DNA of 64,000 nt from Corallococcus sp. EGB. Lineage in GTDB: Bacteria > Myxococcota > Myxococcia > Myxococcales > Myxococcaceae. The position numbers and the translations under genes are program-made. The notes beneath the pieces are model-generated. The model was given only the letters and a program-made list of their open reading frames with translations, made no database searches and was not told where the DNA came from. Of this stretch, positions 1 to 64,000 are shown piece by piece (the first letter of the stretch is position 1; the number at the start of each line of letters is the position of its first letter). The stretch covers positions 9,273,356-9,337,355 of the forward strand of contig NZ_CP079946.1 in the NCBI RefSeq assembly GCF_019968905.1, written 5' to 3'.

Positions 1-284
1 TCCTGGAGGCTGGCGCCGTAGACGGGGGCGCCCTTGCTGCGGCCGTAGTTGGGCAGGAGCATGCCGTCGCCGCCACCACCACCGCCGCCACCGGACGGGG
101 CGCCCGAGGACGCGGGGCGGCGGTACGCCGGGGCCGACGCCGCGACGGGCGTGGCGCTCATGGACAGCTCACCCAACTGCAGCGTGAAGCCGTCGCCGTT
201 CCGATACGCCGTTCCCACCCGAACCTGCTCCACCGAACCGTCGGGACGGCGGACCGCGACGGTGACTGGATATTGCTCGCTCAT
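1..284 (-). CDS. Hypothetical protein, 3' end outside the window
   Basis: The visible 94 residues start at an ATG at 284 and begin MSEQYPVTVAVRRPDGSVEQ. The N-terminal half looks like a small beta-rich module and carries the phrase VRVGTAYRNGDGFTLQLGEL. It is followed by an Ala/Pro-rich stretch and a run of eight glycines at about residues 69-76, which looks like a flexible linker to a second part beyond the window. The opposite strand also has an open frame here, but that frame is Pro-rich with no recognisable motif, so I take it as a shadow. I do not recognise a named family and no function can be assigned. Confidence 0.7.
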   Translation of the reverse strand, partial: MSEQYPVTVAVRRPDGSVEQVRVGTAYRNGDGFTLQLGELSMSATPVAASAPAYRRPASSGAPSGGGGGGGGDGMLLPNYGRSKGAPVYGASLQ

Positions 285-406
285 GGGGCCGGGATTCACA
301 CCTCCACGGCCCGCATGTCAATGGAAGGAAGCAGCGCGTGTCGGACGCACGCCGGGCCGCTCGGAGCGACCCGTCACGCGGGGAGACGCACGGCCGACGT
401 CCCCCG

Positions 407-1069
407 TCAGGTCAGCGACACCATGCCGCCACCGGAGCCCTTCTTGCGCACCCAGGCCTTGGGCTTGGGCGGCGCCGCGGGCGCGGGGACCGGCTTCGCG
501 GCCTCCTTCAGCGCCTGGCTTCCCGCGCGGCCCCGCGGCAGCGTGACGTCCGGGACCGACTGCGGCTTCGCGCCATCCACCCACGCCTCCGGGCGGCGGC
601 CGGTGCGGATGAGCAGGCGCAGCTTCTGGTAGTGCGCAGAGCAGTAGCCCTTGGAGCGGCTCTGGCGCTTGCACCCGATGACGGCGCAGGCCTGACCTTC
701 CTCGGCGGCGGCCTTCGGCGGACGGCCCGGGGACTTCGCGGCGGGCGCGGCGGCCGGCTTCGCGACGGGCGCGGCCTTCGCGGCGGGCGCGGCCTTCGCG
801 GCCGGCGCCTTCACGGCGGGAGCAGCCTTCGGCGGACGGCCCGGACGGCGGCGGACCGGCTCCGGCGCGAGCGTGGGCGTGCGCACGCCCGCCACGGCCC
901 CCAGGCGGCTGGAGAGCGGCGCGAGCCGTTCAATCATCTCCCGCAGGTCGTCCAGGGCATCCAGCCCATGGGCCATCCGGGCGACGGCCTTCTGAACGGG
1001 AGCCAGTTGCAGTTGCAACTCGCGACGGACCATCTCGCGCAGTTCGGTCTCAAGGGAAAGTGGGGCCAT
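407..1069 (-). CDS. AT-hook and zinc-finger protein (paralogue A)
   Basis: This 220-residue protein has three parts. Residues 5-55 are a predicted helical module beginning LSLETELREMVRRELQLQL. Residues 72-125 are an Ala/Pro/Lys-rich, histone H1-like stretch carrying two AT-hook-like cores, RRPGRPPKA near 74 and SPGRPPKA near 113. After these comes a compact zinc-finger-like motif, C128-x4-C133-x9-C143-x2-H146, in the context GYCSAHYQK. Known AT-hooks bind the minor groove of AT-rich DNA, so a nucleoid or regulatory DNA-binding role is inferred. The start at 1069 is preferred over an upstream codon because it aligns with the paralogue at 45837-46361. The gene is transcribed divergently from the MoxR gene across a 72-base gap that must hold both promoters. 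Confidence 0.85.
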   Translation of the reverse strand: MAPLSLETELREMVRRELQLQLAPVQKAVARMAHGLDALDDLREMIERLAPLSSRLGAVAGVRTPTLAPEPVRRRPGRPPKAAPAVKAPAAKAAPAAKAAPVAKPAAAPAAKSPGRPPKAAAEEGQACAVIGCKRQSRSKGYCSAHYQKLRLLIRTGRRPEAWVDGAKPQSVPDVTLPRGRAGSQALKEAAKPVPAPAAPPKPKAWVRKKGSGGGMVSLT

Positions 1070-1141
1070 GTGGGGCAGGATATACACCCATCCGCCCGGC
1101 GAGGGATGGAAACATTCCCCGGGATGTTAAAGGAACCCATC

Positions 1142-1990
1142 ATGACTCCGGTTCCCCCTTCCGTTCGCTTCCGCGGCACTGACTCCTACCTCACGAGCGA
1201 GGGCCTGCAGGCGGCCGTCAACTGCGCGCTGACGCTCGAGCGGCCGCTGCTGGTCAAGGGCGAGCCCGGCACCGGCAAGACGCTGCTGGCGGAAGCGATT
1301 GCCCAGGGTCTGGGATTGAAGCTGCTCACCTGGCACGTGAAGAGCACCACGCGCGCGCAGGATGGCTTGTATGTCTACGACACCGTGCAGCGGCTGTATG
1401 ACTCGCGCTTCGGGGACGGGGACGTGCGAGACATCCGGAAATACATCCGCCTGGGGCCGCTGGGCGAGGCGTTCGCGTCGCCGGAGCGGGTGGTGTTGCT
1501 CATCGACGAGGTGGACAAGGCGGACCTGGAGTTCCCCAACGACCTGCTCCACGAGCTGGACCGGATGCGCTTCCGCATCTCCGAGACGAACGACGAGGTG
1601 GTGGCGAAGCACCGCCCCGTGGTGCTCATCACCAGCAACAACGAGAAGGAATTGCCTGACGCGTTCCTGCGCCGGTGCGTGTTCCACTTCATCGACTTCC
1701 CGGACCGCGACCTCATGCAGCGCATCGTGGACGTGCACCACCCGGGGCTGGACGCAGCGCTGGCGGACCAGGCGCTGAAGGTCTTCTACGAGCTGCGCGC
1801 GATGACACGGCTGCGCAAGCGGCCCTCCACCAGCGAGCTCGTCGACTGGATTTCAGTGCTCAAGGCCAACGGGGTGATGGAGCTGAAGCTGGACGAACAG
1901 CTGCCGTTCCTGGGCGCGCTGCTCAAGAAGGAGCAGGACCTGGTGGCGGTGGCGGAAGCCTTCGGACGCGGCCGGCGGACGCGCGCGTAA
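1142..1990 (+). CDS. MoxR-family AAA+ ATPase
   Basis: This 282-residue AAA+ ATPase has Walker A GEPGTGKT at 40-47, Walker B LLIDEVDKAD around 119-128, a sensor-like ITSNNEK segment and an arginine-finger-type FLRRCVF region. MoxR proteins act as chaperones that work with VWA-domain partners to mature metal centres or assemble complexes. The VWA partner starts 10 bases downstream, which is the classic MoxR-VWA arrangement. The ATG at 1142 is chosen because AAAGGA lies 7 bases upstream. The same frame stays open upstream, but it is antisense to the AT-hook gene and has no homology. The substrate of this pair is unknown, though a CoxD/CoxE-like relationship is plausible. Confidence 0.93.
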   Translation: MTPVPPSVRFRGTDSYLTSEGLQAAVNCALTLERPLLVKGEPGTGKTLLAEAIAQGLGLKLLTWHVKSTTRAQDGLYVYDTVQRLYDSRFGDGDVRDIRKYIRLGPLGEAFASPERVVLLIDEVDKADLEFPNDLLHELDRMRFRISETNDEVVAKHRPVVLITSNNEKELPDAFLRRCVFHFIDFPDRDLMQRIVDVHHPGLDAALADQALKVFYELRAMTRLRKRPSTSELVDWISVLKANGVMELKLDEQLPFLGALLKKEQDLVAVAEAFGRGRRTRA

Positions 1991-2000
1991 GGGACACGCC

Positions 2001-3206
2001 ATGTTCCTGCCGTTCTTCTACGAGCTGCGAAGGCGCGGGGTGAAGGTGGGCGCTCAGGAGGCGCTCGCCCTGGCCGGGGCGCTGAAGGCCGGGCTGCATG
2101 ACAGCAGCCTGGATGGGTTCTACCACGTGGCGCGCGCGCTCCTGGTGCACTCGGAGGCGCAGCTGGATGCCTTTGACCAGGCGTTCCTCGCGCACTTCCA
2201 GGGCGTGGCTTCCGACGCGCTGAAGCTCACCGAGGAGCTGCTGTCCTGGCTGGAGGAGGCGAAGGAGCGCACCGACCTGAGCCCGGAGGAGCTGGCGCTC
2301 CTGGAGCAGTGGGATCCGGAGGAGCTGCGGCGGCAGCTGGAGGAGCGGCTGAAGGAGCAGACCGAGCGCCACGACGGCGGCACGCGCTGGGTGGGCACGG
2401 GCGGCGCGTCTGCCTTTGGCAACAGCGGCATGGCGCGGCAGGGCGTGCGCATTGGCGGCACCGGGGGCCGTCAGGGTCAGGCGTTGTGGCAGGCCGGCGC
2501 GCGCAAGTACGCGGGCTACCGCGATGACCTGGTGCTGGACACCCGGCAGATGGCGGTGGCGCTGCGCAAGCTGCGGGCCTTCGCGCGCGAGGGCGTGGCG
2601 GAGGAGCTGGACATCGAAGAGAGCATCGCCGCCACCGCGAAGAACGCGGGCGAGCTGGAGGTGGTGACGCGTCCGCCGCGCCGGCCCAACACGCGCGTGG
2701 TGTTGTGCATGGACGTGGGCGGATCCATGGATCCCTACGCGCACCTGGTGAGCCGGCTGTTCAGCGTCGCCAGCCAGGCCACGCACTTCAAGGAGCTGCG
2801 CACCTACTACTTCCACAACTGCGTCTACGGGAAGCTGTACGCCACGCCGCAGCTGACGGGCGGCATCACCGTGCCGGAGCTCACCGCGCAGGTGGGACGG
2901 CATCACAAGCTGGTGATGGTGGGCGATGCGTCCATGGCCCCGTATGAGCTGGGCATCCGCACGGACGCGAATGGCCAGTACCGGCAGGAGGGGCTGGAGG
3001 GCCTGACGTGGCTGATGCAACTGGCGCAGCACTTCGAGCGCAACGTGTGGCTCAACCCGGAGCCTCGCGGGTCGTGGCGCACGGGGACCATCGCGGTCAT
3101 CGCCAATGTATTCCCCATGTTCGCCCTCACCGTGGAGGGGCTGGGTGAGGCGGTGAACCACCTGACCCGAGGGAAGACGCCCCGGGGCGCGACGGCTCGG
3201 CGGTAA
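2001..3206 (+). CDS. VWA-domain protein, CoxE-like partner of MoxR
   Basis: This 401-residue protein has an N-terminal helical region (1-130), a Gly-rich middle and a C-terminal VWA domain beginning near residue 232. The metal-ion-dependent adhesion site reads D238-V-G240-G-S242, so the first serine of the usual DxSxS is glycine; many CoxE-like proteins share this. A later TGGI segment and a VMVGDASMAP segment supply the remaining MIDAS-like positions. There is no signal peptide, so it is cytoplasmic. It sits 10 bases after the MoxR gene with AAGGGA 6 bases upstream of the ATG, which fits a two-gene operon closed by the hairpin at 3223-3244. Confidence 0.9.
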   Translation: MFLPFFYELRRRGVKVGAQEALALAGALKAGLHDSSLDGFYHVARALLVHSEAQLDAFDQAFLAHFQGVASDALKLTEELLSWLEEAKERTDLSPEELALLEQWDPEELRRQLEERLKEQTERHDGGTRWVGTGGASAFGNSGMARQGVRIGGTGGRQGQALWQAGARKYAGYRDDLVLDTRQMAVALRKLRAFAREGVAEELDIEESIAATAKNAGELEVVTRPPRRPNTRVVLCMDVGGSMDPYAHLVSRLFSVASQATHFKELRTYYFHNCVYGKLYATPQLTGGITVPELTAQVGRHHKLVMVGDASMAPYELGIRTDANGQYRQEGLEGLTWLMQLAQHFERNVWLNPEPRGSWRTGTIAVIANVFPMFALTVEGLGEAVNHLTRGKTPRGATARR

Positions 3207-3222
3207 TTCCCGGAATGGGCGT

Positions 3223-3244
3223 GCGCCCGTCGACGGACGGGCGC
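3223..3244 (+). terminator. Hairpin after the MoxR/VWA operon
   Basis: A perfect inverted repeat, GCGCCCGTC, with a 4-base loop and then GACGGGCGC, is followed by GTTTGG. It lies 17 bases after the VWA stop codon and before the transketolase ribosome binding site. The T tract is short, so termination could be only partial. Confidence 0.55.
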
Positions 3245-3314
3245 GTTTGGTGCGGCGCGGAGGCCCCAGTTACGGCATGGTGCGCCCGCGACGCAGTCCT
3301 GCGCGGGAGGCCGC

Positions 3315-5372
3315 ATGACGACCGAGAAGATCGATACCCAGGCAATCAACACCATCCGCACGCTGTCCATGGACGCGGTGGAGAAGGCTCATTCCGGCCA
3401 CCCGGGCGCGCCCATGGCGCTGGCGCCCGTGGCCTACCAGCTGTGGCAGCAGGAGCTGAGGTACGACCCGGCCACGCCGAACTGGCCGGACCGCGACCGC
3501 TTCATCCTGTCCAACGGCCACGCGTCCATGCTGCTCTACAGCCTGCTGCACCTGGCGGGCGTGAAGCGCGTGAAGGACGCCAGGGTGCTGGACGTGCCGG
3601 CCGTGTCCCTGGACGACATCCGCAACTTCCGCCAGCTGGACTCCGCCACGCCGGGCCACCCGGAGTACCACTGGACCACCGGCGTGGAGACCACCACCGG
3701 CCCCCTGGGCGCGGGCGTGTCCAACAGCGTGGGCATGGCCATTGCCAGCAAGTGGCTGGGCAGCCACTTCAACAAGCCGGGCTTCGACCTGTTCACCCAT
3801 GACGTCTACGCCCTCTGCGGCGACGGCGACATGATGGAGGGCGTGGCGTCCGAGGCCGCGTCGCTCGCGGGCCACCTCCAGCTGCCCAACCTGTGCTGGA
3901 TCTACGACAGCAACCACATCTCCATCGACGGCAGCACCGACCTGGCCTTCACCGAGGACGTGGGCCGCCGCTTCGAGGGCTACGGCTGGCGCGTGCTCAA
4001 GGTCACCGACGCCAACGACCTGGACGCGCTGTCCAGGGCCTACAAGTCCTTCAAGGACGAGCGCGGCAAGCCCACGCTGATCATCGTCAACTCGTTCATC
4101 GGCTACGGCTCGCCCAAGAAGCAGGGCTCCGCCAGCGCCCACGGCGAGCCCCTGGGCGCGGACGAAATCAAGGCCACCAAGAAGGCCTACGGCTGGCCCG
4201 AGGACGCGCAGTTCCTGGTCCCCGACGGCGTGCGCGAGCGCTTCCAGGAGCGCCTGGGCGCTCGCGGCAAGGCGCTGCACGCCGCGTGGGAGAAGTCGCT
4301 CGCGGACTACCGCAAGCAGCACCCGGAGCTGGCTCGCGAGCTGGACGCGCTGCTCAAGCGCGAGCTGCCCGAGGGCTGGGACAAGGAGCTGCCGGTGTTC
4401 CCCGCGGACCCGAAGGGCATGGCCACGCGTGAGTCCGGCGGCAAGGTGCTCAACGCGCTGGCGAAGAACTACCCGTGGCTGGTGGGCGGCTCCGCGGACC
4501 TGAACCCCTCCACGAAGACGTACATCTCCGCGTCCACGTCCATGAAGCCGGGCGAGTACTCGGGGCGCAACATCCACTTCGGCGTGCGCGAGCACGCGAT
4601 GGGCTCCATCGTCAACGGGCTCAACCTGAGCCACGTGCGCGGCTACGGCGCCACGTTCCTCATCTTCAGTGACTACGAGCGGCCCGCCATGCGCCTGTCG
4701 TCGCTGATGGAGATTCCGTCCATCCACATCTTCACGCACGACTCCATTGGCCTGGGCGAGGACGGCCCCACGCACCAGCCGGTGGAGCAGCTGATGTCCC
4801 TGCGCGCGGTGCCGGGCAACATCGTGCTGCGCCCCGGCGATGCGAACGAGGTGACCGAGGCGTGGCGCTACATCGCGCAGCAGCAGCACCACCCGGTGGT
4901 GCTGGTGCTGTCGCGTCAGCCGGTGCCCACGCTGGACCGCACGAAGTTCGCGCCCGCGTCCGGCGTGGCCCAGGGCGCGTACACGCTGCTGGAGGCGGAG
5001 GGCGGCACGCCGGACGTCATCCTCATCGGCACGGGCACGGAGGTGGCGCTGGTGGTGGAGGCCGCGGAGAAGCTCAAGGCCGAGGGCGTGAAGGCGCGCG
5101 TGGTGAGCATGCCGTCGTGGGAGCTGTTCGAGCAGCAGCCCCAGGAGTACCAGGACCGCGTGCTGCCCCCGAGCGTGAAGGCGCGCGTCGCGGTGGAGAA
5201 GGGCGCGGCGTTCGGCTGGGAGCGCTGGGTGGGCCACACGGGCAGCGTCATCGGCATGCGCAGCTTCGGCGCGTCCGCCCCCATCAAGGCGCTGCAGCAG
5301 AAGTTCGGCTTCACCGTGGAGAACGTGGTGAAGGAGGCGCACGCCACCATCGCCAAGGCGAAGAAGCACTGA
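3315..5372 (+). CDS. tkt: Transketolase
   Basis: This 685-residue thiamine-diphosphate enzyme interconverts sugar phosphates in the non-oxidative pentose phosphate pathway. The N-terminal TPP domain has the transketolase start AINTIRTLSMDAVEKAHSGH and the cofactor motif CGDGDMMEG followed by an asparagine in LPNLCWIYDSNH. The pyrimidine domain contains IHIFTHDSIGLGEDGPTHQP with the catalytic histidines. A C-terminal domain follows. The length is in the normal range (about 650-700). The start is supported by GGGAGG 4 bases upstream of the ATG. The gene stands alone and ends at a strong bidirectional hairpin at 5394-5423. Confidence 0.97.
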   Translation: MTTEKIDTQAINTIRTLSMDAVEKAHSGHPGAPMALAPVAYQLWQQELRYDPATPNWPDRDRFILSNGHASMLLYSLLHLAGVKRVKDARVLDVPAVSLDDIRNFRQLDSATPGHPEYHWTTGVETTTGPLGAGVSNSVGMAIASKWLGSHFNKPGFDLFTHDVYALCGDGDMMEGVASEAASLAGHLQLPNLCWIYDSNHISIDGSTDLAFTEDVGRRFEGYGWRVLKVTDANDLDALSRAYKSFKDERGKPTLIIVNSFIGYGSPKKQGSASAHGEPLGADEIKATKKAYGWPEDAQFLVPDGVRERFQERLGARGKALHAAWEKSLADYRKQHPELARELDALLKRELPEGWDKELPVFPADPKGMATRESGGKVLNALAKNYPWLVGGSADLNPSTKTYISASTSMKPGEYSGRNIHFGVREHAMGSIVNGLNLSHVRGYGATFLIFSDYERPAMRLSSLMEIPSIHIFTHDSIGLGEDGPTHQPVEQLMSLRAVPGNIVLRPGDANEVTEAWRYIAQQQHHPVVLVLSRQPVPTLDRTKFAPASGVAQGAYTLLEAEGGTPDVILIGTGTEVALVVEAAEKLKAEGVKARVVSMPSWELFEQQPQEYQDRVLPPSVKARVAVEKGAAFGWERWVGHTGSVIGMRSFGASAPIKALQQKFGFTVENVVKEAHATIAKAKKH

Positions 5373-5393
5373 CGCGCCTGTAGAAAATGAAGG

Positions 5394-5423
5394 GCCCCGG
5401 ACCCTCCCCCGAAGGTCCGGGGC
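5394..5423. terminator. Bidirectional terminator between convergent genes
   Basis: The arms GCCCCGGACC and GGTCCGGGGC form a perfect 10-base-pair stem with a 10-base loop, located between the transketolase stop and the stop of the converging gene at 5465. Confidence 0.75.
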
Positions 5424-5464
5424 ACCTCTCCCCCCTGCTTCCGCGACTCCCCCCGTTTCCCGGC

Positions 5465-6982
5465 TCAGGCCGCGTAGAACATGGAGCGCGTGGGGCGCGG
5501 GGTGCTGATGAACTTCATCTCGTTGATCATCCGGTTGAAGTCCTTCTGGTCGATGCCCGTGGAGCCGTGGGCCTGCGCGCGGGTGGCGTACTTCTCGTAG
5601 GTGTCCACCACCTTCTTCGCCTCCGGCGTGAGGCGGTCGTAGTTCATGCGCGCCCACTTCATCGTGTCGGTGAACTCGGTGCCGGCCGCGTTGCCGTCCA
5701 GGTCGCCCGCGCCCTTCTCGATGGCGGCGGTCAGGTCGCTGCCGGAGATGGGGCCCTGCTTGGCGTCCAGGCCCTCCAGCGCGTCGCGCATGGAGCTGTC
5801 GTGGAAGGTCTTGAAGCCCTCCATCTTCTTGAACATGGCCTCGGTCTCCTTCTGGGTCATGCCCTCGGGGCCGGCCTTCCTCGCGGCGTGCTGGTAGGTC
5901 TTCAGGACCTCCCGGGCCTCGGGCGTGAGGCGGCTCTCGTTCCTGGCGGCCCACTTCTCGAACTCCCGCAGCTCGGAGGTGGTGGAGTGGCCGTCCGTGT
6001 CGGAGATGCCCTCCTTGATGGCCTGGGTGAGGTCCTCGCCGGAGATGGGGCCGTTCTGCTTGTCGAGCGCCTCCGTGGCCTTGCGGGCGCTCACGTCACC
6101 GGCGCCCACCTGGCGCAGCTCGCGGTTCATGGCGGCGGTCTCCGCGTCGGTGAGGCCGGTGCGGCCCTGCGCCTGCGCCGCCTTCGTGTGCTTGCGGTAG
6201 ACGTCCAGGACCTCCTTGGCCTCCGGGGACAGGCGGCTCTGGTTCCTGGCGGCCCACTTCTCGAACTCCTTCAGCTCCGCGCCGCCGGCCTGGCCGTCGT
6301 GATCCGCGGTGCCGTTCCTGATGGCGCGGGCCATGTCCTGGCCGGACACCGTGCCGCCGTGGGTCTTGCTGTCCAGGTGGGCGAGCGCCTTCTTCGCGCT
6401 GGCGTCCCCCACGTCGCGCATCTCCGCGAGCATCTTCTTGAAGTCGCCCTGGGGGATGCCGGACTCGCCGCGCGCCTGGGAGAGCGCCGCGTACTTGCTG
6501 TAGATGTCCATCACCTTGCGGGCCTCCGGGGTGAGGCGCTCGCGGTTGTTGGCGGCCCAGTCCGCGACGGCGCGGTACTCGCTGGAGGCGGCCTGGCCGT
6601 CCAGGTCTCCGACGGCGGCCTCGATGCTGTCCGCGAACTGGTCGGCGCCGATGGGGCCGGAGGTCTGGTTCAGCTTGTTCATCTCCACCATGGCGCCCAG
6701 GTCCTTGGGCTGCCAGTTGTCGCGCCGGGGGCCGAAGCAGCCGTGGCCGTGGTGCGTGGAGAAGCCGTCGCCGTGGTGCGCCTGCCGCGACTTCAGGTCC
6801 TGGAGCTGCGCCTTCAGGCCCTCCATCTGCGACTTCATGTTGTTGAGGGTGGCCTTCATCTCCGCGGCCTGCTTCGCCGGGGACGTGGGGCCGCGCAGGA
6901 CGGCGAGCTCCTTGTTCCCGAGAGCCGACTTGTTGTGGAGGGCGTGGGCGATGGCGGGGGAAGCGGACTTGTGGATGGTCAT
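5465..6982 (-). CDS. Four-repeat protein with EF-hand-like loops
   Basis: This 505-residue protein has an N-terminal predicted coiled coil (about 35-68), a His/Gly-rich linker and four tandem repeats of about 100 residues starting near 109, 210, 311 and 410. Each repeat opens with a phrase like GPISGxDLTxAI and carries a DxDG core at 126, 227, 328 and 427. After an EKWAARN-type helix it continues with RLTPEA, and it ends in a helical half. In each DxDG loop a glutamate falls six residues after the glycine, as at position 12 of an EF-hand, but position 1 is not aspartate. Calcium binding is therefore plausible but atypical. There is no signal peptide or membrane segment. I do not recognise a named family. 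Two palindromes lie upstream at 7121-7157. Confidence 0.85.
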   Translation of the reverse strand: MTIHKSASPAIAHALHNKSALGNKELAVLRGPTSPAKQAAEMKATLNNMKSQMEGLKAQLQDLKSRQAHHGDGFSTHHGHGCFGPRRDNWQPKDLGAMVEMNKLNQTSGPIGADQFADSIEAAVGDLDGQAASSEYRAVADWAANNRERLTPEARKVMDIYSKYAALSQARGESGIPQGDFKKMLAEMRDVGDASAKKALAHLDSKTHGGTVSGQDMARAIRNGTADHDGQAGGAELKEFEKWAARNQSRLSPEAKEVLDVYRKHTKAAQAQGRTGLTDAETAAMNRELRQVGAGDVSARKATEALDKQNGPISGEDLTQAIKEGISDTDGHSTTSELREFEKWAARNESRLTPEAREVLKTYQHAARKAGPEGMTQKETEAMFKKMEGFKTFHDSSMRDALEGLDAKQGPISGSDLTAAIEKGAGDLDGNAAGTEFTDTMKWARMNYDRLTPEAKKVVDTYEKYATRAQAHGSTGIDQKDFNRMINEMKFISTPRPTRSMFYAA

Positions 6983-7120
6983 TTTCGATCTCCGGGTGGA
7001 GCGGCTTCCGTTGCGGAAGCGGTCATGCCGGGACCTATTGCTCGCGTCGTGCCAGCCCCCCGAGCCGGCACACCCTGAATGACTTCAACGGGTTACGCGG
7101 CGATGACGCGAAAACCGGGG

Positions 7121-7157
7121 TGGTGACAACAGTCACCAGCGGTGATGACAGTCATCA
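7121..7157. promoter_or_regulatory. Twin palindromes, candidate operator
   Basis: Two adjacent inverted repeats share the half site TGRTGAC. They are TGGTGAC-AACA-GTCACCA (7121-7138) and TGATGAC-A-GTCATCA (7143-7157). Their centres are about 20.5 bases apart, which is close to two helical turns. They lie about 140-175 bases upstream of the repeat-protein gene that starts at 6982, and downstream of the acetyltransferase gene (stop at 7192). A dimeric repressor or activator site is inferred. Confidence 0.45.
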
Positions 7158-7191
7158 TCTCCCCCACCCCCCGGGGTGGTGACCGGAGGCA

Positions 7192-7788
7192 TCACTTCCT
7201 GCGCGCGGGCTTGAGCGCCTTGCGCACGCGCTGCTTGCCGGCGGGGCGGTCCGCGACGTGGACGTAGCCCCGCTTGAGGAAGAACGGGAGCGTGCCCGTG
7301 TAGGCCATGGCGTTGCTGACGCGCGCCGAGCCCTGGGGCGGTTTCACCGGATAGCCTTCGAGGGTGGCGGGGCCCTCGCGGCGCACCACGGCCTCCACGG
7401 CGGCGAGCAGCGCGGTGGCCACGCCCTGGTTGCGCCAGTTCCGGTGGATGAAGAAGCAGGGCACGGAGGTGACGGTGTCCGCGTCATCGCAGGTGAGGCT
7501 GGGGGCGCGGTCCAGGCGCGAGAAGGAGCGGCGCGGGCCGAAGGTGGCCCAGCCCACGGGTTCGCCGTCCGCGTAGGCGAGGATGCCCCTGGCCTCGCCG
7601 CTCGCGACCAGGGCCTTGAAGCGGCGCTTCGCCTCGGGGCCTCGCACGTCGTCGTAGCGCTCGCCCTCCGGGATGCGCCAGAACATGCACCAGCAGCCGC
7701 CGCAGGCGCCGTTGGGTCCGAAGAGCTTCTCGAGGTCGGGCCAGAGCTCCGGGGTGAGCTCGACGGTCTTCAGGTCGGGAGGGGCCAT
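7192..7788 (-). CDS. GNAT-family N-acetyltransferase
   Basis: This 198-residue protein has the GNAT acetyl-CoA loop RNQGVATALL near residues 118-127, preceded by the beta-strand VTSVPCFFIH. An unusual Cys/Trp-rich N-terminal piece, ACGGCWCMFWR, occurs near residues 28-38 and is typical of a subgroup of GNATs of unknown substrate. The C terminus is Lys/Arg-rich. The gene is separated by 12 bases from the upstream pseudouridine synthase gene on the same strand, so co-transcription with the TruB/ATPase pair is likely. The substrate is unknown. Confidence 0.88.
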   Translation of the reverse strand: MAPPDLKTVELTPELWPDLEKLFGPNGACGGCWCMFWRIPEGERYDDVRGPEAKRRFKALVASGEARGILAYADGEPVGWATFGPRRSFSRLDRAPSLTCDDADTVTSVPCFFIHRNWRNQGVATALLAAVEAVVRREGPATLEGYPVKPPQGSARVSNAMAYTGTLPFFLKRGYVHVADRPAGKQRVRKALKPARRK

Positions 7789-7800
7789 GGGCCGCCCGTT

Positions 7801-8697
7801 CTAGACTCCGCCGCGCAGCTCTGTCTCGGGCCAGAGGGCTCCGTCCCGCATGGTGAGCAGGAAGGTCAGCTTCCCCTGATGGAAGCCCCGCACCGGGCCG
7901 GTGGGTTCCGGGTAGCCCCCGGGCAGGCGCCAGTCCGGGGGCTGGAGCGGCGTGGCGGGGATGGACTGGCCCTGGCGCAGGGCGCCCACGTCTTGATCCG
8001 TGAGCGGGCGCGAGGGCGTCCAGGGGAGCAGGTCCCGGCCGTGCAGCTCGATGCGCGCGCCGTGACCGGGGTCCTTCCAGGGGCCAATGGCCGTGCGCTT
8101 CAGCGTGGAGAGGTGCGCGCCGCAGCCGAGTGCACGTCCCAAATCGCGGGCCAGGGAGCGGACGTAGTAGCCGCCGCGGCAGGTGATTTCCAGGACGCTG
8201 GCGGTGGGCAGGTGGTGCGAAAGCCAGCGCGCGGTGTGCAGGTACACGCGCGACGGAGGCAGGTCCACGGCTTCACCCCGGTGGGCCTTGCGGTAGGCGG
8301 GCTCGCCTCCGAGCTTCTTCGCGCTGGTGGCGGGGGGCACCTGATCCGACCAGCCGAGGAAGGGGCGCAGTGCTTCTTCGAGGCGCTCGGGGGTGAGCGC
8401 GGCCGCGTCTCCCTGATGTATCGGACGGCCGTGCAGGTCACCGGTGTCCGTCTCCGTGCCCCATTCCACCCGGGCCTCGTAGACCTTGGGCGCGGCGTGC
8501 AGGTGTTCGAAGAGGTGCGTGGCCGGGCCCACCAGCATCAGCAGCAGTCCTTCCGCGAACGGATCCAACGTGCCGCCGTGGCACAGCGCCGTGCGGCGGC
8601 CGGGGCGCGTTGCCTGCGCTTCCTCCTGGAAGGCACGGACGGTGGTGAAGCTGGTGGCGCCCACGGGCTTGTGCGTGAGGTAGAGGCCGGGCGTCAT
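7801..8697 (-). CDS. truB: TruB-family pseudouridine synthase
   Basis: This 298-residue protein has the TruB signature HGGTLDPFAEGLL with catalytic Asp45, the basic GGYYVRSLARDLG motif and a C-terminal extension that could be a short PUA-like domain. TruB makes pseudouridine 55 in the T-loop of tRNAs. The ATG at 8697 lies in an ATGA overlap with the stop of the upstream ATPase gene (8694-8697), so translation is coupled. The location is unusual, because truB usually sits with infB and rbfA. A second copy elsewhere in the genome cannot be excluded, which would make this a paralogue. Confidence 0.9.
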   Translation of the reverse strand: MTPGLYLTHKPVGATSFTTVRAFQEEAQATRPGRRTALCHGGTLDPFAEGLLLMLVGPATHLFEHLHAAPKVYEARVEWGTETDTGDLHGRPIHQGDAAALTPERLEEALRPFLGWSDQVPPATSAKKLGGEPAYRKAHRGEAVDLPPSRVYLHTARWLSHHLPTASVLEITCRGGYYVRSLARDLGRALGCGAHLSTLKRTAIGPWKDPGHGARIELHGRDLLPWTPSRPLTDQDVGALRQGQSIPATPLQPPDWRLPGGYPEPTGPVRGFHQGKLTFLLTMRDGALWPETELRGGV

Positions 8698-9788
8698 TCG
8701 TCGTTCCCGTCGCGCTTCACCGTCGTCGCGCCCTGCTCTTTCTCTAGGTACACGGGCGAGGTGCCGGTCTTGTCGGCGATGACTCGCGCGAGGCTCTCCG
8801 CGTGCGTCGTCACCCAGACCTGGCTGTCCTCCGAGGCTCGCACGATGAGCCGCCCCAGGGGCTCCAGCAGGTCCGGGTGCAGGCTGGTCTCCGGCTCGTT
8901 CAGCGCGAGGAGCGGCGGCGGCCTCGGACTGAGCAGCGCCGCCAGCAGGCACAGGTAGCGCAGCGTTCCGTCCGACAGCTCCGGCGCGGCCATGGGCCTC
9001 GACAGGCCGGGCATGTGCAGGAAGAGGCTGAAGCGGCCTTCCTCCGCTCGAATCTCCAGCCTTGCCCCGGGAAAGGCATCGTCGATGCCCTGCTCCAGGG
9101 CGCGGTCATCGCCAATCTCCCAGAGGGTCTGGAGCGCCGCGGCGAGGTCTCGCCCGTCCGACGCGAGCACCGGCGTGCGCACGCCCACCTGCGGGTGCCG
9201 GGGCAGCGCGTCCGGATCCGTGCGGAAGTGGTGGTAGAAGCGCCACGCGCTCAACGTGCGCTGGACCTCGCCCAGTCTGGGGAAGCGGTGCGGTTCGGAG
9301 AGCTGAGCCATCACCGACTCCGCGCCCCACAGCTCCGTGGGGAACGTGACGCGCTTGCCGTCCGCGTCGCGAATGAAGGCCGTGCGGTCCTTGCGCTCCA
9401 TCAACACCAGACGCCGGCCTCCGGAGTGCGCCCAGAGGTGTTCCTCCTTCACCTCCGGATCCAGGGTGAACATCGTTGGCGGGGGCGGCCCGGGCACGAT
9501 GCCGCATTGCAATTCGTAGGTGAGGTCGTCCAGGTCCACCGTCACGCGCAGGCGCACCGGCTTCCTGGGGTCGCGGGGGCCGGCCCACATCACGCTCGGG
9601 GTGCCGCCCTCCTCCGCCAGCGTGCGCGCGAGTCTCCCATCCGCCGCCGCCGCGAGCAGGTACAGCGCGCGGTACAGGTTCGTCTTGCCGCTGCCGTTGG
9701 GCCCCACCACCACGGTCACCGGCCCCAGCTCCAGGTGGAGCTGACGTACGGAGCGGTAGCCTGCGATGTCCAGACGCGTGAGGGGCAT
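8694..9788 (-). CDS. RecF/SMC-like ATPase (AAA_21 type)
   Basis: This 364-residue ABC-type ATPase of the OLD/RecF class has Walker A GPNGSGKT at 29-36, the signature-like segment LSDGTLRYLCLL, a Walker B-like LLALNEPETSLHP and the switch phrase VTTHAESLAR. The Walker B aspartate is asparagine (NEPE), which is common in this family. There is no nuclease domain in the polypeptide. Its partner gene downstream is the TruB-like synthase, with a 4-base overlap. Members of this class act in DNA repair or phage defence or are uncharacterised, and a role in RNA modification is not established. It closely resembles the ATPase at 58642-59844 in the SDGTLRYLCLL region. Confidence 0.9.
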   Translation of the reverse strand: MPLTRLDIAGYRSVRQLHLELGPVTVVVGPNGSGKTNLYRALYLLAAAADGRLARTLAEEGGTPSVMWAGPRDPRKPVRLRVTVDLDDLTYELQCGIVPGPPPPTMFTLDPEVKEEHLWAHSGGRRLVLMERKDRTAFIRDADGKRVTFPTELWGAESVMAQLSEPHRFPRLGEVQRTLSAWRFYHHFRTDPDALPRHPQVGVRTPVLASDGRDLAAALQTLWEIGDDRALEQGIDDAFPGARLEIRAEEGRFSLFLHMPGLSRPMAAPELSDGTLRYLCLLAALLSPRPPPLLALNEPETSLHPDLLEPLGRLIVRASEDSQVWVTTHAESLARVIADKTGTSPVYLEKEQGATTVKRDGNDE

Positions 9789-9921
9789 GGTGCGCGCGCC
9801 AGACTATCCGGCCCGAGGAGCTTCCGGTGGGCTTGCGCGCCCGCTCCGGTCCGTGCGCTAGACTTCCCTGGGCTTCGCGTCGGCCGAGGACCGCGACGCC
9901 CTCCGCAGGAGCATCCATCCC

Positions 9922-11496
9922 ATGACGCCTTCCCTTCGCCTCCTGGGCACGGGCCTGTTCGCCTGCGTCCTGTCCCTGTCCGGCTGTAGCGACTCCGACT
10001 CCCCTCCCGTGCCAGACGCGGGCACGCCGGATCCGAAGCCTCTGGTCGAGCTCACCGACTACATCGACGTGGTTCCCAACGAGCCCTGCATGGACTCGAG
10101 CTATGCGTCCCCTCGGGCGAACTGCACCGACCCGGCCAGCTTCCCCCTCGCGGGCTGTGACCTGGACGCGGTGGGCGCCCTGGAGCCGTCCGGCGTCTAC
10201 CAGGCCCTCTTCCGCTACAACTCCCTGAGCGCGTTCAGCGCGGGCTTCCGCCTGGACACGAACCCCAGGTTCCTGGGCGGCGCCCCCGTGTACCAGCAGG
10301 TGGGCCCCCAGGGGTTCTTCCTCACCGGGCAGTTCATCACCTCCAACAACGAGCATCAGTTGTACGCGCTCGCCGGCTGCCGCGTGCCGGAGCCGGGCCG
10401 CGTCACCGGCTGCTTCGTGCGCTGCACCAACGGCGTGCCGGAGTACTCAGGCACCTTCGATGCCCGGCGGATGAACCTGGCCCACGAAGCGGCCACGGGT
10501 GCGCAGCCCATGCGCCTCGTCTCCGAGACCACCGTTCCGGTGGGCGACCCGGTGGACGTCTACGTCACCAAGGGGCACGCGTACGTGGTGTCCCTGCCCC
10601 GAGGCGACGCGCCCGGTGGCCTGAGCGTCTTCAACGTGAAGGATCCGGTCCACCCGCTCTTCGTCACCTCCGTGAGCCTGCCCAACGACAACTATTGGAA
10701 CGGCGTCTGGGCCCGGGGCGATGCGCTCTACATCGCCAGCAGCAACTCCGGCGTCATCCTCTACGACATCACCGACCCGGCGAACCCCCAGTACGTGCGA
10801 GCGCTGCCCGGCGGCTCCCTCAACGTGCACACCGTGTTCGTTGACGGGATCCGGCTGTACGCCATGTCCCCGTCCCCCAACGGCGAGACGCTCATGTTCA
10901 ACGTGGACTCGCCGCTGAACCCCTATCTGCTCAGCCGCATCACCGTGACCGCTCAGGCAGGGAGCAACTACCCGCACGACGCGTTCGCCTACCAGGACCG
11001 GCTGTACATCAACCATACGACCGGCGGCTACGTGGTCATGGACGTGAAGCGCTCGGACATGACGTCCGTGCTGGGCAAGTACGTCTTCGACGGCCAATTC
11101 AGCCACGCGAACGCGGTGGGCACCATCAACGGGCGCACCATCGCCTTCGAGGGCGGCGAGCGCCCGGGCGCGCACCTGCGCGTGCTGGACGTCACCGATC
11201 CGGCGAAAATCCGCCTCATCGGCGAGGTGCGCAAGCGCCCGCAGACGTCCATCCACAACATGGTGCTGAAGGGCACGCGGCTCTACGTCGCCTGGTACCA
11301 CGAGGGCGTGCGCGTCTTCGACGTGTCCACCCCCGAGCACCCGAAGGAGGTGGCGGCCTTCGACTCGTTCCAGGAGGCCCACCCGCGCAGCACCAACAGC
11401 CTCTACCAGGGGGCCACCGGCATCCGCGTGCCGGGCGATGGGTACGTGTACGTCGTGGACCTGTCGCGCGGCCTGCTGGTGCTGGCGGAGCCGTGA
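9922..11496 (+). CDS. LVIVD-repeat lipoprotein
   Basis: This 524-residue protein has a lipoprotein signal with lipobox LSLSGC (lipidated Cys22), a Ser/Asp/Pro-rich linker and then a series of beta-propeller-like repeats. Typical repeat phrases are VYVTKGHAYVVSLP, LYIASSNSGVILYDI, LYVAWYHEGVRVFDV and VYVVDLSRGLLVL, which match the LVIVD repeat family found in cell-surface proteins. An anchored, surface-exposed or periplasmic propeller is inferred. Several cysteines in the first 150 residues could form disulphides. The binding partner is unknown. The gene converges on the decayed GGDEF gene, with 10 bases between stop codons. Confidence 0.9.
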   Translation: MTPSLRLLGTGLFACVLSLSGCSDSDSPPVPDAGTPDPKPLVELTDYIDVVPNEPCMDSSYASPRANCTDPASFPLAGCDLDAVGALEPSGVYQALFRYNSLSAFSAGFRLDTNPRFLGGAPVYQQVGPQGFFLTGQFITSNNEHQLYALAGCRVPEPGRVTGCFVRCTNGVPEYSGTFDARRMNLAHEAATGAQPMRLVSETTVPVGDPVDVYVTKGHAYVVSLPRGDAPGGLSVFNVKDPVHPLFVTSVSLPNDNYWNGVWARGDALYIASSNSGVILYDITDPANPQYVRALPGGSLNVHTVFVDGIRLYAMSPSPNGETLMFNVDSPLNPYLLSRITVTAQAGSNYPHDAFAYQDRLYINHTTGGYVVMDVKRSDMTSVLGKYVFDGQFSHANAVGTINGRTIAFEGGERPGAHLRVLDVTDPAKIRLIGEVRKRPQTSIHNMVLKGTRLYVAWYHEGVRVFDVSTPEHPKEVAAFDSFQEAHPRSTNSLYQGATGIRVPGDGYVYVVDLSRGLLVLAEP

Positions 11497-11506
11497 AGCC
11501 CCGCCG

Positions 11507-12151
11507 TCACTCCGCTTCGATGCGGTCGCGGCCGTTCTCCTTCGCCCGGTAGAGCCGGGCGTCGGCGACGCGCAGCAGCTCGTCCAGGGTGGTGCCGTCC
11601 TTCGGCGCCACCGCGAGTCCGGCGCTGAAGGTGACGTGGAGGGACTCGCCCTCGTCGCTCTCGAAGGACATCCCCGCCAGCTCCTCCGCCGTGCGGGAGA
11701 GGAGCTCCTTCGCGCTCTCCGCGGACACCCCCGGGAGCGCGACGACGAACTCCTCGCCACCCCAGCGGGCGCGCAGGTCCTCGCGGCGGAAGCGCGCGCC
11801 CAGCAGCCGTCCCAGCCCACCGCCGCCACGAAGGGACAGCGCAGCAACAGGCCGGTGAGCGCGTCTCGCTCCGTGCGCTCGCGCGACAGCCGTGCCCGCT
11901 CCAGGCGCGCGCGCACGCGGGCGCGCAGCTCCTCCTTCAGCACGGGCTTGGCCAGGTGCATCCGCGCCGGCCTGGAACGCGGCCAGGCGGAGCTCCAGCC
12001 CCACCTGCGCGGTGATGAGCAGGCCGGGCAGCGCCTGCCACTCCGGCGTCAGGCGCGGGATGCGGCACAGGTCGAACCCGCTGGGCCCGGGCATCCGCAC
12101 GTCCAACAGCAGCAGGTCCGGGCGGCGCTGCGCGAGCGCGTCCAGGAGGCC
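11507..12151 (-). pseudogene. Decayed response regulator-GGDEF (PleD-like) gene
   Basis: The remnant reads in three segments. First comes the C-terminal half of a receiver domain (RPDLLLLDVRMPGPSG with the phospho-acceptor Asp). A change of frame near 11960 then gives MHLAKPVLKEELRARV and RTERDALTGLL (start of a GGDEF domain) in another frame. The original frame resumes near 11820 with RFRREDLRARWGGEEFVVAL and a normal GGDEF C terminus ending at 11507. The N-terminal half of the receiver is missing. GGDEF domains make cyclic di-GMP, and this one reads GGEEF, an active-type motif. Two opposite frameshifts plus truncation indicate a pseudogene, although sequencing errors could explain the shifts. 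The homology begins 2 bases after the stop of the small gene at 12153. Confidence 0.8.
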
Positions 12152-12152
12152 G

Positions 12153-12398
12153 TTAGGCGTTCTCCAGCGCGTCGAAGTCCTGGTCGGAGGTGCCGTGCAG
12201 CGGCGCCATGCCCAGGCGCTGGCGCAGCACGTCCTGCTCCAGCTCCGACGTGGCCACGCGCGGTTGCCGCAGCTGGGTGCGGTAGCGGTCGTGGTCGGCG
12301 GTGGAGCCCGGGCGGCCCAGGATGAACAGGGCGCACAGGAGGAGCATCCGTGCGCCAGCGGCCAGCGCGGCGGAGCGCCTGGACAGGCGGGGTTCCAT
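12153..12398 (-). CDS. Small single-span membrane protein
   Basis: This protein is 81 residues long, with a basic N terminus (MEPRLSRRSA), one membrane segment at about 11-29 (ALAAGARMLLLCALFIL) and a charged tail. The start codon overlaps the stop of the response-regulator gene by one base (TGATG), so translation is coupled. I do not recognise a family. It may be an intact small gene, or a fragment that became joined to the decayed GGDEF gene whose remnant begins 2 bases later. Confidence 0.55.
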   Translation of the reverse strand: MEPRLSRRSAALAAGARMLLLCALFILGRPGSTADHDRYRTQLRQPRVATSELEQDVLRQRLGMAPLHGTSDQDFDALENA

Positions 12399-12772
12399 CA
12401 CGGCACCAGGCGGCGGACTTCCTGCGGCAGGGTCATGGGGTCGAACGGCTTGCCGATGACGCCCACCGCGCCCAGCTCCAGGTAGCGCGCCACCTCCTGC
12501 TTCTGGACCTTGGCGGTCATGAAGATGATGGGCGTGTTCGCGGTGGCGGGCTGGGCGCGCAGCCGGCTGAAGGTGGTGGGCCCGTCCATGCCGGGCATCA
12601 TCACGTCCAGGAGGATGACGTCGGGGCACTCCTGGCCCGCCTTCTCCAGGGCCTCCGCGCCGGAGGACGCGAGCACCGCCTTCCAGCCGCCCACACGGCT
12701 CAGGCTCAACTGTCCGATGGTGCGGATGTCGTCCTCGTCGTCCACGAGCAGGACCTTCTCGATTTTCGCCAT
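12398..12772 (-). CDS. Single-domain response regulator (CheY-like)
   Basis: This 124-residue receiver domain has the acidic pocket VLLVDDEDD (Asp11-Asp12), phospho-acceptor Asp56 in LLDVMMPGMDG, the conserved threonine in FMTAK and Lys108 in IGKPFD. There is no output domain. The ATG at 12772 is chosen because it begins MAKIEKVLLVDDE, directly before the first strand. The gene lies 63 bases downstream of the histidine kinase gene, which is its likely phosphodonor. Confidence 0.92.
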   Translation of the reverse strand: MAKIEKVLLVDDEDDIRTIGQLSLSRVGGWKAVLASSGAEALEKAGQECPDVILLDVMMPGMDGPTTFSRLRAQPATANTPIIFMTAKVQKQEVARYLELGAVGVIGKPFDPMTLPQEVRRLVP

Positions 12773-12835
12773 GGGAGGGAGTGCTCCGGGCTGGGGTTTC
12801 TGGCTCGTGCTTCGCAAGCCGGGGCGAACTGGCTG

Positions 12836-14416
12836 TCAGGCGGCCTCGGGCCCGGGTTCGCACTCGGGCAAGTCGAAGGAGAAGCGGGTGCCGGTGGAGG
12901 GGGAGGTGGTGAAGCGCAGGGTGCCCCCCATGCGGGCCACCAGCCCGTGCGCGATGCTCAGCCCCAGGCCGGTGCCGGGGCGCTTGCGGGTGTCGGACGC
13001 GTCCGCCTGGGCGAACTTCTGGAAGACGTGGGCCTGGAAGGCCTCCGGGATGCCCGGGCCGTGGTCCTGCACGCCCACGCGCAGGGCGCCGTCCTCGCGG
13101 GTGAGGGACAGGGTGACGCGCTCGCCCTGGGGGGAGAACTTGATGGCATTGGACAGGAGGTTGGCCAGCACCTGGATGAAGCGGTCCTCGTCCACGCGGG
13201 CGCGGGCGTCGGGGATGTCCACCACGGCCTCCAGGCGCACGCCGTACTCGGCCGCGTAGCCCTGGTGGGCCAGGAGCGCCTGGGTGAGCAGCGGGGCCAC
13301 GTCCGTGGGCACCAGCTTCAGGTCCAGCCGGCCGGACTCCACCTTCTCCAGGTCCAGGATGTCGTTGATGAGCCGCAGCAGCCGTTCGCTGTTCCGGTGG
13401 GCGATGTTCACCATCTCCTCCACCTGCGGATCCAACGGGCCCACGATGCCGCCGTTGAGCAGGCCCAGCGAGCCGCGGATGGAGGTGAGCGGCGTGCGCA
13501 GCTCGTGGCTCACGGTGGAGATGAACTCGTTCTTCATCCGCTCCACGCGCTGGCGCTCCTCCTCCAGCCGGCGGGCCTGGGTGACGTCGCGGGCGACGGC
13601 GTAGAGCAGCCCCTCCTCCGGGTCCGGCACGGCGTTCCACTGGAGCCAGCGCCAGGAGCCGTCGCGGCAGCGGGCGCGGTGCTCGAACTGGAGGACGGGC
13701 AGGCCCTCCCGGGCGCGGGCGAGGTGCCGCGAGGTGGCGGCGCGGTCCTCCTCCAGGGCCAGGTCCACCAGGGACGCGCTGTAGAGCTCCGCCTCGCTGA
13801 AGCCCAGGGTGCGGCTCCAGGCGCGGGACAGGCGCAGGAAGGTGCCGTCCATGGCGGCGATGCAGAGCATGTCCACGGAGACCTCGAAGAAGCGCTCCTG
13901 CTGCTCCAGCGCCGTGCGGGCCGCGCGCTCGTCCATGGCGTTGAGCTCCCCTTCCGCCCAGGCGGCCAGCCCCGCGAGCGCGGCGCGGTCCGCGTCGGAG
14001 AAGTCGCGGGGGTGCGAGTCGATGAGGCACAGCGTGCCCACGCGGCTGCCGTCCACGGCGCGCAGCGGGTGGCCCGCGTAGAAGCGGACGAAGGGCGCGC
14101 CCAGCACGAAGGGGTTGTCGTGGAAGCGCGGGTCCTTCAGCGCGTCCGGCACCACGAAGGTGGTGGGGGTGAGGATGGCGTGGCCGGAGAACGACGACTC
14201 GCGCGGCGTCTCGGTGACGTCCAGGCCGTGGCGGGCCTTGAACCACTGGCGGTCCTCGTCAACGAGGGTGACGAGCGCGATGGGCATGCGGAACAGGTGC
14301 GACGCCGTGCGCACGATGCGGTCGAAGCGTTCCTGGGCAGGCGTGTCCAGCAGACACAGCGAACGCAGCGCCTGGAGGCGCCGCGACTCATCCGCCGGCG
14401 TCGAGGGAGCAAGCAT
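12836..14416 (-). CDS. GAF-PAS hybrid sensor histidine kinase
   Basis: This 526-residue cytoplasmic kinase has a GAF domain (about 25-160; phrases HAILTPTTFVVPDAL and VGTLCLIDSHPRDFS are typical of this GAF subtype), a PAS/PAC domain (about 172-285), a HisKA domain with phospho-acceptor His304 in SHELRTPL, and a HATPase_c domain with N-box NLLSNAIKFS, G1 DHGPGIP and G2 GTGLGLS. There are no membrane segments, so it senses an internal signal. It is followed by the single-domain response regulator, and together they form a two-component module. Confidence 0.95.
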   Translation of the reverse strand: MLAPSTPADESRRLQALRSLCLLDTPAQERFDRIVRTASHLFRMPIALVTLVDEDRQWFKARHGLDVTETPRESSFSGHAILTPTTFVVPDALKDPRFHDNPFVLGAPFVRFYAGHPLRAVDGSRVGTLCLIDSHPRDFSDADRAALAGLAAWAEGELNAMDERAARTALEQQERFFEVSVDMLCIAAMDGTFLRLSRAWSRTLGFSEAELYSASLVDLALEEDRAATSRHLARAREGLPVLQFEHRARCRDGSWRWLQWNAVPDPEEGLLYAVARDVTQARRLEEERQRVERMKNEFISTVSHELRTPLTSIRGSLGLLNGGIVGPLDPQVEEMVNIAHRNSERLLRLINDILDLEKVESGRLDLKLVPTDVAPLLTQALLAHQGYAAEYGVRLEAVVDIPDARARVDEDRFIQVLANLLSNAIKFSPQGERVTLSLTREDGALRVGVQDHGPGIPEAFQAHVFQKFAQADASDTRKRPGTGLGLSIAHGLVARMGGTLRFTTSPSTGTRFSFDLPECEPGPEAA

Positions 14417-14557
14417 GGCGTACCCCCTGTGCTACCCCATGTGTCTGCCATTGGGGAGAGGGGCCCGCGCGAAGGCCAGGCCCAGGCCCCGGGTGCGGAG
14501 GACAGGCGGGCACCCCCCATTGCAGTCCGGGAGGATTTGTCTGCCCATGGCGCCGCG

Positions 14558-15010
14558 CTAACCGGCGCGTCGCTTCCGGGCAGGGGGCGCGGGCTTCTTC
14601 CGGGCGGTGGGCGAGGCCCCGGGAGCAGGCTTCGGAGGCATGACGGACACCACCGTGCGCACCACGCGCGCCACGGCCTTGAGCCTGGGGGGCTCCAGCT
14701 CGCGCAGCGTGCGCACCAGCCGGCGCAGCTCCAGCGAGTCCTCCTGGCGCGGCGGGGAGCGGACCTGCGCCTGCGCGGAGCCGGGCCCCACGCCCAGGAG
14801 CGCGTCCGCGGACACGGAGAGCACGTCGCACAGGCGCCGCAGGGTCTGGGCGCGGGGCAGCATGCGGCCGCGCTCCATGCGGCTGTAGACCTCCATGGCG
14901 ATGCCCACGCGCTCGGCCACGTCCGCCTGCGTGAGTCCCAACCGCAGCCGCGCTTCGCGGGCGGCGGCTCCGAATATCGTGTACAGGTTTTCGTTCACCG
15001 GGGCGGGCAC
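14558..15010 (-). CDS. XRE-family transcriptional regulator (paralogue 1)
   Basis: This protein of about 150 residues has an N-terminal Cro/CI helix-turn-helix (LRLGLTQADVAERVGIAMEV, then YSRMERGRMLP) and a C-terminal Lys/Pro/Ala-rich tail. Candidate starts are TTG 15016, GTG 15010 and GTG 14998. I chose 15010 because AAGG lies 8 bases upstream, while 14998 aligns best with the paralogue's ATG. It is a tandem duplicate of the gene at 15079-15456, with 68 bases between them. Its targets are unknown. Confidence 0.88.
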   Translation of the reverse strand: MPAPVNENLYTIFGAAAREARLRLGLTQADVAERVGIAMEVYSRMERGRMLPRAQTLRRLCDVLSVSADALLGVGPGSAQAQVRSPPRQEDSLELRRLVRTLRELEPPRLKAVARVVRTVVSVMPPKPAPGASPTARKKPAPPARKRRAG

Positions 15011-15078
15011 CCCCAAAACCTTGCATCTCTCCCCCCGCGCGCAAGTTTTCGGGGCGACAGGCCTTGGGGCCCCGGGCT

Positions 15079-15456
15079 TCAGCGGCCGCGCAGCGCGAGC
15101 GCGCCCTGGATGATGAGGCCCATGGCCTTCAAGGCCTCTTCATCCAGGGGCCGCAGCGCGCGCACCAGCCGGCGCAGCCCCGGCGGATCCTCCTCGCGGT
15201 CCGCCAGGGCCAGCGTGCGCGCCTCCTCCGGCGGCGAGGGCCCGTCCAATCCCAGGAGCGTGTCCGCGCGGATGCGCAACACCATGCACAGCCTGCGCAG
15301 GGTGGTGGAGCTGGGCAGCACCCGTCCGCGCTCCATGCGGCTGTAGACCTCCATGGCGATCCCCACCTGGCTGGCGACGTCGCCCTGGGTCAGGCCCTGC
15401 CGCTCGCGGGCCGCCCGCGCCGCGTTGCCCACCGTGATGGCCAGCTCCTCGTTCAT
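15079..15456 (-). CDS. XRE-family transcriptional regulator (paralogue 2)
   Basis: This 125-residue protein has a helix-turn-helix nearly identical to its neighbour's. VGIAMEVYSRMERGR is shared residue for residue, followed by LP and a TLRRLC segment in both. It has a DPPGLRRLVRALRPL segment related to the ELRRLVRTLRELE segment of its neighbour, but it lacks the basic tail. It is upstream of paralogue 1 and divergent from the Ser/Thr kinase gene across 229 bases, so it may control itself, its neighbour or the kinase. Confidence 0.9.
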   Translation of the reverse strand: MNEELAITVGNAARAARERQGLTQGDVASQVGIAMEVYSRMERGRVLPSSTTLRRLCMVLRIRADTLLGLDGPSPPEEARTLALADREEDPPGLRRLVRALRPLDEEALKAMGLIIQGALALRGR

Positions 15457-15685
15457 TGCCGCTCACCACCCCTGGCCGGATGTGTCTCCCATGAAGTCAG
15501 GCGCCCGGCGTCCTACCTGACACAGCACCAACACTACCCCAAGGGGCGTTTGCCATGCTATGGACCTGGCAGGTCATTTCCATCCATTTCCGCATGCCTC
15601 CTCCCAGCCACATCCTCCCTCTTCGATTGAACCCTCCACATCCAATGTCCTTCGAGCCCCGACAGGGCCCGGGAGGCGCGGCGTC

Positions 15686-16900
15686 ATGAACCTGGAAGGA
15701 GGACATCCGCTGCTCCTTCAGCCCCAGGAGGTGGTGGGCAGCTTCCGGCTGCTGAAGCGCCTGGCCACGGGGGGCTACGGCACCGTGTTCCTGGCGGAGA
15801 CCGGGGGCTTCCACGTGGCGCTGAAGTTCGCGCTCCAGGGGCCGCAGGACGCCGAGGACGGCTCGCAGGTGGACGCGCGCACGCTGAAGGAGGTGAGCGT
15901 GCTGCACCGCATGACCCACCCCAACGTGGTGGCGCTGCGCGGCTACCACCGCTGGCCGCACCCGCTCACGGGCTACCTCTTCCTGGTCATGGACTACGTG
16001 GAGGGTCCCACGCTGTCGGACTGGGCGGTGGAGACGAAGCCCACGGCGCGGCAGGTGGCGCGGCTGTTCGCGGAGCTGGCGCTGACGCTGGACTTCATCC
16101 ACCGCGCGGGCGTGCGCCACCGCGACATCAAGGGCAGCAACATCATCGTGCGCGCGTCGGACGCGCGGCCGGTGCTGGTGGACTTCGGCTCCAGCGACCA
16201 CGCCTGCGCGCCGGCCATCACGGACGGGCGGCCGCCGCCGGGCACGCCCAGCTACCGCAGCCCGGAGCTCCTGCGCTACTGGTTGAGCAACCCCAAGGGC
16301 ATGGCTCGCTACAACTATCAGCCCACGGACGATCTCTACTCGCTGGGGCTCACGCTCTTCCAGGTGCTCACGGGGGACTTCCCCTACCCTCCGGACCTGC
16401 CGGCCGCGGCGCTGCTGGACGGCATCCAGGCCATCAAGGGGCGCTCCGCGCGCGCGCTCAACCCGCGCGTGCCCCGCGCCCTCAATGACATCTGCGACCG
16501 GCTGCTGCGCCGGGACGCCAGCCAGCGCTACCAGATGGGCGCGGACCTCTACACCGACCTGAGCACCGCGCTGGAGCGCGCCCCGGACAGCTGGGACACG
16601 CCGCTGTTCGCCGCGCCGCCGCTCCACGAGGCCGTCACGGAGGAGTCCGACGCGTACTTCGACGGCGACGAGGAGGCCCGCGAGCTGCGCCGCTGGGCCC
16701 GCGCCCGGGAGCGGCGCGTCCCCGGCGCGGCGCCCCACTCCAGCGCGTCCACGCCGCCCGTGACGCCGACGTCTGGACCGTCACTGGGGCTGGCCGCGCC
16801 CCTGCCTCCGCCCATGCCCTGGTGGGTGGCCCGGCGGCTGGCGTGGCGCAGACAATGGGAGCGGTGGCTCCGGCGTCTGGGATTGCGCCGGGGCGGATGA
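15686..16900 (+). CDS. Serine/threonine protein kinase
   Basis: This 404-residue Hanks-type kinase has a Gly-rich loop ATGGYGTVFLAE (27-38), an ATP-anchoring lysine in VALKF (Lys47), catalytic loop HRDIKGSN (Asp147) and DFGSS (Asp166). All key residues are present, so it should be active. A C-terminal region after about residue 310 is acidic and then Pro/Ser-rich, and ends with a basic Trp/Arg-rich segment. There is no predicted membrane helix. The ATG at 15686 lies after GGGAGG (spacing about 9). It is followed by a kinase-like gene 114 bases downstream on the same strand. Confidence 0.94.
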   Translation: MNLEGGHPLLLQPQEVVGSFRLLKRLATGGYGTVFLAETGGFHVALKFALQGPQDAEDGSQVDARTLKEVSVLHRMTHPNVVALRGYHRWPHPLTGYLFLVMDYVEGPTLSDWAVETKPTARQVARLFAELALTLDFIHRAGVRHRDIKGSNIIVRASDARPVLVDFGSSDHACAPAITDGRPPPGTPSYRSPELLRYWLSNPKGMARYNYQPTDDLYSLGLTLFQVLTGDFPYPPDLPAAALLDGIQAIKGRSARALNPRVPRALNDICDRLLRRDASQRYQMGADLYTDLSTALERAPDSWDTPLFAAPPLHEAVTEESDAYFDGDEEARELRRWARARERRVPGAAPHSSASTPPVTPTSGPSLGLAAPLPPPMPWWVARRLAWRRQWERWLRRLGLRRGG

Positions 16901-17014
16901 ACCCCAGGAGTCCCATGACTTCCATCCAACCCTGGACGTTTGAACGCGACAGGGTTTGTGTTACCTGCGGGGTGGAGCGATTTCCGCTCGACCCTGGAGG
17001 TTGGAAGGCAGGAC

Positions 17015-18313
17015 ATGAAGACGCCCGATACGACGACGGAGGAGATTCCCGGCATGCCCCGCCGGCCGCGCGTGCTGTTCACGGTGGGAGGCACGGCCTT
17101 CGAGTTCGTGCGCAAGCTGGAGGTGCGCGCCACGGGGGAGCTGCTGATGCTGGCGCGCAGGCGCTACCGGGGCGGGCTGGGCGGCCCGGTGGTCATCAAG
17201 CGGCTGCGCAACCCGTCCGGGTTCGTGGAGCGGCGGCGGCTGGTGGAGGAGGTGGAGCTGACGTTCCGGCTCAACCACCCGGGCATCGCGAAGGTCTACC
17301 ACCTGAAGGCCTACCGGGGCGTCCCGCACGTGGTGATGGAGTACGTGGAGGGCCGGTCGCTGGACACGGTGCTGAACCTGGTGGCCATGCGGCGCAAGCC
17401 CATGTCCCCGGCCTTCGGCGCGTGGGTGGTCTCCGAGGTGGCGGAGGCGCTGCACCACGCGCACACGCTGCGGGACGAGTGGAACCGCCCGCTGGGCATC
17501 GTGCACCGGGACGTGAGCCCCCGGAACCTGCGCCTGGGCGTGCATGGCGAGGTGAAGCTCACGAACTTCACGGCGGCCTTCTCCACGCTGCCGGGGAGGG
17601 AGATCACCAGCCGTCCGCTGGTGAAGGGCGACGTGGCGTACGCCTCGCCGGAGGCGCTGCGGCGCGAGCCCGTGGACGCGCGCAGCGACCTGTTCTCGCT
17701 GGGGCTGGTGCTGCTGGAGGTGCTGACGGGGACGCACCCGCTGGCGCAGGGGGACCCGGCGCCTCCGCCCCCGCCGGACCTGCCGCTGGTGCAGGCGCAG
17801 GGGCCCACGTGGATGCCGCTGACGGAGGTGGCGGCGCGCATGGCGCTGGTGGGGCCCGGGGAGGTGGAGAAGCTGGCGCGCGACGCTCCAGCGGGCCTGC
17901 GCGCGGTGGTGGTCCGCGCGCTGCGCCAGTCCCCGGCGGAGCGCTTCGGCACGGCGGCGGAGCTGGCCGCGGCGCTGCGGGAGTGGCTGCGGGAGCACGC
18001 GCCCGCGTACGGACGGCAGGCCGCCGCGGAAGAGGTGGCGGAGGCGGCGCGCGAGGCCACCGGCCGGCGCAACCAGGCGGAGCTGCTGGAGGGGGGCCTG
18101 CACCCGGAGGAGCTGACCGCCGAGGAGGCCGCGATGACGTCCGAGTCCTCCGGCGCGGAGGGCCCGCCGCCGTTCCTCGGAGGCGACGACGTGACGCCGG
18201 ACCTGGATGACGAACCCCTGCCCGTGGAGGCCCTGGACGAGCTGGCCGGGCCAGACGAGGAGGTGCCGGGAGACGGCTTCGACGACGACGACGACGGCCA
18301 CCAGCCGGTGTGA
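17015..18313 (+). CDS. Kinase-like protein with altered DFG motif
   Basis: This 432-residue protein has a Hanks kinase fold. The lysine is kept (VVIKRL, Lys62), as are the catalytic-loop HRDVSPRN (Asp166, Asn171) and an APE-like ASPEAL. The DFG motif, however, is NFT (Asn184 in VKLTNFTAAF), and the Gly-rich loop is not recognisable. Loss of the DFG aspartate normally abolishes or strongly weakens Mg-ATP catalysis, so a pseudokinase or low-activity kinase is inferred. The C-terminal tail (about 350-432) is very acidic and ends in five aspartates. The start at 17015 has GGCAGG upstream and gives the normal distance to the kinase fold. It may act with the adjacent active kinase. Confidence 0.88.
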   Translation: MKTPDTTTEEIPGMPRRPRVLFTVGGTAFEFVRKLEVRATGELLMLARRRYRGGLGGPVVIKRLRNPSGFVERRRLVEEVELTFRLNHPGIAKVYHLKAYRGVPHVVMEYVEGRSLDTVLNLVAMRRKPMSPAFGAWVVSEVAEALHHAHTLRDEWNRPLGIVHRDVSPRNLRLGVHGEVKLTNFTAAFSTLPGREITSRPLVKGDVAYASPEALRREPVDARSDLFSLGLVLLEVLTGTHPLAQGDPAPPPPPDLPLVQAQGPTWMPLTEVAARMALVGPGEVEKLARDAPAGLRAVVVRALRQSPAERFGTAAELAAALREWLREHAPAYGRQAAAEEVAEAAREATGRRNQAELLEGGLHPEELTAEEAAMTSESSGAEGPPPFLGGDDVTPDLDDEPLPVEALDELAGPDEEVPGDGFDDDDDGHQPV

Positions 18314-18542
18314 GCCGTGGCGCCGGAGGTCCATGACTGTCTTTTCAAATCAAACCCAGCCATCTGCACGGCGCTCCGCCCGGCCATGCCTTCGTGCGCA
18401 CGCCCGGCGATGAAGCGGCACCCGCGCGCGGGAGGGCCCTGATGCCTGGCCGCCTGCCCTCCAGCCCCTTGCGGGTGCTTCCGGAGCAGGTTGCCGCGGG
18501 CCAGGAGCGATGAAGAACCTCTTCCGACGGAGGGAACCCTTC

Positions 18543-18878
18543 ATGGCCACCAACGACAAGCGCCCCGCCCCCACGCAGCCCGCCGAGGACTTCTACGGGC
18601 GTCCGACGGATCCACGCGGCGAAGCACCCCAGCGCTCCAGCGCCGAAGAGGAAGAGGAGGAGGACGAGCGCCAGCCCCGCCGCGACCAGACCGGGGACGA
18701 CGACGACGGCGACGCTCGCCGCTACGACGCCAGCGGCCTGCGCCCGTACGACCCTCGCGAGCGTTCACCGGGGTCCTCGCTCGACGACATGCCGGACGGC
18801 GACGGCCCTCGCAGCGACGCGGGCACCAACCCGGTGAGCGACGTGTACCGCTACGGCCACCCGGACCGCATGCCCTGA
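18543..18878 (+). CDS. Small acidic disordered protein
   Basis: This protein is 111 residues long, hydrophilic and strongly acidic (runs of Glu and Asp at about 38-60), with Pro/Arg/Gly-rich surroundings and the ending NPVSDVYRYGHPDRMP. The ATG at 18543 is chosen because GGAGGG lies exactly 8 bases upstream; an earlier ATG at 18510 is less well placed. There is no membrane segment and no recognised domain. It is followed by a strong hairpin. The function is unknown. Confidence 0.7.
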   Translation: MATNDKRPAPTQPAEDFYGRPTDPRGEAPQRSSAEEEEEEDERQPRRDQTGDDDDGDARRYDASGLRPYDPRERSPGSSLDDMPDGDGPRSDAGTNPVSDVYRYGHPDRMP

Positions 18879-18905
18879 GAGCGCTCCTCCCGCGCCCCGG
18901 ACGCC

Positions 18906-18946
18906 GAGGGCCAGGACCCGGGCATCCCGCCCGGGCCTGGCCCCTC
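18906..18946. terminator. Bidirectional hairpin between convergent genes
   Basis: GAGGGCCAGG-x2-CCGGGC pairs with GCCCGGG-CCTGGCCCCTC around a short loop. It lies between the stop of the acidic protein gene and the stop of the converging STAS-like gene at 18981. Confidence 0.7.
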
Positions 18947-18980
18947 GTCACATCCGCATGGCGGCCAGCGCTGGAGCGCC

Positions 18981-19403
18981 TCAGCCCGCGCGGCGGGGCG
19001 CGTGATCCAGGCGGTGCGCGTCCACCCACGCCTCGGCCTGCGCCAGCGTGTCCACGAAGACCGTGTCGAAGCTGGCCGCGTGGCCGGTGAGCAGCATGGC
19101 CACGGACATGGCCTTGCCCACCACGCGCTGTGTCAGGTCGGAGCCCACGTACACCACCGAGCGCATCCACTCCGCGCGCACGTTGTTGGCCAGGTACTTG
19201 CGCGACTCGGCGGGCAGCTCCGACCCCGGCACCTCCGCCACCAGGTAGAACGGCCCCTTCGCCGCCATCTCCTCATAGACGCGCAGCGCCCACTTCGCGT
19301 CCTGCAGCCCCACGATGCCCGTGTACTTCGTGTGCAACACGTCCGGCGCAATCATGCGGATCCGGTGCACGCCACACGTCCACTCGCGAATCTGTTGCTC
19401 CAT
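18981..19403 (-). CDS. STAS-like (SpoIIAA-type) protein, copy 1
   Basis: This 140-residue protein has alternating strands and helices typical of the SpoIIAA-like/STAS fold. It includes FYLVAEVPGSELPAESRKYL, a MRSVVYVGSDLTQRVV strand-helix and a C-terminal VDTLAQAEAWVDAHR helix. The same layout, with SRKYLANNVRAEW matching PRKYLAEHVRPGW, occurs in the protein at 20274-20717, so the two are paralogues. STAS proteins bind partner proteins or small ligands; here the role is unknown. Confidence 0.8.
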   Translation of the reverse strand: MEQQIREWTCGVHRIRMIAPDVLHTKYTGIVGLQDAKWALRVYEEMAAKGPFYLVAEVPGSELPAESRKYLANNVRAEWMRSVVYVGSDLTQRVVGKAMSVAMLLTGHAASFDTVFVDTLAQAEAWVDAHRLDHAPRRAG

Positions 19404-19570
19404 GCGGTCCTCCCCCCGGCTTCTGGGAAGACCCTACGCCGGACCCCTCCACCCAGGGAAAGTGCCCAAACGCATCCCTGCCCTTTCGTACAAGGAATCG
19501 CTGTCCATTGGATGTCAGACCCCCTCTGTACTGTGTACCCATTCCGACAGCCTTCAGAGGGGGAACCACC

Positions 19571-20254
19571 ATGACGGAAACCCGTGAAATGCCGCGCGTC
19601 TCGGTGAACAAGCTGGGCGAGTACCTGGTCGCCACGCCCGCCCGCCGCAAGCGCATCATCCACGACCAGAAGCACCCGCCGGAGGCCCAGTACCTGCGCT
19701 ATCCGGAGGCGTCCCAGGCCATCACGGACTTCCTGTGCCGGGGCATGGACCTGAACGTGCTGCGGGAGGCCCAGCGCCGCTTCGCCTGCGCGGTGCCGCA
19801 GACGGAGTTCGAGGCGCAGCGCATGCAGCTGTGCTCGGAGGCGCTGGAGCGCTTCGCGGACCTGGTGCCGTGGTTGGACCTGGACGACGCCATCATCAGC
19901 GCGGTGGGCGCGGAGCCGCCGGTGCTGGAGATGGCCGGCGTCACCATCAGCGTGCGCCCGGAGGTGGTGGTGCAGCGGCTGGACAAGCAGGGCAACCCGC
20001 GCGTGGGGCTGATGAAGCTCTACTTCTCCAAGACGCACCCCCTGGACGAGCGCAGCGGCCAGTACATCGGCACGCTCCTGCAGCGCTTCGCGGAGCAGCA
20101 CCTGTGCCGGCTGGGCCCGGCGGACCACCGGCTGATGACCGTGGTGGACGTGTTCGCGGGCTCGCTGTTCGTCGCGCCGCGCGCGCACATCCGCCGGCTG
20201 GGCGACGTGGTGCTCGCGTGCGAGGAGATCGCCGAGCGCTGGGCGGTCCACTGA
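19571..20254 (+). CDS. Conserved hypothetical protein
   Basis: This 227-residue cytoplasmic protein begins with a basic segment (ATPARRKRIIHDQKHPP) and has a mixed alpha/beta body with VTISVRPEVVVQRLDKQG followed by PRVGLMKLYFSKTHPLDER. The strand-acid-strand-lysine pattern in that region is reminiscent of PD-(D/E)XK nuclease folds, but the match is too weak to call. The ATG at 19571 has GAGGGGGAACC upstream. It is flanked on both sides by paralogous STAS-like genes on the opposite strand. I do not recognise a named family. Confidence 0.75.
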   Translation: MTETREMPRVSVNKLGEYLVATPARRKRIIHDQKHPPEAQYLRYPEASQAITDFLCRGMDLNVLREAQRRFACAVPQTEFEAQRMQLCSEALERFADLVPWLDLDDAIISAVGAEPPVLEMAGVTISVRPEVVVQRLDKQGNPRVGLMKLYFSKTHPLDERSGQYIGTLLQRFAEQHLCRLGPADHRLMTVVDVFAGSLFVAPRAHIRRLGDVVLACEEIAERWAVH

Positions 20255-20273
20255 CGTCCGGCGGCCTCGCCGT

Positions 20274-20717
20274 TCAGGCGTGCCCCTTCAGCGCGCCGGC
20301 GGCTTCCCGGCGGCGCCGGTGGGCCTCCAGCCACGCGCGGGCCTGGGCCTCCGAGTCCACGAACTGCGCCTCCAGCTTCGTGTCGTCGACGAACTGGAGC
20401 GCCACCACGAGCGCCTGCAGCACCTCGCGGTGCATGCGACTGGCGCCGAAGAAGACGATGGCGTGGAACCAGCCGGGGCGCACGTGCTCGGCCAGGTACT
20501 TGCGCGGCGCGACCGAGAGCCCCTCGGGGTTGCTGTCGCTCAGGTCCACGACGAAGTAGAGCGGCTTGTCGGGGCCCGCCTCCAGCTCGCGGAACACCCT
20601 CACCAGCTCCCGCACGTCCGGCTCTGAAAACGAGCCCCGGATCTTCGCCCAGAGGATGTCGGAGGACTCCAGCGAGACACGCTGGGTCCCGAAGACCCAC
20701 TCCCGAAGCACCGCCAT
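20274..20717 (-). CDS. STAS-like (SpoIIAA-type) protein, copy 2
   Basis: This 147-residue paralogue of the protein at 18981-19403 has LYFVVDLSDSNPEGLSVAPR, KYLAEHVRPGWFHAIVFFG and a closing VDSEAQARAWLEAHR helix. The start at 20717 is preferred because GGGAGAGGGC lies immediately upstream. It converges on the unknown gene that ends at 20254. The partner and ligand are unknown. Confidence 0.8.
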   Translation of the reverse strand: MAVLREWVFGTQRVSLESSDILWAKIRGSFSEPDVRELVRVFRELEAGPDKPLYFVVDLSDSNPEGLSVAPRKYLAEHVRPGWFHAIVFFGASRMHREVLQALVVALQFVDDTKLEAQFVDSEAQARAWLEAHRRRREAAGALKGHA

Positions 20718-21103
20718 GCCCTCTCCCACGCAGAGGGGCATGAGGGTAACCAGATCCCGGGGGACGTCACCAGTCCGCGACGCGTTCTTTCCGGGCCTTG
20801 TCCGAAGGTACTACTCGCCGGGTCGCGACGGCCGCGCGCACCGCGCGTCCTTCCGGACCGGGTCCTCCCGCCCTCCTCGCACGTCGCGTCATGACGTCCC
20901 GGGCGGGGCCGCGCGGCGTGCGCTGTGTCACGGCCGGGTCAGCGCGGCGCGCGGGGCTGCCAGGACGTGCCGGGAAAGCCGCTATGCTCGGGGTGCGGGC
21001 GGCCGGACGGACGGTCGTCCCTGGGCGCATCACCGGCCGGTTGTCGTGGCGCGCTTCCTTGCTCACCGTGAAGGGTCGCGCCGCGTGCGCGGAGGATGGG
21101 AGC
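20718..21103. other. Non-coding gap before the ArsA-like pair
   Basis: These 386 bases separate a minus-strand STAS-like gene from the plus-strand ATPase pair. The plus frame that runs into the ATPase stays open from 20798, but its translation is an Arg/Ala/Gly-rich composition without a domain, so I treat it as non-coding. It presumably holds the divergent promoters. I see no convincing small gene, RNA structure or repeat. Confidence 0.5.
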
Positions 21104-22060
21104 GTGGTGCTGGATTCCCTGTGGAGGAGACGCGCCGTGCTCGTGTCGGGCAAGGGCGGCGTGGGCAAGACGACGCTCTCCGCGGCGCTGGCGGTGGCGG
21201 CGGCGCGCGCGGGCCGTCCGGTGCTGCTGGCGGAGCTGTCCCCGGACGAGGGCGGCCCGTCCGCGCTCGCGGGGCTGGTGGGCGCGAACGAGGCCGGGCC
21301 GCGCGTGGTGGCAGCGGGGCCGAACCTGTCCTTCGTGCGCCTGTCCGCTCCCGAAGGGCACCGGCTGTTCCTGGAGGAGACGCTGCCCGCGAAGTGGCTG
21401 GCGGACGCCGCGCTGCGCTCCAAGGCGCTGCGGCGCTTCCTGGAGGCGGGCCCCGCGCTCAAGGAGATGGGGCTGATGTTCCAGCTGCTGTCCCTCTTGC
21501 GACGCAAGCATGCGGACGGGCGCTGGGTGCACCCGCTCACCGTGGTGGACCTGCCCGCCACCGGTCACGCGCTGGCGCTGGCCACGCTGCCCCGGAGCAT
21601 CCTGTCGCTGATGCCGGGCGGGCCCGTGGGGCGCGCGGTGCGTGAAGGGCTGGACCTGCTCCAGGACCCCGCGCGCACGGGCGTGGTGCTCACCACCCTG
21701 CCGGAGCCGCTGCCCGTGAGCGAGACGCTGGCGCTGGTGGGCGAATTGAAGGACGTGGGGTTGCCCCTGTCCGCCGCGGTGCTCAACCGCATGCCGGAGG
21801 ACCCCTTCACGCCGGAGTCGCGCGCGGCGCTGGAGCGGCTGTTGGAGACGCACGGGCCACACCGGGGACAGCGGGCGCTGGAGCGGCTGGAGCGCGCGCG
21901 GCAGGCCCGCCAGCGGCTGGCGGCGGGCGTGGCCGTGCCGCACTGGGGGCTGCCGGAGCTGGCGCTGACGGGCGTGGCGCTGGTGGAGCGGCTGGCGGAG
22001 CACCTGATGTCCAAACTCGAAGGGGCCGCGCTCCACCCCGGCCAGGAGGCCACGCCATGA
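21104..22060 (+). CDS. ArsA/GET3-like ATPase, first of a pair
   Basis: This 318-residue P-loop ATPase has the deviant Walker A GKGGVGKTT (16-24) of the ArsA/GET3/MinD class and a switch II-like VVDLPATGHALALATLP, which resembles the DTAPTGH motif of ArsA. The usual switch I phrase DPA is absent; SPDEGG stands in its place. The GTG at 21104 is chosen because GGAGGA is 7 bases upstream and the P-loop then falls at the normal distance. The stop overlaps the start of the next gene (ATGA, 22057-22060). No arsenite-binding cysteines or arsenic genes are seen, so an arsenic pump is unlikely. Confidence 0.85.
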   Translation: MVLDSLWRRRAVLVSGKGGVGKTTLSAALAVAAARAGRPVLLAELSPDEGGPSALAGLVGANEAGPRVVAAGPNLSFVRLSAPEGHRLFLEETLPAKWLADAALRSKALRRFLEAGPALKEMGLMFQLLSLLRRKHADGRWVHPLTVVDLPATGHALALATLPRSILSLMPGGPVGRAVREGLDLLQDPARTGVVLTTLPEPLPVSETLALVGELKDVGLPLSAAVLNRMPEDPFTPESRAALERLLETHGPHRGQRALERLERARQARQRLAAGVAVPHWGLPELALTGVALVERLAEHLMSKLEGAALHPGQEATP

Positions 22061-23166
22061 ACCTGGACGGACTGCTGCGCGACAAGCGCATCCTCGTGCT
22101 GTGCGGCGCGGGCGGCGTGGGCAAGACGACGACGGCGGCGGCGCTGGGCGTGGCCGCGGCGCGCGCGGGGCGCAAGGTGCTGGTGCTCACCATCGACCCG
22201 GCGCGGCGGCTGGCGGAGGCCATGGGGCTGAAGGAGAACGGCGCGGAGCCCACCACCGTGCCTCCGGAGCGCCTGTACGCGGACGGCCCGCGCGGCGAGG
22301 GCCGGCTGGACGTGTGGATGCTGGAGCCGCGCATCGTCTTCGAGCGCATGGTGCGCCGGATGTCCGCCACGGAGAGCGCCGCGCGCACCATCCTGGAGCA
22401 CCGCCTGTACCGCTTCCTGTCGGAGCTGGTCGCGGGCGTGCAGGAATACGCCGCCGCGGAGGCGCTGGACAGCTTCCTCGCGGAGGGCCACTACGACCTC
22501 ATCGTCCTGGACACCCCGCCCAGCCGCCACGCGCTGGACTTCCTGGACGCGCCGGGCCGGCTGTCGCGCTTCCTGGACGAACGGATCGTCTCCCTCTTCG
22601 GGCCGGACTCGGGCCGCACCGGCCGGCTGTGGCAGGGCGCGCAGGCGCTGGTGGGCAAGGTGCTGGACGGCATCTTCGGCGGCGGCTTCGCGCAGGAGAT
22701 GCGCACCTTCGTCGGCGCCTTCGGCGGGCTGTTCGCCGGCATCCGCCTGCACGCGGACCGGCTGCGGGAACACCTGTCGTCGAAGGACGCGGCGTTCCTG
22801 CTCGTCACGTCGCCGGAGGCCGCCGCGCTGCGCGAGGCCACGTTCTTCCAGCAGACGCTCCAGGCCAAGGGGCTGCCCTTCGCGGGCTATGTGCTCAACC
22901 GCAGCTGGGCGCGCGATGACGGCCTGGCCCCGGCCGCCGCGCTGAAGCCGCACGCGAACAACGCCGCGGACTCGGACGCCGTGGTCGCGCTGGAGCACCT
23001 GGCGGGCGTGGAGGACGCGCGCGCGAAGGCCCACCGCTCGCTGCTGGCGAGGCTGGCGGAAGGCCTGCCCCGGGGCGCAATGGCCATCGCCGCGCCGGAC
23101 GCGGGCGCGGACCTGGAGGACTTCCGGGGCCTGGTGCACCTGGGCGACGCGCTCACCGTCGCCTGA
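22057..23166 (+). CDS. ArsA/GET3-like ATPase, second of a pair
   Basis: This 369-residue ATPase has GAGGVGKTTT (17-26), switch I TIDPARRLAEAMG, switch II LIVLDTPPSRHALDFLDAP and a helical middle (about 170-250) as in the ArsA/GET3 family. It has the more canonical motifs of the two coupled genes. The known family either drives arsenite pumps or targets membrane proteins. In myxobacteria and actinobacteria such tandem pairs are of unknown role, and a heterodimeric ATPase is inferred from the overlap and pairing. Confidence 0.9.
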   Translation: MNLDGLLRDKRILVLCGAGGVGKTTTAAALGVAAARAGRKVLVLTIDPARRLAEAMGLKENGAEPTTVPPERLYADGPRGEGRLDVWMLEPRIVFERMVRRMSATESAARTILEHRLYRFLSELVAGVQEYAAAEALDSFLAEGHYDLIVLDTPPSRHALDFLDAPGRLSRFLDERIVSLFGPDSGRTGRLWQGAQALVGKVLDGIFGGGFAQEMRTFVGAFGGLFAGIRLHADRLREHLSSKDAAFLLVTSPEAAALREATFFQQTLQAKGLPFAGYVLNRSWARDDGLAPAAALKPHANNAADSDAVVALEHLAGVEDARAKAHRSLLARLAEGLPRGAMAIAAPDAGADLEDFRGLVHLGDALTVA

Positions 23167-23290
23167 CCCCAGCGCGCGCGGCGCCGCGGCCTGGGGCGGA
23201 CGGGCGAGCGGCGCCGTACCTGGCCGGCTGGAGCTTTGCGCGTCCGGACCCGCTTCCCATGTTCGCAAGTCGAGGAGGCTTGCGACGCAC

Positions 23291-24364
23291 ATGGGCACCA
23301 AGGACTACAGCAACGGAAACGGCAGGCATGACCTGGGGCGCGCGGACATCTCCACGCCTCCCACGGATGCCATGGCCACGCACCGCTCGCCGGACGTGGC
23401 GCCGCCAGGCTCGCGCGAGCGCGCGGAGGCCGACGTGAGCGGTTGGACGCCCGGGCGCGACGAGCGCCCCGCCGACCGACAGGGGCGCTTCCACCGCGCC
23501 GCCGCGTGGCGCCTGGGCCGCGTGCGCACGGACGTGGACGACACGGGCACCTGGCGCGCGGACCGGGAGGGCGAGCGCGATGGCGGCACCGCCGGCCCCT
23601 ACGGCCGCGACGACCGGGACGTGCGCTACGCCAACGGCGCGGGCCCCCGGCGCACCCAGGGCGAGGACACGGTGCAGGAGATGCCTCACGAGCGCGCCGA
23701 CTACCGCGAGTGGGACCGCACCGGCTACGGCGGCGAGGAGCCCCTCCTGCGAGACCGCCAGGGCCGCGGCGCGCCGGGGTGGCGCGAGGACCCGAGCCTG
23801 CGCGAGCGGCTGGCCCCGCGAAGGGAGGAGGCCTTCCCGTTGGATCCGAGGCTCCGGGCCTCGCCCCGTGACCCGGCCCCGGCGTCCGGCGCCTCCCGCC
23901 GCCGCTGGAGGCGCGAGCCGCTCACCGCGCGCGACATCATGACCCGGCAGGTGCGCACCGCGCGGCGCGACAGCAGCCTGCGCGAGGTGGCGCAGTTGAT
24001 GCGGGACGAGGACTGCGGCGTGGTGCCCATCGTGGACGCGGAGGGGCGGCTCCAGGGCCTGGTCACGGACCGCGACCTCGCGCTGCGCGCCTTCAGCGGA
24101 CAGCGCGCCGTGGACGGCCTGCGCGCCGGGGACGTGATGACGGAGGACCTGGAGGCGGTGCTGCCGGAGGAGGACCTGCATGGCGTCATCGAGCTGATGG
24201 GCCGCCGCCAGGTGCGCCGCGTCCCCGTGGTGGAGCCCGACGACCGGCTCGTGGGCATCATCGCGCTGGGGGACATCGCCAGCCGCGCGGATCAGGACGA
24301 GGAGCTGCAGGAGGCACTGGAGCGCATCTCTTCGCGGCGCTCGTTCTGGAGCCGGCTGCGCTGA
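23291..24364 (+). CDS. CBS-domain protein with disordered N terminus
   Basis: This protein is 357 residues long. Residues 1-215 are hydrophilic, rich in Arg/Asp/Gly and look disordered. Residues 217-335 form a pair of CBS domains (TARDIMTRQVRTARRDSSL, then CGVVPIVDAEGRLQGLVTDR; AGDVMTEDLEAVLPEEDL, then VRRVPVVEPDDRLVGIIALG). CBS pairs bind adenosine nucleotides and usually regulate a partner. A short Arg-rich tail follows. The gene ends at a strong hairpin. Confidence 0.9.
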   Translation: MGTKDYSNGNGRHDLGRADISTPPTDAMATHRSPDVAPPGSRERAEADVSGWTPGRDERPADRQGRFHRAAAWRLGRVRTDVDDTGTWRADREGERDGGTAGPYGRDDRDVRYANGAGPRRTQGEDTVQEMPHERADYREWDRTGYGGEEPLLRDRQGRGAPGWREDPSLRERLAPRREEAFPLDPRLRASPRDPAPASGASRRRWRREPLTARDIMTRQVRTARRDSSLREVAQLMRDEDCGVVPIVDAEGRLQGLVTDRDLALRAFSGQRAVDGLRAGDVMTEDLEAVLPEEDLHGVIELMGRRQVRRVPVVEPDDRLVGIIALGDIASRADQDEELQEALERISSRRSFWSRLR

Positions 24365-24380
24365 GGAAGCCGGCCCGTGG

Positions 24381-24409
24381 GGACGGGAGGCGTGGAGAGC
24401 CTCCCGTCC
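24381..24409. terminator. Bidirectional terminator
   Basis: A perfect 11-base-pair stem (GGACGGGAGGC / GCCTCCCGTCC) with a 7-base loop lies between the CBS gene stop and the stop of the converging Rieske gene at 24424. Confidence 0.8.
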
Positions 24410-24423
24410 GGGACGCCAGGGCT

Positions 24424-25227
24424 TCAGGTGATGGCGACGACCACGCCGTTCGCGTCCACCGTGACGGTGAACTTCTTCAGGTCGCTGGTGGCGGGGCCCT
24501 GCGTGACGGTGCCCGTCTTGGTGAACGTGGACGCGTGGCAGGGGCAGAGCAGCTCGTTGAGGCCCGAATCGAAGCCCACCTCGCACCGCTGATGCGGGCA
24601 GACGGAGTCCACCGCTGAATAGGTCCCGTCCTCCAGCTTGAAGACGAAGATGCGCTTTCCGTAGCCCCTGGGCCGGCCGCTCACCATGCCGCCCGTGTTC
24701 TGGAGGTCCGGGAACTCCTCGAAGGTCAGCGCCAACTTGCCGCGCACCACCGCAGGGAAGTTGGGATCACCATCCAAGATGTTGATGCTCAGCACCTGTG
24801 TGCCCGCGTTGTACGTGCTCGCGTACTGAGTGAGCGGCACCGTGGCGGGCGAGTGCGTCACCGTGCCGTCGAGCGCGAACCTCGACAGGTGGCAGGGGCA
24901 CACGGCCTCCTTGCCGTCGAAGCCCATGGGGCAGCCCACGTGGGTGCACGTGGCGGACAGCACCGCGTAGGTGTCCGCCGTGGGGTGCATCACCAGCAGG
25001 TTCTCCTGCCCGGACTCCTTCGGGAAACGCAGCGTCACCGCGCCGCCCTCGCGGGACAGGTCCGGGTAGCGCTGCACCACCAGGGCGACGATGCCGTCCT
25101 CGCCGGGCATGGGGACGTCCAGCACCGGCGCGGGGTCGATGTTCGGCGCGCACGCGGGCGGCAGGCCCGCCACCACCACGCCCGTGCCCAACAGCTTCTT
25201 GAAGAAGTCGCGACGCGACGAGCTCAC
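24424..25227 (-). CDS. Tandem-Rieske [2Fe-2S] protein with Tat signal
   Basis: This 267-residue protein starts with a twin-arginine signal (SSSRRDFFKK plus a hydrophobic stretch) and then contains two complete Rieske cluster motifs. The first is C94-T-H96 with C110-P-C-H113, and the second is C210-P-H212 with C228-P-C-H231. Each has the extra cysteines that form the Rieske disulphide. Two Rieske sites in one exported polypeptide are unusual, since respiratory Rieske proteins carry one. A possible lipid-attachment cysteine occurs near residue 26 but the lipobox is poor. It is the last gene of an operon with YceI (ATGA overlap) and a b561-like protein. A periplasmic electron-transfer role is inferred. 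Confidence 0.92.
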   Translation of the reverse strand: MSSSRRDFFKKLLGTGVVVAGLPPACAPNIDPAPVLDVPMPGEDGIVALVVQRYPDLSREGGAVTLRFPKESGQENLLVMHPTADTYAVLSATCTHVGCPMGFDGKEAVCPCHLSRFALDGTVTHSPATVPLTQYASTYNAGTQVLSINILDGDPNFPAVVRGKLALTFEEFPDLQNTGGMVSGRPRGYGKRIFVFKLEDGTYSAVDSVCPHQRCEVGFDSGLNELLCPCHASTFTKTGTVTQGPATSDLKKFTVTVDANGVVVAIT

Positions 25228-25796
25228 GTGCCCTCCGTGAAGACGAGGTGCGGCTCCAGCACCAGCTCGTCATCGACCTTCACCAGCAGCAGCGTGGGCC
25301 GTTCGATGTTGTAACCCTCCAGGCTGATCTTGAAGGTGCCGTCCGCCGTCACCTGCGAGGCGGAGTCGAACTTCACCGTCATGGGGATTTCGACGTCCTT
25401 CGTCACGCCGTGGAAGGTCAGCTTGCCCTTGAGGGTGACCGGCACGGTGCCCGGGAAGGTGGCGGGCGGCTTCACGCCGGAGCCCACGGCCTTCACCTCC
25501 ACCAGCGGGAACTTGGAGGCCTCCGTCACCTCCAGCATGTGCGTGTCGCGGTTGGAGTTCTGCGAGTCGAAGTCCTTCACCTGCGCGCGCACGGCCACCT
25601 GCAGGGTGCCGTCCGGCTTGAGCACGGCCTTGCCCTCGCTGGGGGGCGCCTTGCCGGACACGGTGTGCATCTTGTGGATGAGCTTGTAGGTGAGGTTGCT
25701 GGAATCCTTCTTCACCGAGAACATCTTCGCGTTCTGCGCTGCGGCGGGAAGCGCGAGCAGCAGGGCAGCGGACAGAACGAGTCGTCGAGCAATCAC
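25224..25796 (-). CDS. YceI-family periplasmic protein
   Basis: This 190-residue protein has a signal peptide (MIARRLVLSAALLLALPAAA) and a YceI lipocalin-like barrel with FSVKKDSSNLTYKLIHKM, FDSQNSNRDTHMLEV (the conserved N-x-x-RDxHM motif) and TFHGVTKDVEIPM. YceI proteins bind polyisoprenoids or amphiphiles in the periplasm. In other genomes they are often beside cytochrome b561 genes, as here. The stop overlaps the Rieske start by 4 bases. Confidence 0.93.
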   Translation of the reverse strand: MIARRLVLSAALLLALPAAAQNAKMFSVKKDSSNLTYKLIHKMHTVSGKAPPSEGKAVLKPDGTLQVAVRAQVKDFDSQNSNRDTHMLEVTEASKFPLVEVKAVGSGVKPPATFPGTVPVTLKGKLTFHGVTKDVEIPMTVKFDSASQVTADGTFKISLEGYNIERPTLLLVKVDDELVLEPHLVFTEGT

Positions 25797-25874
25797 GGCG
25801 TCCTCCAGAGGGGGCTACGTCTTGTCTCCGCACAACGGCCGGCGCGCGGAGACATTCACGACAAGGGGATGGGG

Positions 25875-26669
25875 TCAGAAAGTGAGCGTGACGATGCCCG
25901 CGGCGACGCAGCCCAGCGTGGCATAGCCCACCACCTGGTGCGCGGTGGCGTACTTCGGCTCCGTGATCTCACCGTAGCTGTGGGTGGCCAGGATGCCGAG
26001 CACGGCCTGGGCAATCATCCCGGCGGTGGCCAGGCTCATGAAGATCTTGTGGAACGTCACCGTATCCCACTGGAACGGGCGCTCCACCGGGTCCGGCGCC
26101 AGCACGCCCAGCGTGCCCACCGTGGCGAACAGCACCGACGTGCCGATGACGACGCCCCGGTGCCAGGCGAGCAGCGAGCGGTCGTCCCCGCCACCCCGGA
26201 ACGAGCGGTTGAACTGAAGCTGTCCCAGCACCGTGGCCGCGGTGAGGCCGCCCGCCATGGCCAGGCCCAGGCCCTGGTGCAGCTTGAGCATCGTGCGGCG
26301 CGTCTCCAGCTCCTTCTGGAGGTTCGGATCCAACAGGCCCTTGGACGCCTCCGCCTCCGGCGTGAGCAGGTCGAAGTCCAGCCCGGGCTCGGACGACGGC
26401 GTCGTGCCGCTGGAGTCCTGCGTCTTGGAGGCCGCCGTCGAACCGGACTCCGGCGTGGCGGACACCGGCGGCGCGACGTCCGGCGTCACCGGTGCCGCGG
26501 GCGCGGCATCCTGCGGGGGCGGCGGCACCGGCGTGCTGGGCCTGCGCTTCGCGGGCTTGCGCTTCGCCGCGGCGACCATCACGGGAGCATCCGGCGCGAG
26601 GGCCGCGCCAGCGGGGGAGGCCGCCAGGAGCATGACGGCCAGGAGGGGTGAAATGACGCGGGTCATCAT
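25875..26669 (-). CDS. Cytochrome b561-like membrane protein
   Basis: This 264-residue protein has a signal peptide, a long Pro/Ala/Ser-rich linker (about 40-100) and four predicted membrane helices from about 125 on. Histidines lie in or next to each helix (His131, His170, His207, His244), in the phrases KLHQGLGL, LAWHRGVV, TFHKIFMS and TAHQVVGY. This pattern fits a b561-type diheme core, although the sequence is divergent. It heads an operon with YceI (78-base gap) and the tandem-Rieske protein. Either of two adjacent ATGs (26669, 26666) could be the start. Quinol-linked electron transfer to the Rieske protein is an inference. Confidence 0.8.
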   Translation of the reverse strand: MMTRVISPLLAVMLLAASPAGAALAPDAPVMVAAAKRKPAKRRPSTPVPPPPQDAAPAAPVTPDVAPPVSATPESGSTAASKTQDSSGTTPSSEPGLDFDLLTPEAEASKGLLDPNLQKELETRRTMLKLHQGLGLAMAGGLTAATVLGQLQFNRSFRGGGDDRSLLAWHRGVVIGTSVLFATVGTLGVLAPDPVERPFQWDTVTFHKIFMSLATAGMIAQAVLGILATHSYGEITEPKYATAHQVVGYATLGCVAAGIVTLTF

Positions 26670-26848
26670 GGGGTTCCCGAGGAGACAACGCGGCCCGTTA
26701 CAAAAGAGGGGGGCCATGCCTTCCCAGGCTACCCCGGCTCGCGGTGCCGGTGCACGACGGTGCGTACCGTCCAGGTGAACCTTGTTCTTCCTGTCGGCCG
26801 CAGCCATGAGCACCCCAGTGCCGACGGATGTTGCGTGCTCCAGGTGTG

Positions 26849-27268
26849 TCAGGCAGGTGTCGTCGTCGGCACCTCCGACCGCGGCCCGGTGCCGTGCGAG
26901 AGCTCCTGCCCCAGGGCGCGCGGGTCGAAGTAGGCGAAGAAGCGGCGGACCCGGTCGCCGTCCCACTCGATGATGGAGACGCCCTCGTAGGCGATGGCGG
27001 CCCCGTTGCGCGCGGTGCCTTGCGTCTCCCACTCCAGGGCGACGCGGTCGCCGGATTCGATCATGTTGCGGAAGACGGACTTCACCTGGCCCAGGGTGCC
27101 CTTGTACTCGGTCCAGAAGCGGCGGGCGCCGTCGAGGCCGGAGTAGATGTTGGGAGAGGCGACGTTGCTCACCTGTGCATCGTCGGCGAAGAGGGCGACC
27201 ATCGGCTCGATGTCGCCGTCCTGCTCCAGTTTCAGCAGTGCATCCACGAACCGCTGCGCTCGTTCCAT
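26849..27268 (-). CDS. NTF2/SnoaL-like protein
   Basis: This 139-residue protein has a SnoaL-like cone fold. Recognisable phrases are VDALLKLEQDGDIEPMVALF, IYSGLDGARRFWTEYKGTL, VALEWETQGTARNGAAIAYE and SIIEWDGDRVRRFFAYFDPR. The family contains isomerases, hydrolases and ligand-binding proteins, so the substrate cannot be told. The ATG at 27268 has GGACTCCC upstream. It is a single gene, upstream of the redox operon by 179 bases and probably separate from it. Confidence 0.88.
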   Translation of the reverse strand: MERAQRFVDALLKLEQDGDIEPMVALFADDAQVSNVASPNIYSGLDGARRFWTEYKGTLGQVKSVFRNMIESGDRVALEWETQGTARNGAAIAYEGVSIIEWDGDRVRRFFAYFDPRALGQELSHGTGPRSEVPTTTPA

Positions 27269-27379
27269 CGGGAGTCCTCGCTCGTCGCGAAAGGGGGATG
27301 TGCCCGGGAAGGGTGCGCACGAGAGGGGCACGTGGCCTTGCGGCGGAGGCCGCTCCCTTGTCCCGCGGCCGGGAGGCCC

Positions 27380-27440
27380 CCCTCTTGCTCCCGGGCGGCC
27401 CGCTGCTGAAAGAGGGACGCCGTCATGTCCCAGGAAGTCC
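27380..27440 (+). repeat. Diverged direct repeat, copy 1
   Basis: This copy holds CCCTCTTGCTCCCGGG, then 29 bases, then an ATG followed by TCCCAGGAAG. The same order occurs at 27807-27880 before the next gene. AGG-N9-TTGC in this copy resembles a sigma-54 -24/-12 element, but copy 2 does not keep the spacing, so that reading is weak. Confidence 0.45.
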
Positions 27441-27747
27441 ACCGCGCCCAGCCGTCGTCCGCCCCGAGGAAACAGACCTGGCAGGAGGCCGAGGCATCCC
27501 TGCTGGCCCTGGCCCCTCCCATGGCGGAGCGGGCCGAAGGTGCATTGGAGGTAGCGGCCAACGCCTCGGCCCCCGCGTCCGGGCCGCACACGCCCAGGTC
27601 CGCCGGGCAATGCCGCTCGCGGAGGACACGCGGGGCCGGGAGCTGTTCGAGCGCCTGGGATTCACGACGGTGGGAACCCACGCGAAGCACGCGAGGGAGG
27701 GCGGCGTGTGGCACGACATCGTGGTCGTGGAGAAGGTGCTGCGCTGA
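27425..27747 (+). pseudogene. Remnant: duplicated N terminus plus acetyltransferase C terminus
   Basis: Two pieces are readable in different frames. From ATG 27425 the translation begins MSQEVHRAQPSSAPRK, related to MPQEALRSAPPSSSTDD of the intact gene at 27860. It then loses meaning after about 65 residues. In another frame, 27610-27747 encodes EDTRGRELFERLGFTTVGTH and ends VWHDIVVVEKVLR, which is the C-terminal strand-helix-strand of a GNAT acetyltransferase. No acetyl-CoA loop is present. I read this as the ruins of one or two genes rather than an expressed protein. Confidence 0.5.
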
Positions 27748-27806
27748 CGCGTCCGGAGGCGGCGCTACGGACACTGTCTTCTCAACGCCCCCGAGGACGG
27801 CAGGTG

Positions 27807-27880
27807 CCCTCTTGCTCGCGGGCCGTCCGCCGGAGGATGACTGTCCTCCAGGAGCACCCATGCCCCAGGAAGCCCTCCGT
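27807..27880 (+). repeat. Diverged direct repeat, copy 2
   Basis: This copy holds CCCTCTTGCTCGCGGG, then 37 bases, then an ATG followed by CCCCAGGAAG. It includes the promoter region, ribosome binding site (CCAGGAGCACCC) and first codons of the membrane-protein gene at 27860. It is the partner of copy 1 at 27380-27440. Confidence 0.45.
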
Positions 27881-28657
27881 TCCGCGCCGCCGTCCTCCTC
27901 CACCGACGACGGGGCACTCGCCGACGTCCCCGAGTCCATCGCGGCGGAGTCCTCCTCGCCGCTCGCGCTCTTGATGGAGGAGGTGCGTTCGCCGGGGATG
28001 GTGCGTGCGGACATCGACGCGCTCATCGTGGGCCTGGGCCGTCCGCCCGCGCCGGACGAACCGCCGCGCGAGCGGGCGGACCTGCTGCTGGGGCTCCTGG
28101 ACCGGAGCAACCCGCTCGGGGACTACACGGGTTCGGGCGGGATGAAGGTGCGGCATGCGGCGAAGGAGGCCCTGCTCGCCATGGGCTATCCGTACGCGAT
28201 GGAGCTGCCTCCCGACCTGCTGGAGACGCAGGAAGAGGGCGCGAGGAAACCGGGGCTGAGCGGGGGCGACATCACGCTCGCGCTGGTGAGTGCGCTGTAC
28301 CAGTCGGGGGTGCTGGTGGCGACGTGGTACCTCCTCGGATACCACCAAGCGACGACCGGGGTGATGCTCAGCGTTGGCGCGGGCATCTGGCTCGCCACCC
28401 TGTGCGCCCTGATGAGCCACCACTCCCGTGCGCGGAACATGCAGATCGTCGCTTCGACACTGCTGTGGGTGGCGACGGTGGGGTGGTTCCTGGTGGCCCT
28501 CCCCGCCGCCGTGTTCACGAGTGGCCTGGCCCTGGTCGTCGCCCCGTGGCACCTGGCGCTGTGGACCGCCATCTCCCTGCGCCCGGAAGCCGAAGAGGAG
28601 GAACCGCCAGCGCCGAAAACGCGCCGGCCCCGGTCATCAGGACCGCAAGCGCGGTGA
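27860..28657 (+). CDS. Membrane protein with soluble N-terminal domain
   Basis: This protein is 265 residues long. The N-terminal 130 residues are soluble and mostly helical, with a phrase ADLLLGLLDRSNPLGDY followed by VRHAAKEALLAMGYPYAMEL. Four membrane helices follow (starting near ITLALVSALYQSG, GVMLSVGAGIWLA, NMQIVASTLLWVA and AVFTSGLALVVAP). The C terminus is acidic and then basic. The ATG at 27860 has CAGGAG 5-6 bases upstream. I do not recognise a family. It converges on the gene ending at 28658, with no gap between the stop codons. Confidence 0.82.
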   Translation: MPQEALRSAPPSSSTDDGALADVPESIAAESSSPLALLMEEVRSPGMVRADIDALIVGLGRPPAPDEPPRERADLLLGLLDRSNPLGDYTGSGGMKVRHAAKEALLAMGYPYAMELPPDLLETQEEGARKPGLSGGDITLALVSALYQSGVLVATWYLLGYHQATTGVMLSVGAGIWLATLCALMSHHSRARNMQIVASTLLWVATVGWFLVALPAAVFTSGLALVVAPWHLALWTAISLRPEAEEEEPPAPKTRRPRSSGPQAR

Positions 28658-30133
28658 TCAGCGCCGCGCGTCCCGGGCCCACTCCTCGCGCGTCCACCCC
28701 TGGCGTTCATAGAGGGCCCGGCGCTCGGCGGGCAGGGCGTCCCAGGAGACGCCGGGGTCCAGGTCCTTGGGGCGGCTGAAGAGGCCGGGGACGTCGCTTC
28801 GGACGGCCTGGGCGGCGCGCTCGGGGGTGAGGCCGCGCAGGCCGTAGCCCAGCTTGAGGGCGGCGTGGCCCTGGCTGGCCTTGTCGGAGACTTCGAAGGC
28901 GACGCCGCCGCCGAACTCCGCGGTGCGCGGGTTGACGTTCGCATGGGCCCGGGCGTGCGGGCCCGCGCCGAGGGACAGCTCCACCTTGCCCTGGGAGTCG
29001 CGGCTGACGCTGGCGATGCCCAGCTCCACCTGGAGCTGCGCCTCCGACTTGCCGTGCGCGTCCATCATCACCTCCAGGCCCAGGGGACCCGCCTTGGTGG
29101 CGATGCCCGCCTGCGTCTCCCGGTCGGTGGTGCCGCGCGCGGAGACATGGGCCTCCCGCTTGAAGTGGAGCATCTCGAGGGACGCGCTCACTTCGGCGGA
29201 GACGAAGGCACCGGCGGGGCGTTCGCCGGAGAGGACCCGGGCGCGGGCGGTGACGGTTTCATAGGCCTGGACGAGCGAGTGTCGAGGGCGTCCCAGTCCG
29301 GCCTTCCATTCGGCCTCGTAGCGTTCGCGCCGCGGGTCGGACCAGGAGAGGCCGAGTGACGTTTCGCGCAGGTCCAGCGCCTGCGGAGGTCCCAGCGTGC
29401 GGAGGGCCTGGAGGCTGCCGGCCTGGGCCACGGCGTCGCCGTAGCGTCCCAGGTACGCGTCGTAGGCGACGACGGTGGCGCGGCCCACGTCGGTGGCATG
29501 GGCATTCACCGCATCGCGCAGGGCGCCGGGCAGCTTCGGATCATTGACGAAGGTCTCCGGACGACCCGGCATGCCGAGCGGCCCCTCCGCACTGCCCGGG
29601 CGACGGGAGAGGACGCCATTCGACGCGGCCTGTTCGAGGAAGGCCTGGCGCGAAGGAGCGTCCATCCGGGACACGTAGGTGGCGAGCAGTCCGTCGCGGT
29701 CCATGCGCTCCAGCGTGGCGCGGTACGCGTCGCGAGGCACGGAGCCGAGCGCATCGTGCGCGGCCTTCACATCGCCGCCGGTGAGGAAGGGATTGGACAG
29801 GCTGCGAGTCAGATGTGAACGGACCGAGGCATAGACATCCTCGGGGACGGGGGCGGAGGGAGAGCGCAGCCGGCCGCCCATCGCCGCGAGCTCGCGAGCG
29901 GACACGGCGGGGCCGTCCGCGTGCGTGGGGGTCCGGGGCGCGGAGGGAGCAACGGGGGGACCGTCATAGGGCCGCAGCTCATTGCGAGCGGGCGCGGAGG
30001 CACTGCTCTCACTGACGGAGGTCCTGCGGGCCGCGGCCGTGCCCACGCGAAGCTCGGGCGCGGGTGCATCGGGTTCAGGAGGCGTGGGTTCGGGGGACAG
30101 GGGGCTGCCACCGGGCGCATCGATTCGGGACAT
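28658..30133 (-). CDS. Large hypothetical protein
   Basis: This protein is 491 residues long. Residues 1-100 are Pro/Ala/Ser-rich and look disordered. The remainder is a mixed helical and strand region with repeated beta-like phrases such as AHVSARGTTDRETQAGIATK and VELSLGAGPHARAHANVNPR, ending in a Trp/Arg-rich helix (ERRALYERQGWTREEW). There is no signal peptide or membrane helix. I do not recognise a family. The beta-rich C-terminal half could be a toxin or structural module, but nothing specific supports that. Confidence 0.78.
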   Translation of the reverse strand: MSRIDAPGGSPLSPEPTPPEPDAPAPELRVGTAAARRTSVSESSASAPARNELRPYDGPPVAPSAPRTPTHADGPAVSARELAAMGGRLRSPSAPVPEDVYASVRSHLTRSLSNPFLTGGDVKAAHDALGSVPRDAYRATLERMDRDGLLATYVSRMDAPSRQAFLEQAASNGVLSRRPGSAEGPLGMPGRPETFVNDPKLPGALRDAVNAHATDVGRATVVAYDAYLGRYGDAVAQAGSLQALRTLGPPQALDLRETSLGLSWSDPRRERYEAEWKAGLGRPRHSLVQAYETVTARARVLSGERPAGAFVSAEVSASLEMLHFKREAHVSARGTTDRETQAGIATKAGPLGLEVMMDAHGKSEAQLQVELGIASVSRDSQGKVELSLGAGPHARAHANVNPRTAEFGGGVAFEVSDKASQGHAALKLGYGLRGLTPERAAQAVRSDVPGLFSRPKDLDPGVSWDALPAERRALYERQGWTREEWARDARR

Positions 30134-30268
30134 CAGGCTCGCTCCGAGGAAGGAGGAGCCCCTGCCCCGTGCAGCCGGTGCGCCACGGGAAGGTGCCCGG
30201 AATCACAGGCGCCCTTTCGCATCCATGTGGCCAGGCGCGGGACCCCGGGTCCCACGTCCCAGACGGGC

Positions 30269-31381
30269 TCAGCCCAGCACGTCCTGCGCGCGGCGGTAGT
30301 ACATCTCGCGGCTCGCGAGGCCGTTGTAGCCGCCGTTGATGCGGCGGGTGACCTCGCGGAAGTTGCCCGCGTCCGCGTAGCTGTTCAGGTTGCGCGAGCT
30401 CCAGTACCAACCCGCGATGCGGAACGCGACGTCCGGATCCTTCGCGCGCTCCGGGTGCCCTTCCAGGTCGATGCCCAGCGCCCTGCCCGCCGCCCGGTAG
30501 TTCGCGCGGCCCGTGAGCTGGATGGGGCCCCGGCCCTTGTAGCGCTTGCCGTCGCCCGGCTGCGTGTTGCCCAGGTCCGCGCGGCCCTCGTACGCGGCAC
30601 CCGAGGCGATCTCCTCCATGTAGCGCAGCTCGCCGCTCTCATGCGCCAGCTGCGCCAGGAACATCTCCTGCCGCCGCGGCGTGTTGATGTGCGCCTCCGC
30701 CATCGCCTTGTTCAGGTGCGGCAGATACTGCTCCGCCTTCGCCTGCGACAGGTTCGGCATGATCCGCCGCAGCTGCGCCACCGACACCCCGCCCTTCCCT
30801 CCCGACGTGCCCGGCGTCCCGCCCACGCCCCCCGTCGACGGAGGCGGCTTCGACGTCCCGCCCGTTCCACCCGCGCGGCCCGGAATCGTGAGCTTCTGCC
30901 CGACGTAGATCTTGTTCGGGTTCGCGATGTGGTTCGCCTGCGCCAGCGCCCCCACCGTCGTGCCGTACCGGCCCGCGATGCCGCTCAACGTGTCGCCACT
31001 GCGCACCGTGTACGAAGCGCCTCCAGACGACGGCGGCTTCGACGTCACCGGCGCCGCGCCTCCGCCCGCGCCCGGAATCGTGAGCTTCTGGCCCACGTAG
31101 ATCTTGTTCGGGTTCGCGATGTGGTTCGCCTTCGCCAGCGCCCCCACCGTCGTGCCATGCCGCCCCGCGATGCCGCTCAGCGTGTCCCCGCTGCGCACCG
31201 TGTAGCTGCCCGCCTTCGACGGCGCCGCCTGGAACCCATCCGGGACCGTCAGCCGCTGGCCCACGCGGATGAGGTTCGCGTTCGCGATGTGGTTTGTCTT
31301 CTGAAGCGAAGCCACCGACGTGTTGAAGCGCTGCGCCAGCCCGCTCAACGTGTCGCCGCTGCGAACGGAATAGGTCGTCAC
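30269..31381 (-). CDS. Triple-LysM glycoside hydrolase family 19 protein
   Basis: This 370-residue protein has three LysM repeats at about 4-46, 60-102 and 126-168. Repeats 2 and 3 are almost identical: YTVRSGDTLSGIAGR, then GTTVGALA, then NPNKIYVGQKLTIP. A Gly/Thr/Pro linker follows, then a GH19 chitinase/endolysin domain from about 205. The GH19 part has AQLAHESGELRYMEE with a catalytic glutamate and GRGPIQLTGRANY. LysM binds N-acetylglucosamine glycans, so peptidoglycan or chitin is the likely substrate. There is no signal peptide, so export must be non-classical or by a dedicated secretion machine. The gene has an AT-rich upstream region. Confidence 0.93.
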   Translation of the reverse strand: MTTYSVRSGDTLSGLAQRFNTSVASLQKTNHIANANLIRVGQRLTVPDGFQAAPSKAGSYTVRSGDTLSGIAGRHGTTVGALAKANHIANPNKIYVGQKLTIPGAGGGAAPVTSKPPSSGGASYTVRSGDTLSGIAGRYGTTVGALAQANHIANPNKIYVGQKLTIPGRAGGTGGTSKPPPSTGGVGGTPGTSGGKGGVSVAQLRRIMPNLSQAKAEQYLPHLNKAMAEAHINTPRRQEMFLAQLAHESGELRYMEEIASGAAYEGRADLGNTQPGDGKRYKGRGPIQLTGRANYRAAGRALGIDLEGHPERAKDPDVAFRIAGWYWSSRNLNSYADAGNFREVTRRINGGYNGLASREMYYRRAQDVLG

Positions 31382-31431
31382 GGTTAAAACTCCGGGAAAA
31401 GAGGTAAATCAGTGCCCGGATTTTCGCGACG

Positions 31432-31452
31432 CCTGGGAATTAGTTTCCCAGG
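31432..31452. promoter_or_regulatory. Inverted repeat in an AT-rich island
   Basis: CCTGGGAA-TTAGT-TTCCCAGG is a perfect 8-base inverted repeat within the 103-base gap between the cytochrome c gene (ends 31485) and the LysM-GH19 gene (starts 31381). The gap is markedly richer in A+T than its surroundings, which fits a promoter region. The hairpin could be the terminator of the oxidase operon or an operator for the hydrolase. Confidence 0.45.
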
Positions 31453-31484
31453 AAATCTAGTTTTTACCTGATTGAAGCAATCCG

Positions 31485-32483
31485 TTAATTCCGCACCTTC
31501 GAGTCACGCAATCGTTGCTGAAGGTCGCGTGCCGCGGTGGTGTCATTCATTACGATAAGGGTTTGCACGTAGTACGCGAGCGCCCAGAGATTCTCCTCCG
31601 GGATGGCGCCCTTCCATGACGGCATGGCGGCGCCGCCGACGCCCGCGGCCATGACGCGGTAGAGGTCCTCGCGTTGGGCCTGCGCGGTGTATGGCTGTCC
31701 TTCCACGCGAGTGCCTTGCGGCCACACGGTGCGCAGCCGGTGGAAGAGGAAGTCCGGCGGCAGCACCTTGGCGAACTGCGTGGCTTCGCCCTTCGCGTCC
31801 ACGGTGAGCGAGTAGTCCGAATCCCGAGGCAGCGCCGTGTACGGATCCGCGTTCGCCAGGTTCACCTTGCGGCCGGTGACGCTTTCGGTGAGCGCGGCGA
31901 GCTCCTCGCGAGGCAGGTACGCGACGTGGCAGCTGGCGCAGCCCGCGTTGCCCTTGCCGGCCACGTGGTAGACGGTGCGGCCGCGCTCCACGGCCTCGGC
32001 TTCACGGCCCTTCCACGGGTCGTCGGACACGGCGATGGCCGCGCCGGGGGACTCCTGCTTCCAGCGCGGGCTGAAGGTCTTGAGGTACTGCACCACGGCG
32101 TCCACGTCCGCCGGAGGCACGTCCCACGCGAACATGGGCGTGCCGTGCAGCCCTCGGCGCAGGGTGCGCTTGAGCGCGTCGTCGGTGGGCAGCTCGCCCG
32201 CGGCCACGCCGCCGAACTTGAACAGGCCCTGGCGGAAGTTGCGCGGCGGAGGCCGCATACCGGAGCCCGCCGGGCCCTGTCCGTCGCCCTTCTCGCCGTG
32301 ACAGGACGCGCAGTAGTGCGTGTAGACGTCGTAGCCGCGCGACAACGTCGCCGCGGGGATGACGGTGCCGTCCGCGAGCTTCATGGGCTCGAAGGTGGGC
32401 GTCTCCTTGCGGCACGCGGGAGCGAGCGCCCCCAACGCGAGCACGGCGAACAGGCGAAGCGAGAAGCAGGAAGTGGGCTTCAT
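31485..32483 (-). CDS. Diheme cytochrome c lipoprotein
   Basis: This 332-residue protein has a lipoprotein-type signal (LFAVLALGALAPAC) and two class I cytochrome c domains, each with a CASCH heme site (YCASCHGEKGDG near residue 58 and GCASCHVAYL near residue 181). Met ligand candidates lie in GTPMFAW and AAMPSWKG. It is the last gene of the oxidase cluster and overlaps the subunit III-like gene by 4 bases (ATGA). It probably donates electrons to the CuA site of subunit II. It is anchored in the periplasm. Confidence 0.92.
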   Translation of the reverse strand: MKPTSCFSLRLFAVLALGALAPACRKETPTFEPMKLADGTVIPAATLSRGYDVYTHYCASCHGEKGDGQGPAGSGMRPPPRNFRQGLFKFGGVAAGELPTDDALKRTLRRGLHGTPMFAWDVPPADVDAVVQYLKTFSPRWKQESPGAAIAVSDDPWKGREAEAVERGRTVYHVAGKGNAGCASCHVAYLPREELAALTESVTGRKVNLANADPYTALPRDSDYSLTVDAKGEATQFAKVLPPDFLFHRLRTVWPQGTRVEGQPYTAQAQREDLYRVMAAGVGGAAMPSWKGAIPEENLWALAYYVQTLIVMNDTTAARDLQQRLRDSKVRN

Positions 32484-33082
32484 GGGAGGTACACCACCGC
32501 GAAGAGGACGCCGTACATCACCGTCGAACACCACCAGCCAGGAAGGGCGCGCCGCAGCGGAGCCCGTGCGTCCATGCCGCGCAGGACCCGGAGTCCCGCG
32601 CGCAGCAACCCCACGAACACGACCGCCAGATGCGCTGCTTGCACCGCCGACAGGCCATACAGCGCGGAGGCGAAGACGCCGCTGTCGGGGATGCGGATGT
32701 CGCGATACCAGAACAGCACGTGCAGCCACGCCGCCTGTGTCCCGAGGAAGCCCGCGCCAGTGCCCAGCACGCCTGCCAACAGGAGACGGATCCGCCGCGG
32801 CTCCGCGCTGCGCCCGAGCACGACTTGCAACAGCACTGCTCCGGTGACGAGGAGCCCACCCGCCAGCGCGGGGACGAGGACTCCAGGGCGTGCGGAGGCG
32901 GGAGGCCAGAAGCCGCGCAGCCGGTAGAAGCCCGCGGTGAAGGCCACCGCGCAAAAGAGCATCGCGGCCGCGGCGTGCGCGATGACGGTCCCGAACCAGA
33001 GGTTCGCTTCGTCGCGCTGGGGGGACGGAGAGGCCAGGGTCCCGGCGGGGTCGTTCGTGCTCACGAGGCGGGACTCTCGCAT
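32480..33082 (-). CDS. Heme-copper oxidase subunit III-like membrane protein
   Basis: This 200-residue protein has five predicted membrane helices, including GTVIAHAAAAMLFCAVAFTA, VLVPALAGGLLVTGAVLLQV and SALYGLSAVQAAHLAVVFVG. The phrase YGLSAVQAAHLAVV resembles the HxxHV region of subunit III helix V. It is short and divergent, so the family call rests partly on position between subunit I and the cytochrome c gene. The start is ATG 33082; a GTG at 33064 is the alternative. Confidence 0.7.
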   Translation of the reverse strand: MRESRLVSTNDPAGTLASPSPQRDEANLWFGTVIAHAAAAMLFCAVAFTAGFYRLRGFWPPASARPGVLVPALAGGLLVTGAVLLQVVLGRSAEPRRIRLLLAGVLGTGAGFLGTQAAWLHVLFWYRDIRIPDSGVFASALYGLSAVQAAHLAVVFVGLLRAGLRVLRGMDARAPLRRALPGWWCSTVMYGVLFAVVYLP

Positions 33083-33200
33083 GCCTGGGCCCGGCGGAAA
33101 GCACCAGGAAGCCGGGCGGCCCCCCGCCCCTCGGAGCGGCGCCCATCGACCGAATCACGTCCACGCATCGCACCCGTGAACCCGGGCGCTGGGAACACCG

Positions 33201-34934
33201 CTAGACAGCGCCCTCCACCCCGGGCACCGGCGCCGCCACCGGCTCCGGCACCGCCGCGCCCGAGGGCAGCGGCTCCGCCTGCCCCACCCAATCGCGACCC
33301 AGTTGCTCTTGTACTTCCGGTTGCGACAGCGCATGCGGCCCGCGCAGCACCACGGCGCCAGGGCCCGCGTCCGTCCACTCCAGCGTTCCCACCCGCCACG
33401 GGTTCGGCTCCGCGGCCCGGCCCCACCCGAGCGTCCGCGCCAGGTTCACCACGAACACCAGCTGCGCCGCGCCCAGCGCGAACGCCGCCCAGCTGGTCCA
33501 CCGGTTCAACGTGAGCAGGTGCGAGAGGAACGCGTACTGGTACGGGTCATAGAGCCGCCGCAGCTGCCCCGCGTAGCCCGCCACCAGCTGGCCACCGAAG
33601 ACGGCGATGAACAGCACCGCGCTCAGCACCACGTGCACCTTCGCCAGCCGTTCATCCAGCGCGCGCCCGTACATGCGTGGGAACCAGAAGTAGAGCCCCG
33701 CGAACACCGCGAGGAAGCTGGCCGCGCCCATCGTCAGGTGGAAGTGGCCCACCACCCACATCGTCCCGTGCAGGGGCACGTCCGTGGCCACCGCGCCCAG
33801 CGCCAGGCCCGTGATGCCGCCCAGGCCGAAGACGATCATCGTCGCCAGCGCCGCGAGCATCGGCGACGTGAGCCGCACGCTCCCCCGCCACAGCGTCATC
33901 AGCCAGTTGAGGAACATCACCTGCGCGGGCAGTGAAATCAGCAGCGTCAGCACCATGAACGTGCGCCCCAGCACCGGCGCCATCCCGCTGGTGAACAGGT
34001 GGTGCGCGTACACCGCGCCGCTCAGCGCCGTCACCGCGCCCATGGCCCCCGCCGTCATTCGATAGCCATGCGCGGGCTTGCGGCTGAAGAACGCCACGAA
34101 GTCGCCCACCATGCCCCACGCGGGCAGGATGAGGATGTAGACCTCCGGGTGGCCGAACAGCCAGAACAGGTGCTGGTACACCACCGGGTCGCCGCCCCCG
34201 CCCACCGCCGCCGCGCCCGCGATGAAGAACTGCGTGCCCGCCACCCGGTCCAACAAGAGCAGCCCCGTGGCCGCCGCCAGCACCGGCACGAACAGCACGT
34301 TGAGCACCGCGCCGTAGAACAGCCCCCACACCACCAGCGGCATCCGCCCCCACGTCATCCCCGGCGCGCGGCAGCGCACCACCGTGACGACGAAGTTGAG
34401 CCCGTACAGGAACGCGGACACGCCCACGCACAGCACCGCCACCGTCACCAGCGTCTGCCCCAGGCTCGGCGTGAACGCGGACGTCGCCAGCGGCGGATAG
34501 GACGTCCACCCCGCGCTCGCCGGCCCCAGCCGCACCACGAACGACACCAGCATCAGCGCGCCGCCCACCGCGTAGGCCCAGAAGCCGAAGGGCGACAGCC
34601 GGGGGAACGCCATCTGCTTGGAGCCGATGGCCAGCGGCAGCACGAAGTGCCCCAGCGCCCCGAAGAGCAGCGGCGTCACCGCGAAGAAGATCATCAACAG
34701 GCCGTGCATCGTGAACACGGCCGTGTACGTGGGGGGCGTCAGCGCGCCCTTCGACTCGGGCAGCACCCACCCCAGGCCCGGCACCGGCTGCCCCGGCCAC
34801 GCCCACTGGAAGCGGATGAGCATGGCCAGCAGGCCGCCCACCAGCAGGAACAGGAACCCACCCCACAGGTACTGCCGCGCCACGCGCTGGGGGTCCGTCG
34901 TCCACAGCGACCTCAAGAACGCCCCCGCCTTCAT
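33201..34934 (-). CDS. Heme-copper oxidase subunit I, divergent
   Basis: This 577-residue protein has about 13-14 membrane helices. The metal ligands are all present: His76 and His399 for low-spin heme, His262, His311 and His312 for CuB, and His397 for the high-spin heme, with GHPEVY (Glu264, Tyr266) intact. Residues linked to proton uptake in A-family oxidases are changed. The D-channel APDMAFPR motif is SKQMAFPR (Gln107), the K-channel lysine of PTGVK is Met340 in LPAQVMFLNW, and the HDT near the Mg site is HGT (Gly390). The ATG at 34934 overlaps the subunit II stop (ATGA), with GGAGGA 5 bases upstream. Reduction of O2 is likely; NO reductase activity is an alternative. Confidence 0.93.
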   Translation of the reverse strand: MKAGAFLRSLWTTDPQRVARQYLWGGFLFLLVGGLLAMLIRFQWAWPGQPVPGLGWVLPESKGALTPPTYTAVFTMHGLLMIFFAVTPLLFGALGHFVLPLAIGSKQMAFPRLSPFGFWAYAVGGALMLVSFVVRLGPASAGWTSYPPLATSAFTPSLGQTLVTVAVLCVGVSAFLYGLNFVVTVVRCRAPGMTWGRMPLVVWGLFYGAVLNVLFVPVLAAATGLLLLDRVAGTQFFIAGAAAVGGGGDPVVYQHLFWLFGHPEVYILILPAWGMVGDFVAFFSRKPAHGYRMTAGAMGAVTALSGAVYAHHLFTSGMAPVLGRTFMVLTLLISLPAQVMFLNWLMTLWRGSVRLTSPMLAALATMIVFGLGGITGLALGAVATDVPLHGTMWVVGHFHLTMGAASFLAVFAGLYFWFPRMYGRALDERLAKVHVVLSAVLFIAVFGGQLVAGYAGQLRRLYDPYQYAFLSHLLTLNRWTSWAAFALGAAQLVFVVNLARTLGWGRAAEPNPWRVGTLEWTDAGPGAVVLRGPHALSQPEVQEQLGRDWVGQAEPLPSGAAVPEPVAAPVPGVEGAV

Positions 34935-35767
34935 GGCGTCCTCCACACCCAGCCCCAGTGGGCCGCCGTGTCATCCGCGTCGTAGGCCTGCACCGCCTTG
35001 AGGCTCGCCTCGCGCAGCCACGCCGCGTAGGCCTCCGGGGACATCGCCGTCAGCATGCCGCGCATCCGGTAGTGGCTGGTGCCGCAGTGCTGGTAGCACG
35101 CGGCCTCCCACGCGCCCTCGCGAGCGGCCTGGAACCACGTCTGGTTCACGCGGCCCGGAATGGCGTCCAGCTTCACGCGGAAGGCCGGCAGCGAGAACCC
35201 GTGCACCACGTCCGTGGAGACCAGCTGCACCCAGACGGGCACGCCCGCCGGCACGCGCAGGTCGTTCCACGTCACCACGTCATCCCTCGTGCCGAACGCG
35301 CCGTCCGTGCCCGCGTACCGCACCTCCCACGACCACTGGTGCGCGTTGATCTCAATCCGCACCGTGCGCGGATCCTCCGCGGGGACGCGGAAGTTCCAGA
35401 GCACGTCGTTCAGGTAGCCCTGGGAGCCCAGGAACAGCGTCCCGTCCACCACGCCGAACACGCCCACGGCCAACCCCAACACCCACGCCCGCGAGCGCCG
35501 CGTGCCCCCATCCGGCGCCACCTTCCGGGCCCCCCGGAAGCGCACCACCGCCACCAGCAACCACCCGAGCATCACCAGCGCCAGCGCCACGTCGAAGCGA
35601 TGGCTCGTGGCCAGCAGCGCGTCGATGCGGTCGCCCGTCGCGCTCGCGTTCTCCGGTGGCGCCAGGCTCCATGCGCCGCGCGCGGGGGGCACCGCCAGGG
35701 GCGCCTGCGCATCCGGCGGCGCGACGTCGCTCGATGACGCCGGGGGCAACGCGGGGGACTCCGCCAT
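34931..35767 (-). CDS. Heme-copper oxidase subunit II (CuA)
   Basis: This 278-residue protein has an Ala/Pro-rich N terminus, two membrane helices (about 58-77 and 95-113) and a periplasmic cupredoxin domain with the electron-entry aromatic motif HQWSW. The CuA ligands are His189 (VHGFSLPAF), Cys224, Cys228, His232 and Met235 (CYQHCGTSHYRM). The glutamate normally found in CxExC, which supports CuA and the nearby Mg site, is Gln226. The start overlaps the stop of the small upstream gene by one base (TGATG). It works with subunit I, receiving electrons probably from the diheme cytochrome c. Confidence 0.93.
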   Translation of the reverse strand: MAESPALPPASSSDVAPPDAQAPLAVPPARGAWSLAPPENASATGDRIDALLATSHRFDVALALVMLGWLLVAVVRFRGARKVAPDGGTRRSRAWVLGLAVGVFGVVDGTLFLGSQGYLNDVLWNFRVPAEDPRTVRIEINAHQWSWEVRYAGTDGAFGTRDDVVTWNDLRVPAGVPVWVQLVSTDVVHGFSLPAFRVKLDAIPGRVNQTWFQAAREGAWEAACYQHCGTSHYRMRGMLTAMSPEAYAAWLREASLKAVQAYDADDTAAHWGWVWRTP

Positions 35768-36081
35768 CACGGATGCTCCTGTTCCACGGGGGCCGAAGCC
35801 CGCTCCTCGCGCCCTGCCCGCCGGGCCGCCCACAGCCCCACGCCCACCAGCGCGAAGGGCACCAGCATCAGCGCCAGCAGCAGCTCGCCCGCCCCACCCG
35901 GAGACTCCGGCGCCCGGGCCGTGCACGAGGGGCACGCCCGCGCCACCGCCGGCACCAGTCCCCCCAACAGCCCGAGCCCGCTCCAGACCCCTGGGGACAG
36001 GCGCGCCGGAAGCGACCGGAGGCCTCCCCACCCGCCCGGCGAAGCGCGTCCACGCGGAGGCTGGAAGAGGGCCTGGGACAT
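35767..36081 (-). CDS. Small membrane protein with CPSC motif
   Basis: This 104-residue protein has two hydrophobic segments (GVWSGLGLLGGLVPAVA and ELLLALMLVPFALVGVGLW) flanking a short loop with ACPSCTARAPESPGG. The CxxC could bind copper or heme or be a redox pair on the periplasmic side. It is the first gene of the oxidase operon and is translationally coupled to subunit II, so a role in CuA or oxidase assembly is inferred. The start at 36081 is chosen because the frame upstream lacks any signal-like character. Confidence 0.65.
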   Translation of the reverse strand: MSQALFQPPRGRASPGGWGGLRSLPARLSPGVWSGLGLLGGLVPAVARACPSCTARAPESPGGAGELLLALMLVPFALVGVGLWAARRAGREERASAPVEQEHP

Positions 36082-36234
36082 GGCCTCCGGGCTAGCACGC
36101 ACCCAACGTCCCCTCAAGGCACACCCCGCCCCCGCCAGGGCGGCCACTCTCCCTCATGCCTCGCATGCGGCCAGCCCCTACCCCGGCCTGCCCGGCGCTT
36201 GTGCGCCCCCCGCCGATGCCGTAGTGGCCGACCC

Positions 36235-36900
36235 ATGTCCGTCGAATCGCCCTCGTCCCCGTCCGCTCCCCGCGCCCGTCCCATCCGCCGCTCCTGGATC
36301 TGGGCGGGCATCGCCGTGGCGTCGCTCGGCTTCATGGGGGTGGCGATCCACGACCTGACGCGGGACCGTTCCCAGCCGCTGCCCAGGTTGGGCGCCCTGC
36401 CGGACTTCACCTTCACCCGGCAGGACGGACAGCCCTTCGGGCTGAAGCAGCTCCACGGCCACCCGTTCATCGCCAACTTCATCTTCACCCGCTGCCCCAC
36501 CGTCTGCCCCGTCTTCACGCAGAAGATGGCGCGCGTGCAGGAGCACACCGCGAAGCTGGGGACCAACCTCCAGCTGGTGTCCTTCTCCGTGGATCCGGCC
36601 TACGACACCCCGGAGCGGCTGTCCGAGTACGGCCAGAAGTACAAAGCGGACTTCACCCGCTGGAACTTCCTCACCGGCGACTACGCCATGCTCAAGGACA
36701 CCATCGTCCAGGGCTTCAAGATCAGCATGGGCCGCCAGCCCGGCGCCGCCGAGGACGACCTGCTCTCCATCTTCCACGGCACCCACTTCGTGCTGGTGGA
36801 CAGCACCGGGGAGATCCGCGGCTACTACGACAGCGCGGATCCCGAGGCGACCGCGAAGCTGGAGACCGACGCCTTCCGCATCGCCCGCGAAGAGGGCTGA
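36235..36900 (+). CDS. SCO1/SenC-family copper chaperone
   Basis: This 221-residue protein has an N-terminal membrane anchor (SWIWAGIAVASLGFMGVAI) and a thioredoxin-like SCO domain with the copper-binding CPTVC motif (Cys87, Cys91) and a distal histidine in FHGTHFVLVD. SCO proteins deliver copper to, or reduce, the CuA site of oxidase subunit II. It is transcribed divergently from the oxidase operon across a 153-base shared promoter region, which fits that role. Confidence 0.94.
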   Translation: MSVESPSSPSAPRARPIRRSWIWAGIAVASLGFMGVAIHDLTRDRSQPLPRLGALPDFTFTRQDGQPFGLKQLHGHPFIANFIFTRCPTVCPVFTQKMARVQEHTAKLGTNLQLVSFSVDPAYDTPERLSEYGQKYKADFTRWNFLTGDYAMLKDTIVQGFKISMGRQPGAAEDDLLSIFHGTHFVLVDSTGEIRGYYDSADPEATAKLETDAFRIAREEG

Positions 36901-37008
36901 GCCCCCCGCGTCCTGATCGCGCCCACACTCCGGGTGCAAACAGCGGGTCACTTCACACCCAACCTCCGAACCTGGCTCCGAGCCGGGCTCGCCCCCCCGC
37001 GAAGCTGA

Positions 37009-37046
37009 AGGGCCGGCCCCGCCATGTCGGACGGGAGACCGGCCCT
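37009..37046. terminator. Hairpin 1 of a pair
   Basis: AGGGCCGG and CCGGCCCT form an 8-base-pair stem with a 22-base loop, about 108 bases after the SCO gene. It shares its arms exactly with hairpin 2 at 37084-37118. Confidence 0.6.
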
Positions 37047-37083
37047 CGGAAGAACCCTGCGCGGCGTTGGCCCGCAAAGGCGA

Positions 37084-37118
37084 AGGGCCGGCTCCACCTC
37101 GCGGTGGAAACCGGCCCT
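37084..37118. terminator. Hairpin 2 of a pair
   Basis: The same arms (AGGGCCGG / CCGGCCCT) are extended by an inner stem, TCCACC-tcgc-GGTGGA. It lies 33 bases downstream of the converging gene that ends at 37152, so it probably terminates that transcript, while hairpin 1 serves the SCO gene. Confidence 0.65.
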
Positions 37119-37151
37119 CTCACCTGACTCACGCCAGCTTCAGCGGGGAGC

Positions 37152-37568
37152 TCAGTTGATGAGCTGCGCCTGGCCGTGCGCGATGAGGTTCTGGAAGTTC
37201 TGCTGCGCGGGCTGCGAGGCCAGCGCGCCGACCTTGTCCGCGCCGTTCTTCACGGTGGTCGCGATGTCGCCGATGGTCTTCACGGTGGGGGCGAACTTGG
37301 TCAGCTGGGACAGACCGGCCAGGGGGCCCTTGGAGAGCAGGGACGCGCCGGAGTCGATGAACTTCTCGACGAACGGCTTCGCCAGGTTGCCCAGGCCGAA
37401 CGGGAGCTTGTCCAGGAGGCCGCCCGCGATGCCCTTCAGACCGCCCGCGATGGCGCCCATGGGGTTCTGCACGAAGTTCAGCGCCTTGCCCGCGATGTTC
37501 GCGACGCCGCCCGCGATGTTGCTGACCGTCTTCGCGACGCTGCTGACAACCTTGCCGATGCCGCCCAT
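37152..37568 (-). CDS. Glycine-rich amphipathic hypothetical protein
   Basis: This 138-residue protein has glycine-spaced amphipathic helices (VSNIAGGVANIAGKAL; MGAIAGGLKGIAGGLLDKLP; GLGNLAKPFVEKFIDSG) and a Gln/Asn-rich end. There is no signal peptide. The composition resembles membrane-active or self-assembling proteins, but I do not recognise a family. It follows the gene at 37698 on the same strand after 129 bases that include a hairpin. The codon use is normal for the window. Confidence 0.75.
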   Translation of the reverse strand: MGGIGKVVSSVAKTVSNIAGGVANIAGKALNFVQNPMGAIAGGLKGIAGGLLDKLPFGLGNLAKPFVEKFIDSGASLLSKGPLAGLSQLTKFAPTVKTIGDIATTVKNGADKVGALASQPAQQNFQNLIAHGQAQLIN

Positions 37569-37640
37569 GGTGAAGCCCCCTGCTTAAAGTGGTTTGGAGA
37601 GTGTGAGCCGAAGTGAAGCTGCAAAAGGATTCTCGGAGGG

Positions 37641-37661
37641 GGGAGGAAAATGTTTCCTCCC
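37641..37661. terminator. Hairpin between two hypothetical genes
   Basis: GGGAGGAAA-ATG-TTTCCTCCC is a perfect 9-base-pair stem with a 3-base loop, 36 bases downstream of the stop at 37698 and about 72 bases upstream of the next start at 37568. Because of its position it could terminate the first transcript or fold in the leader of the second. Confidence 0.55.
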
Positions 37662-37697
37662 AATTTCCGATCTATTTCACGGAGATTCCGGGCGACC

Positions 37698-38147
37698 TCA
37701 GCCGCGGGTTCCGCCGCCGCCCTTCTTCAGCTGGTCCATCAGCTCCTGGCGCTTCGCCTCGTCCTCGGGCGCCTTGGGGGCCTCGCCCGCGGGGTTCAGG
37801 CTGGGCTTGCCGGCGCCGCCCTTGCTGACCTCGAACCCGGACTTGGCGAACGGGTTGCCCTGGCCGGGCAGCTCACCCTTGGCGCCCGCGACCAGGAACT
37901 CACCGACCTCCTCCACCGTGTGGACCGGGAAGCCGTTCGCCTTCAGCTCCTCGTCGGACACGACGTTGAGCATGGGCTCCTTGTCCTTGTCCTGGGCGTA
38001 CTCGAGCACCAGCTCGACGTAGTCCTCCAGCTTCATGCCCACGGCGTCCGCGATGCGCTTGGTCTCCGGGTCCTTGAGGAGCTCCGCGCGGACGACTTCC
38101 ACCGGACGGGACAGACCACGCTTCTTGCCAGGGGTTTGCTGGGACAT
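37698..38147 (-). CDS. Hypothetical protein
   Basis: This 149-residue hydrophilic protein has a basic start (MSQQTPGKKRGLSRPVEVV), a helical segment DPETKRIADAVGMKLEDYVE and a flexible Gly/Lys-rich end (MDQLKKGGGGTRG). The ATG at 38147 has GGAGCG and AATCACA upstream, so the ribosome binding site is weak. There is no membrane segment, and I do not recognise a family. It may be a small cytoplasmic regulator or adaptor, but nothing visible supports a particular role. Confidence 0.75.
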   Translation of the reverse strand: MSQQTPGKKRGLSRPVEVVRAELLKDPETKRIADAVGMKLEDYVELVLEYAQDKDKEPMLNVVSDEELKANGFPVHTVEEVGEFLVAGAKGELPGQGNPFAKSGFEVSKGGAGKPSLNPAGEAPKAPEDEAKRQELMDQLKKGGGGTRG

Positions 38148-38284
38148 TGTGATTTCGCTCCGGAGAGGAGAGGAGAGACGGCTGGGAACAACTCTAGCCC
38201 ATCTTTCCAGTAGTACCCATTCCCCACCCGGGCGGCCCCCTCCCCCCTGGACGAACGCCCCCGGCCGCGACCCGCGCCGTCCCG

Positions 38285-38302
38285 GGCCGGCAGGTGCCGG
38301 CC
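38285..38302. terminator. Palindromic hairpin
   Basis: GGCCGGCA-GG-TGCCGGCC lies 60-77 bases downstream of the stop at 38362 on the minus strand and upstream of the gene starting at 38147. It is a likely terminator for the degenerate NtrC-like gene. Confidence 0.5.
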
Positions 38303-38361
38303 GGAAAGCCGCGCGGAAGAAGGACGTCACGTCGCCGTGACAGGAGGCCCGGAGGTTGGCT

Positions 38362-38943
38362 TCAGCGCACGGCGTTGCGGGCCGCGCCCTTGCGGGCGGT
38401 GGCCGGGGCCTTGCGCTTGGGCAGGATGCGGGTGACGGAGCCGGGGCGACGGGCGACGGCGGCGGCGCGCTCCTGCTCCTCGGCGGCCTTCAGCGCCGCG
38501 GCGCGCGCGGCCAGCGCCTCCGCCTGCTGGGCCCAGCGGCGCTTGAGCGCGTCCCGCAGGCCGTCCGTCTGTAGATCCACCTGGGCCTGGTTCAGCCGGT
38601 AGTGGAGGTCCTCGCGCAGCGTGCCCCGGGTGAGGGCGGCCATCGCCGCGCCGGACACGCCCACCACCACCTTGGGCCGCTCCTCCTGCATCTGCAGGCA
38701 GCGCAGGATGAGGCCCTGGGCGTCCAGCGGCAGCTTCGCCACGTCCGGGATGAACACCACGCCGTTGGGCTGCCGGAGCGCGCCGGAGAGCTCCAGGGGC
38801 TGACGCACCTCCGTCAGCGGGACGCCGAAGTTGCGAGCGGCTTCCTCCGCCCAGGCCCTGCGCTCGTCCTCGGTGCCTCCGTGGATGAGCAGCGATGCAC
38901 GGTTGGAGACGAGGTCCTCTTCTCGATAACCGCGAAGAGCCAC
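38362..38943 (-). CDS. Degenerate NtrC-like AAA+ protein without Walker A
   Basis: This protein of about 193 residues resembles the central domain of sigma-54 activators: GVVFIPDVAKLPLDAQGLIL corresponds to the Walker B to GAFTGA-distal part, and LREDLHYRLNQAQVDL is the sensor/arginine-finger strand-helix. The N-terminal segment (SLLIHGGTEDERRAWAEEAA) stands where Walker A should be but lacks GxxxxGK[ST]. The C terminus is a basic Ala/Arg/Lys-rich helix. ATPase activity is therefore unlikely, and it may be a binding or inhibitory relative. The start is uncertain: GTG 38943 with AGGG 6 bases upstream is chosen, and TTG 38982 is possible. Confidence 0.7.
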   Translation of the reverse strand: MALRGYREEDLVSNRASLLIHGGTEDERRAWAEEAARNFGVPLTEVRQPLELSGALRQPNGVVFIPDVAKLPLDAQGLILRCLQMQEERPKVVVGVSGAAMAALTRGTLREDLHYRLNQAQVDLQTDGLRDALKRRWAQQAEALAARAAALKAAEEQERAAAVARRPGSVTRILPKRKAPATARKGAARNAVR

Positions 38944-39083
38944 GGGATGCCCTACCCTTCTTGGGAAAGCGGGTCCTCCCAAAGTCTAACGCCCTCCCGG
39001 GTCGCCTGTTCAATCCCTTACGTGCGGGAAAAAAACAGGGACCTGTTCCGCGAGGAGCCATCCACTGGACATCCGTTCATGGG

Positions 39084-40442
39084 TCAAGCGGCGGGCACCA
39101 CCATCACGGGCCGGCGGCAGCGCAGCACCAGCTCGCGCGCCACGGCGTCCTCCAGCACGTCCGGGACGACCTCGCGCTGGGAGGACGTGCCCACGCACAC
39201 CAGGTCCACGCCCTCGCGCTCCGTGGCCTGGCAGATGGCGGTGGTGACGTCGTCTCCGCTGACGCCCTCCACGCTCCAGTGCACCGCCCGCGCGACCGCG
39301 TCCCGGGGCACCTGCGCCCAGAGCCGCTGAAGCACCCCGGCCCGCTCGCCTTCGGGCTCCGGGAGCACGCCGTGGAAGTCCCGGGGGCCCCGCTCGCGGC
39401 CCCGGAGCCGGTGCACGTGCAGCAGGTGCACGCGGCCGCCCGGGCCCACCAGCGAGCACGCCTGCGCGATGGCGTGGTCGGACGCGACGGTGAAGTCCAC
39501 CGGCACCAGCGCGCTGCGGGGCGGCGGGAGGCGGCGCGGCTCGCGGGCCCGGGGCGGGATGCACGCCACGGAGCGCTCCGCGTGGCGCAGCACGCCCTCC
39601 GACACGGAGCCGTGCCACAGCCGCTGCATGCCGCCGCGCAGGTGCATGCCCACCACCGTCAGCTCCGCGCTGCGCGCGTGGGCCACGTGCAGCAGGTGGT
39701 CCGCCGGGCGGCCATAGCCGGGCTCCAGCACCACCTCCACGCGGCCCTCGCCCTCCAGGTCGCCCAGGCGCTCGCGCACCTCGCGCAGGAGCACGCGCTC
39801 CACCAGCGGCTCCAGGCCCTCCATGGTGCGCTCGCGCGCGTCCAGCCGCTCCACGTGCACGGGGGTGTGGATGCCCAGCCGCTCGCGCTCCTCCAGGGGC
39901 GAGCAGACGAAGGTGGCCAGCACGTCGCACCCGCCCACGCGCCGCAGCTCCCGCAGGAAGGTGATGGCCGCGTCGGACGTGGCCGAGCGGGGATCCACCC
40001 CCGCCATCACCTGCAGCCGGCGCCGGCCCCGGGCCCAGTCCAGGAGCGCCGTGTCCCGGCGCACCGCCAGCACCGGGGCGCAGCCGTGGCGGGCCAGGCG
40101 CTCCGCCAGGGACGTCTTGCGCCAGGGGGAGGTGCGCCAGCCCTCCGCGGCCACCACCACCATCCGGGCGGCGCGGCACTCCTCGTCCCCCAGCAGCGTC
40201 TCCACGGAGGCGCCCCGCTGCATGCGCGGCTCCACCGTGCCCGCGAGCGGCCTCAGGCGCGCGGCCTCCGCGGCCAGACCGCCCTCCGCCGAGGACAGGG
40301 CGTCCGGCGCCTCCGCGTCCGGGACCTCGTCATCCACCCCCAGGAGCAACAGGGGCTCTCCCAGCCGGGCGGCGAGCGTCGCCGCGACGGTGGCCGCGTG
40401 CGCGGCGTCGGCGGACAGGTTGGTTGCGCAGACGATGGCCAT
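39084..40442 (-). CDS. Triple universal stress protein (USP)
   Basis: This 452-residue protein is made of three consecutive USP-like domains. Domain 1 begins MAIVCATNLSADAAHAATVA and ends CAPVLAVRR. Domain 2 begins LQVMAGVDPRSATSDAAITF and contains the ATP-binding-type ending GMHLRGGMQRLWHGSVSEGV with VACIPPR. Domain 3 begins SALVPVDFTVASDHAIAQAC and ends CRRPVMVVPAA. Only domain 2 keeps the G-x2-G-x9-G(S) pattern, so the outer domains may be structural. USP proteins bind ATP and act in stress or dormancy. The ATG at 40442 is at the start of domain 1. Confidence 0.88.
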   Translation of the reverse strand: MAIVCATNLSADAAHAATVAATLAARLGEPLLLLGVDDEVPDAEAPDALSSAEGGLAAEAARLRPLAGTVEPRMQRGASVETLLGDEECRAARMVVVAAEGWRTSPWRKTSLAERLARHGCAPVLAVRRDTALLDWARGRRRLQVMAGVDPRSATSDAAITFLRELRRVGGCDVLATFVCSPLEERERLGIHTPVHVERLDARERTMEGLEPLVERVLLREVRERLGDLEGEGRVEVVLEPGYGRPADHLLHVAHARSAELTVVGMHLRGGMQRLWHGSVSEGVLRHAERSVACIPPRAREPRRLPPPRSALVPVDFTVASDHAIAQACSLVGPGGRVHLLHVHRLRGRERGPRDFHGVLPEPEGERAGVLQRLWAQVPRDAVARAVHWSVEGVSGDDVTTAICQATEREGVDLVCVGTSSQREVVPDVLEDAVARELVLRCRRPVMVVPAA

Positions 40443-40595
40443 GACAGGGCCCCCCCGGAGAGGCGATGCCCGCTGAAGCCTCCCCTCTCCACGAAGGATG
40501 CGCACGCCGCACACCCGGTGGCGCGCGGACACGCACGCCGGCCTGCCTGCCCTCCAGGGCGGGGCGTGCCGGCGCTCGGGCCCCTGACTCCGCCC

Positions 40596-41018
40596 TCAGC
40601 GCAGCAGCTGCTGGTGCCCGTCGTGGTTGGTGTGGTCCTGGTTCTCGCCAATGCCGCCGCGCTGGTTCTCGCGGCCGAAGGTGGACAGGAACACGCCCTG
40701 CGCGCTGCTCGCGTACTGGTACGGCCGGCCCCAGGGGTCCCGGGGCACTTCGGGGAGGTAGCCGGGCACCAGCAGCGCGTCCAGGTTCCCCTCCTCCGGC
40801 AGCTGCCCCCCGTGGTCCGCCCGGTAGCGCTCCAGCGCGTCCTGGATGAGGCTGAAGTCCGCGTGGATGCGCTCGGCCTGCTCGGGGTCGCGGCGCCGGA
40901 AGGCGGCGGTGACCACCAGGGCCACGATGAGCGCCAGCCCGAACACCACCGCCACCCAGGGGAGCGGCGAGCGGCGGGACCTGTCGGAAGCGGCGGACGG
41001 GGAGGAGGTGGCGGCCAT
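40596..41018 (-). CDS. GspG-like membrane protein without prepilin signal
   Basis: This 140-residue protein has one membrane helix (LPWVAVVFGLALIVALVVTA) and then a domain matching the C-terminal part of the type II secretion major pseudopilin: LERYRADHGGQLPEEGNLDA, a PGYLPEVPRDPWGRPYQYAS segment and a GIGENQDHTNHD loop that in GspG binds calcium. The G-F-T-L-I-E-type prepilin cleavage site is missing, so it cannot be processed as a pseudopilin. It follows the cyclase gene at 41039 on the same strand after 20 bases and is probably co-transcribed with it. Confidence 0.8.
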   Translation of the reverse strand: MAATSSPSAASDRSRRSPLPWVAVVFGLALIVALVVTAAFRRRDPEQAERIHADFSLIQDALERYRADHGGQLPEEGNLDALLVPGYLPEVPRDPWGRPYQYASSAQGVFLSTFGRENQRGGIGENQDHTNHDGHQQLLR

Positions 41019-41038
41019 GGCCCGCCCACCCTATCGCG

Positions 41039-42499
41039 TCAGAGCGCGCGGTAAAGCGGCACCGGTTGCTGCTTGCCCTTCAAGCGCACCGGCGGCAGGT
41101 CCTCGAAGGCGTTCTCGTTGGCGTCCACCAGCTCGCGCGTGCGCTCGCCCACCAGGATCTCCCCCGGTCCGGCCAGCGCGCACAGCCGGGCGGCCACGTT
41201 CACCGCGTCGCCAATGCACGTGTACTCGGCCCGCAGCGCGCTGCCGATGTTCCCGGACACCACCACACCCGAGTTCAGCCCCACGCCCAGCTCCAGCACC
41301 AGGGGCCGCCCCTCGCGGCCGTGGGCCACCCACTCGGCCTCCGCCACGGCGCGCAGCTCCGCCACGGCCTCCATCATCATCTTCGCGCACTGCAGGCCCC
41401 GGAGCGCGTCATCCGGGCGGCCCACCGGCGCGCCGAAGACGGCCATCAGCCCGTCGCCCAGGAACTTGTCCAGCGTGCCGCCGCAGGTGAGCACCGCGTC
41501 CGACAGCCGGCCCAGCACCTGGTTGAGCACCGCCACCACCTGCTCGGGCGGGAGGCTCTCCGCCAGGCCGGTGAAGTTGCGGATGTCCGCGAACAGCACC
41601 GTCACCTCGCGCTTCTCACCGGCGAGCACCGCCGCGTCCGCGCTCTTGAGGATCTCCTCCACCACCGCGTCGGAGGTGTAGCGCGCGAACAGCCGGCGCA
41701 TGCGCTCGGTCTCGTCCGTGCGGCGCACCACGCTCTCGATGCGCGCCGCCAGCTCGTCCAGGGACGCGGACTTGTTCACGTAGTCGTCCGCGCCCGCGCG
41801 CAGGCCGCGCACGCGCTCCGCCTCGCGGTCGTTGGCGGTGAGCATGATGACGGGGATGGCGCTGCGCGGGCCCTCCTTCAGCCGCCGGCACAGCTCCACG
41901 CCGTCCAGCCCCGGCATCTCCAGGTCGCTCAGCACGATGGCCGGCTGCAGCCGCCCCATGCCCTCCAGCGCCTCGTACGGGTCCTGGAAGCAGAGGACCT
42001 CGTAGCCCAGCGCCACCAGCCCCTCCTGCACGAACGCGCACGCGAGCGGGCTGTCGTCCACCACCACCACGCGGCGGCGCCCCTCCGTCGCGGGGCGCGG
42101 CAGGTCCTGCCGGCCGACGATGCGGTTCTGCACGCCCAGCGCTTCGTAGATCTGCTTGTACGTGCAGTGGCCCAGCTCGACGAGGATCTCCCCCAGCCGC
42201 CGCCCGTCGCGCCGCTGCCGCGCCAGCGCTTCATCCAGCTGCGCGAGCGTCACGTACTTGAGCCCCACCAGCAGCTCACCCAGGGGCGGCTGCGCGGGCC
42301 CCTTCTCCTGGTTCAAGCCCAGGGCCTCTCCCAATGCGTCCTGGATCTGCTCGCGCGACACGTAGCCCAGGGAGATGAGCGCCTCGCCCACGCGCTGTCC
42401 GGTGAGGGCCTGCAGCGCGAGCGCCTCCTGCACCTGCCCCGGCGTGACGACACCCAACTTGAGCAGCAGCTCACCGAAGAGGGGATTCGATGCACTCAC
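41039..42499 (-). CDS. MshEN-MshEN-receiver-adenylate cyclase hybrid
   Basis: This 486-residue protein has four halves of the MshEN-type motif. They are [18 protein letters not shown] and [18 protein letters not shown] (domain 1, about 7-60), then [18 protein letters not shown] and [18 protein letters not shown] (domain 2, about 72-125). A receiver domain (142-260, Asp192) follows, then a class III cyclase (about 300-486) with both metal aspartates (LFADIRNF and [12 protein letters not shown]), lysine-type specificity and [11 protein letters not shown]. MshEN domains bind cyclic di-GMP in other proteins, so this would couple c-di-GMP and phosphorylation to cAMP. The GTG at 42499 has GGAGG 7 bases upstream. 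Confidence 0.92.
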
Positions 42500-42695
42500 G
42501 CGGCAGCCTCCGTCGCACACCCATCGGCGGAGCGTAGCGCAACGCGGACCGCGGCGAACCCCTCACGCTGGTTCCCCCTCTCCCACGTCCCCTCTTCGGA
42601 CCGTCCGCCACGCGCGCCCCAACCCGCGCGGTGCTCCTGCCCGGCCGCGTCAGCTCGAGGACCGCCGCCAGGCCCTCCGTGGAGGAGTGATTTCG

Positions 42696-43823
42696 TCAGG
42701 GCAGGACCACGCGTCCGACGGCGAGGAGGATCTCCAGGACGATCAACGCGACGATCATCACTTCGAGGATGTGCGACCGGTCGATGTCGACCTCGCCCTT
42801 GAGCAGGCCATAGGTCTGCGCGAGCAGCTGCTGCTTGCGCGTGACGGAGGCCTGCCACGCGGGGATGCGCAGGCGGCGCACGGCGCCCTCGTAGACCTTG
42901 GCCAGGTAGAAGTCGCCAATGATTTTCAGGCTGTTCTCCACCCGCTCCACGAACTCGTTGAGGTCCACGAGCGTGCCCAGCGTCTCGCGCGCGAGGTTGC
43001 GGTACGGGCTGCGGAACAGCGTGAGCCAGCCGGGCTTGCGCTTCTGCACCTCGTCGTGGATGCGCGTGATGTGCTTGTCCAAGCGCTCGTCGTAGTAGCG
43101 GAACTCCAACAGCTGCGCGTTGGCGATCTCCAGCAGGTCCGGGATGTCGCGCGAGCCGGACGGCTCATAGACGAACGCGCTGTTCCAGTCCACGACGACC
43201 AGGTCGTGGGCCGTGTAGCTGAAGCGCACCTGGGTGACGGCCTCGCGCTCGCGCGGCGCGAGCTCCGCGGCGGTGCTCTCTCCCAGGAGCAGCCGCGCGA
43301 TGTCCCCGCGCTGGAACAGCTCCTCCGCGGACGGCTGGCCCTGGATGTGCTCGGCGAAGATGACGGTGTAGCTCTCGCTCTGGTCCCAGAGGTGCGGCCC
43401 CTGCACGGCGGCGGAGATGGTGCGGCGCACGCCCTCCACCAGCTCCCGCGCCAGCTCCTCCAGCGCCTGGCTGTCGTAGAGCTCGTCCGCGACCTGCGTG
43501 AGCACCTCCCAGGTGGTCCCGGACGCGACGGGGACGCGCAGGATGATGGACGCGGCGCCGTGGTCGAACAGGCGCGCGGTGGCGTCCACCGTGACGGGGC
43601 CGCCGCGCAGGGCCAGGGGCCTGCGGCCCAGCTCATAGGCCACGGGCGGGTTGGGCAGCTGGATGTACTGGCTGTTCTCGCGCGACAGCTTCAAGCGGCG
43701 CGAGTCCTCCGTCAGCGCCTTGCGCGCGCGCTCCAGGTCGATCTCCTCCGCGATGTCGAACGTGCGGTAGCAGAGGATGTAGGCCTGTTCGAAGAGCAGC
43801 GGCACTCCGGCGGACACGGACAT
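42696..43823 (-). CDS. RMND1/DUF155-like membrane-anchored protein
   Basis: This 375-residue protein has an N-terminal alpha/beta region beginning LLFEQAYILCYRTFDIAEEI. Then come LVVVDWNSAFVYEP, a long helical segment starting LLEIANAQLLEFRYYDERL, a helix with FVERVENSLKIIGDFYLAKV, and a single C-terminal membrane helix (LEVMIVALIVLEILLAV). The helical part plus the closing LExxIVxLIxxEx helix resembles the RMND1/DUF155 family, whose mitochondrial members support organellar translation. The family assignment is by pattern only. It is followed by the cyclase gene after 196 bases. The start at 43823 lies after GCGGACACGG. Confidence 0.7.
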   Translation of the reverse strand: MSVSAGVPLLFEQAYILCYRTFDIAEEIDLERARKALTEDSRRLKLSRENSQYIQLPNPPVAYELGRRPLALRGGPVTVDATARLFDHGAASIILRVPVASGTTWEVLTQVADELYDSQALEELARELVEGVRRTISAAVQGPHLWDQSESYTVIFAEHIQGQPSAEELFQRGDIARLLLGESTAAELAPREREAVTQVRFSYTAHDLVVVDWNSAFVYEPSGSRDIPDLLEIANAQLLEFRYYDERLDKHITRIHDEVQKRKPGWLTLFRSPYRNLARETLGTLVDLNEFVERVENSLKIIGDFYLAKVYEGAVRRLRIPAWQASVTRKQQLLAQTYGLLKGEVDIDRSHILEVMIVALIVLEILLAVGRVVLP

Positions 43824-43836
43824 GGTGCGCGGAAGC

Positions 43837-44397
43837 CTACTCCGCGATGTCCTCCCACAAGACGCGAAGTTCCAGCGCGAGCGCCTCGAATGGTTCCGCG
43901 TGGACGGTCTGCGCGTCCTCGTACGTCCCCAACAGCAGGTAGTGGCCACCTTCCAGACGGAAGACCTCCAGCGTGTACTGGAGCGGGTCCACCAACCAGA
44001 CGTGCTTCACACCCTCGCGGGCATAGACGGGCAGCTTCCGGAACCGGTCCAGCCGCGACGTGGACGGAGACAGCACCTCGCATACCCAGTCTGGCGCCAT
44101 CTGGATGCCCACGACGTCAGGCACCCTGGGCATCCGCTCCCGGCGCCAACCCGCGATGTCCGGGACCAGGACGTCCTTGCCCAGGTGCAGCTCCGGCTCG
44201 AACAGGAAGTGCCACCCTCCAGGCCCCCCGCGGCCCCTGCCGAAGGGGTTGTTCAGCTCGGTGACGAGCTGAACCGCCGCGAGCGAGTGCCGCGATGCCG
44301 GCCGGGGACTCGCGTACAGCTCCCCGTTGACGAGCTCCCCCACCTGATTTCGAGGGAGTGCTTCCAGGTCGGCGTAGGTGGCGGGCTTTCGGGTCAT
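43837..44397 (-). CDS. Uma2-family (DUF820) endonuclease-fold protein
   Basis: This 186-residue protein shows the Uma2 pattern: LVNGELYASPRPASRHSLA at the N terminus, VLVPDIAGWRRERMP with the metal aspartate, APDWVCEVLSPSTSRLD with the PD-(D/E)XK glutamate, and REGVKHVWLVDP. The PD-(D/E)XK core looks intact, yet no biological role is established for most members of this family. The start at 44397 gives the usual MTRKPATYADLEALP opening. It lies 13 bases upstream of the RMND1-like gene on the same strand. Confidence 0.9.
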   Translation of the reverse strand: MTRKPATYADLEALPRNQVGELVNGELYASPRPASRHSLAAVQLVTELNNPFGRGRGGPGGWHFLFEPELHLGKDVLVPDIAGWRRERMPRVPDVVGIQMAPDWVCEVLSPSTSRLDRFRKLPVYAREGVKHVWLVDPLQYTLEVFRLEGGHYLLLGTYEDAQTVHAEPFEALALELRVLWEDIAE

Positions 44398-44522
44398 CGC
44401 TGGGACGAGGAACCTAGCAGGTAGGGACATGCCCGGACACTCTCATGCCCGTCTGACACGTGTACCCCGGCGGACGGGAGCCCCGGAAGGCCCCCGGCCT
44501 GAAACATTGCCGGATGTTTCAC

Positions 44523-44699
44523 TCAGTCTCCGCCGCCCTCGGGCAGCTTGATGCCAATGCCACCCGGGCCAGGGCCGTCCTCCGGCAGGTTGCCAATGCG
44601 GCCGGGCGTGGGGACGGGGCGGTCTCCCGCCTGACGCTTGTTCTTCTGTTCGTCTTCTGGAAGCTGCGGTTCCTTCCGGGGGCTGTCGTGCTCACCCAT
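44523..44699 (-). CDS. Small Pro/Gly-rich protein
   Basis: This is a 58-residue open frame beginning MGEHDSPRKEPQLPEDEQKN and ending GIGIKLPEGGGD. It is supported by an excellent ribosome binding site, AAGGAG five bases before the ATG. The protein is hydrophilic, has the twice-used phrase IxxLPEDG / IKLPEGG, and looks disordered. A frame in another register covers the same bases but is Arg/Thr/Ala-rich with no good start. The function is unknown. It is probably a single gene. Confidence 0.6.
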   Translation of the reverse strand: MGEHDSPRKEPQLPEDEQKNKRQAGDRPVPTPGRIGNLPEDGPGPGGIGIKLPEGGGD

Positions 44700-44827
44700 G
44701 GCGGCTCCTTCGCGAGTTGAGAGGGTTTGACCTCTCCCAAGCTAGGGAGCCCGTGCCCCGGCTGGCACCCCGCCCCTGCCGGCCCGCGGAGCATGCGGGG
44801 ACACGGGCGGGCGCGAACCGAAGCGCC

Positions 44828-45706
44828 TCAGGGGGCCCGGGGCTTCGCGGGCGGCGTCAGCGACGTGCGCACGTCCCACAGCTCCGGGAAGAAGCGCAGG
44901 TCCAGCGCCTTGCGCAGGAAGCCCACGCCCGACGAGCCGCCCGTGCCCTGCTTGAAGCCGATGATGCGCATCACCGTCATCATGTGCCGGTAGCGCCAGA
45001 GCTGGAACCGCTCCTCCGTGTCCACCAGCTTCTCGCACATCTCATACGCGTCCCAGTGCTTCTCGGTGTCCTCGTAGATGCGGCGGAACACCTCCATCAC
45101 CTGGGCGCTCTTCTCATACGGCTGACGCCAGTCGCGCTCCACGTGGCTTCTGGGGATGTCGTGGCCCATGCGCGCCAGGTGGCGCAGGAACTCGTCGTAG
45201 ATGCCCGGAGACTCCAGCAGGCGCTCCAGCTCCGCGTGCACGCCCTGCACGTGCTTGAAGGGCCCCAGCGCCGCCTCGTCCTTGTTGCCCAGGAGGAACT
45301 CCAGCGCGCGGTACTGGAAGCTCTGGAAGCCGGACGCGTGCCCCAGCGTGTCGCGGAACTCCAGGTACTCGTTGGGCGTGAGCGTCTCCAGCACGCTCCA
45401 CTGTTCGAAGAGCATCCGCTGGATGTGCGCGACGCGCGCGAAGATCTTGAAGGACGGCTCCAGCCGGTCCGCCTGGATGTAGCGGATACAGGCGGACAGC
45501 TCGTGGATGAGCAGCTTCATCCACAGCTCGCTCGTCTGATGCTGGACGATGAACAGCAGCTCGTCGTGATGCGGCGGCTGCGAACGGGGCACCTGCGCGG
45601 ACAGGAGGCGGTCCAGCTGCAGATAATCGCCATAGGTCGTCCGTCCCGCGAGGTCCGTGACGATTCCTGGCTCCAGGTCGCGTTTGTTCATGGCCCGGGC
45701 ACTCAT
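44828..45706 (-). CDS. kynA: Tryptophan 2,3-dioxygenase
   Basis: This 292-residue heme enzyme opens the indole ring of tryptophan to form N-formylkynurenine, the first step of the kynurenine pathway. Family marks are [13 protein letters not shown] at the N terminus, [36 protein letters not shown], and the heme-histidine and substrate-binding end [15 protein letters not shown] with [11 protein letters not shown]. The start at 45706 has GAGGGGG upstream; a downstream ATG at 45691 is possible. It is a lone gene with no kynurenine hydrolase visible beside it. Confidence 0.96.
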
Positions 45707-45836
45707 GCACACCAACCCCCTCGCGGCGCAAGCACATCCTCCGCGCGGTCAATCCAGCCACGTGCTTCCTGACGGAAGGACGGGGTCCACCTCTGCCCGG
45801 GCCGGGGCAACCCACAGCTACTGCACCGCGAAGAAC

Positions 45837-46361
45837 TCAGCCGTTCTTCTGAGCGGCTTCCGCCAGCGCCTTGGAGGCGGCGCGGCCACGCGGCAGCTTG
45901 ATGTCCTCCACGCTGTTGGGGTTGGCGTAGTCCGCCCACTCCGCCGGACGGCGGTTGGTCTTCTCCAGCATGCGCAGCTTCTGGTAGTGCGCGGCGCAGT
46001 AGCCCTTGGTGCGGCTGGGCTTGCCGCAGCCCTTGATGGCGCACTCGCGGGCGCCGCCCTCCACCGCCGCCGGCTTGCGGCCCCGGCGCTTGCCACCCGC
46101 CGCCGCCACCACCGGCGCGCTCACCACCGCGCGGCCCGGGCGACCCACGGGACGACGACCGGCCTTGCCCGCCGCGGGCGCGTTCGCACCGAAGAGGGGA
46201 CCCACCACCTGCGCCAGGGGCGCCAGGCGCTCGGCCACGCTGCGCAGCGCATCCAGGTCCGCCGTGCCCGACTCCAGACGAGACACCACGTCGCGCAGGG
46301 GCTTGAGCTGGACTTCAATCTCGTTGCGAATCATCTCGCGGAACGCCTTGTCAACTGACAT
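45837..46361 (-). CDS. AT-hook and zinc-finger protein (paralogue B)
   Basis: This 174-residue protein has the same layout as the protein at 407-1069. It has a helical N terminus (REMIRNEIEVQLKPLRDVV), a basic middle with AT-hook cores RRPVGRPGRA (69-78) and KRRGRKPAA (91-99), and the finger C107-x4-C112-x9-C122-x2-H125 in the context GYCAAHYQKLR. The C terminus shares NRRPAEWAD with the TGRRPEAWVD of paralogue A. The ATG at 46361 matches the start of the paralogue. A DNA-binding nucleoid or regulatory role is inferred. Confidence 0.87.
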   Translation of the reverse strand: MSVDKAFREMIRNEIEVQLKPLRDVVSRLESGTADLDALRSVAERLAPLAQVVGPLFGANAPAAGKAGRRPVGRPGRAVVSAPVVAAAGGKRRGRKPAAVEGGARECAIKGCGKPSRTKGYCAAHYQKLRMLEKTNRRPAEWADYANPNSVEDIKLPRGRAASKALAEAAQKNG

Positions 46362-46541
46362 TTCTAACAATCCTCGGTTTAAGGGGGGAGCATTGCCTTG
46401 GCGTGAACCGGCACGCCGGACTACCAATACCTTCCAGAAAGGCATTTGTCGAAGGAAGCGATAAAAAGTTGTGACGCCGCTGCGTATCAGCAGGCGTGAA
46501 AGGCCCGGGAAATGGGGCCCGGCGGCGCTTTCAGGCGCTTC

Positions 46542-47039
46542 TCAGGCATCCCAATGCAGGGGTTCCAACAACGCTCCGCGACCCGAGGCCGGGGGTTGCA
46601 GGGAGCGCTCCAGCAGTTCCTCGTACGTCAGTGCGAGGTCGTATCCCAGTTCCTCCAGTTCGTCGGAGTCCAGGGCCGTGGACAGGCGGGGGAGCACGCC
46701 ATGTTCGGTGGCCTGCACATGCGCCACGACCTGGTCCGTGAGTGTGAAGAGGCGGGCCTGCCAGTCGACGCCGCGAGGTGTCAGCTCCTGCAATTCCTCC
46801 ATCAACTCACGCAGGGTGAGGTGGTCCTCGGCCTCCTCGCGGGCGCGGGCGCGGCCCTCCACGCGCGTCAGCAGCGGCTGGATGCAGCGTTCCTCCAGAC
46901 GGGAGTGCTGACGCAGCAGGCGGGCCAGGGCCTCCTGAGCGGACGCCACCTCCTCCGCGTCCGGCTCCGAAGCCAGCCGCTCCAGCAGTTCCTCCAGTTC
47001 ACGGTGTTGTTGCAGGAGGATGTCGAAAGGGCCGGCCAT
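46542..47039 (-). CDS. Hemerythrin-like HHE domain protein
   Basis: This 165-residue four-helix protein has the di-iron ligand pattern of hemerythrin HHE domains: LQQHRELEELLERL, then LRQHSRLEERCIQPLL (H-x3-E), EDHLTLRELMEEL and VVAHVQATEHGVLPRL (H-x4-E). Such proteins sense or carry O2 or NO, or store iron. The start is ATG 47039; an ATG at 47051 would add four residues. It is divergent from the acyltransferase gene, with 175 bases between them. Confidence 0.9.
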   Translation of the reverse strand: MAGPFDILLQQHRELEELLERLASEPDAEEVASAQEALARLLRQHSRLEERCIQPLLTRVEGRARAREEAEDHLTLRELMEELQELTPRGVDWQARLFTLTDQVVAHVQATEHGVLPRLSTALDSDELEELGYDLALTYEELLERSLQPPASGRGALLEPLHWDA

Positions 47040-47214
47040 GAACCCAAGCATCGTCACGGCCCCGAGGGCGGACAACCGCACCCCGTCTCCCGCCGCGAAA
47101 GGCAGCCTGCTGGCGTGCATGCCCTTTTCCGGTGACGGCGGCGGTGGAGCCCCTGCCCGGTCGCCTGGTGCCAGGGGTGCCCGCGGGCGGGGGCGGCCGC
47201 ATCTTGGCTGCACC

Positions 47215-47937
47215 GTGGCAAACCCACTCGTCAGCGTCCGGCAGGCCGTGTTCCGCTTCGCGGAGGGCGGCGCCGCCCTGTCCGCGCGCTACCACCGCGC
47301 CCGATTGATGGGAGCTGAACATCTGCCCAGACATGGGCCCATGCTGCTCGTGGGCAATCATGGTGTCTGGGGATACGAGACCCCCGCCTTCTTCCACCTG
47401 CTGCACCAGGCCACGGGGCGCTATCCCCTGGGACTGGCGGAGCGGGGGTTCTTCAAGATTCCGCTCGTCCGCACGGTGCTGCCCTGGCTGGGCGGGGTGG
47501 AGGGGACGCGGGAGAACGCGCTGCGCTCGCTCCAGGAGGGGCAGCTCGTCGTCTGTTATCCGGGCGGCGCGCGGGAGACCTTCAAACGCAGTCAGGGGCG
47601 CTATCGCCTGCGGTGGGAGCGTGCGCTGGGCTTCGTCCGGCTGGCGATGCAGGCCGGGGTGCCGGTGGTCCCCTTCGCCGGCTTCGGGGTGGATGACACC
47701 TTCTTCTGGCCTCCGGACGAGGACCGGTGGTGCGTGCGCCTGGCCGCGGAGGACAAATACCGGATGCCGTTGGTGATGGGATTGGGGCCCCTGCCGCTGC
47801 CCGTTCAGCTCACCTTCGCCGTGGGTGAACCCCATGACCCACCGCCGTCGGGCGCGCCGGAGCCGCGCGTGCGGGCCTTCCGCGACCGCGTGGCCGCGAG
47901 CGTCCGGCGCCTGCTGTTGAGGGCCTGCCATGCTTGA
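47215..47937 (+). CDS. Lysophospholipid/acylglycerol acyltransferase (PlsC-like)
   Basis: This 240-residue protein of the LPLAT family, MGAT-like branch, has an active-site segment MLLVGNHGVWGYETPAF (His in place of the HX4D start), GLAERGFFKIPLVRTVLPWL, and the conserved motif VVCYPGGARETFKRS. GTG 47215 is the start because the homology begins directly after it; its ribosome binding site is weak. It overlaps the following hydrolase gene by 8 bases, so the two are coupled and probably act on the same lipid or ester pool. Confidence 0.88.
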   Translation: MANPLVSVRQAVFRFAEGGAALSARYHRARLMGAEHLPRHGPMLLVGNHGVWGYETPAFFHLLHQATGRYPLGLAERGFFKIPLVRTVLPWLGGVEGTRENALRSLQEGQLVVCYPGGARETFKRSQGRYRLRWERALGFVRLAMQAGVPVVPFAGFGVDDTFFWPPDEDRWCVRLAAEDKYRMPLVMGLGPLPLPVQLTFAVGEPHDPPPSGAPEPRVRAFRDRVAASVRRLLLRACHA

Positions 47938-48817
47938 CGCCGGCTCCACCCCCACCGTCGCATCCAAGACGAACCGCGTGCCGCCGCGGGTCCCGGACGT
48001 GGAAGACATCCAGCGAGGCTATGAGCGGCTGGACTGCGAGGAGCGGGTCATCCGGGGCACGCCGGTGCGCCTGTTCACCTTTCCGCAGGGCAACAGGGAT
48101 GTATCACGCACGGTGGTCTGTCTTCCGGGGCTGGGCGCCAGTGGCCGGTCCTTCGCGCCCATGGAGCCGCTGGCCCAGGCGTGGAACCTCCTGTTGTGGA
48201 CGCCGCCCCTGAAGACGCCCGCGACCCATACGCCGCTGCAGTGGAACCTGTCCGTGCTCAACCACCCGGAGGCGGGGCTGCCGGAGCGCTTCGCGCTGAT
48301 GGGGTCGTCCTACGGCAGCCTGCTGGCCATCGCGTATGCGTTGGAGCACCCCCAGCGGGTGAAGGCGCTGGTGCTGGTGTCGCCGGTGGCCAGCGTGCGC
48401 CGGGTGCGGCGGCTGGCGTTGACGCTGTCCACGCTGGTGCGGGCGCCCCGGCCGCTGGCGTATGTGTTCGCGCCCACGGTGGCGCGCGTGATGGGGGGCC
48501 GGTGGCTGCCGCCGGAGGGGCGGGCTGAAATCGTGCGCGAGGCCCGGCGCGTCTCATCGCTGGAGCTGATGCGCCGGCTGCGAGACATCCTGGCCGCGGA
48601 CTTCCTGCACCGGCTGGGGGAGCTGCGCGTGCCCACGCTGATCATCGAGGGCGGGCGCGACCTGCTGGTGCCGCCGGCGGCCGCGCGCGACGTGGCGGCG
48701 CACGTCCCGGGTGCCCGGCTGGAGTTCCTGGAGACAGCCAGTCACCTGCCGTACATGAGCCACCCGGAAGCGTTCAATGCCTGCGTGTCGGACTTCCTCA
48801 CGCGGCACCCTGACTGA
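47930..48817 (+). CDS. Alpha/beta hydrolase
   Basis: This 295-residue hydrolase has the nucleophile elbow MGSSYGS with Ser127, an oxyanion segment VVCLPGLGASGRS, an acid in IIEGGRDLLVPP and the catalytic histidine in ETASHLPYMSHPEAF. The substrate is unknown. It overlaps the acyltransferase by 8 bases and is followed after 37 bases by proline dehydrogenase, so an operon of four genes with the membrane protein at 49797 is likely. Confidence 0.92.
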   Translation: MLDAGSTPTVASKTNRVPPRVPDVEDIQRGYERLDCEERVIRGTPVRLFTFPQGNRDVSRTVVCLPGLGASGRSFAPMEPLAQAWNLLLWTPPLKTPATHTPLQWNLSVLNHPEAGLPERFALMGSSYGSLLAIAYALEHPQRVKALVLVSPVASVRRVRRLALTLSTLVRAPRPLAYVFAPTVARVMGGRWLPPEGRAEIVREARRVSSLELMRRLRDILAADFLHRLGELRVPTLIIEGGRDLLVPPAAARDVAAHVPGARLEFLETASHLPYMSHPEAFNACVSDFLTRHPD

Positions 48818-48854
48818 GCAGGCGTTATCTCCAGCGTCGGGGGAACACATCCAC

Positions 48855-49793
<939 letters not shown>

Positions 49794-49796
49794 GCC

Positions 49797-50303
49797 ATGA
49801 GGAATCCATACGCCGCCGCGTATGTCGCCGGGGCCGTGGGCACCGGCGCCCTGGGGGTGCTGGTCACGGTGCGCAATGCCTCACTGGGCCATCCGCCGCC
49901 CTACTCCGCGCGAGACATCGCGCGGCACGTGCTGAGCCGGGTGTTCGGGCGGAAGCTGTCCCGGCGGGAGGCGGCGGACTGGGCCTTCGCGCTGCGCGCG
50001 GGCTATGGGCCCCTCCTGGGGATGGGCTGGGGGCTGGTGCGGAGACGCATGTCGAAGTGGTCCCTGCCGCACAGCGGGGTGCTGCTGGGCCTGGGGGTGC
50101 TCGCGTTCGAGCGCATGGCCTTTCCCCTCTTCAAGGCGACGGCCGCGGAGAGCACCTGGACGCGCGCGGAGCACGTCTGGCTGTTCGCGCAGACGGCCCT
50201 GTTCGGCGTCGTGACCGAGGCGACGATGCGCTGGCTGGTGAAGGAGGAGTCCGATTCCGGAAGTGGGGCGGCCGTTCCCGGTTCCGGTCAGCCGCCCGGG
50301 TGA
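49797..50303 (+). CDS. Membrane protein
   Basis: This 168-residue protein has an N-terminal hydrophobic segment (AAAYVAGAVGTGALGVLVTV), a membrane helix around PLLGMGWGLV, GVLLGLGVLAFERMAFPLF, and VWLFAQTALFGVVTEATMRWL. It starts 4 bases after the proline dehydrogenase stop, so translation is probably coupled. It resembles small DUF1440-type membrane proteins in general layout, but I do not assign it to a family. The function is unknown. Confidence 0.8.
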   Translation: MRNPYAAAYVAGAVGTGALGVLVTVRNASLGHPPPYSARDIARHVLSRVFGRKLSRREAADWAFALRAGYGPLLGMGWGLVRRRMSKWSLPHSGVLLGLGVLAFERMAFPLFKATAAESTWTRAEHVWLFAQTALFGVVTEATMRWLVKEESDSGSGAAVPGSGQPPG

Positions 50304-50326
50304 GGTGAGCCGTCCGGCGGGGGAAG

Positions 50327-50341
50327 GCCCTGCGCCAGGGC
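50327..50341. terminator. Weak hairpin between convergent genes
   Basis: GCCCTG-CGC-CAGGGC lies between the stop of the membrane-protein gene (50303) and the stop of the TPP-enzyme gene (50358). The stem is only 6 base pairs, so this is a tentative terminator. Confidence 0.35.
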
Positions 50342-50357
50342 GCGTGAGGGCCCCACG

Positions 50358-52151
50358 TCAGGACTTGTTGCCCTTGTGGGGGAGGAAGGTCTCCACCATC
50401 TCCTTCATGGACTGCTTGAGGAAGCCGCCCGCGTCCACGTCGCCCTTCACGACGGCGGAGACGAACATCTTCGCCTGCTCCACCGTGATGTGCGGCGGCA
50501 GGGGCGGCACGTCCGGGTCCGTATAGGCTTCGAAGACGACGGGCCGGTCGGAGGCCAGCGCGTCATCCCACGCGGCGGCGAGCCGGTCCGGCCGGTCCAC
50601 GCGGATGCCCTTGAGGCCCAGGGACTCGGCGTACTTCGCGTAGGGGAAGTCCGGCAGGTCCTGGGACGCGGCGTACTTCGGGTCGCCGGCCATCACGCGC
50701 TGCTCCCACGTCACCTGGTTCAGGTCGCGGTTGTTGAGCACCAGGACGATGAGGCGCGGGTCGGTCCACTCCTTCCAGTACTTCGACACGGTGATGAGCT
50801 CCGCGTTGCCGTTCATCTGCATGGCGCCGTCCCCCACCACCGCGAGGACCGGCCGCTGCGGGAACGCGAACTTCGCGCCCAGCGCGTAGGGCATGCCGCA
50901 GCCCATGGTGGCCAGGTTGCCGGACAGCGAGGCCATCATCCCCTTGCGGACCTTCAGGTCGCGCGCGAACCAGTTGGTGGAGCTGCCCGAGTCCGCCGTC
51001 AGGATGACCCCGTCCGGCAGCTTCGGAGACAGCTCCCAGAACACGCGCTGCGGGTTGAGGGGGTTCGCGTCGTCCATGGCGCGCGCCTCCAGCACCTTCC
51101 ACCAGCGCGCCACGCCCTTCTCCACGCCCTCGCGCCAGCCGCGGTCCTCCTTGCGCTTGATGTGGGGGATGAGCGCGCGCAGCGTCTCCTTCGCGTCGCC
51201 CACGAGCCCCACCTCCATGGGGTAGCGGATGGAGAGCATCCGGCCATCCAGGTCGATCTGGACGCCGCGCGCCTGCCCCTCGGGCGGGAGGAACTCCGCG
51301 TAGGGGAAGCTCGTCCCCACCATCAGCAGCGTGTCGCACTCCTGCATCAGGTCCCAGCTGGGCTTCGTGCCCAGAAGGCCGATGGCGCCCGTCACGAAGG
51401 GCAGCGTGTCCGGCAGGGCCGCCTTGCCCAACAGCGCCTTGGCCACGCCCGCCCCCAGCCGGTCCGCGACCTCCAGCACCTCATCCGCCGCGTTGATGGC
51501 GCCCGCGCCCACCAGCATCGCCACCCGCTTGCCGGCGTTGAGGACGTCCGCGGCGCGGCGCAGGTCCGCGTCCTGGGGCGTCACCCGCGGAGAGGCGTAG
51601 CCCACGCTGGAGTGCACGGTGCCGTGCTTGCGCGGGGGCGGCTCATAGGGCTGCTCCTGCAGGTCATTGGGGATGACCAGACACGTCACGGTGCGCTCGC
51701 ACCGGGCGATGCGCACGGCCCGGTCCAGCGCGTGCCGGATGGCGGAGGGCACGGTCACCATGGTGACGTACTCGCTGGCCACGTCCTTGAAGAGGGTGGT
51801 GAGGTCCACCTCCTGCTGGTAGTGACCGCCCAGGGCGGTGCGGGCCTGTTGACCCACGATGGCCACCACGGGCTGGTGGTCCAGCTTCGCGTCGTAGAGG
51901 CCGTTGAGCAGGTGGACGGCGCCCGGGCCGGAGGTGGCCATGCACACGCCCACCTCGCCCGTGAACTTCGCGTGCGCGCAGGCGGCGAAGGCGGCCATCT
52001 CCTCGTGGCGGACCTGCACGAACTTCATCTCGGAGTTGCGCCCCAGCGCTCCCATCACGCCGTTGATGCCGTCGCCCGGGTAGCCATAGATGCGGCGCAC
52101 GCCCCACTGGAGGAGGCGGTAGACGAGGTAGTCGCTGACGGTGGCGCTCAT
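50358..52151 (-). CDS. Thiamine pyrophosphate enzyme, pyruvate oxidase-like
   Basis: This 597-residue protein has the three domains of the pyruvate oxidase/acetolactate synthase family: PYR domain (GYPGDGINGV; catalytic glutamate in VRHEEMAAFAAC; SGPGAVHLLNGLYDAKLDHQ), central domain, and PP domain with the TPP motif VVGDGAMQMNGNAEL and an asparagine in LNNRDLNQVTWEQR. The close likeness to pyruvate oxidases suggests conversion of pyruvate to acetate or acetyl phosphate, but acetolactate synthase or other decarboxylase chemistry is possible. It lies 128 bases after the Mrp operon on the same strand. Confidence 0.93.
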   Translation of the reverse strand: MSATVSDYLVYRLLQWGVRRIYGYPGDGINGVMGALGRNSEMKFVQVRHEEMAAFAACAHAKFTGEVGVCMATSGPGAVHLLNGLYDAKLDHQPVVAIVGQQARTALGGHYQQEVDLTTLFKDVASEYVTMVTVPSAIRHALDRAVRIARCERTVTCLVIPNDLQEQPYEPPPRKHGTVHSSVGYASPRVTPQDADLRRAADVLNAGKRVAMLVGAGAINAADEVLEVADRLGAGVAKALLGKAALPDTLPFVTGAIGLLGTKPSWDLMQECDTLLMVGTSFPYAEFLPPEGQARGVQIDLDGRMLSIRYPMEVGLVGDAKETLRALIPHIKRKEDRGWREGVEKGVARWWKVLEARAMDDANPLNPQRVFWELSPKLPDGVILTADSGSSTNWFARDLKVRKGMMASLSGNLATMGCGMPYALGAKFAFPQRPVLAVVGDGAMQMNGNAELITVSKYWKEWTDPRLIVLVLNNRDLNQVTWEQRVMAGDPKYAASQDLPDFPYAKYAESLGLKGIRVDRPDRLAAAWDDALASDRPVVFEAYTDPDVPPLPPHITVEQAKMFVSAVVKGDVDAGGFLKQSMKEMVETFLPHKGNKS

Positions 52152-52279
52152 GCGCGAGGCTCCTGGACAGGGGGTGGAGGTCCCTCGCGGCTCAAGCTAG
52201 TGACCGCGACGCCCCGTGGACGCCGAGGCCATCCAGGTGCCCGTCCCGCCCGTCCGTGAGCGGGCCTGCGTGCGGGCGG

Positions 52280-52639
52280 CTACTGGGGGCCGGGGGGTTC
52301 CGGTTCGCCCGCCCCGGAGCCGCGTCCCCGCCGTCCGCCCTTGTCGTGGGCGAGCTCCGGCCGCTTCTCCGCCAGCCAGGCGATGGCGTGCGCGGAGCTG
52401 GGGATGGTGAGCATCAGGAACGCGGCGACGAGCAGCCCCCGGGCGAGCAGCCAGCCGTCCCCCGTCGCCAGCGTGGCCCCGATGATGACCAGCGACCCGC
52501 CGAAGGGCACCGCGCCCGCCGCGTGCACGCGCGTGAGCACGGACGGCAGGCGGTACATGCCGATGATGGCGGCGGTGATGAAGAGCAGGCCCAGCGCCAC
52601 CAGGCCGTCGGACACCCACTGGAGGAGGGCGGCCGTCAC
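52280..52639 (-). CDS. mrpG: Mrp Na+/H+ antiporter subunit G
   Basis: This 119-residue protein has three membrane helices, including VSDGLVALGLLFITAAIIGM, and the subunit G phrase RLPSVLTRVHAAGAVPFGGS. The C terminus is polar and Gly/Pro-rich. GTG 52639 is the start; its codon overlaps the stop of mrpF (52636-52639). Subunit G is the last gene of a complete mrpABCDEFG operon; the hetero-oligomer exchanges Na+ for protons across the inner membrane. Confidence 0.92.
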   Translation of the reverse strand: MTAALLQWVSDGLVALGLLFITAAIIGMYRLPSVLTRVHAAGAVPFGGSLVIIGATLATGDGWLLARGLLVAAFLMLTIPSSAHAIAWLAEKRPELAHDKGGRRGRGSGAGEPEPPGPQ

Positions 52640-52923
52640 CGGCGGTCCTCCTCGTCGTGGAAGGTGCGGCCGTGGTGCAGGTAGCGGGCGCCGGCCACGG
52701 TCTGCACGTAGGAGAGCAGGGCCAATACCAGGGCCGCGTCCAGGTAGCCGGCCTCGCCGCGCGTGGCGCCGTACAGCGCCAGCACCGCGCAGATGGCCAG
52801 GCCCAGGGTGTCCACGGACATGAGCACGTCCGCGACGGAGCGCTGCCGCGAGGCCAGCAGCACCAGCGCGCCCAGGAGGCCCACCAGCCACACGATGGCC
52901 AGGGTGAAGAAGGTCTCGTGCAT
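52636..52923 (-). CDS. mrpF: Mrp Na+/H+ antiporter subunit F
   Basis: This protein of about 95 residues has three membrane helices (FFTLAIVWLVGLLGALVLL; SVADVLMSVDTLGLAICAVL; AALVLALLSYVQTV). RSVADVLMSVDTLG matches the conserved MnhF segment. The start is ATG 52923; GTG 52926 is equally placed relative to GGGAGG. It starts 13-16 bases after the mrpE stop. Confidence 0.9.
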   Translation of the reverse strand: MHETFFTLAIVWLVGLLGALVLLASRQRSVADVLMSVDTLGLAICAVLALYGATRGEAGYLDAALVLALLSYVQTVAGARYLHHGRTFHDEEDRR

Positions 52924-52938
52924 CACCGGGCCGCCTCC

Positions 52939-53436
52939 CTACGGAAACACCGCGCGCTGGTAGCGCCGATAGAAGTCGTCCTGCTGCTGGCGGAGCCGGT
53001 CCGGATCCGACGCGTCCAGCGCGTGGATGCGCATCACGCGCTTCTTCCAGTCCAGCTCCAGCAGCACCGTGCCCGGGGCCAGGGACATCACCCACGAGGA
53101 CACCTGCACGCCGCGCGCGGTGCGCTCGCCCATGGGGACCTCCACCACGCCCGCGTGCCGGGCGCGGTCCCTGGGGCCGAAGATGACCGTGAGGACGAGG
53201 AAGCAGCTCTTCGTCACCAGCACGGCCAGGGCCCAGCCGAAGCGCGGCAGGTGCAGCGTGCGCCGCCAGTGCTCGCGCACGCTCAGCACCGGGGGCTGGC
53301 CCGCCAGGGGGAACAGGCGCATCACGCCCTGGGCCAGTACGGCGCCCACCCCGAGGTCCACCGGGTGGAAGCTGCCCACCATCAACGCGTACAGCAGCGC
53401 CAGGGACAGCATGTGCACGACGGAGCGCACGCTCAT
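52939..53436 (-). CDS. mrpE: Mrp Na+/H+ antiporter subunit E
   Basis: This 165-residue protein has two or three N-terminal membrane helices followed by a soluble domain (VSSWVMSLAPGTVLLELDWK, the MnhE signature; RIHALDASDPDRLRQQQDDF). The ATG at 53436 overlaps the mrpD stop (ATGA). It belongs to the mrp operon. Confidence 0.93.
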   Translation of the reverse strand: MSVRSVVHMLSLALLYALMVGSFHPVDLGVGAVLAQGVMRLFPLAGQPPVLSVREHWRRTLHLPRFGWALAVLVTKSCFLVLTVIFGPRDRARHAGVVEVPMGERTARGVQVSSWVMSLAPGTVLLELDWKKRVMRIHALDASDPDRLRQQQDDFYRRYQRAVFP

Positions 53437-54800
53437 GGCAGCGTCCCCAGGCCCTGGATGGCGTCCCGCCCCGCGCGCAACAGCGGCTCCGGCCACAAGC
53501 CCGTGGCGATGAGCGCCAGGGACAGCGCGTACACCACCGCGCCCGTGCCCCGGTGCAGGGCCGCGCCCTGCTTGAGCCAGCGCTCGCGCTGGTAGGCGCG
53601 GAAGAGGGCCAACAGCGACAGGGCGCTCGCCAGCACCACCAGCCCCGCGAGCAGCGTGTGCCCCTGCTCCAAGGCCGCTCGCAGGAGCCAGGCCTTGGAC
53701 CAGAAGCCCGCGGTGGGCGGCACGCCCGCCGTGCTGAAGGCCGCCACCGAGTAGGCCCGGCGCGCCCGCTCGCCCCCCCGGTCCTGCGCCAGGAACAGCG
53801 CCGTCTTGTCCACCGACCCCGCCAGCGCCAGCGCCACGGCCGCGCCCAGGCCTTCACGGCCCCCCAGGCCCACCGCGGTGATGATGAGCCCCGCTTGCGT
53901 GATGGACGCGTACGCCAGCACCTCGCGCGTGTCCCGCCGGGACAGCGCCAGCACGGAGCCGTAGAGGATGCTCGCCGCGCCCAATATCTCCAGCAGCGGC
54001 CGGGACTGCGCCAGCACCTGCGGCAGCACGTCCGCGCCGAAGCGCAGCAGGCCATAGCTGCCGATGTTCGCCAGCGCCCCGGCGAGCAGCGCCGCCACCG
54101 TGGGGCCCGCGTCCCGGTACACCGCGGGCGCCCAGAAGTGGAACGGGAAGAAGCCCAGCTTCACGCCGAACGCGCACAAGAGCAGCGTGCCCGGCACCAG
54201 CAGCGCGAACGGCGGCCCGGCCTGGCCCCACGCGATGAGGGACAGCATGTCCAGCGTGCCGGTGGTCAGGTACAGCATCACCACCGCGGAGAGGAACAGC
54301 GTGGACCCCATCAGGTTCACCACCACGAAGGTGAACGCGGCGCGCAGGTTCCGGGGCCTCTCGCCATAGGACGCCAGCGCGAACGCGGACGTCATCGCCA
54401 GCTCGAAGAAGACGTAGAAGTTGAACACGTCCGACGTGAAGAACACCCCCGTGAGCCCCGCCCCCAGGAAGACCACCAGCGCGGGGAAGCTGCGGGACGT
54501 GATGCCTCCGGCCACGTGCTCGTACACGAGCGTGCCCAGCAGCACCGCCGTGGACACCAGCGCGAACACGATGGAGAGCTGATCCGCGCGCAGGCGGATG
54601 CCCACGCCCACCGGCCAGTCCCCCGTGACGAACTGGGGGGCCTGCGCGCCCCAGGCCTGGGGCAACAGCCACGCCGTGCAGACCAGGGTGCCCGCCAGCC
54701 CCGCGATGGCCAGCCACGCCACCCACGCGCGGCGCCCGTCCAGGAACGCCAGCACCACGCCCAGCACCCACGGCAGGAGCAGCGGTCCCCAGAGCGGCAT
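53433..54800 (-). CDS. mrpD: Mrp Na+/H+ antiporter subunit D
   Basis: This 455-residue proton-translocating subunit is homologous to complex I NuoM/NuoN. It has about 14 membrane helices with conserved motifs FYVFFELAMTSAFALASY (with the essential glutamate), FGVKLGFFPFHFWAPAVYRD and ALALAGSVDKTALFL. It overlaps mrpE by 4 bases and touches mrpC by one base (TGATG). Together with MrpA it forms the ion-transport core. Confidence 0.95.
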   Translation of the reverse strand: MPLWGPLLLPWVLGVVLAFLDGRRAWVAWLAIAGLAGTLVCTAWLLPQAWGAQAPQFVTGDWPVGVGIRLRADQLSIVFALVSTAVLLGTLVYEHVAGGITSRSFPALVVFLGAGLTGVFFTSDVFNFYVFFELAMTSAFALASYGERPRNLRAAFTFVVVNLMGSTLFLSAVVMLYLTTGTLDMLSLIAWGQAGPPFALLVPGTLLLCAFGVKLGFFPFHFWAPAVYRDAGPTVAALLAGALANIGSYGLLRFGADVLPQVLAQSRPLLEILGAASILYGSVLALSRRDTREVLAYASITQAGLIITAVGLGGREGLGAAVALALAGSVDKTALFLAQDRGGERARRAYSVAAFSTAGVPPTAGFWSKAWLLRAALEQGHTLLAGLVVLASALSLLALFRAYQRERWLKQGAALHRGTGAVVYALSLALIATGLWPEPLLRAGRDAIQGLGTLP

Positions 54801-55168
54801 CAGCGGCCCTCCTCCTTCTCCACGGCGTGCACGCGCTTCAGCTCCGCCTCCACCAGCCGGTCCGTGCGCAGCGAGCCGTGCGCCCGCTGCGTGCGGTGCA
54901 CCAGCGTGAGCAGCAGCGCGGACACCGCGAAGCCGATGACGATGGCCGTGAGCGCCAGCGACTGGAGCACCGGGTCCGTCACCGGCCAGCCGGGCTGCAC
55001 GTTCAGCGCCTCGCCCCGCTCCGGGAAGGAGCCCGCGACGATGAGCAGGACGCTGGAGTTGGTGATGAGCACCGTGCCGCACGCCACGCGCACCAGCTCG
55101 CGCTCCAGCACCATGCGCACGCCGCACGCGAACAGCAGGCCCACCACCAGGGACGCGATGAGGGTCAT
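54800..55168 (-). CDS. mrpC: Mrp Na+/H+ antiporter subunit C
   Basis: This 122-residue NuoK-like protein has three membrane helices (LIASLVVGLLFACGVRMVLE; VACGTVLITNSSVLLIVAGS; QSLALTAIVIGFAVSALLLT). The third has the DPVLQSLALTAIVIGFA segment typical of MnhC. The C-terminal tail is charged. The start overlaps mrpB by 4 bases. Confidence 0.94.
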   Translation of the reverse strand: MTLIASLVVGLLFACGVRMVLERELVRVACGTVLITNSSVLLIVAGSFPERGEALNVQPGWPVTDPVLQSLALTAIVIGFAVSALLLTLVHRTQRAHGSLRTDRLVEAELKRVHAVEKEEGR

Positions 55169-55608
55169 GGTCCGGACTCCTCCTCCGCTCCGGTGCGCAG
55201 CGCGAAGCGGTCGATGACGGTGACCACCAGGCCGAAGACGATGAGCATCAGCCCTCCTTCGAAGACGAGCGCGGTGTGCAGGTGGAGTCCCCCCACGCCC
55301 ACCTCCGGCTGTCCAGGGCGGGGGAAGAGGCTCATGGGCGTGTAGCCCGCGAGCACGGGCAGGAACGCGGTGCCCACCACGAGCAGCAGCCCCACGCCCG
55401 CCAGCGGCGCCGCGTACCGCACCGCCACGTAGCGCCGGGCCTGGTCGCGGCCCGCCGTCACGTACTGCAACAGCACCGCGAGCCCCGCGAGCGCCCCCGC
55501 CGGGAAGCCGCCGCCCGCGGACGCGCCGCCCTTCAGCCACAGCGACAGCGCGATGATCAACGACGGCCACAGCAGCAGGCGTGACAGGGGTGGGACGAAG
55601 GAGATCAT
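55165..55608 (-). CDS. mrpB: Mrp Na+/H+ antiporter subunit B
   Basis: This 147-residue protein has four membrane helices with the MnhB segment KGGASAGGGFPAGALAGLAV and LHTALVFEGGLMLIVFGLVV. It lies between mrpA (4-base gap) and mrpC (ATGA overlap). Confidence 0.93.
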   Translation of the reverse strand: MISFVPPLSRLLLWPSLIIALSLWLKGGASAGGGFPAGALAGLAVLLQYVTAGRDQARRYVAVRYAAPLAGVGLLLVVGTAFLPVLAGYTPMSLFPRPGQPEVGVGGLHLHTALVFEGGLMLIVFGLVVTVIDRFALRTGAEEESGP

Positions 55609-55612
55609 CGCT

Positions 55613-57895
55613 TCAGCGCCTTCCTTTCAGGCGCAGGAGGCTGGTGACGCCCAGCAGCGCCGCCACCACCACGCTCATCTCCCCCACCGTGTCCAGGCCG
55701 CGGAAGTCCGTGAGCACGGCGGCGACGACGTTGGGGGAGTGCGCGGCGCCCGCCAGCTCCACCGTGCGCGCGCCCACGCGCTCGGCCTGGAGGTGGGACA
55801 GGGCGCTCCAGCTCAGGAGGAAGGCGCTCGCGCCCGCGACCGCCGCCGCCAGCCGGTCGCGGCCGCGCGGGTTCTGGGCCTCATCCTGGGCGCGTTTGAG
55901 GCGTCCGGGGGGCAGCAGGGCCAGGAGGCCCGCGAAGAGCAGCGTGAAGGTGGTCTCCACCAGCACGGAGGTGAGGGCCACGTCGGGCGCGGCGGCGAAG
56001 GCGAACACCATGGCCAGGCTGAAGCCCACGCAGGAGATGAGCAGCACCAGCACCAGGTGTCCCTTCGCGCGAAGCGTCGCCAGCGCGGCGGCGGACGCGA
56101 AGGCGAGCGCCATCACCAGCGTGATGTCCGCCCACCCCACCTCGCCCACCTGGAAGCGGCCTCGCAGCGGCGTCACGCCCAGCACCGCGAGGCCCAGCAG
56201 GCCCGTGGGCACCAGCACGGACGCCACGCGGTCGCGCAGGTCGCGCACCTCCTTCTCGTGCAGCCACGTGGACAGCCGGTCCAGCAGGTACAGGAGGAAG
56301 CGGTAGCCGCGCTCGGCGCCCACGCGGGACGCGACCTTCAGCGCGCGGGAGAGCGCGGGCGTCCAGGCGTGGCGCGTGGCGAAGAGGAGCGCCCCCAGGG
56401 CCCAGGCCCCCACGGCGAGCAGGTTCTCCGGGCGCGCGTCGAAGTGGTACGCGAGCTCCAGCGAGGAGGGCTGCCCCAGCATCGCCTCGGCGGCGGCGCG
56501 CGCGGGTGGGACGAGGAGCCCCGGCAGCACGCCGCCCAGGAGGATGCCCGCGGCGAGCACGACGACGGGCGCCACGAGCAGCACGGGCGCGGCGGGCGCG
56601 TCGCGGCGCGGGCCCCCGAAGAGGCCCCACCACAGGCGCAGCGTGTACGCGAGCGTCATGCCCGCGCCCACGAGCCCGGCCGCCATGAACACGGGGCCCC
56701 TCTGGACGAGCGCGTGGAAGAAGACCTCGTCCTTGAAGAAGCCTTCGGTGAAGGGCACCGCGGCGAGCCCCGCCGCCGCGACGGCGCTGGCGCCCGCCAG
56801 CACGGGGAGCGAGTGGCGCAGGCCTCCGACCTCCGACAGCTTCTTCTTCCCGGTGACCTGGGTGACGGCGCCCGCGGTGAGGAACAGCGCGGCCTTGCAC
56901 GGGGCGTGGGCCGCCACGTAGAGCGGCGCGCCTTCGGAGCCCAGCGCCACCAGCACCAGCGCGTAGCCGTACTGCGCGATGGTGGAGTACGCGAGCACGC
57001 GCTTGAACGGATCCGCCACCAGGGCCATGAGGCTGCCCATGCCCAGGGACGCAAAGCCGATGACGAGCAGCCCATCGCGCACGTCCGTGGCCGGGGCGAA
57101 CAGGGGGTAGAGGCGCTGGAGGAGGAAGACGCCCGCGGCGACCATCGCGGCCGAGTGCAGGTACGAGGACACGGGCGTGGGCGCGGCCATGGCGCGCGGG
57201 AGCCAGAAGTGGAACGGCACCTGCGCGCTCTTGCCCAGCGCGCCCACGGCCAGGCACACGAGCGCGCCGGTGGACGCGGGGTGGAGCGCGGCGCGCTCGA
57301 TGACGAGCGGCAGGGAGAAGGTGCCGTACTGAAGGCCCAGCGACATGGCGCCGACGAAGAAGACGATGGAGGTGGCGCCGGTGAGCACGAGCGACAGGAG
57401 CGCGGCGGCGCGCGACTCGGCGTCCTCGCGGTCGAAGCCGATGAGCAGGTAGGAGATGATGGTGGTGAGGTCCAGCGCCACGAAGAGCAGCAGCAGGTCA
57501 TCCACGGTGACGAGCAGCACCATGGCGGCCATGAACGCGAGGATGAGTCCCTGGAAGCGGACCTCGTCGCCCGGGGGCCGGTGCTCCTCGGCCAGGTGGT
57601 GCGGCATGTACGCGCGCGAGTACAGGACCACGAGCGCGCCGATGCCGAGCGCCAACGCCGCATAGAGGCCGGACAGGCCGTCCCGGGTGAACTCCAGCGA
57701 CAGGCCCCAGGTAGGGGCCCAGGGGAGCACGAGGTGCGTGGGCTCCTGCGTCGTCCATTCATGGAGCAGCGCCCCCAGGGCGGCGAGCGCCCCCAGGGCG
57801 CCCATCCAGGCCGCGGCGCCCGGACGCCACCGGCCCGCGACATAGGCGAGCGGCGCGCACGCCAGGGCCAGGAGGATGGGCAAGAGGAGGGGCAT
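55613..57895 (-). CDS. mrpA: Mrp Na+/H+ antiporter subunit A
   Basis: This 760-residue NuoL-like subunit has about 20 membrane helices. Conserved pieces are DGLSGLYAALALGIGALVVL, the loop ALDLTTIISYLLIGFDRED, CLAVGALGKSAQVPFHFWLP, PTPVSSYLHSAAMVAAGVFL and FTEGFFKDEVFFHALV. The C-terminal part is the MbhD-like domain (ALTSVLVETTFTLLFAGLLA) and MbhE-like domain (LDTVGEMSVVVAALLGV). It is the first gene of the operon; the 138-base upstream gap (57896-58033) is the likely promoter region. Confidence 0.95.
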   Translation of the reverse strand: MPLLLPILLALACAPLAYVAGRWRPGAAAWMGALGALAALGALLHEWTTQEPTHLVLPWAPTWGLSLEFTRDGLSGLYAALALGIGALVVLYSRAYMPHHLAEEHRPPGDEVRFQGLILAFMAAMVLLVTVDDLLLLFVALDLTTIISYLLIGFDREDAESRAAALLSLVLTGATSIVFFVGAMSLGLQYGTFSLPLVIERAALHPASTGALVCLAVGALGKSAQVPFHFWLPRAMAAPTPVSSYLHSAAMVAAGVFLLQRLYPLFAPATDVRDGLLVIGFASLGMGSLMALVADPFKRVLAYSTIAQYGYALVLVALGSEGAPLYVAAHAPCKAALFLTAGAVTQVTGKKKLSEVGGLRHSLPVLAGASAVAAAGLAAVPFTEGFFKDEVFFHALVQRGPVFMAAGLVGAGMTLAYTLRLWWGLFGGPRRDAPAAPVLLVAPVVVLAAGILLGGVLPGLLVPPARAAAEAMLGQPSSLELAYHFDARPENLLAVGAWALGALLFATRHAWTPALSRALKVASRVGAERGYRFLLYLLDRLSTWLHEKEVRDLRDRVASVLVPTGLLGLAVLGVTPLRGRFQVGEVGWADITLVMALAFASAAALATLRAKGHLVLVLLISCVGFSLAMVFAFAAAPDVALTSVLVETTFTLLFAGLLALLPPGRLKRAQDEAQNPRGRDRLAAAVAGASAFLLSWSALSHLQAERVGARTVELAGAAHSPNVVAAVLTDFRGLDTVGEMSVVVAALLGVTSLLRLKGRR

Positions 57896-58033
57896 GGGCG
57901 AAGGGCCCACGTTAGGAGTGGCCCGCCGAGGCAGGCACACAACCGTCAGCCCCTCTCGCGGAGCGTCACCCCGAGGTCATTCGTCGAGCAGGGGCCGTGC
58001 GCTGGTGGACACAGTCCGGTCCACGCCCGGGGC

Positions 58034-58648
58034 TCAGGTCAGCAGCCCTTCCAGCACGGTAAACAGCCGCTCGCAGTGGACGGAACGGGCGCGAACGAGC
58101 GCGGGGTCCACCTTCCCCAACAGGTCCGAGCAGTGGTCGATCTTGTGGTACCGGCCCTTCTGCGTCCCCTGGGTTGCCTTGTCCAGGGCGCCTTCGAGGA
58201 CGGACTTGGGAATGGCCTCGACGTTGTTCGTCTTGGGAAGGCTCCCGAGCAGGAAGCCCTTTCCATAGAATCGCTGGAGCGCTTCGGGGTCCGCCATGAG
58301 CCAGGCCTCGGCGGTCTGGACCATCAGATGGCAGGAGTCGTCAGAAGCATTCTCGGGACGCAGCCACGGATCGCGCGTCGCGAGGTGGGCCCAGGGTGGC
58401 TTGCTCACCGGGCCTTCTGAATCAACGAGCAGGATGTTGAAGGCGGAAGGATGATCCTTGAGCGCCTGCCTGAAGCCACCGAAGGCCGCGTCGCGCGGGC
58501 CGCACAAGATGATGCGCCAGCGGATGTTGCTCTTTCTGGCGCGCTGGACGATTTCCTCGAAGAACTGGCCGAACCCCGCTCTCAAGCGCGCCTTGCCATG
58601 ATCCGTGTTTCCGCCTCCCTCGACGTAGAGTCGGATCTCCTTCACCAT
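58034..58648 (-). CDS. DUF4276 TOPRIM-like protein
   Basis: This 204-residue protein begins with a TOPRIM-type glutamate (LYVEGGG, Glu10) and has a D-x-E pair in NILLVDSEGPV (Asp76, Glu78). It also has the DUF4276 phrase CHLMVQTAEAWLMADPEALQ with FYGKGF and KTNNVEAIPK. DUF4276 proteins are relatives of the RloB/OLD-type TOPRIM nucleases. The start overlaps the stop of the ATPase gene by 7 bases, so the two make a coupled pair. A nuclease effector gated by the ATPase is inferred. Confidence 0.88.
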   Translation of the reverse strand: MVKEIRLYVEGGGNTDHGKARLRAGFGQFFEEIVQRARKSNIRWRIILCGPRDAAFGGFRQALKDHPSAFNILLVDSEGPVSKPPWAHLATRDPWLRPENASDDSCHLMVQTAEAWLMADPEALQRFYGKGFLLGSLPKTNNVEAIPKSVLEGALDKATQGTQKGRYHKIDHCSDLLGKVDPALVRARSVHCERLFTVLEGLLT

Positions 58649-59844
58649 CGATTCCCCCCCAACTCGCCCATCCTCCAGACCTCCCCCAGGCTGTACCGCG
58701 ACAACCACTCCGACAGCTTGTCCTTCTCCAAGCGCCGCAACACCGTTCCGCCCTGCTCCTGCTCGCAGACGACCACGGACTCCGGCACCTCCGAGAGCGA
58801 GGAGATCAACGTGTCCGAGTGGGTCGTCACGATGAGCTGCGTTCGCGTGCTCGCCTCGCGCAGGAGCCGTCCGATGTCCGGCAGGACGTCGGGATGCAAT
58901 CCCAGTTCCGGCTCCTCGATGCAGACCAGGGGCGGCGGCGTCGGGTGGCACAGCAGGGTCAGCAGGCAGAGGTATCGCAGCGTCCCGTCGGATAGACGGG
59001 TCGCGGGAATCGGCGCGCTCAGCCCCTCCTCGTGGAAGAACACCTGAAGCGTGCCGCCCTGGATCCTGACCGAGAAGTCCTCCACCCTCGCGTAGAGACG
59101 CTTGAGGTTCTCCAGGAGCGTCTGCTTCACGCCCCGCCTGGACATCAGGTCGTTGAGCACGAGCCCCAGGTTGCTCGCGTCCTCCAACAGGAAGTCCCCC
59201 GGCAGGTCGGTTCGCTGAGGAAGGCGCGGGGGGGTGTAACGGCCCAGGTTCCACTCCCGATGGAGCGAGACCCGGCCCAACCACGCCCCCACGTAACTCA
59301 GCTCGGGATACGAGTCCTCGTCCCGGCGCTGAGACAGGATGGACTGTTCCGCACTCGCTTGCGGAAGGGGCCGGGTCTGCCGTCCCTTCGCGGAGCCCGG
59401 CCGGTCCGTCATCCTCGTCCGGACATTGAGGAGCGGATGCCCCTGGTGATGGCGGTAGAAGAAATCCGGGGACGCAGATGCGTCGTCGACGTGTTCGTTC
59501 TCGATGGCCTCATCCACCAACTCCAGACGCTGGCCGGAGACCGAGAACGCCAGCCGATACCGCAGGGGCATGCCCCCTTCGGGATAGTCGAGAACGACCT
59601 CCAGGCTGGCCGTCGGAGTCCTCCCATCCGTCCCCCCCTTCCATAGCCACTCCGAAGCCCCCCCTCCTTCGCGAATGGGGGCCAGGAGATCGCCAGGAGT
59701 CGCCCGCAGCAGGCCCAGTGCCTCGATGAGGTTGGACTTTCCGGACGCGTTCGGGCCAATCAGGACGTTGAGCGCCTGAAGAGGGAAGGCTTCGGAGTCA
59801 GGTCCGAACGAAAGGAGGTTCCGGAGGCGGATGCTGCGCAGCAT
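58642..59844 (-). CDS. OLD/RecF-like ATPase (AAA_21), partner of DUF4276
   Basis: This 400-residue ABC-type ATPase has Walker A GPNASGKS at 30-37, signature-like RLSDGTLRYLCLLTLL, a Walker B-type VCIEEPELGLHP and the switch LIVTTHSDTLISSL. The nuclease part of classic OLD proteins is absent from this chain but is supplied by the next gene, which overlaps by 7 bases. Two-gene ATPase/TOPRIM modules are known anti-phage systems, PARIS being one. The ATPase resembles the one at 8694-9788. Confidence 0.92.
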   Translation of the reverse strand: MLRSIRLRNLLSFGPDSEAFPLQALNVLIGPNASGKSNLIEALGLLRATPGDLLAPIREGGGASEWLWKGGTDGRTPTASLEVVLDYPEGGMPLRYRLAFSVSGQRLELVDEAIENEHVDDASASPDFFYRHHQGHPLLNVRTRMTDRPGSAKGRQTRPLPQASAEQSILSQRRDEDSYPELSYVGAWLGRVSLHREWNLGRYTPPRLPQRTDLPGDFLLEDASNLGLVLNDLMSRRGVKQTLLENLKRLYARVEDFSVRIQGGTLQVFFHEEGLSAPIPATRLSDGTLRYLCLLTLLCHPTPPPLVCIEEPELGLHPDVLPDIGRLLREASTRTQLIVTTHSDTLISSLSEVPESVVVCEQEQGGTVLRRLEKDKLSEWLSRYSLGEVWRMGELGGNRW

Positions 59845-59887
59845 TCCACCACTCTACCCGGGACCCCTTCGCTCCGGGGGCTTGCTG

Positions 59888-60769
59888 CTACAGCGTGTCC
59901 AGCAGCTCCCGGCACTCGCGCCGCCAGTGGAGCGCGGTGGCGGGCACGGGCTGCACGCGCGCGGAGCCGTCCGCGGGGTCTCGCGACAACAGGCGCACCT
60001 CTTCCGGGCGCACGTGCTCCAGGAGGTCCGGCGAGTGCGTGGCCAGCACCACCTGCACCGGCTGCCCTCCCGTGGACTCACCTCGCGTCATCGCGCGCAG
60101 CAGCTCCAGCACCTCGCGCACCAGCCCCGGGTGCAGGGCCCGCTCCGGCTCGTCCAGCGTGAGCAGCTCCGGCAACGGACGCTGGTAGGGCAACACCAGG
60201 AACGCGAGCAGCCACAGCACGCCGTCCGACACGTCATCCGGGCCGAACCACACATCCGGACTCCAGCGGTCCCGGAAGCGCAGGCGGAAGGAGCGGTCCT
60301 CCAGGTCCCGCGCCACGTCCACCTCCGACAGCGACGGCACGCGCTTCGCGAGCTCCCTCGAAATCACCTCGCGCGTGGACATGGGCAGCGCCGCGAAGAC
60401 GCTCGCGAGGTTGCCGCCCTGGCGCTCCAACCACGTCGCCTTCGCGGACGAGCCTCCCCCGCGCAGCGCCTCCATGCTCAGCGACAGCTGCTGCGTGGAG
60501 TGGCCCTGGCCGGGCAGCGTGTCCATCACGCTGAACGGATACTCCACGCGCGTGCGGTCGCCGTGCACGTAGGTCCATTCGATGGACAGCGGGCGCGATT
60601 CATCCCGCCGCCAGAAGTCCGACGACTCATAGGCCAGCTGGTGCTGGAGCCCCTCCAACACCGCGGTCTTTCCCGAGGCGGAGGGGCCCACCAGCACGGT
60701 CATGGGCTCCAAGGCGAGCTGCACGTGATGCAGGCACCGGAAGTGCTCGAAGCGGACAGAGGCGATCAC
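59888..60769 (-). CDS. RecF/SMC-like ATPase, second family member
   Basis: This 293-residue ATPase has Walker A GPSASGKT at 28-35, Walker B LLTLDEPERALHP and a closing VVLATHSPDLLEHV. It is less like the other two ATPases in the window. The GTG at 60769 overlaps the stop of the large FAD/Fe-S gene (GTGA, 60766-60769), so translation is coupled to a metabolic enzyme. Only 43 bases separate its stop from the DUF4276-associated ATPase gene start at 59844. Its biological partner is unknown. Confidence 0.88.
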   Translation of the reverse strand: MIASVRFEHFRCLHHVQLALEPMTVLVGPSASGKTAVLEGLQHQLAYESSDFWRRDESRPLSIEWTYVHGDRTRVEYPFSVMDTLPGQGHSTQQLSLSMEALRGGGSSAKATWLERQGGNLASVFAALPMSTREVISRELAKRVPSLSEVDVARDLEDRSFRLRFRDRWSPDVWFGPDDVSDGVLWLLAFLVLPYQRPLPELLTLDEPERALHPGLVREVLELLRAMTRGESTGGQPVQVVLATHSPDLLEHVRPEEVRLLSRDPADGSARVQPVPATALHWRRECRELLDTL

Positions 60770-63700
60770 AGCCAGAAGCCTAACGGCCTCCCCCCAGGGG
60801 CCGTCCATGGCTCCGCCCGGACCCAGGCCCCTCTGTGCGGGGCCCTCCACATCCTCCAGGCGGCGGCCACCGCCAGGGCCCCCACCGCCACCAGGGCCAC
60901 CGGCAGGCGCGGCCGGGCCGGGCCTGCCTCCGGCACCACCTCGCCCCCCCGCAGCGCCTGCTGGAGCACCTGCGCCAGGTGCACCGGCTTGCGCCCCGTG
61001 GCCTGGCTTATCTGCTCCCGGCAGCTGAACCCGTCCGCGATGACCAGCGTGTCTCCGGACGCCCCGCGCACCCTGGGCAGGATGACCCGCTCACCGCAGG
61101 CCTGGGACACGTCGTACTTGTCGCGCTCGTAGCCGAACGAGCCCGCCATGCCGCAGCAGCCCGAGTCCGGCTTCCGCCAATCCAACCCCGTGCGGTCCAA
61201 CCACTTCTGCTCGTCGTGGAACTTGAGCACCGCCTGGTGGTGGCAGTGCCCCTGCACCAGCGCCTTCCCCTCCAGCCGCGGGAGGTCGAAGTCCGGCGCC
61301 CGCTTCTGCAACAGCTCGCTCAACACATACGTCTGCGCCGCCAGCCGCTTCGCGTCCTCGTCGTGCGGGAAGAGGTTGACCAGCTCATCGCGGAAGACCG
61401 CCGCGCAGCTGGGCTCCAGCACCACGAAGGGGACACCCGCGCGGATCTCCTCGCGGAAGCGCGTCAGCGTGTGCCGCAACAGCGCCTTCGCCGTGTCCAG
61501 CAGCCCGTAGTCGTAGAGCGGCCGGCCGCAGCAGACGAAGCCCTGGGGCACGCGCACCTCGAAGCCCGCCGCCTCCAGCACCTCCAGCGCCGCGGAGGCC
61601 GTGTCCGCCTGGAAGAAGTTGTTGAAGGTGTCCGGGAAGAGCACCACCGGGCCCCGGGGCCCCTGCTGCACGCGCCGGCCGCGCACGCGCCGCTGGAAGG
61701 GCGTCGCGGCGAAGCGGGGGATCTCCCGCGCGGGATGCACACCCGCGACCGCCTTCGCCAGCGCGCTCAGCCCCGGGGCGTGCGTGACGAAGTTCGCCAG
61801 CCACGGGATGCGCCCGGCCACCTGCGCCCAGAACATCACCAGGCCAAAGGCATACGCCTGCCGGGGACGCAGCCGGCCCTTGTAGTGGTGGCTGAGGAAC
61901 TCCGCCTTGTACGTGGCCATGTCCACGTTCACCGGGCAGTCGGACTTGCAGCCCTTGCACGCCAGGCACAGGTCCAGCGCCTCCTTCACGTGCGGGCTCC
62001 TCCAGCCCTTGTCCACCACGTCGCCGCGCAGCATCTCGAAGAGCAGGTGCGCGCGGCCGCGCGTGGAGTGCTTCTCCTCGCGCGTCACCATGTAGCTGGG
62101 GCACATGGTGCCGCCGTCCGTGCGCCGGCACTTGCCCACGCCCACGCAGCGCGTGGTGGCGCGCGCGAAGCTGCCCTGGTCCTCCGGGAAGTGGAAGTGC
62201 GTGCGGGGCTCGGGGGGCGCGTAGCGCGTGCCCATGCGCAGGTTCTCGTCCAGGCGGTACGGGTCCACCACCTTGTGCGGGTTCATCCCGCCCTCCGGGT
62301 CCCACAGCCGCTTGAACTCGCCGAAGGCGCGCACCAGCTCCTCGCCGAACATCTTCGGCAGCAGCTCCGCGCGGGACTGGCCGTCGCCGTGCTCGCCGGA
62401 CAGCGAGCCGCCGTGGCTCACCACCAGGTCCGCGGCCTCCTCCACGAAGCGGCGGTAGCGCGCGACGCCCTCGCGCGTGTGCAGTTCGAAGCTGATGCGG
62501 CAGTGCAGGCAGCCCTGGCCGAAGTGGCCGTAGAGCGACGCCTGGTAGCCGAAGCGGTTCAACAGCCCGCGGAAGTCGCGCAGGTACTGCCCCATGCGCT
62601 CCGGCGGCACGGCCGAGTCCTCCCACCCCGGCCATGCGTCCGGCTCGCCCGGGATGAACGCCGTGGCGCCCAGGCCGGACTCGCGCACCTCCCAGAGGAG
62701 GTGCTCCTGGTGCTTGTCGTCGAAGAGGCTCATGGACGGCGCGTGGCCCCGCGCCGTCAGCCGGTCCATCAGCGCGTGCGCCTTCGCGTCCGCCTCCGCC
62801 TTGGAGTCCCCGCCGAACTCCACCATCAGCCAGCCCTCGCCGTCCGGCAGCAGCGGCAGGTCCTCGACGTGCAGGTGCTTGCGCCTCATCCCGTCGAGGA
62901 GCTTCGCGTCCAGCCCCTCCAGACCGATGGGGCCCGCCTCCACCACCTCGGGTACGTCGTCCGCTGCGCGGAACACGTCCGGATAGCCCAGCACCAGCAG
63001 GGAGCGGGCCTTCGGCTCCGGCACCAGGTCCAGCGTGCCCTCCAGCAACGTGACGCAGGTGCCCTCGGTGCCCACCAGGGCCCGCGCGACGTTGAAGCCG
63101 CTCTCCGGGAGCAGCTCGTCCAGGTTGTAGCCGGACACGCGGCGGGGGATGCGCGGGTACCTGGCGCGGACGAGATCCCCGTAGCGGTCTCTCAGCGCCT
63201 TCATGCCCCGGTAGAGCTCGCCCACGCGGCCAGGCTCGCGCATCAGGCGCTCCAGCTCCGCGTCGGACGTGCGGCCCACGCGCAGGCGCACGCCGTCATA
63301 GGTGAGCACGTCCAGGGACTCGGTGTTGTCCGCGACGCGGCCGGCCATCTGCGCGTGCACGCCGCAGGAGTTGTTGCCCAGCATCCCGCCCAGCGTGCAG
63401 CGGTTGTGGGTGGCGGGGTCCGGCCCGAAGGTGAGGCCATGGCGCGTCACCGCCTGATGGCGGAGCACGTCCAGCACCGTGCCCGGCTGCACCCGGGCGA
63501 GCCTTCGCTCGGGGTCGATGTGCAGCACGCGGTTCATGTGCCGGGAGAAGTCCAGCACCACCGCCACGTTGCACGTCTGGCCGGCGAGCGCGGTGCCGCC
63601 TCCTCGGGACAGCAGGGGCGCGCCGTACCGCTGGCACAGGCGCACCGCCTCCACCACGTCCTCCACGGTGCGGGGACACACCACGCCCAGCGGCACCTGC

Positions 63701-63882
63701 CGGTAGTTGGACGCGTCCGTGGCGTACAGCGCGCGGGCGCCCGCGTCGAAGTGCACGTCGCCCTGGATGCGCCGGCGCAGGTCGCGCGCCAGGCCCGCCA
63801 CATCCACCTCCCTCTTTTCGCGCGAGGCGATGGGACGGGGGCGCCGCACGTGGCGCAGGGTGTCCAGGAAGGTCGTGGTCAT
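60766..63882 (-). CDS. FAD-linked and Fe-S D-2-hydroxyacid dehydrogenase
   Basis: This 1038-residue fusion of GlcD-type and GlcF-type parts has an FAD-binding PCMH domain (VVCPRTVEDVVEAVRLCQR; LLSRGGGTALAGQTC; GMLGNNSCGVHAQMAGRVAD) and the FAD-oxidase C-terminal domain (SGEHGDGQSRAELLPKMFG). These are followed by a ferredoxin-like [4Fe-4S] segment (CLACKGCKSDCPVNVD) and CCG domains (CCGRPLYDYG; CCGMAGSFGYE). A C-terminal membrane helix (LPVALVAVGALAVAAAW) anchors it. Such enzymes oxidise D-lactate or D-2-hydroxyglutarate and pass electrons to quinone. It overlaps an enolase-superfamily gene upstream by ATGA. Confidence 0.93.
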   Translation of the reverse strand: MTTTFLDTLRHVRRPRPIASREKREVDVAGLARDLRRRIQGDVHFDAGARALYATDASNYRQVPLGVVCPRTVEDVVEAVRLCQRYGAPLLSRGGGTALAGQTCNVAVVLDFSRHMNRVLHIDPERRLARVQPGTVLDVLRHQAVTRHGLTFGPDPATHNRCTLGGMLGNNSCGVHAQMAGRVADNTESLDVLTYDGVRLRVGRTSDAELERLMREPGRVGELYRGMKALRDRYGDLVRARYPRIPRRVSGYNLDELLPESGFNVARALVGTEGTCVTLLEGTLDLVPEPKARSLLVLGYPDVFRAADDVPEVVEAGPIGLEGLDAKLLDGMRRKHLHVEDLPLLPDGEGWLMVEFGGDSKAEADAKAHALMDRLTARGHAPSMSLFDDKHQEHLLWEVRESGLGATAFIPGEPDAWPGWEDSAVPPERMGQYLRDFRGLLNRFGYQASLYGHFGQGCLHCRISFELHTREGVARYRRFVEEAADLVVSHGGSLSGEHGDGQSRAELLPKMFGEELVRAFGEFKRLWDPEGGMNPHKVVDPYRLDENLRMGTRYAPPEPRTHFHFPEDQGSFARATTRCVGVGKCRRTDGGTMCPSYMVTREEKHSTRGRAHLLFEMLRGDVVDKGWRSPHVKEALDLCLACKGCKSDCPVNVDMATYKAEFLSHHYKGRLRPRQAYAFGLVMFWAQVAGRIPWLANFVTHAPGLSALAKAVAGVHPAREIPRFAATPFQRRVRGRRVQQGPRGPVVLFPDTFNNFFQADTASAALEVLEAAGFEVRVPQGFVCCGRPLYDYGLLDTAKALLRHTLTRFREEIRAGVPFVVLEPSCAAVFRDELVNLFPHDEDAKRLAAQTYVLSELLQKRAPDFDLPRLEGKALVQGHCHHQAVLKFHDEQKWLDRTGLDWRKPDSGCCGMAGSFGYERDKYDVSQACGERVILPRVRGASGDTLVIADGFSCREQISQATGRKPVHLAQVLQQALRGGEVVPEAGPARPRLPVALVAVGALAVAAAWRMWRAPHRGAWVRAEPWTAPGGRPLGFWL

Positions 63883-64000
63883 GTGGAGGTCCCCACGGTG
63901 AAGCGGGCGGCGTCCGCCCGTTTGAGCTCCAGCCCGATTCCGGGCCGGGAGAGGTCAGGCGCCAGCGCGCCGTTCACGGGCTGCTGGACGCCGTCGAACA
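63879..64000 (-). CDS. Enolase-superfamily protein, C-terminal part
   Basis: Only the last 40 codons are in view. They read FDGVQQPVNGALAPDLSRPG then IGLELKRADAARFTV, which is the closing segment of mandelate racemase/muconate-lactonising-type enolase-superfamily enzymes (PGxGxELKRADAARFxV). The stop overlaps the start of the FAD/Fe-S dehydrogenase gene by ATGA, suggesting a catabolic operon that feeds a 2-hydroxyacid or epimerised acid to the oxidase. The N-terminal part lies beyond the window. Confidence 0.75.
   Translation of the reverse strand, partial: FDGVQQPVNGALAPDLSRPGIGLELKRADAARFTVGTST

Follow-up and report, generated by a model that had tools for sequence, protein, structure and literature searches.

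Two related genes in the window

The window is the whole stretch of 64,000 nucleotides that was analysed; it covers 9,273,356-9,337,355 of a complete 9.43 Mb genome and has a G+C content of 66-76% (2-kb steps). Two of its genes, P0002 and P0003, lie 45 kb apart on the same strand, and their features are collected in Table 1 together with the neighbouring genes. An earlier note on this DNA had paired the two proteins, and the pairing is sound: both frames are open, the architecture is common to both, and P0002 residues 4-181 and P0003 residues 1-160 are identical in 74 of 178 columns (42%; BLASTP, E 3e-40). It had not been stated that both genes are read from the minus strand. An alternative GTG start is possible 6 codons further up in the P0002 frame. 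The calculated pI is 11.5 for P0002 and 10.9 for P0003, and ranges from 10.6 to 12.2 across the 85 rows of the P0002-type and P0003-type sets. An RNA element was also considered, and the window contains none at the gathering scores of Rfam.

Table 1. Positions in the window of P0002, P0003, their parts and their neighbours
Feature	Position	Strand	Remark
P0002	407..1069	-	220-aa basic protein: helix, linker with two PGRPPK hooks, finger and WVRKKG tail
P0002 N-terminal region (residues 1-62)	884..1069	-	probable helix, by homology with P0003
P0002 hook 1, RRRPGRPPK (residues 73-81)	827..853	-	
P0002 hook 2, SPGRPPK (residues 113-119)	713..733	-	KSPGRPPK with the preceding residue
P0002 finger, C-x4-C-x9-C-x2-H-Y (residues 128-147)	629..688	-	
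P0002 tail motif, LPRGR (residues 177-181)	527..541	-	
MoxR-type AAA ATPase	1112..1990	+	divergent neighbour of P0002; first codon uncertain
VWA CoxE-like protein	2001..3206	+	next in the divergent unit beside P0002
Tryptophan 2,3-dioxygenase	44828..45715	-	conserved same-strand downstream neighbour of P0003; Pfam PF03301, E 8e-68
P0003	45837..46361	-	174-aa basic protein; its type is the basis of the family profile
P0003 N-terminal long helix (residues 3-53)	46203..46355	-	AlphaFold2; possible multimerisation part
P0003 hook 1, RRPVGRPGR (residues 69-77)	46131..46157	-	RGPGRP in many orthologues
P0003 hook-like motif 2, KRRGRKP (residues 91-97)	46071..46091	-	
P0003 finger, C-x4-C-x9-C-x2-H-Y (residues 107-126)	45984..46043	-	
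P0003 tail motif, LPRGR (residues 156-160)	45882..45896	-	invariant in 38/38 (family alignment)

The minus-strand reading of both genes is under purifying selection within the genus, the dN/dS being 0.25 across 12 P0002 sequences and 0.15 across 10 of P0003. Taken by parts, P0002 has within-genus values of 0.14 in the N-terminal region, 0.055 in the finger and 0.46 in the linker. A wider comparison of 9 P0003-type sequences gives 0.30 for the finger, 0.12 for the N-terminal helix and 0.40 for the linker, and the finger is thus not the most constrained part of P0003 in that comparison. Within the genus the P0003 finger has the fewest synonymous differences, with a pS of 0.065 where the remaining parts of the gene have 0.16-0.21, which may reflect codon bias or an overlapping constraint.

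Helix, finger and hooks

In the AlphaFold2 model of P0003 (overall pTM 0.37) residues 3-53 form a helix, the linker has low confidence and the finger is confident; the block pLDDT is 74 to 89 through residue 50 and 77 to 93 in the finger. The finger region modelled alone reaches a mean pLDDT of 80 and a pTM of 0.59. Residues 3-36 of P0003 are amphipathic, their hydrophobic moment being matched by 11 of 2000 shuffles; for residues 4-40 of P0002 the moment is not above that of shuffles (672 of 2000 as high). With Foldseek neither model had a match below E 0.001, the best values being 3.1 and 5.0. With VIA-align the whole protein reached a Z of at most 4.0, to the P22 tail needle on the helix, and of 2.3 and 2.1, to the glucocorticoid receptor DNA-binding domain on the finger, and the finger region alone had no match at Z 2 or more. 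A sequence search of solved structures returned two matches, neither convincing (best E 0.26). This lack of a convincing structural relative does not show that the fold is new.

The C-x4-C-x9-C-x2-H finger described in the earlier note has exactly that spacing in both proteins, the putative ligands being C128, C133, C143 and H146 in P0002 and C107, C112, C122 and H125 in P0003. Invariance of the ligands in our alignments A1 and A4 is partly by construction, because the rows were collected with a Cys/His pattern, and the count was for that reason repeated without such selection. In 205 of 205 loci that align with P0003 across the finger, many of them close relatives or overlapping, none of the four ligands is lost. 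Among these are 63 of the loci L006-L069 (L031 ends before the finger), 43 more of P0003-type, 38 from the P0002 group and another 43 with the finger. Judged by its sequence, this is a probable zinc finger that very probably holds a metal.

Relatives of the finger are found among phage proteins. The PHROG family phrog_5351 (HNH endonuclease) matches all 55 finger regions scanned, phrog_1271 matches 49 and phrog_19978 matches 35; the two window proteins match the N-terminal GYC-x2-HY finger of phrog_5351 with E 9e-7 and 3e-7. The PHROG matches span 25-52 residues at the finger, that to phrog_5351 ending 11-12 residues past it and the longest one, to phrog_19978, 29 residues past it. When P0003 was used in a tblastn search of phages it found three records, namely a Rhizobium phage protein annotated as HNH endonuclease, which begins with the finger (63% identical over 27 residues), and two hypothetical proteins. 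Pfam finds no HNH domain in that Rhizobium phage protein and the other two matches are hypothetical, so the tie of the finger to DNA cutting is one of annotation. P0002 and P0003 themselves have no Pfam match to an HNH nuclease domain and no nuclease part was seen in them, which is a weak test since Pfam misses the annotated phage protein too. The sole Pfam family listed for P0002 and P0003 at E up to 10 is Zf_WRKY19 (PF24906), with 10.8 and 14.5 bits against a curated score of 27; it matches 51 of the 55 finger regions at E up to 1 (best 3e-6).

The same finger occurs in other settings. A number of small basic proteins inside and outside the bacterial family (L133, L135-L138, L140, L144, L200, L208, L211) have the finger followed by a second Cys/His cluster. 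Open frames of 400-520 aa at L134, L150 and L156 combine a helical N-terminus and the finger with a C-terminal part which by eye is Fis-like, and L134 scores above the Zf_WRKY19 cut-off. At L177 and L197 a 360-codon open frame carries two tandem copies of the finger with an LPRG motif after each.

An AT-hook is defined by a GRP core with K/R flanks and often P (PMC11354804). RRRPGRPPK and KSPGRPPK of P0002 and RRPVGRPGR of P0003 fit this definition; the canonical RGRP is absent from both proteins. The PGRPPK-type hooks which the earlier note ascribed to both proteins are present twice in P0002, but P0003 has VGRP and RGRKP and is weaker in this respect than described. Pfam AT_hook (PF02178, cut-off 17.4 bits) matches neither protein, and the Pfam families listed for the 38 A1 members do not include it. 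PF02178 is a short and weak model, and in this genome it gives 14.5-14.7 bits at three sites, all below the cut-off, two of them in a protein with four KKRGRPPK repeats which by eye we take for CarD.

Of 50 P0003-type sequences 47 have GRP in the linker, where composition-matched shuffles give a mean of 6.2 and a maximum of 14; of 35 P0002-type rows, which count one genome twice, 28 have it (shuffles: mean 3.2, maximum 9). The counts far exceed the shuffles, which never reach them, and we therefore regard the hooks as selected and reject the idea that they arise by chance in K/A/P-rich sequence. Among the 50 P0003-type sequences the forms are 29 PGRP, 1 RGRP and 18 with V or A before GRP, with 3 lacking GRP; among 34 P0002-type sequences they are 18 PGRP, 9 RGRP and 1 other, with 7 lacking GRP (in each set one sequence has two forms). 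The AT-hook label thus stands on GRP counts above shuffles, but most forms are PGRP or VGRP rather than RGRP and Pfam AT_hook is blind to them. Another 51 finger ORFs inside and outside the family, found by the Cys/His pattern and including near-copies and second fingers of one protein, have GRP at most 45 residues before the finger in 13 cases (shuffles: mean 2.8, maximum 9).

Conservation of finger and hooks in orthologues had been set as a test of the proposal. It is found in the P0003 orthologues, but the hooks are not kept in all P0002 orthologues, as the seven without GRP demonstrate. In Corallococcus the P0002 hooks lie in a linker of 56-68% K+A+P. Three of the seven P0002-type sequences without GRP (L167, L175, L176) have a linker of 60-79% K+A+P; two (L170, L173) carry tails, 95 or 148 residues long, in which K+A+P make up 64%; and two (L168, L171) have GRKP or RGR and no K/A/P-rich linker or tail. 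Four P0002 orthologues (L159, L163, L165, L169) have GRP plus a K/A/P tail of 100-106 residues, and together with L170 and L173 they make up the P0002 orthologues with histone H1-like, K/A/P-rich tails of 95-148 aa. The word histone-like in the earlier note gains support from these H1-like linkers and tails.

Spread of the family and its paralogues

The earlier note suspected a family behind the two proteins and proposed a genome-wide search, which has borne this out. With P0002 as query, five places match in the genome it comes from, and each of the 16 genus genomes searched has a match. A profile made from A1, an alignment of 38 P0003-type sequences, yields seven matches in this genome; within the bacterial family, apparently Myxococcaceae, it hits 95 of 96 genomes, with all 26 genera represented (best 40 candidates per genome scored in both cases). 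The match has E 1e-42 or better in 91 of the 96 genomes, including three genomes of 2.1-2.7 Mb. The remaining five comprise G048, G081 and G082, where the matches are weak, G083, whose match is confined to the C-terminal half (2.4e-38), and G093, which has no match; in G054 the best match is partial too. Across the phylum some match is found in 157 of 195 genomes (best 19 candidates per genome scored). In 15 inspected genomes outside the family the match is mainly the finger and some upstream sequence; the two best ones, G162 (3.5e-16) and G161 (1.1e-13), take in the whole part from N-terminus to finger. Among named records P0003 is most similar to those of Corallococcus, with 97 to 91% identity. 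Two records titled Comamonas sp. KCTC 72670 (L020, L067) carry Myxococcus-like versions of these genes and are probably mislabelled.

The P0003-type set of 50 excludes L031, L036 and L047, which are cut by contig ends, and L035 and L052, which are C-type. From the P0002-type set the two-finger L177 was excluded, and the more remote paralogues L060-L069 are in neither set; L178 is the same genome as L074, and this duplicate is present in the count of 35 P0002-type rows and absent from that of 34 sequences. In the tree all P0003-type rows and the C-type stand apart from the P0002-type rows with a support of 94/99, just below the mark of the tool. With 22 P0002-type rows the groups labelled E and C are supported as one-branch groups and the P0002-type is not shown as one clade (3 changes), so that P0002-type orthology rests on synteny too. 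In a sample of 12 genomes the two best family matches on one contig (three of the second matches taken by position alone) were read on the same strand; they are 45 kb apart here, 50-93 kb apart in nine genomes and 131 and 177 kb apart in two. As we read these sequences, P0002 and P0003 are linked paralogues, mostly vertically inherited, of one myxobacterial family. An origin as phage or plasmid gene was rejected: the phage matches of P0003 by tblastn are weak and finger-only, there is no plasmid match, and both the synteny and the overall form of the tree suggest vertical descent.

The C-type paralogues (L003 1549-1947, minus strand; L004 1546-1944, minus strand; L035; L052) have a P0003-like finger and tail behind a different, short N-terminus without hooks. 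They form a fully supported clade, and L003 is identical to P0003 in 57 of 62 residues of finger and tail. The C-type is possibly a truncated modulator. A prophage location of L003 was considered and dropped, its two neighbours having no PHROG match.

There is no full-length family for P0002 or P0003 in Pfam, NCBIfam or PHROGs, and we found no description of these proteins among the papers listed by the literature searches, which subscription journals and preprints mostly escape.

Proposed role and comparison with known systems

Starting from the observed architecture, conservation, family spread and gene neighbourhoods of P0002 and P0003, we consider it somewhat better than an even guess that the family is an unnamed class of DNA-binding architectural regulators which bridge or decorate DNA and tune transcription. 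The N-terminal helix would probably make the protein a dimer or something larger. The disordered basic linker may place the GRP hooks, or the H1-like K/A/P stretch, along an AT-rich or generic minor groove, as the conservation and the precedent of CarD suggest. By its homology the C-terminal finger would dock on nucleic acid, as it presumably does in the phage proteins called HNH endonucleases, and the LPRGR tail of P0003 is a possible extra minor-groove contact. P0003 would be the core copy of such an architectural protein and P0002 a diverging second copy. A finger can bind RNA or protein instead, which counts against the DNA-binding reading. Our confidence is lowered because Pfam does not confirm the HNH domain of the phage relative and because of the dN/dS value of the finger in the wider P0003 comparison.

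The gene neighbourhoods might point to a more local role. The dioxygenase lies downstream of P0003 on the same strand in 44 of 50 P0003-type loci and within 300 bp in 42; 47 of the 50 loci extend 900 bp or more beyond P0003 on that side. For the 27 nearer loci the dioxygenase and two upstream neighbours are found in 27, 27 and 25; in the 23 more divergent ones the dioxygenase is kept in 17 and the two upstream neighbours tested in 0, a contrast which may partly be one of detection because the two upstream proteins evolve faster. There is no terminator-like site on the minus strand between P0003 and the dioxygenase, and a functional or operon link between the two is likely. Among the 20 loci fetched for P0002 orthologues, MoxR (with or without VWA) adjoins 10 and transketolase without MoxR adjoins 9; neither is found at L177, which is not P0002-type. 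P0003 might from this be mainly a local regulator of the dioxygenase in an autoregulated tryptophan-catabolism operon, and P0002 of the divergent MoxR-VWA or transketolase unit. We find this rather improbable as the main role. The presence of the dioxygenase was checked in 14 genomes, and it lies within about 2 kb of P0003 on one contig in six of them (G000, G045, G049, G050, G062, G083). The two are on different contigs in G046, the enzyme is present with only weak family matches in G081 and G082, and P0003 is present without a dioxygenase match in G084, G085 and G086 (2.3, 2.7 and 2.1 Mb; completeness 88, 99 and 94); G048 and G093 have neither a strong P0003 match nor the enzyme. P0003 is retained in three small genomes in which no dioxygenase was detected, so some part of its role very probably lies outside that enzyme. 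Several paralogues per genome with hooks of low specificity would also be an odd design for a single target. A second, weaker tryptophan 2,3-dioxygenase match of this genome lies away from P0003 (G000:C1:716067-716414, minus strand).

The order of helix, linker and DNA-binding part is also the layout of H-NS and Lsr2. The family could accordingly be imagined as a myxobacterial stand-in for these proteins, a xenogeneic silencer whose helix-driven oligomers coat AT-rich foreign DNA in a G+C-rich genome. The hooks, the invariant RGR and the near-universal presence in the bacterial family agree with such a function. Neither H-NS (best 71 candidates per genome at most scored) nor Lsr2 was found in any of 92 family genomes, the present one included, in a search for these two silencer families; among 14 control genomes the H-NS search was positive in E. 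coli only and the Lsr2 search in Corynebacterium glutamicum only. P0002 and P0003 themselves match neither PF00816 (H-NS) nor PF11774 (Lsr2). With H-NS and Lsr2 undetected there is a place for some other AT-seeking architectural protein, which does not prove that the P0002/P0003 family fills it. The oligomers and the binding to foreign DNA are suppositions, the hooks are dispensable in some P0002 orthologues, and we judge the silencer improbable.

The reading of the GRP stretches as a flexible basic linker only, with a finger that binds RNA, RNA polymerase or another protein, would fit the PGRP forms unseen by Pfam AT_hook, the orthologues without GRP and the missing structural relative, but it is quite improbable as GRP is kept within an otherwise poorly alignable linker, the finger is homologous to phage proteins called HNH endonucleases and CarD offers a parallel.

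Beyond the favoured reading as an architectural regulator, myxobacteria may have an architectural class of their own for organising or silencing chromosomes that are very large and G+C-rich. In this class a phage-type finger would be joined to an exchangeable HMGA-like or H1-like linker, and P0003 would be its core, kept even in genomes of 2.1-2.7 Mb. This is a tentative proposal which we ourselves find doubtful. Its single parts (AT-hook, H1-like tail, phage-type finger) are already known; their combination as a near-universal family is absent from the libraries scanned and the literature searched. If DNA is bound as proposed, an HMGA-like and H1-like family of chromosomal proteins would be added which is nearly universal in a large-genome bacterial family.

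Among known systems, WhiB7 of actinobacteria joins a hook to a Cys metal cluster; the cluster is a four-Cys iron-sulphur cluster, the hook is C-terminal and the partner is a sigma factor. WhiB7 is a bacterial AT-hook protein, and in the eukaryotic PATZ1 and ZFAT an AT-hook is joined with zinc fingers (PMC11354804; see also PMC4427657 and PMC5751127). These fingers differ in being C2H2 or Kruppel-type with several per protein, and WhiB7 as well as PATZ1 and ZFAT are likened to P0002 and P0003 by description alone.

The phage proteins called HNH endonucleases (phrog_5351, phrog_1271) share the N-terminal GYC-x2-HY finger, whereas P0002 and P0003 have no visible nuclease part. Zf_WRKY19 has the same Cys/His pattern and differs in that the window proteins stay below its curated score. 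Lsr2 and H-NS contact the minor groove through Q/RGR and bind cooperatively (PMC4466236), and the LPRGR after the finger of P0002 and P0003 recalls this Q/RGR as a resemblance only. If the DNA binding is true, the family is a concrete candidate for how myxobacteria handle AT-rich DNA without a detected H-NS or Lsr2.

The earlier note had named CarD as a known bacterial example of AT-hooks, and CarD holds as a myxobacterial precedent for hooks. CarD of Myxococcus xanthus has, like our proteins, a K/A/P-rich basic part, there with RGRP hooks, which is H1-like in some orthologues (PMC9304148). It differs by a domain at the N-terminus that binds RNA polymerase and by an acidic stretch (PMC8156234 and PMC9304148). 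P0002 and P0003 carry the finger and mostly PGRP or VGRP hooks; no CarD_CdnL_TRCF domain was found in them by a Pfam scan at E up to 10, and with no RNA polymerase-binding domain found we do not count them as members of the CarD family. The basic part of CarD acts as HMGA or as H1, and the two types replace one another among orthologues (PMC9304148 and PMC8156234). If our reading is true, the P0002/P0003 family would be a second case besides CarD of orthologues with either hooks or H1-like stretches.
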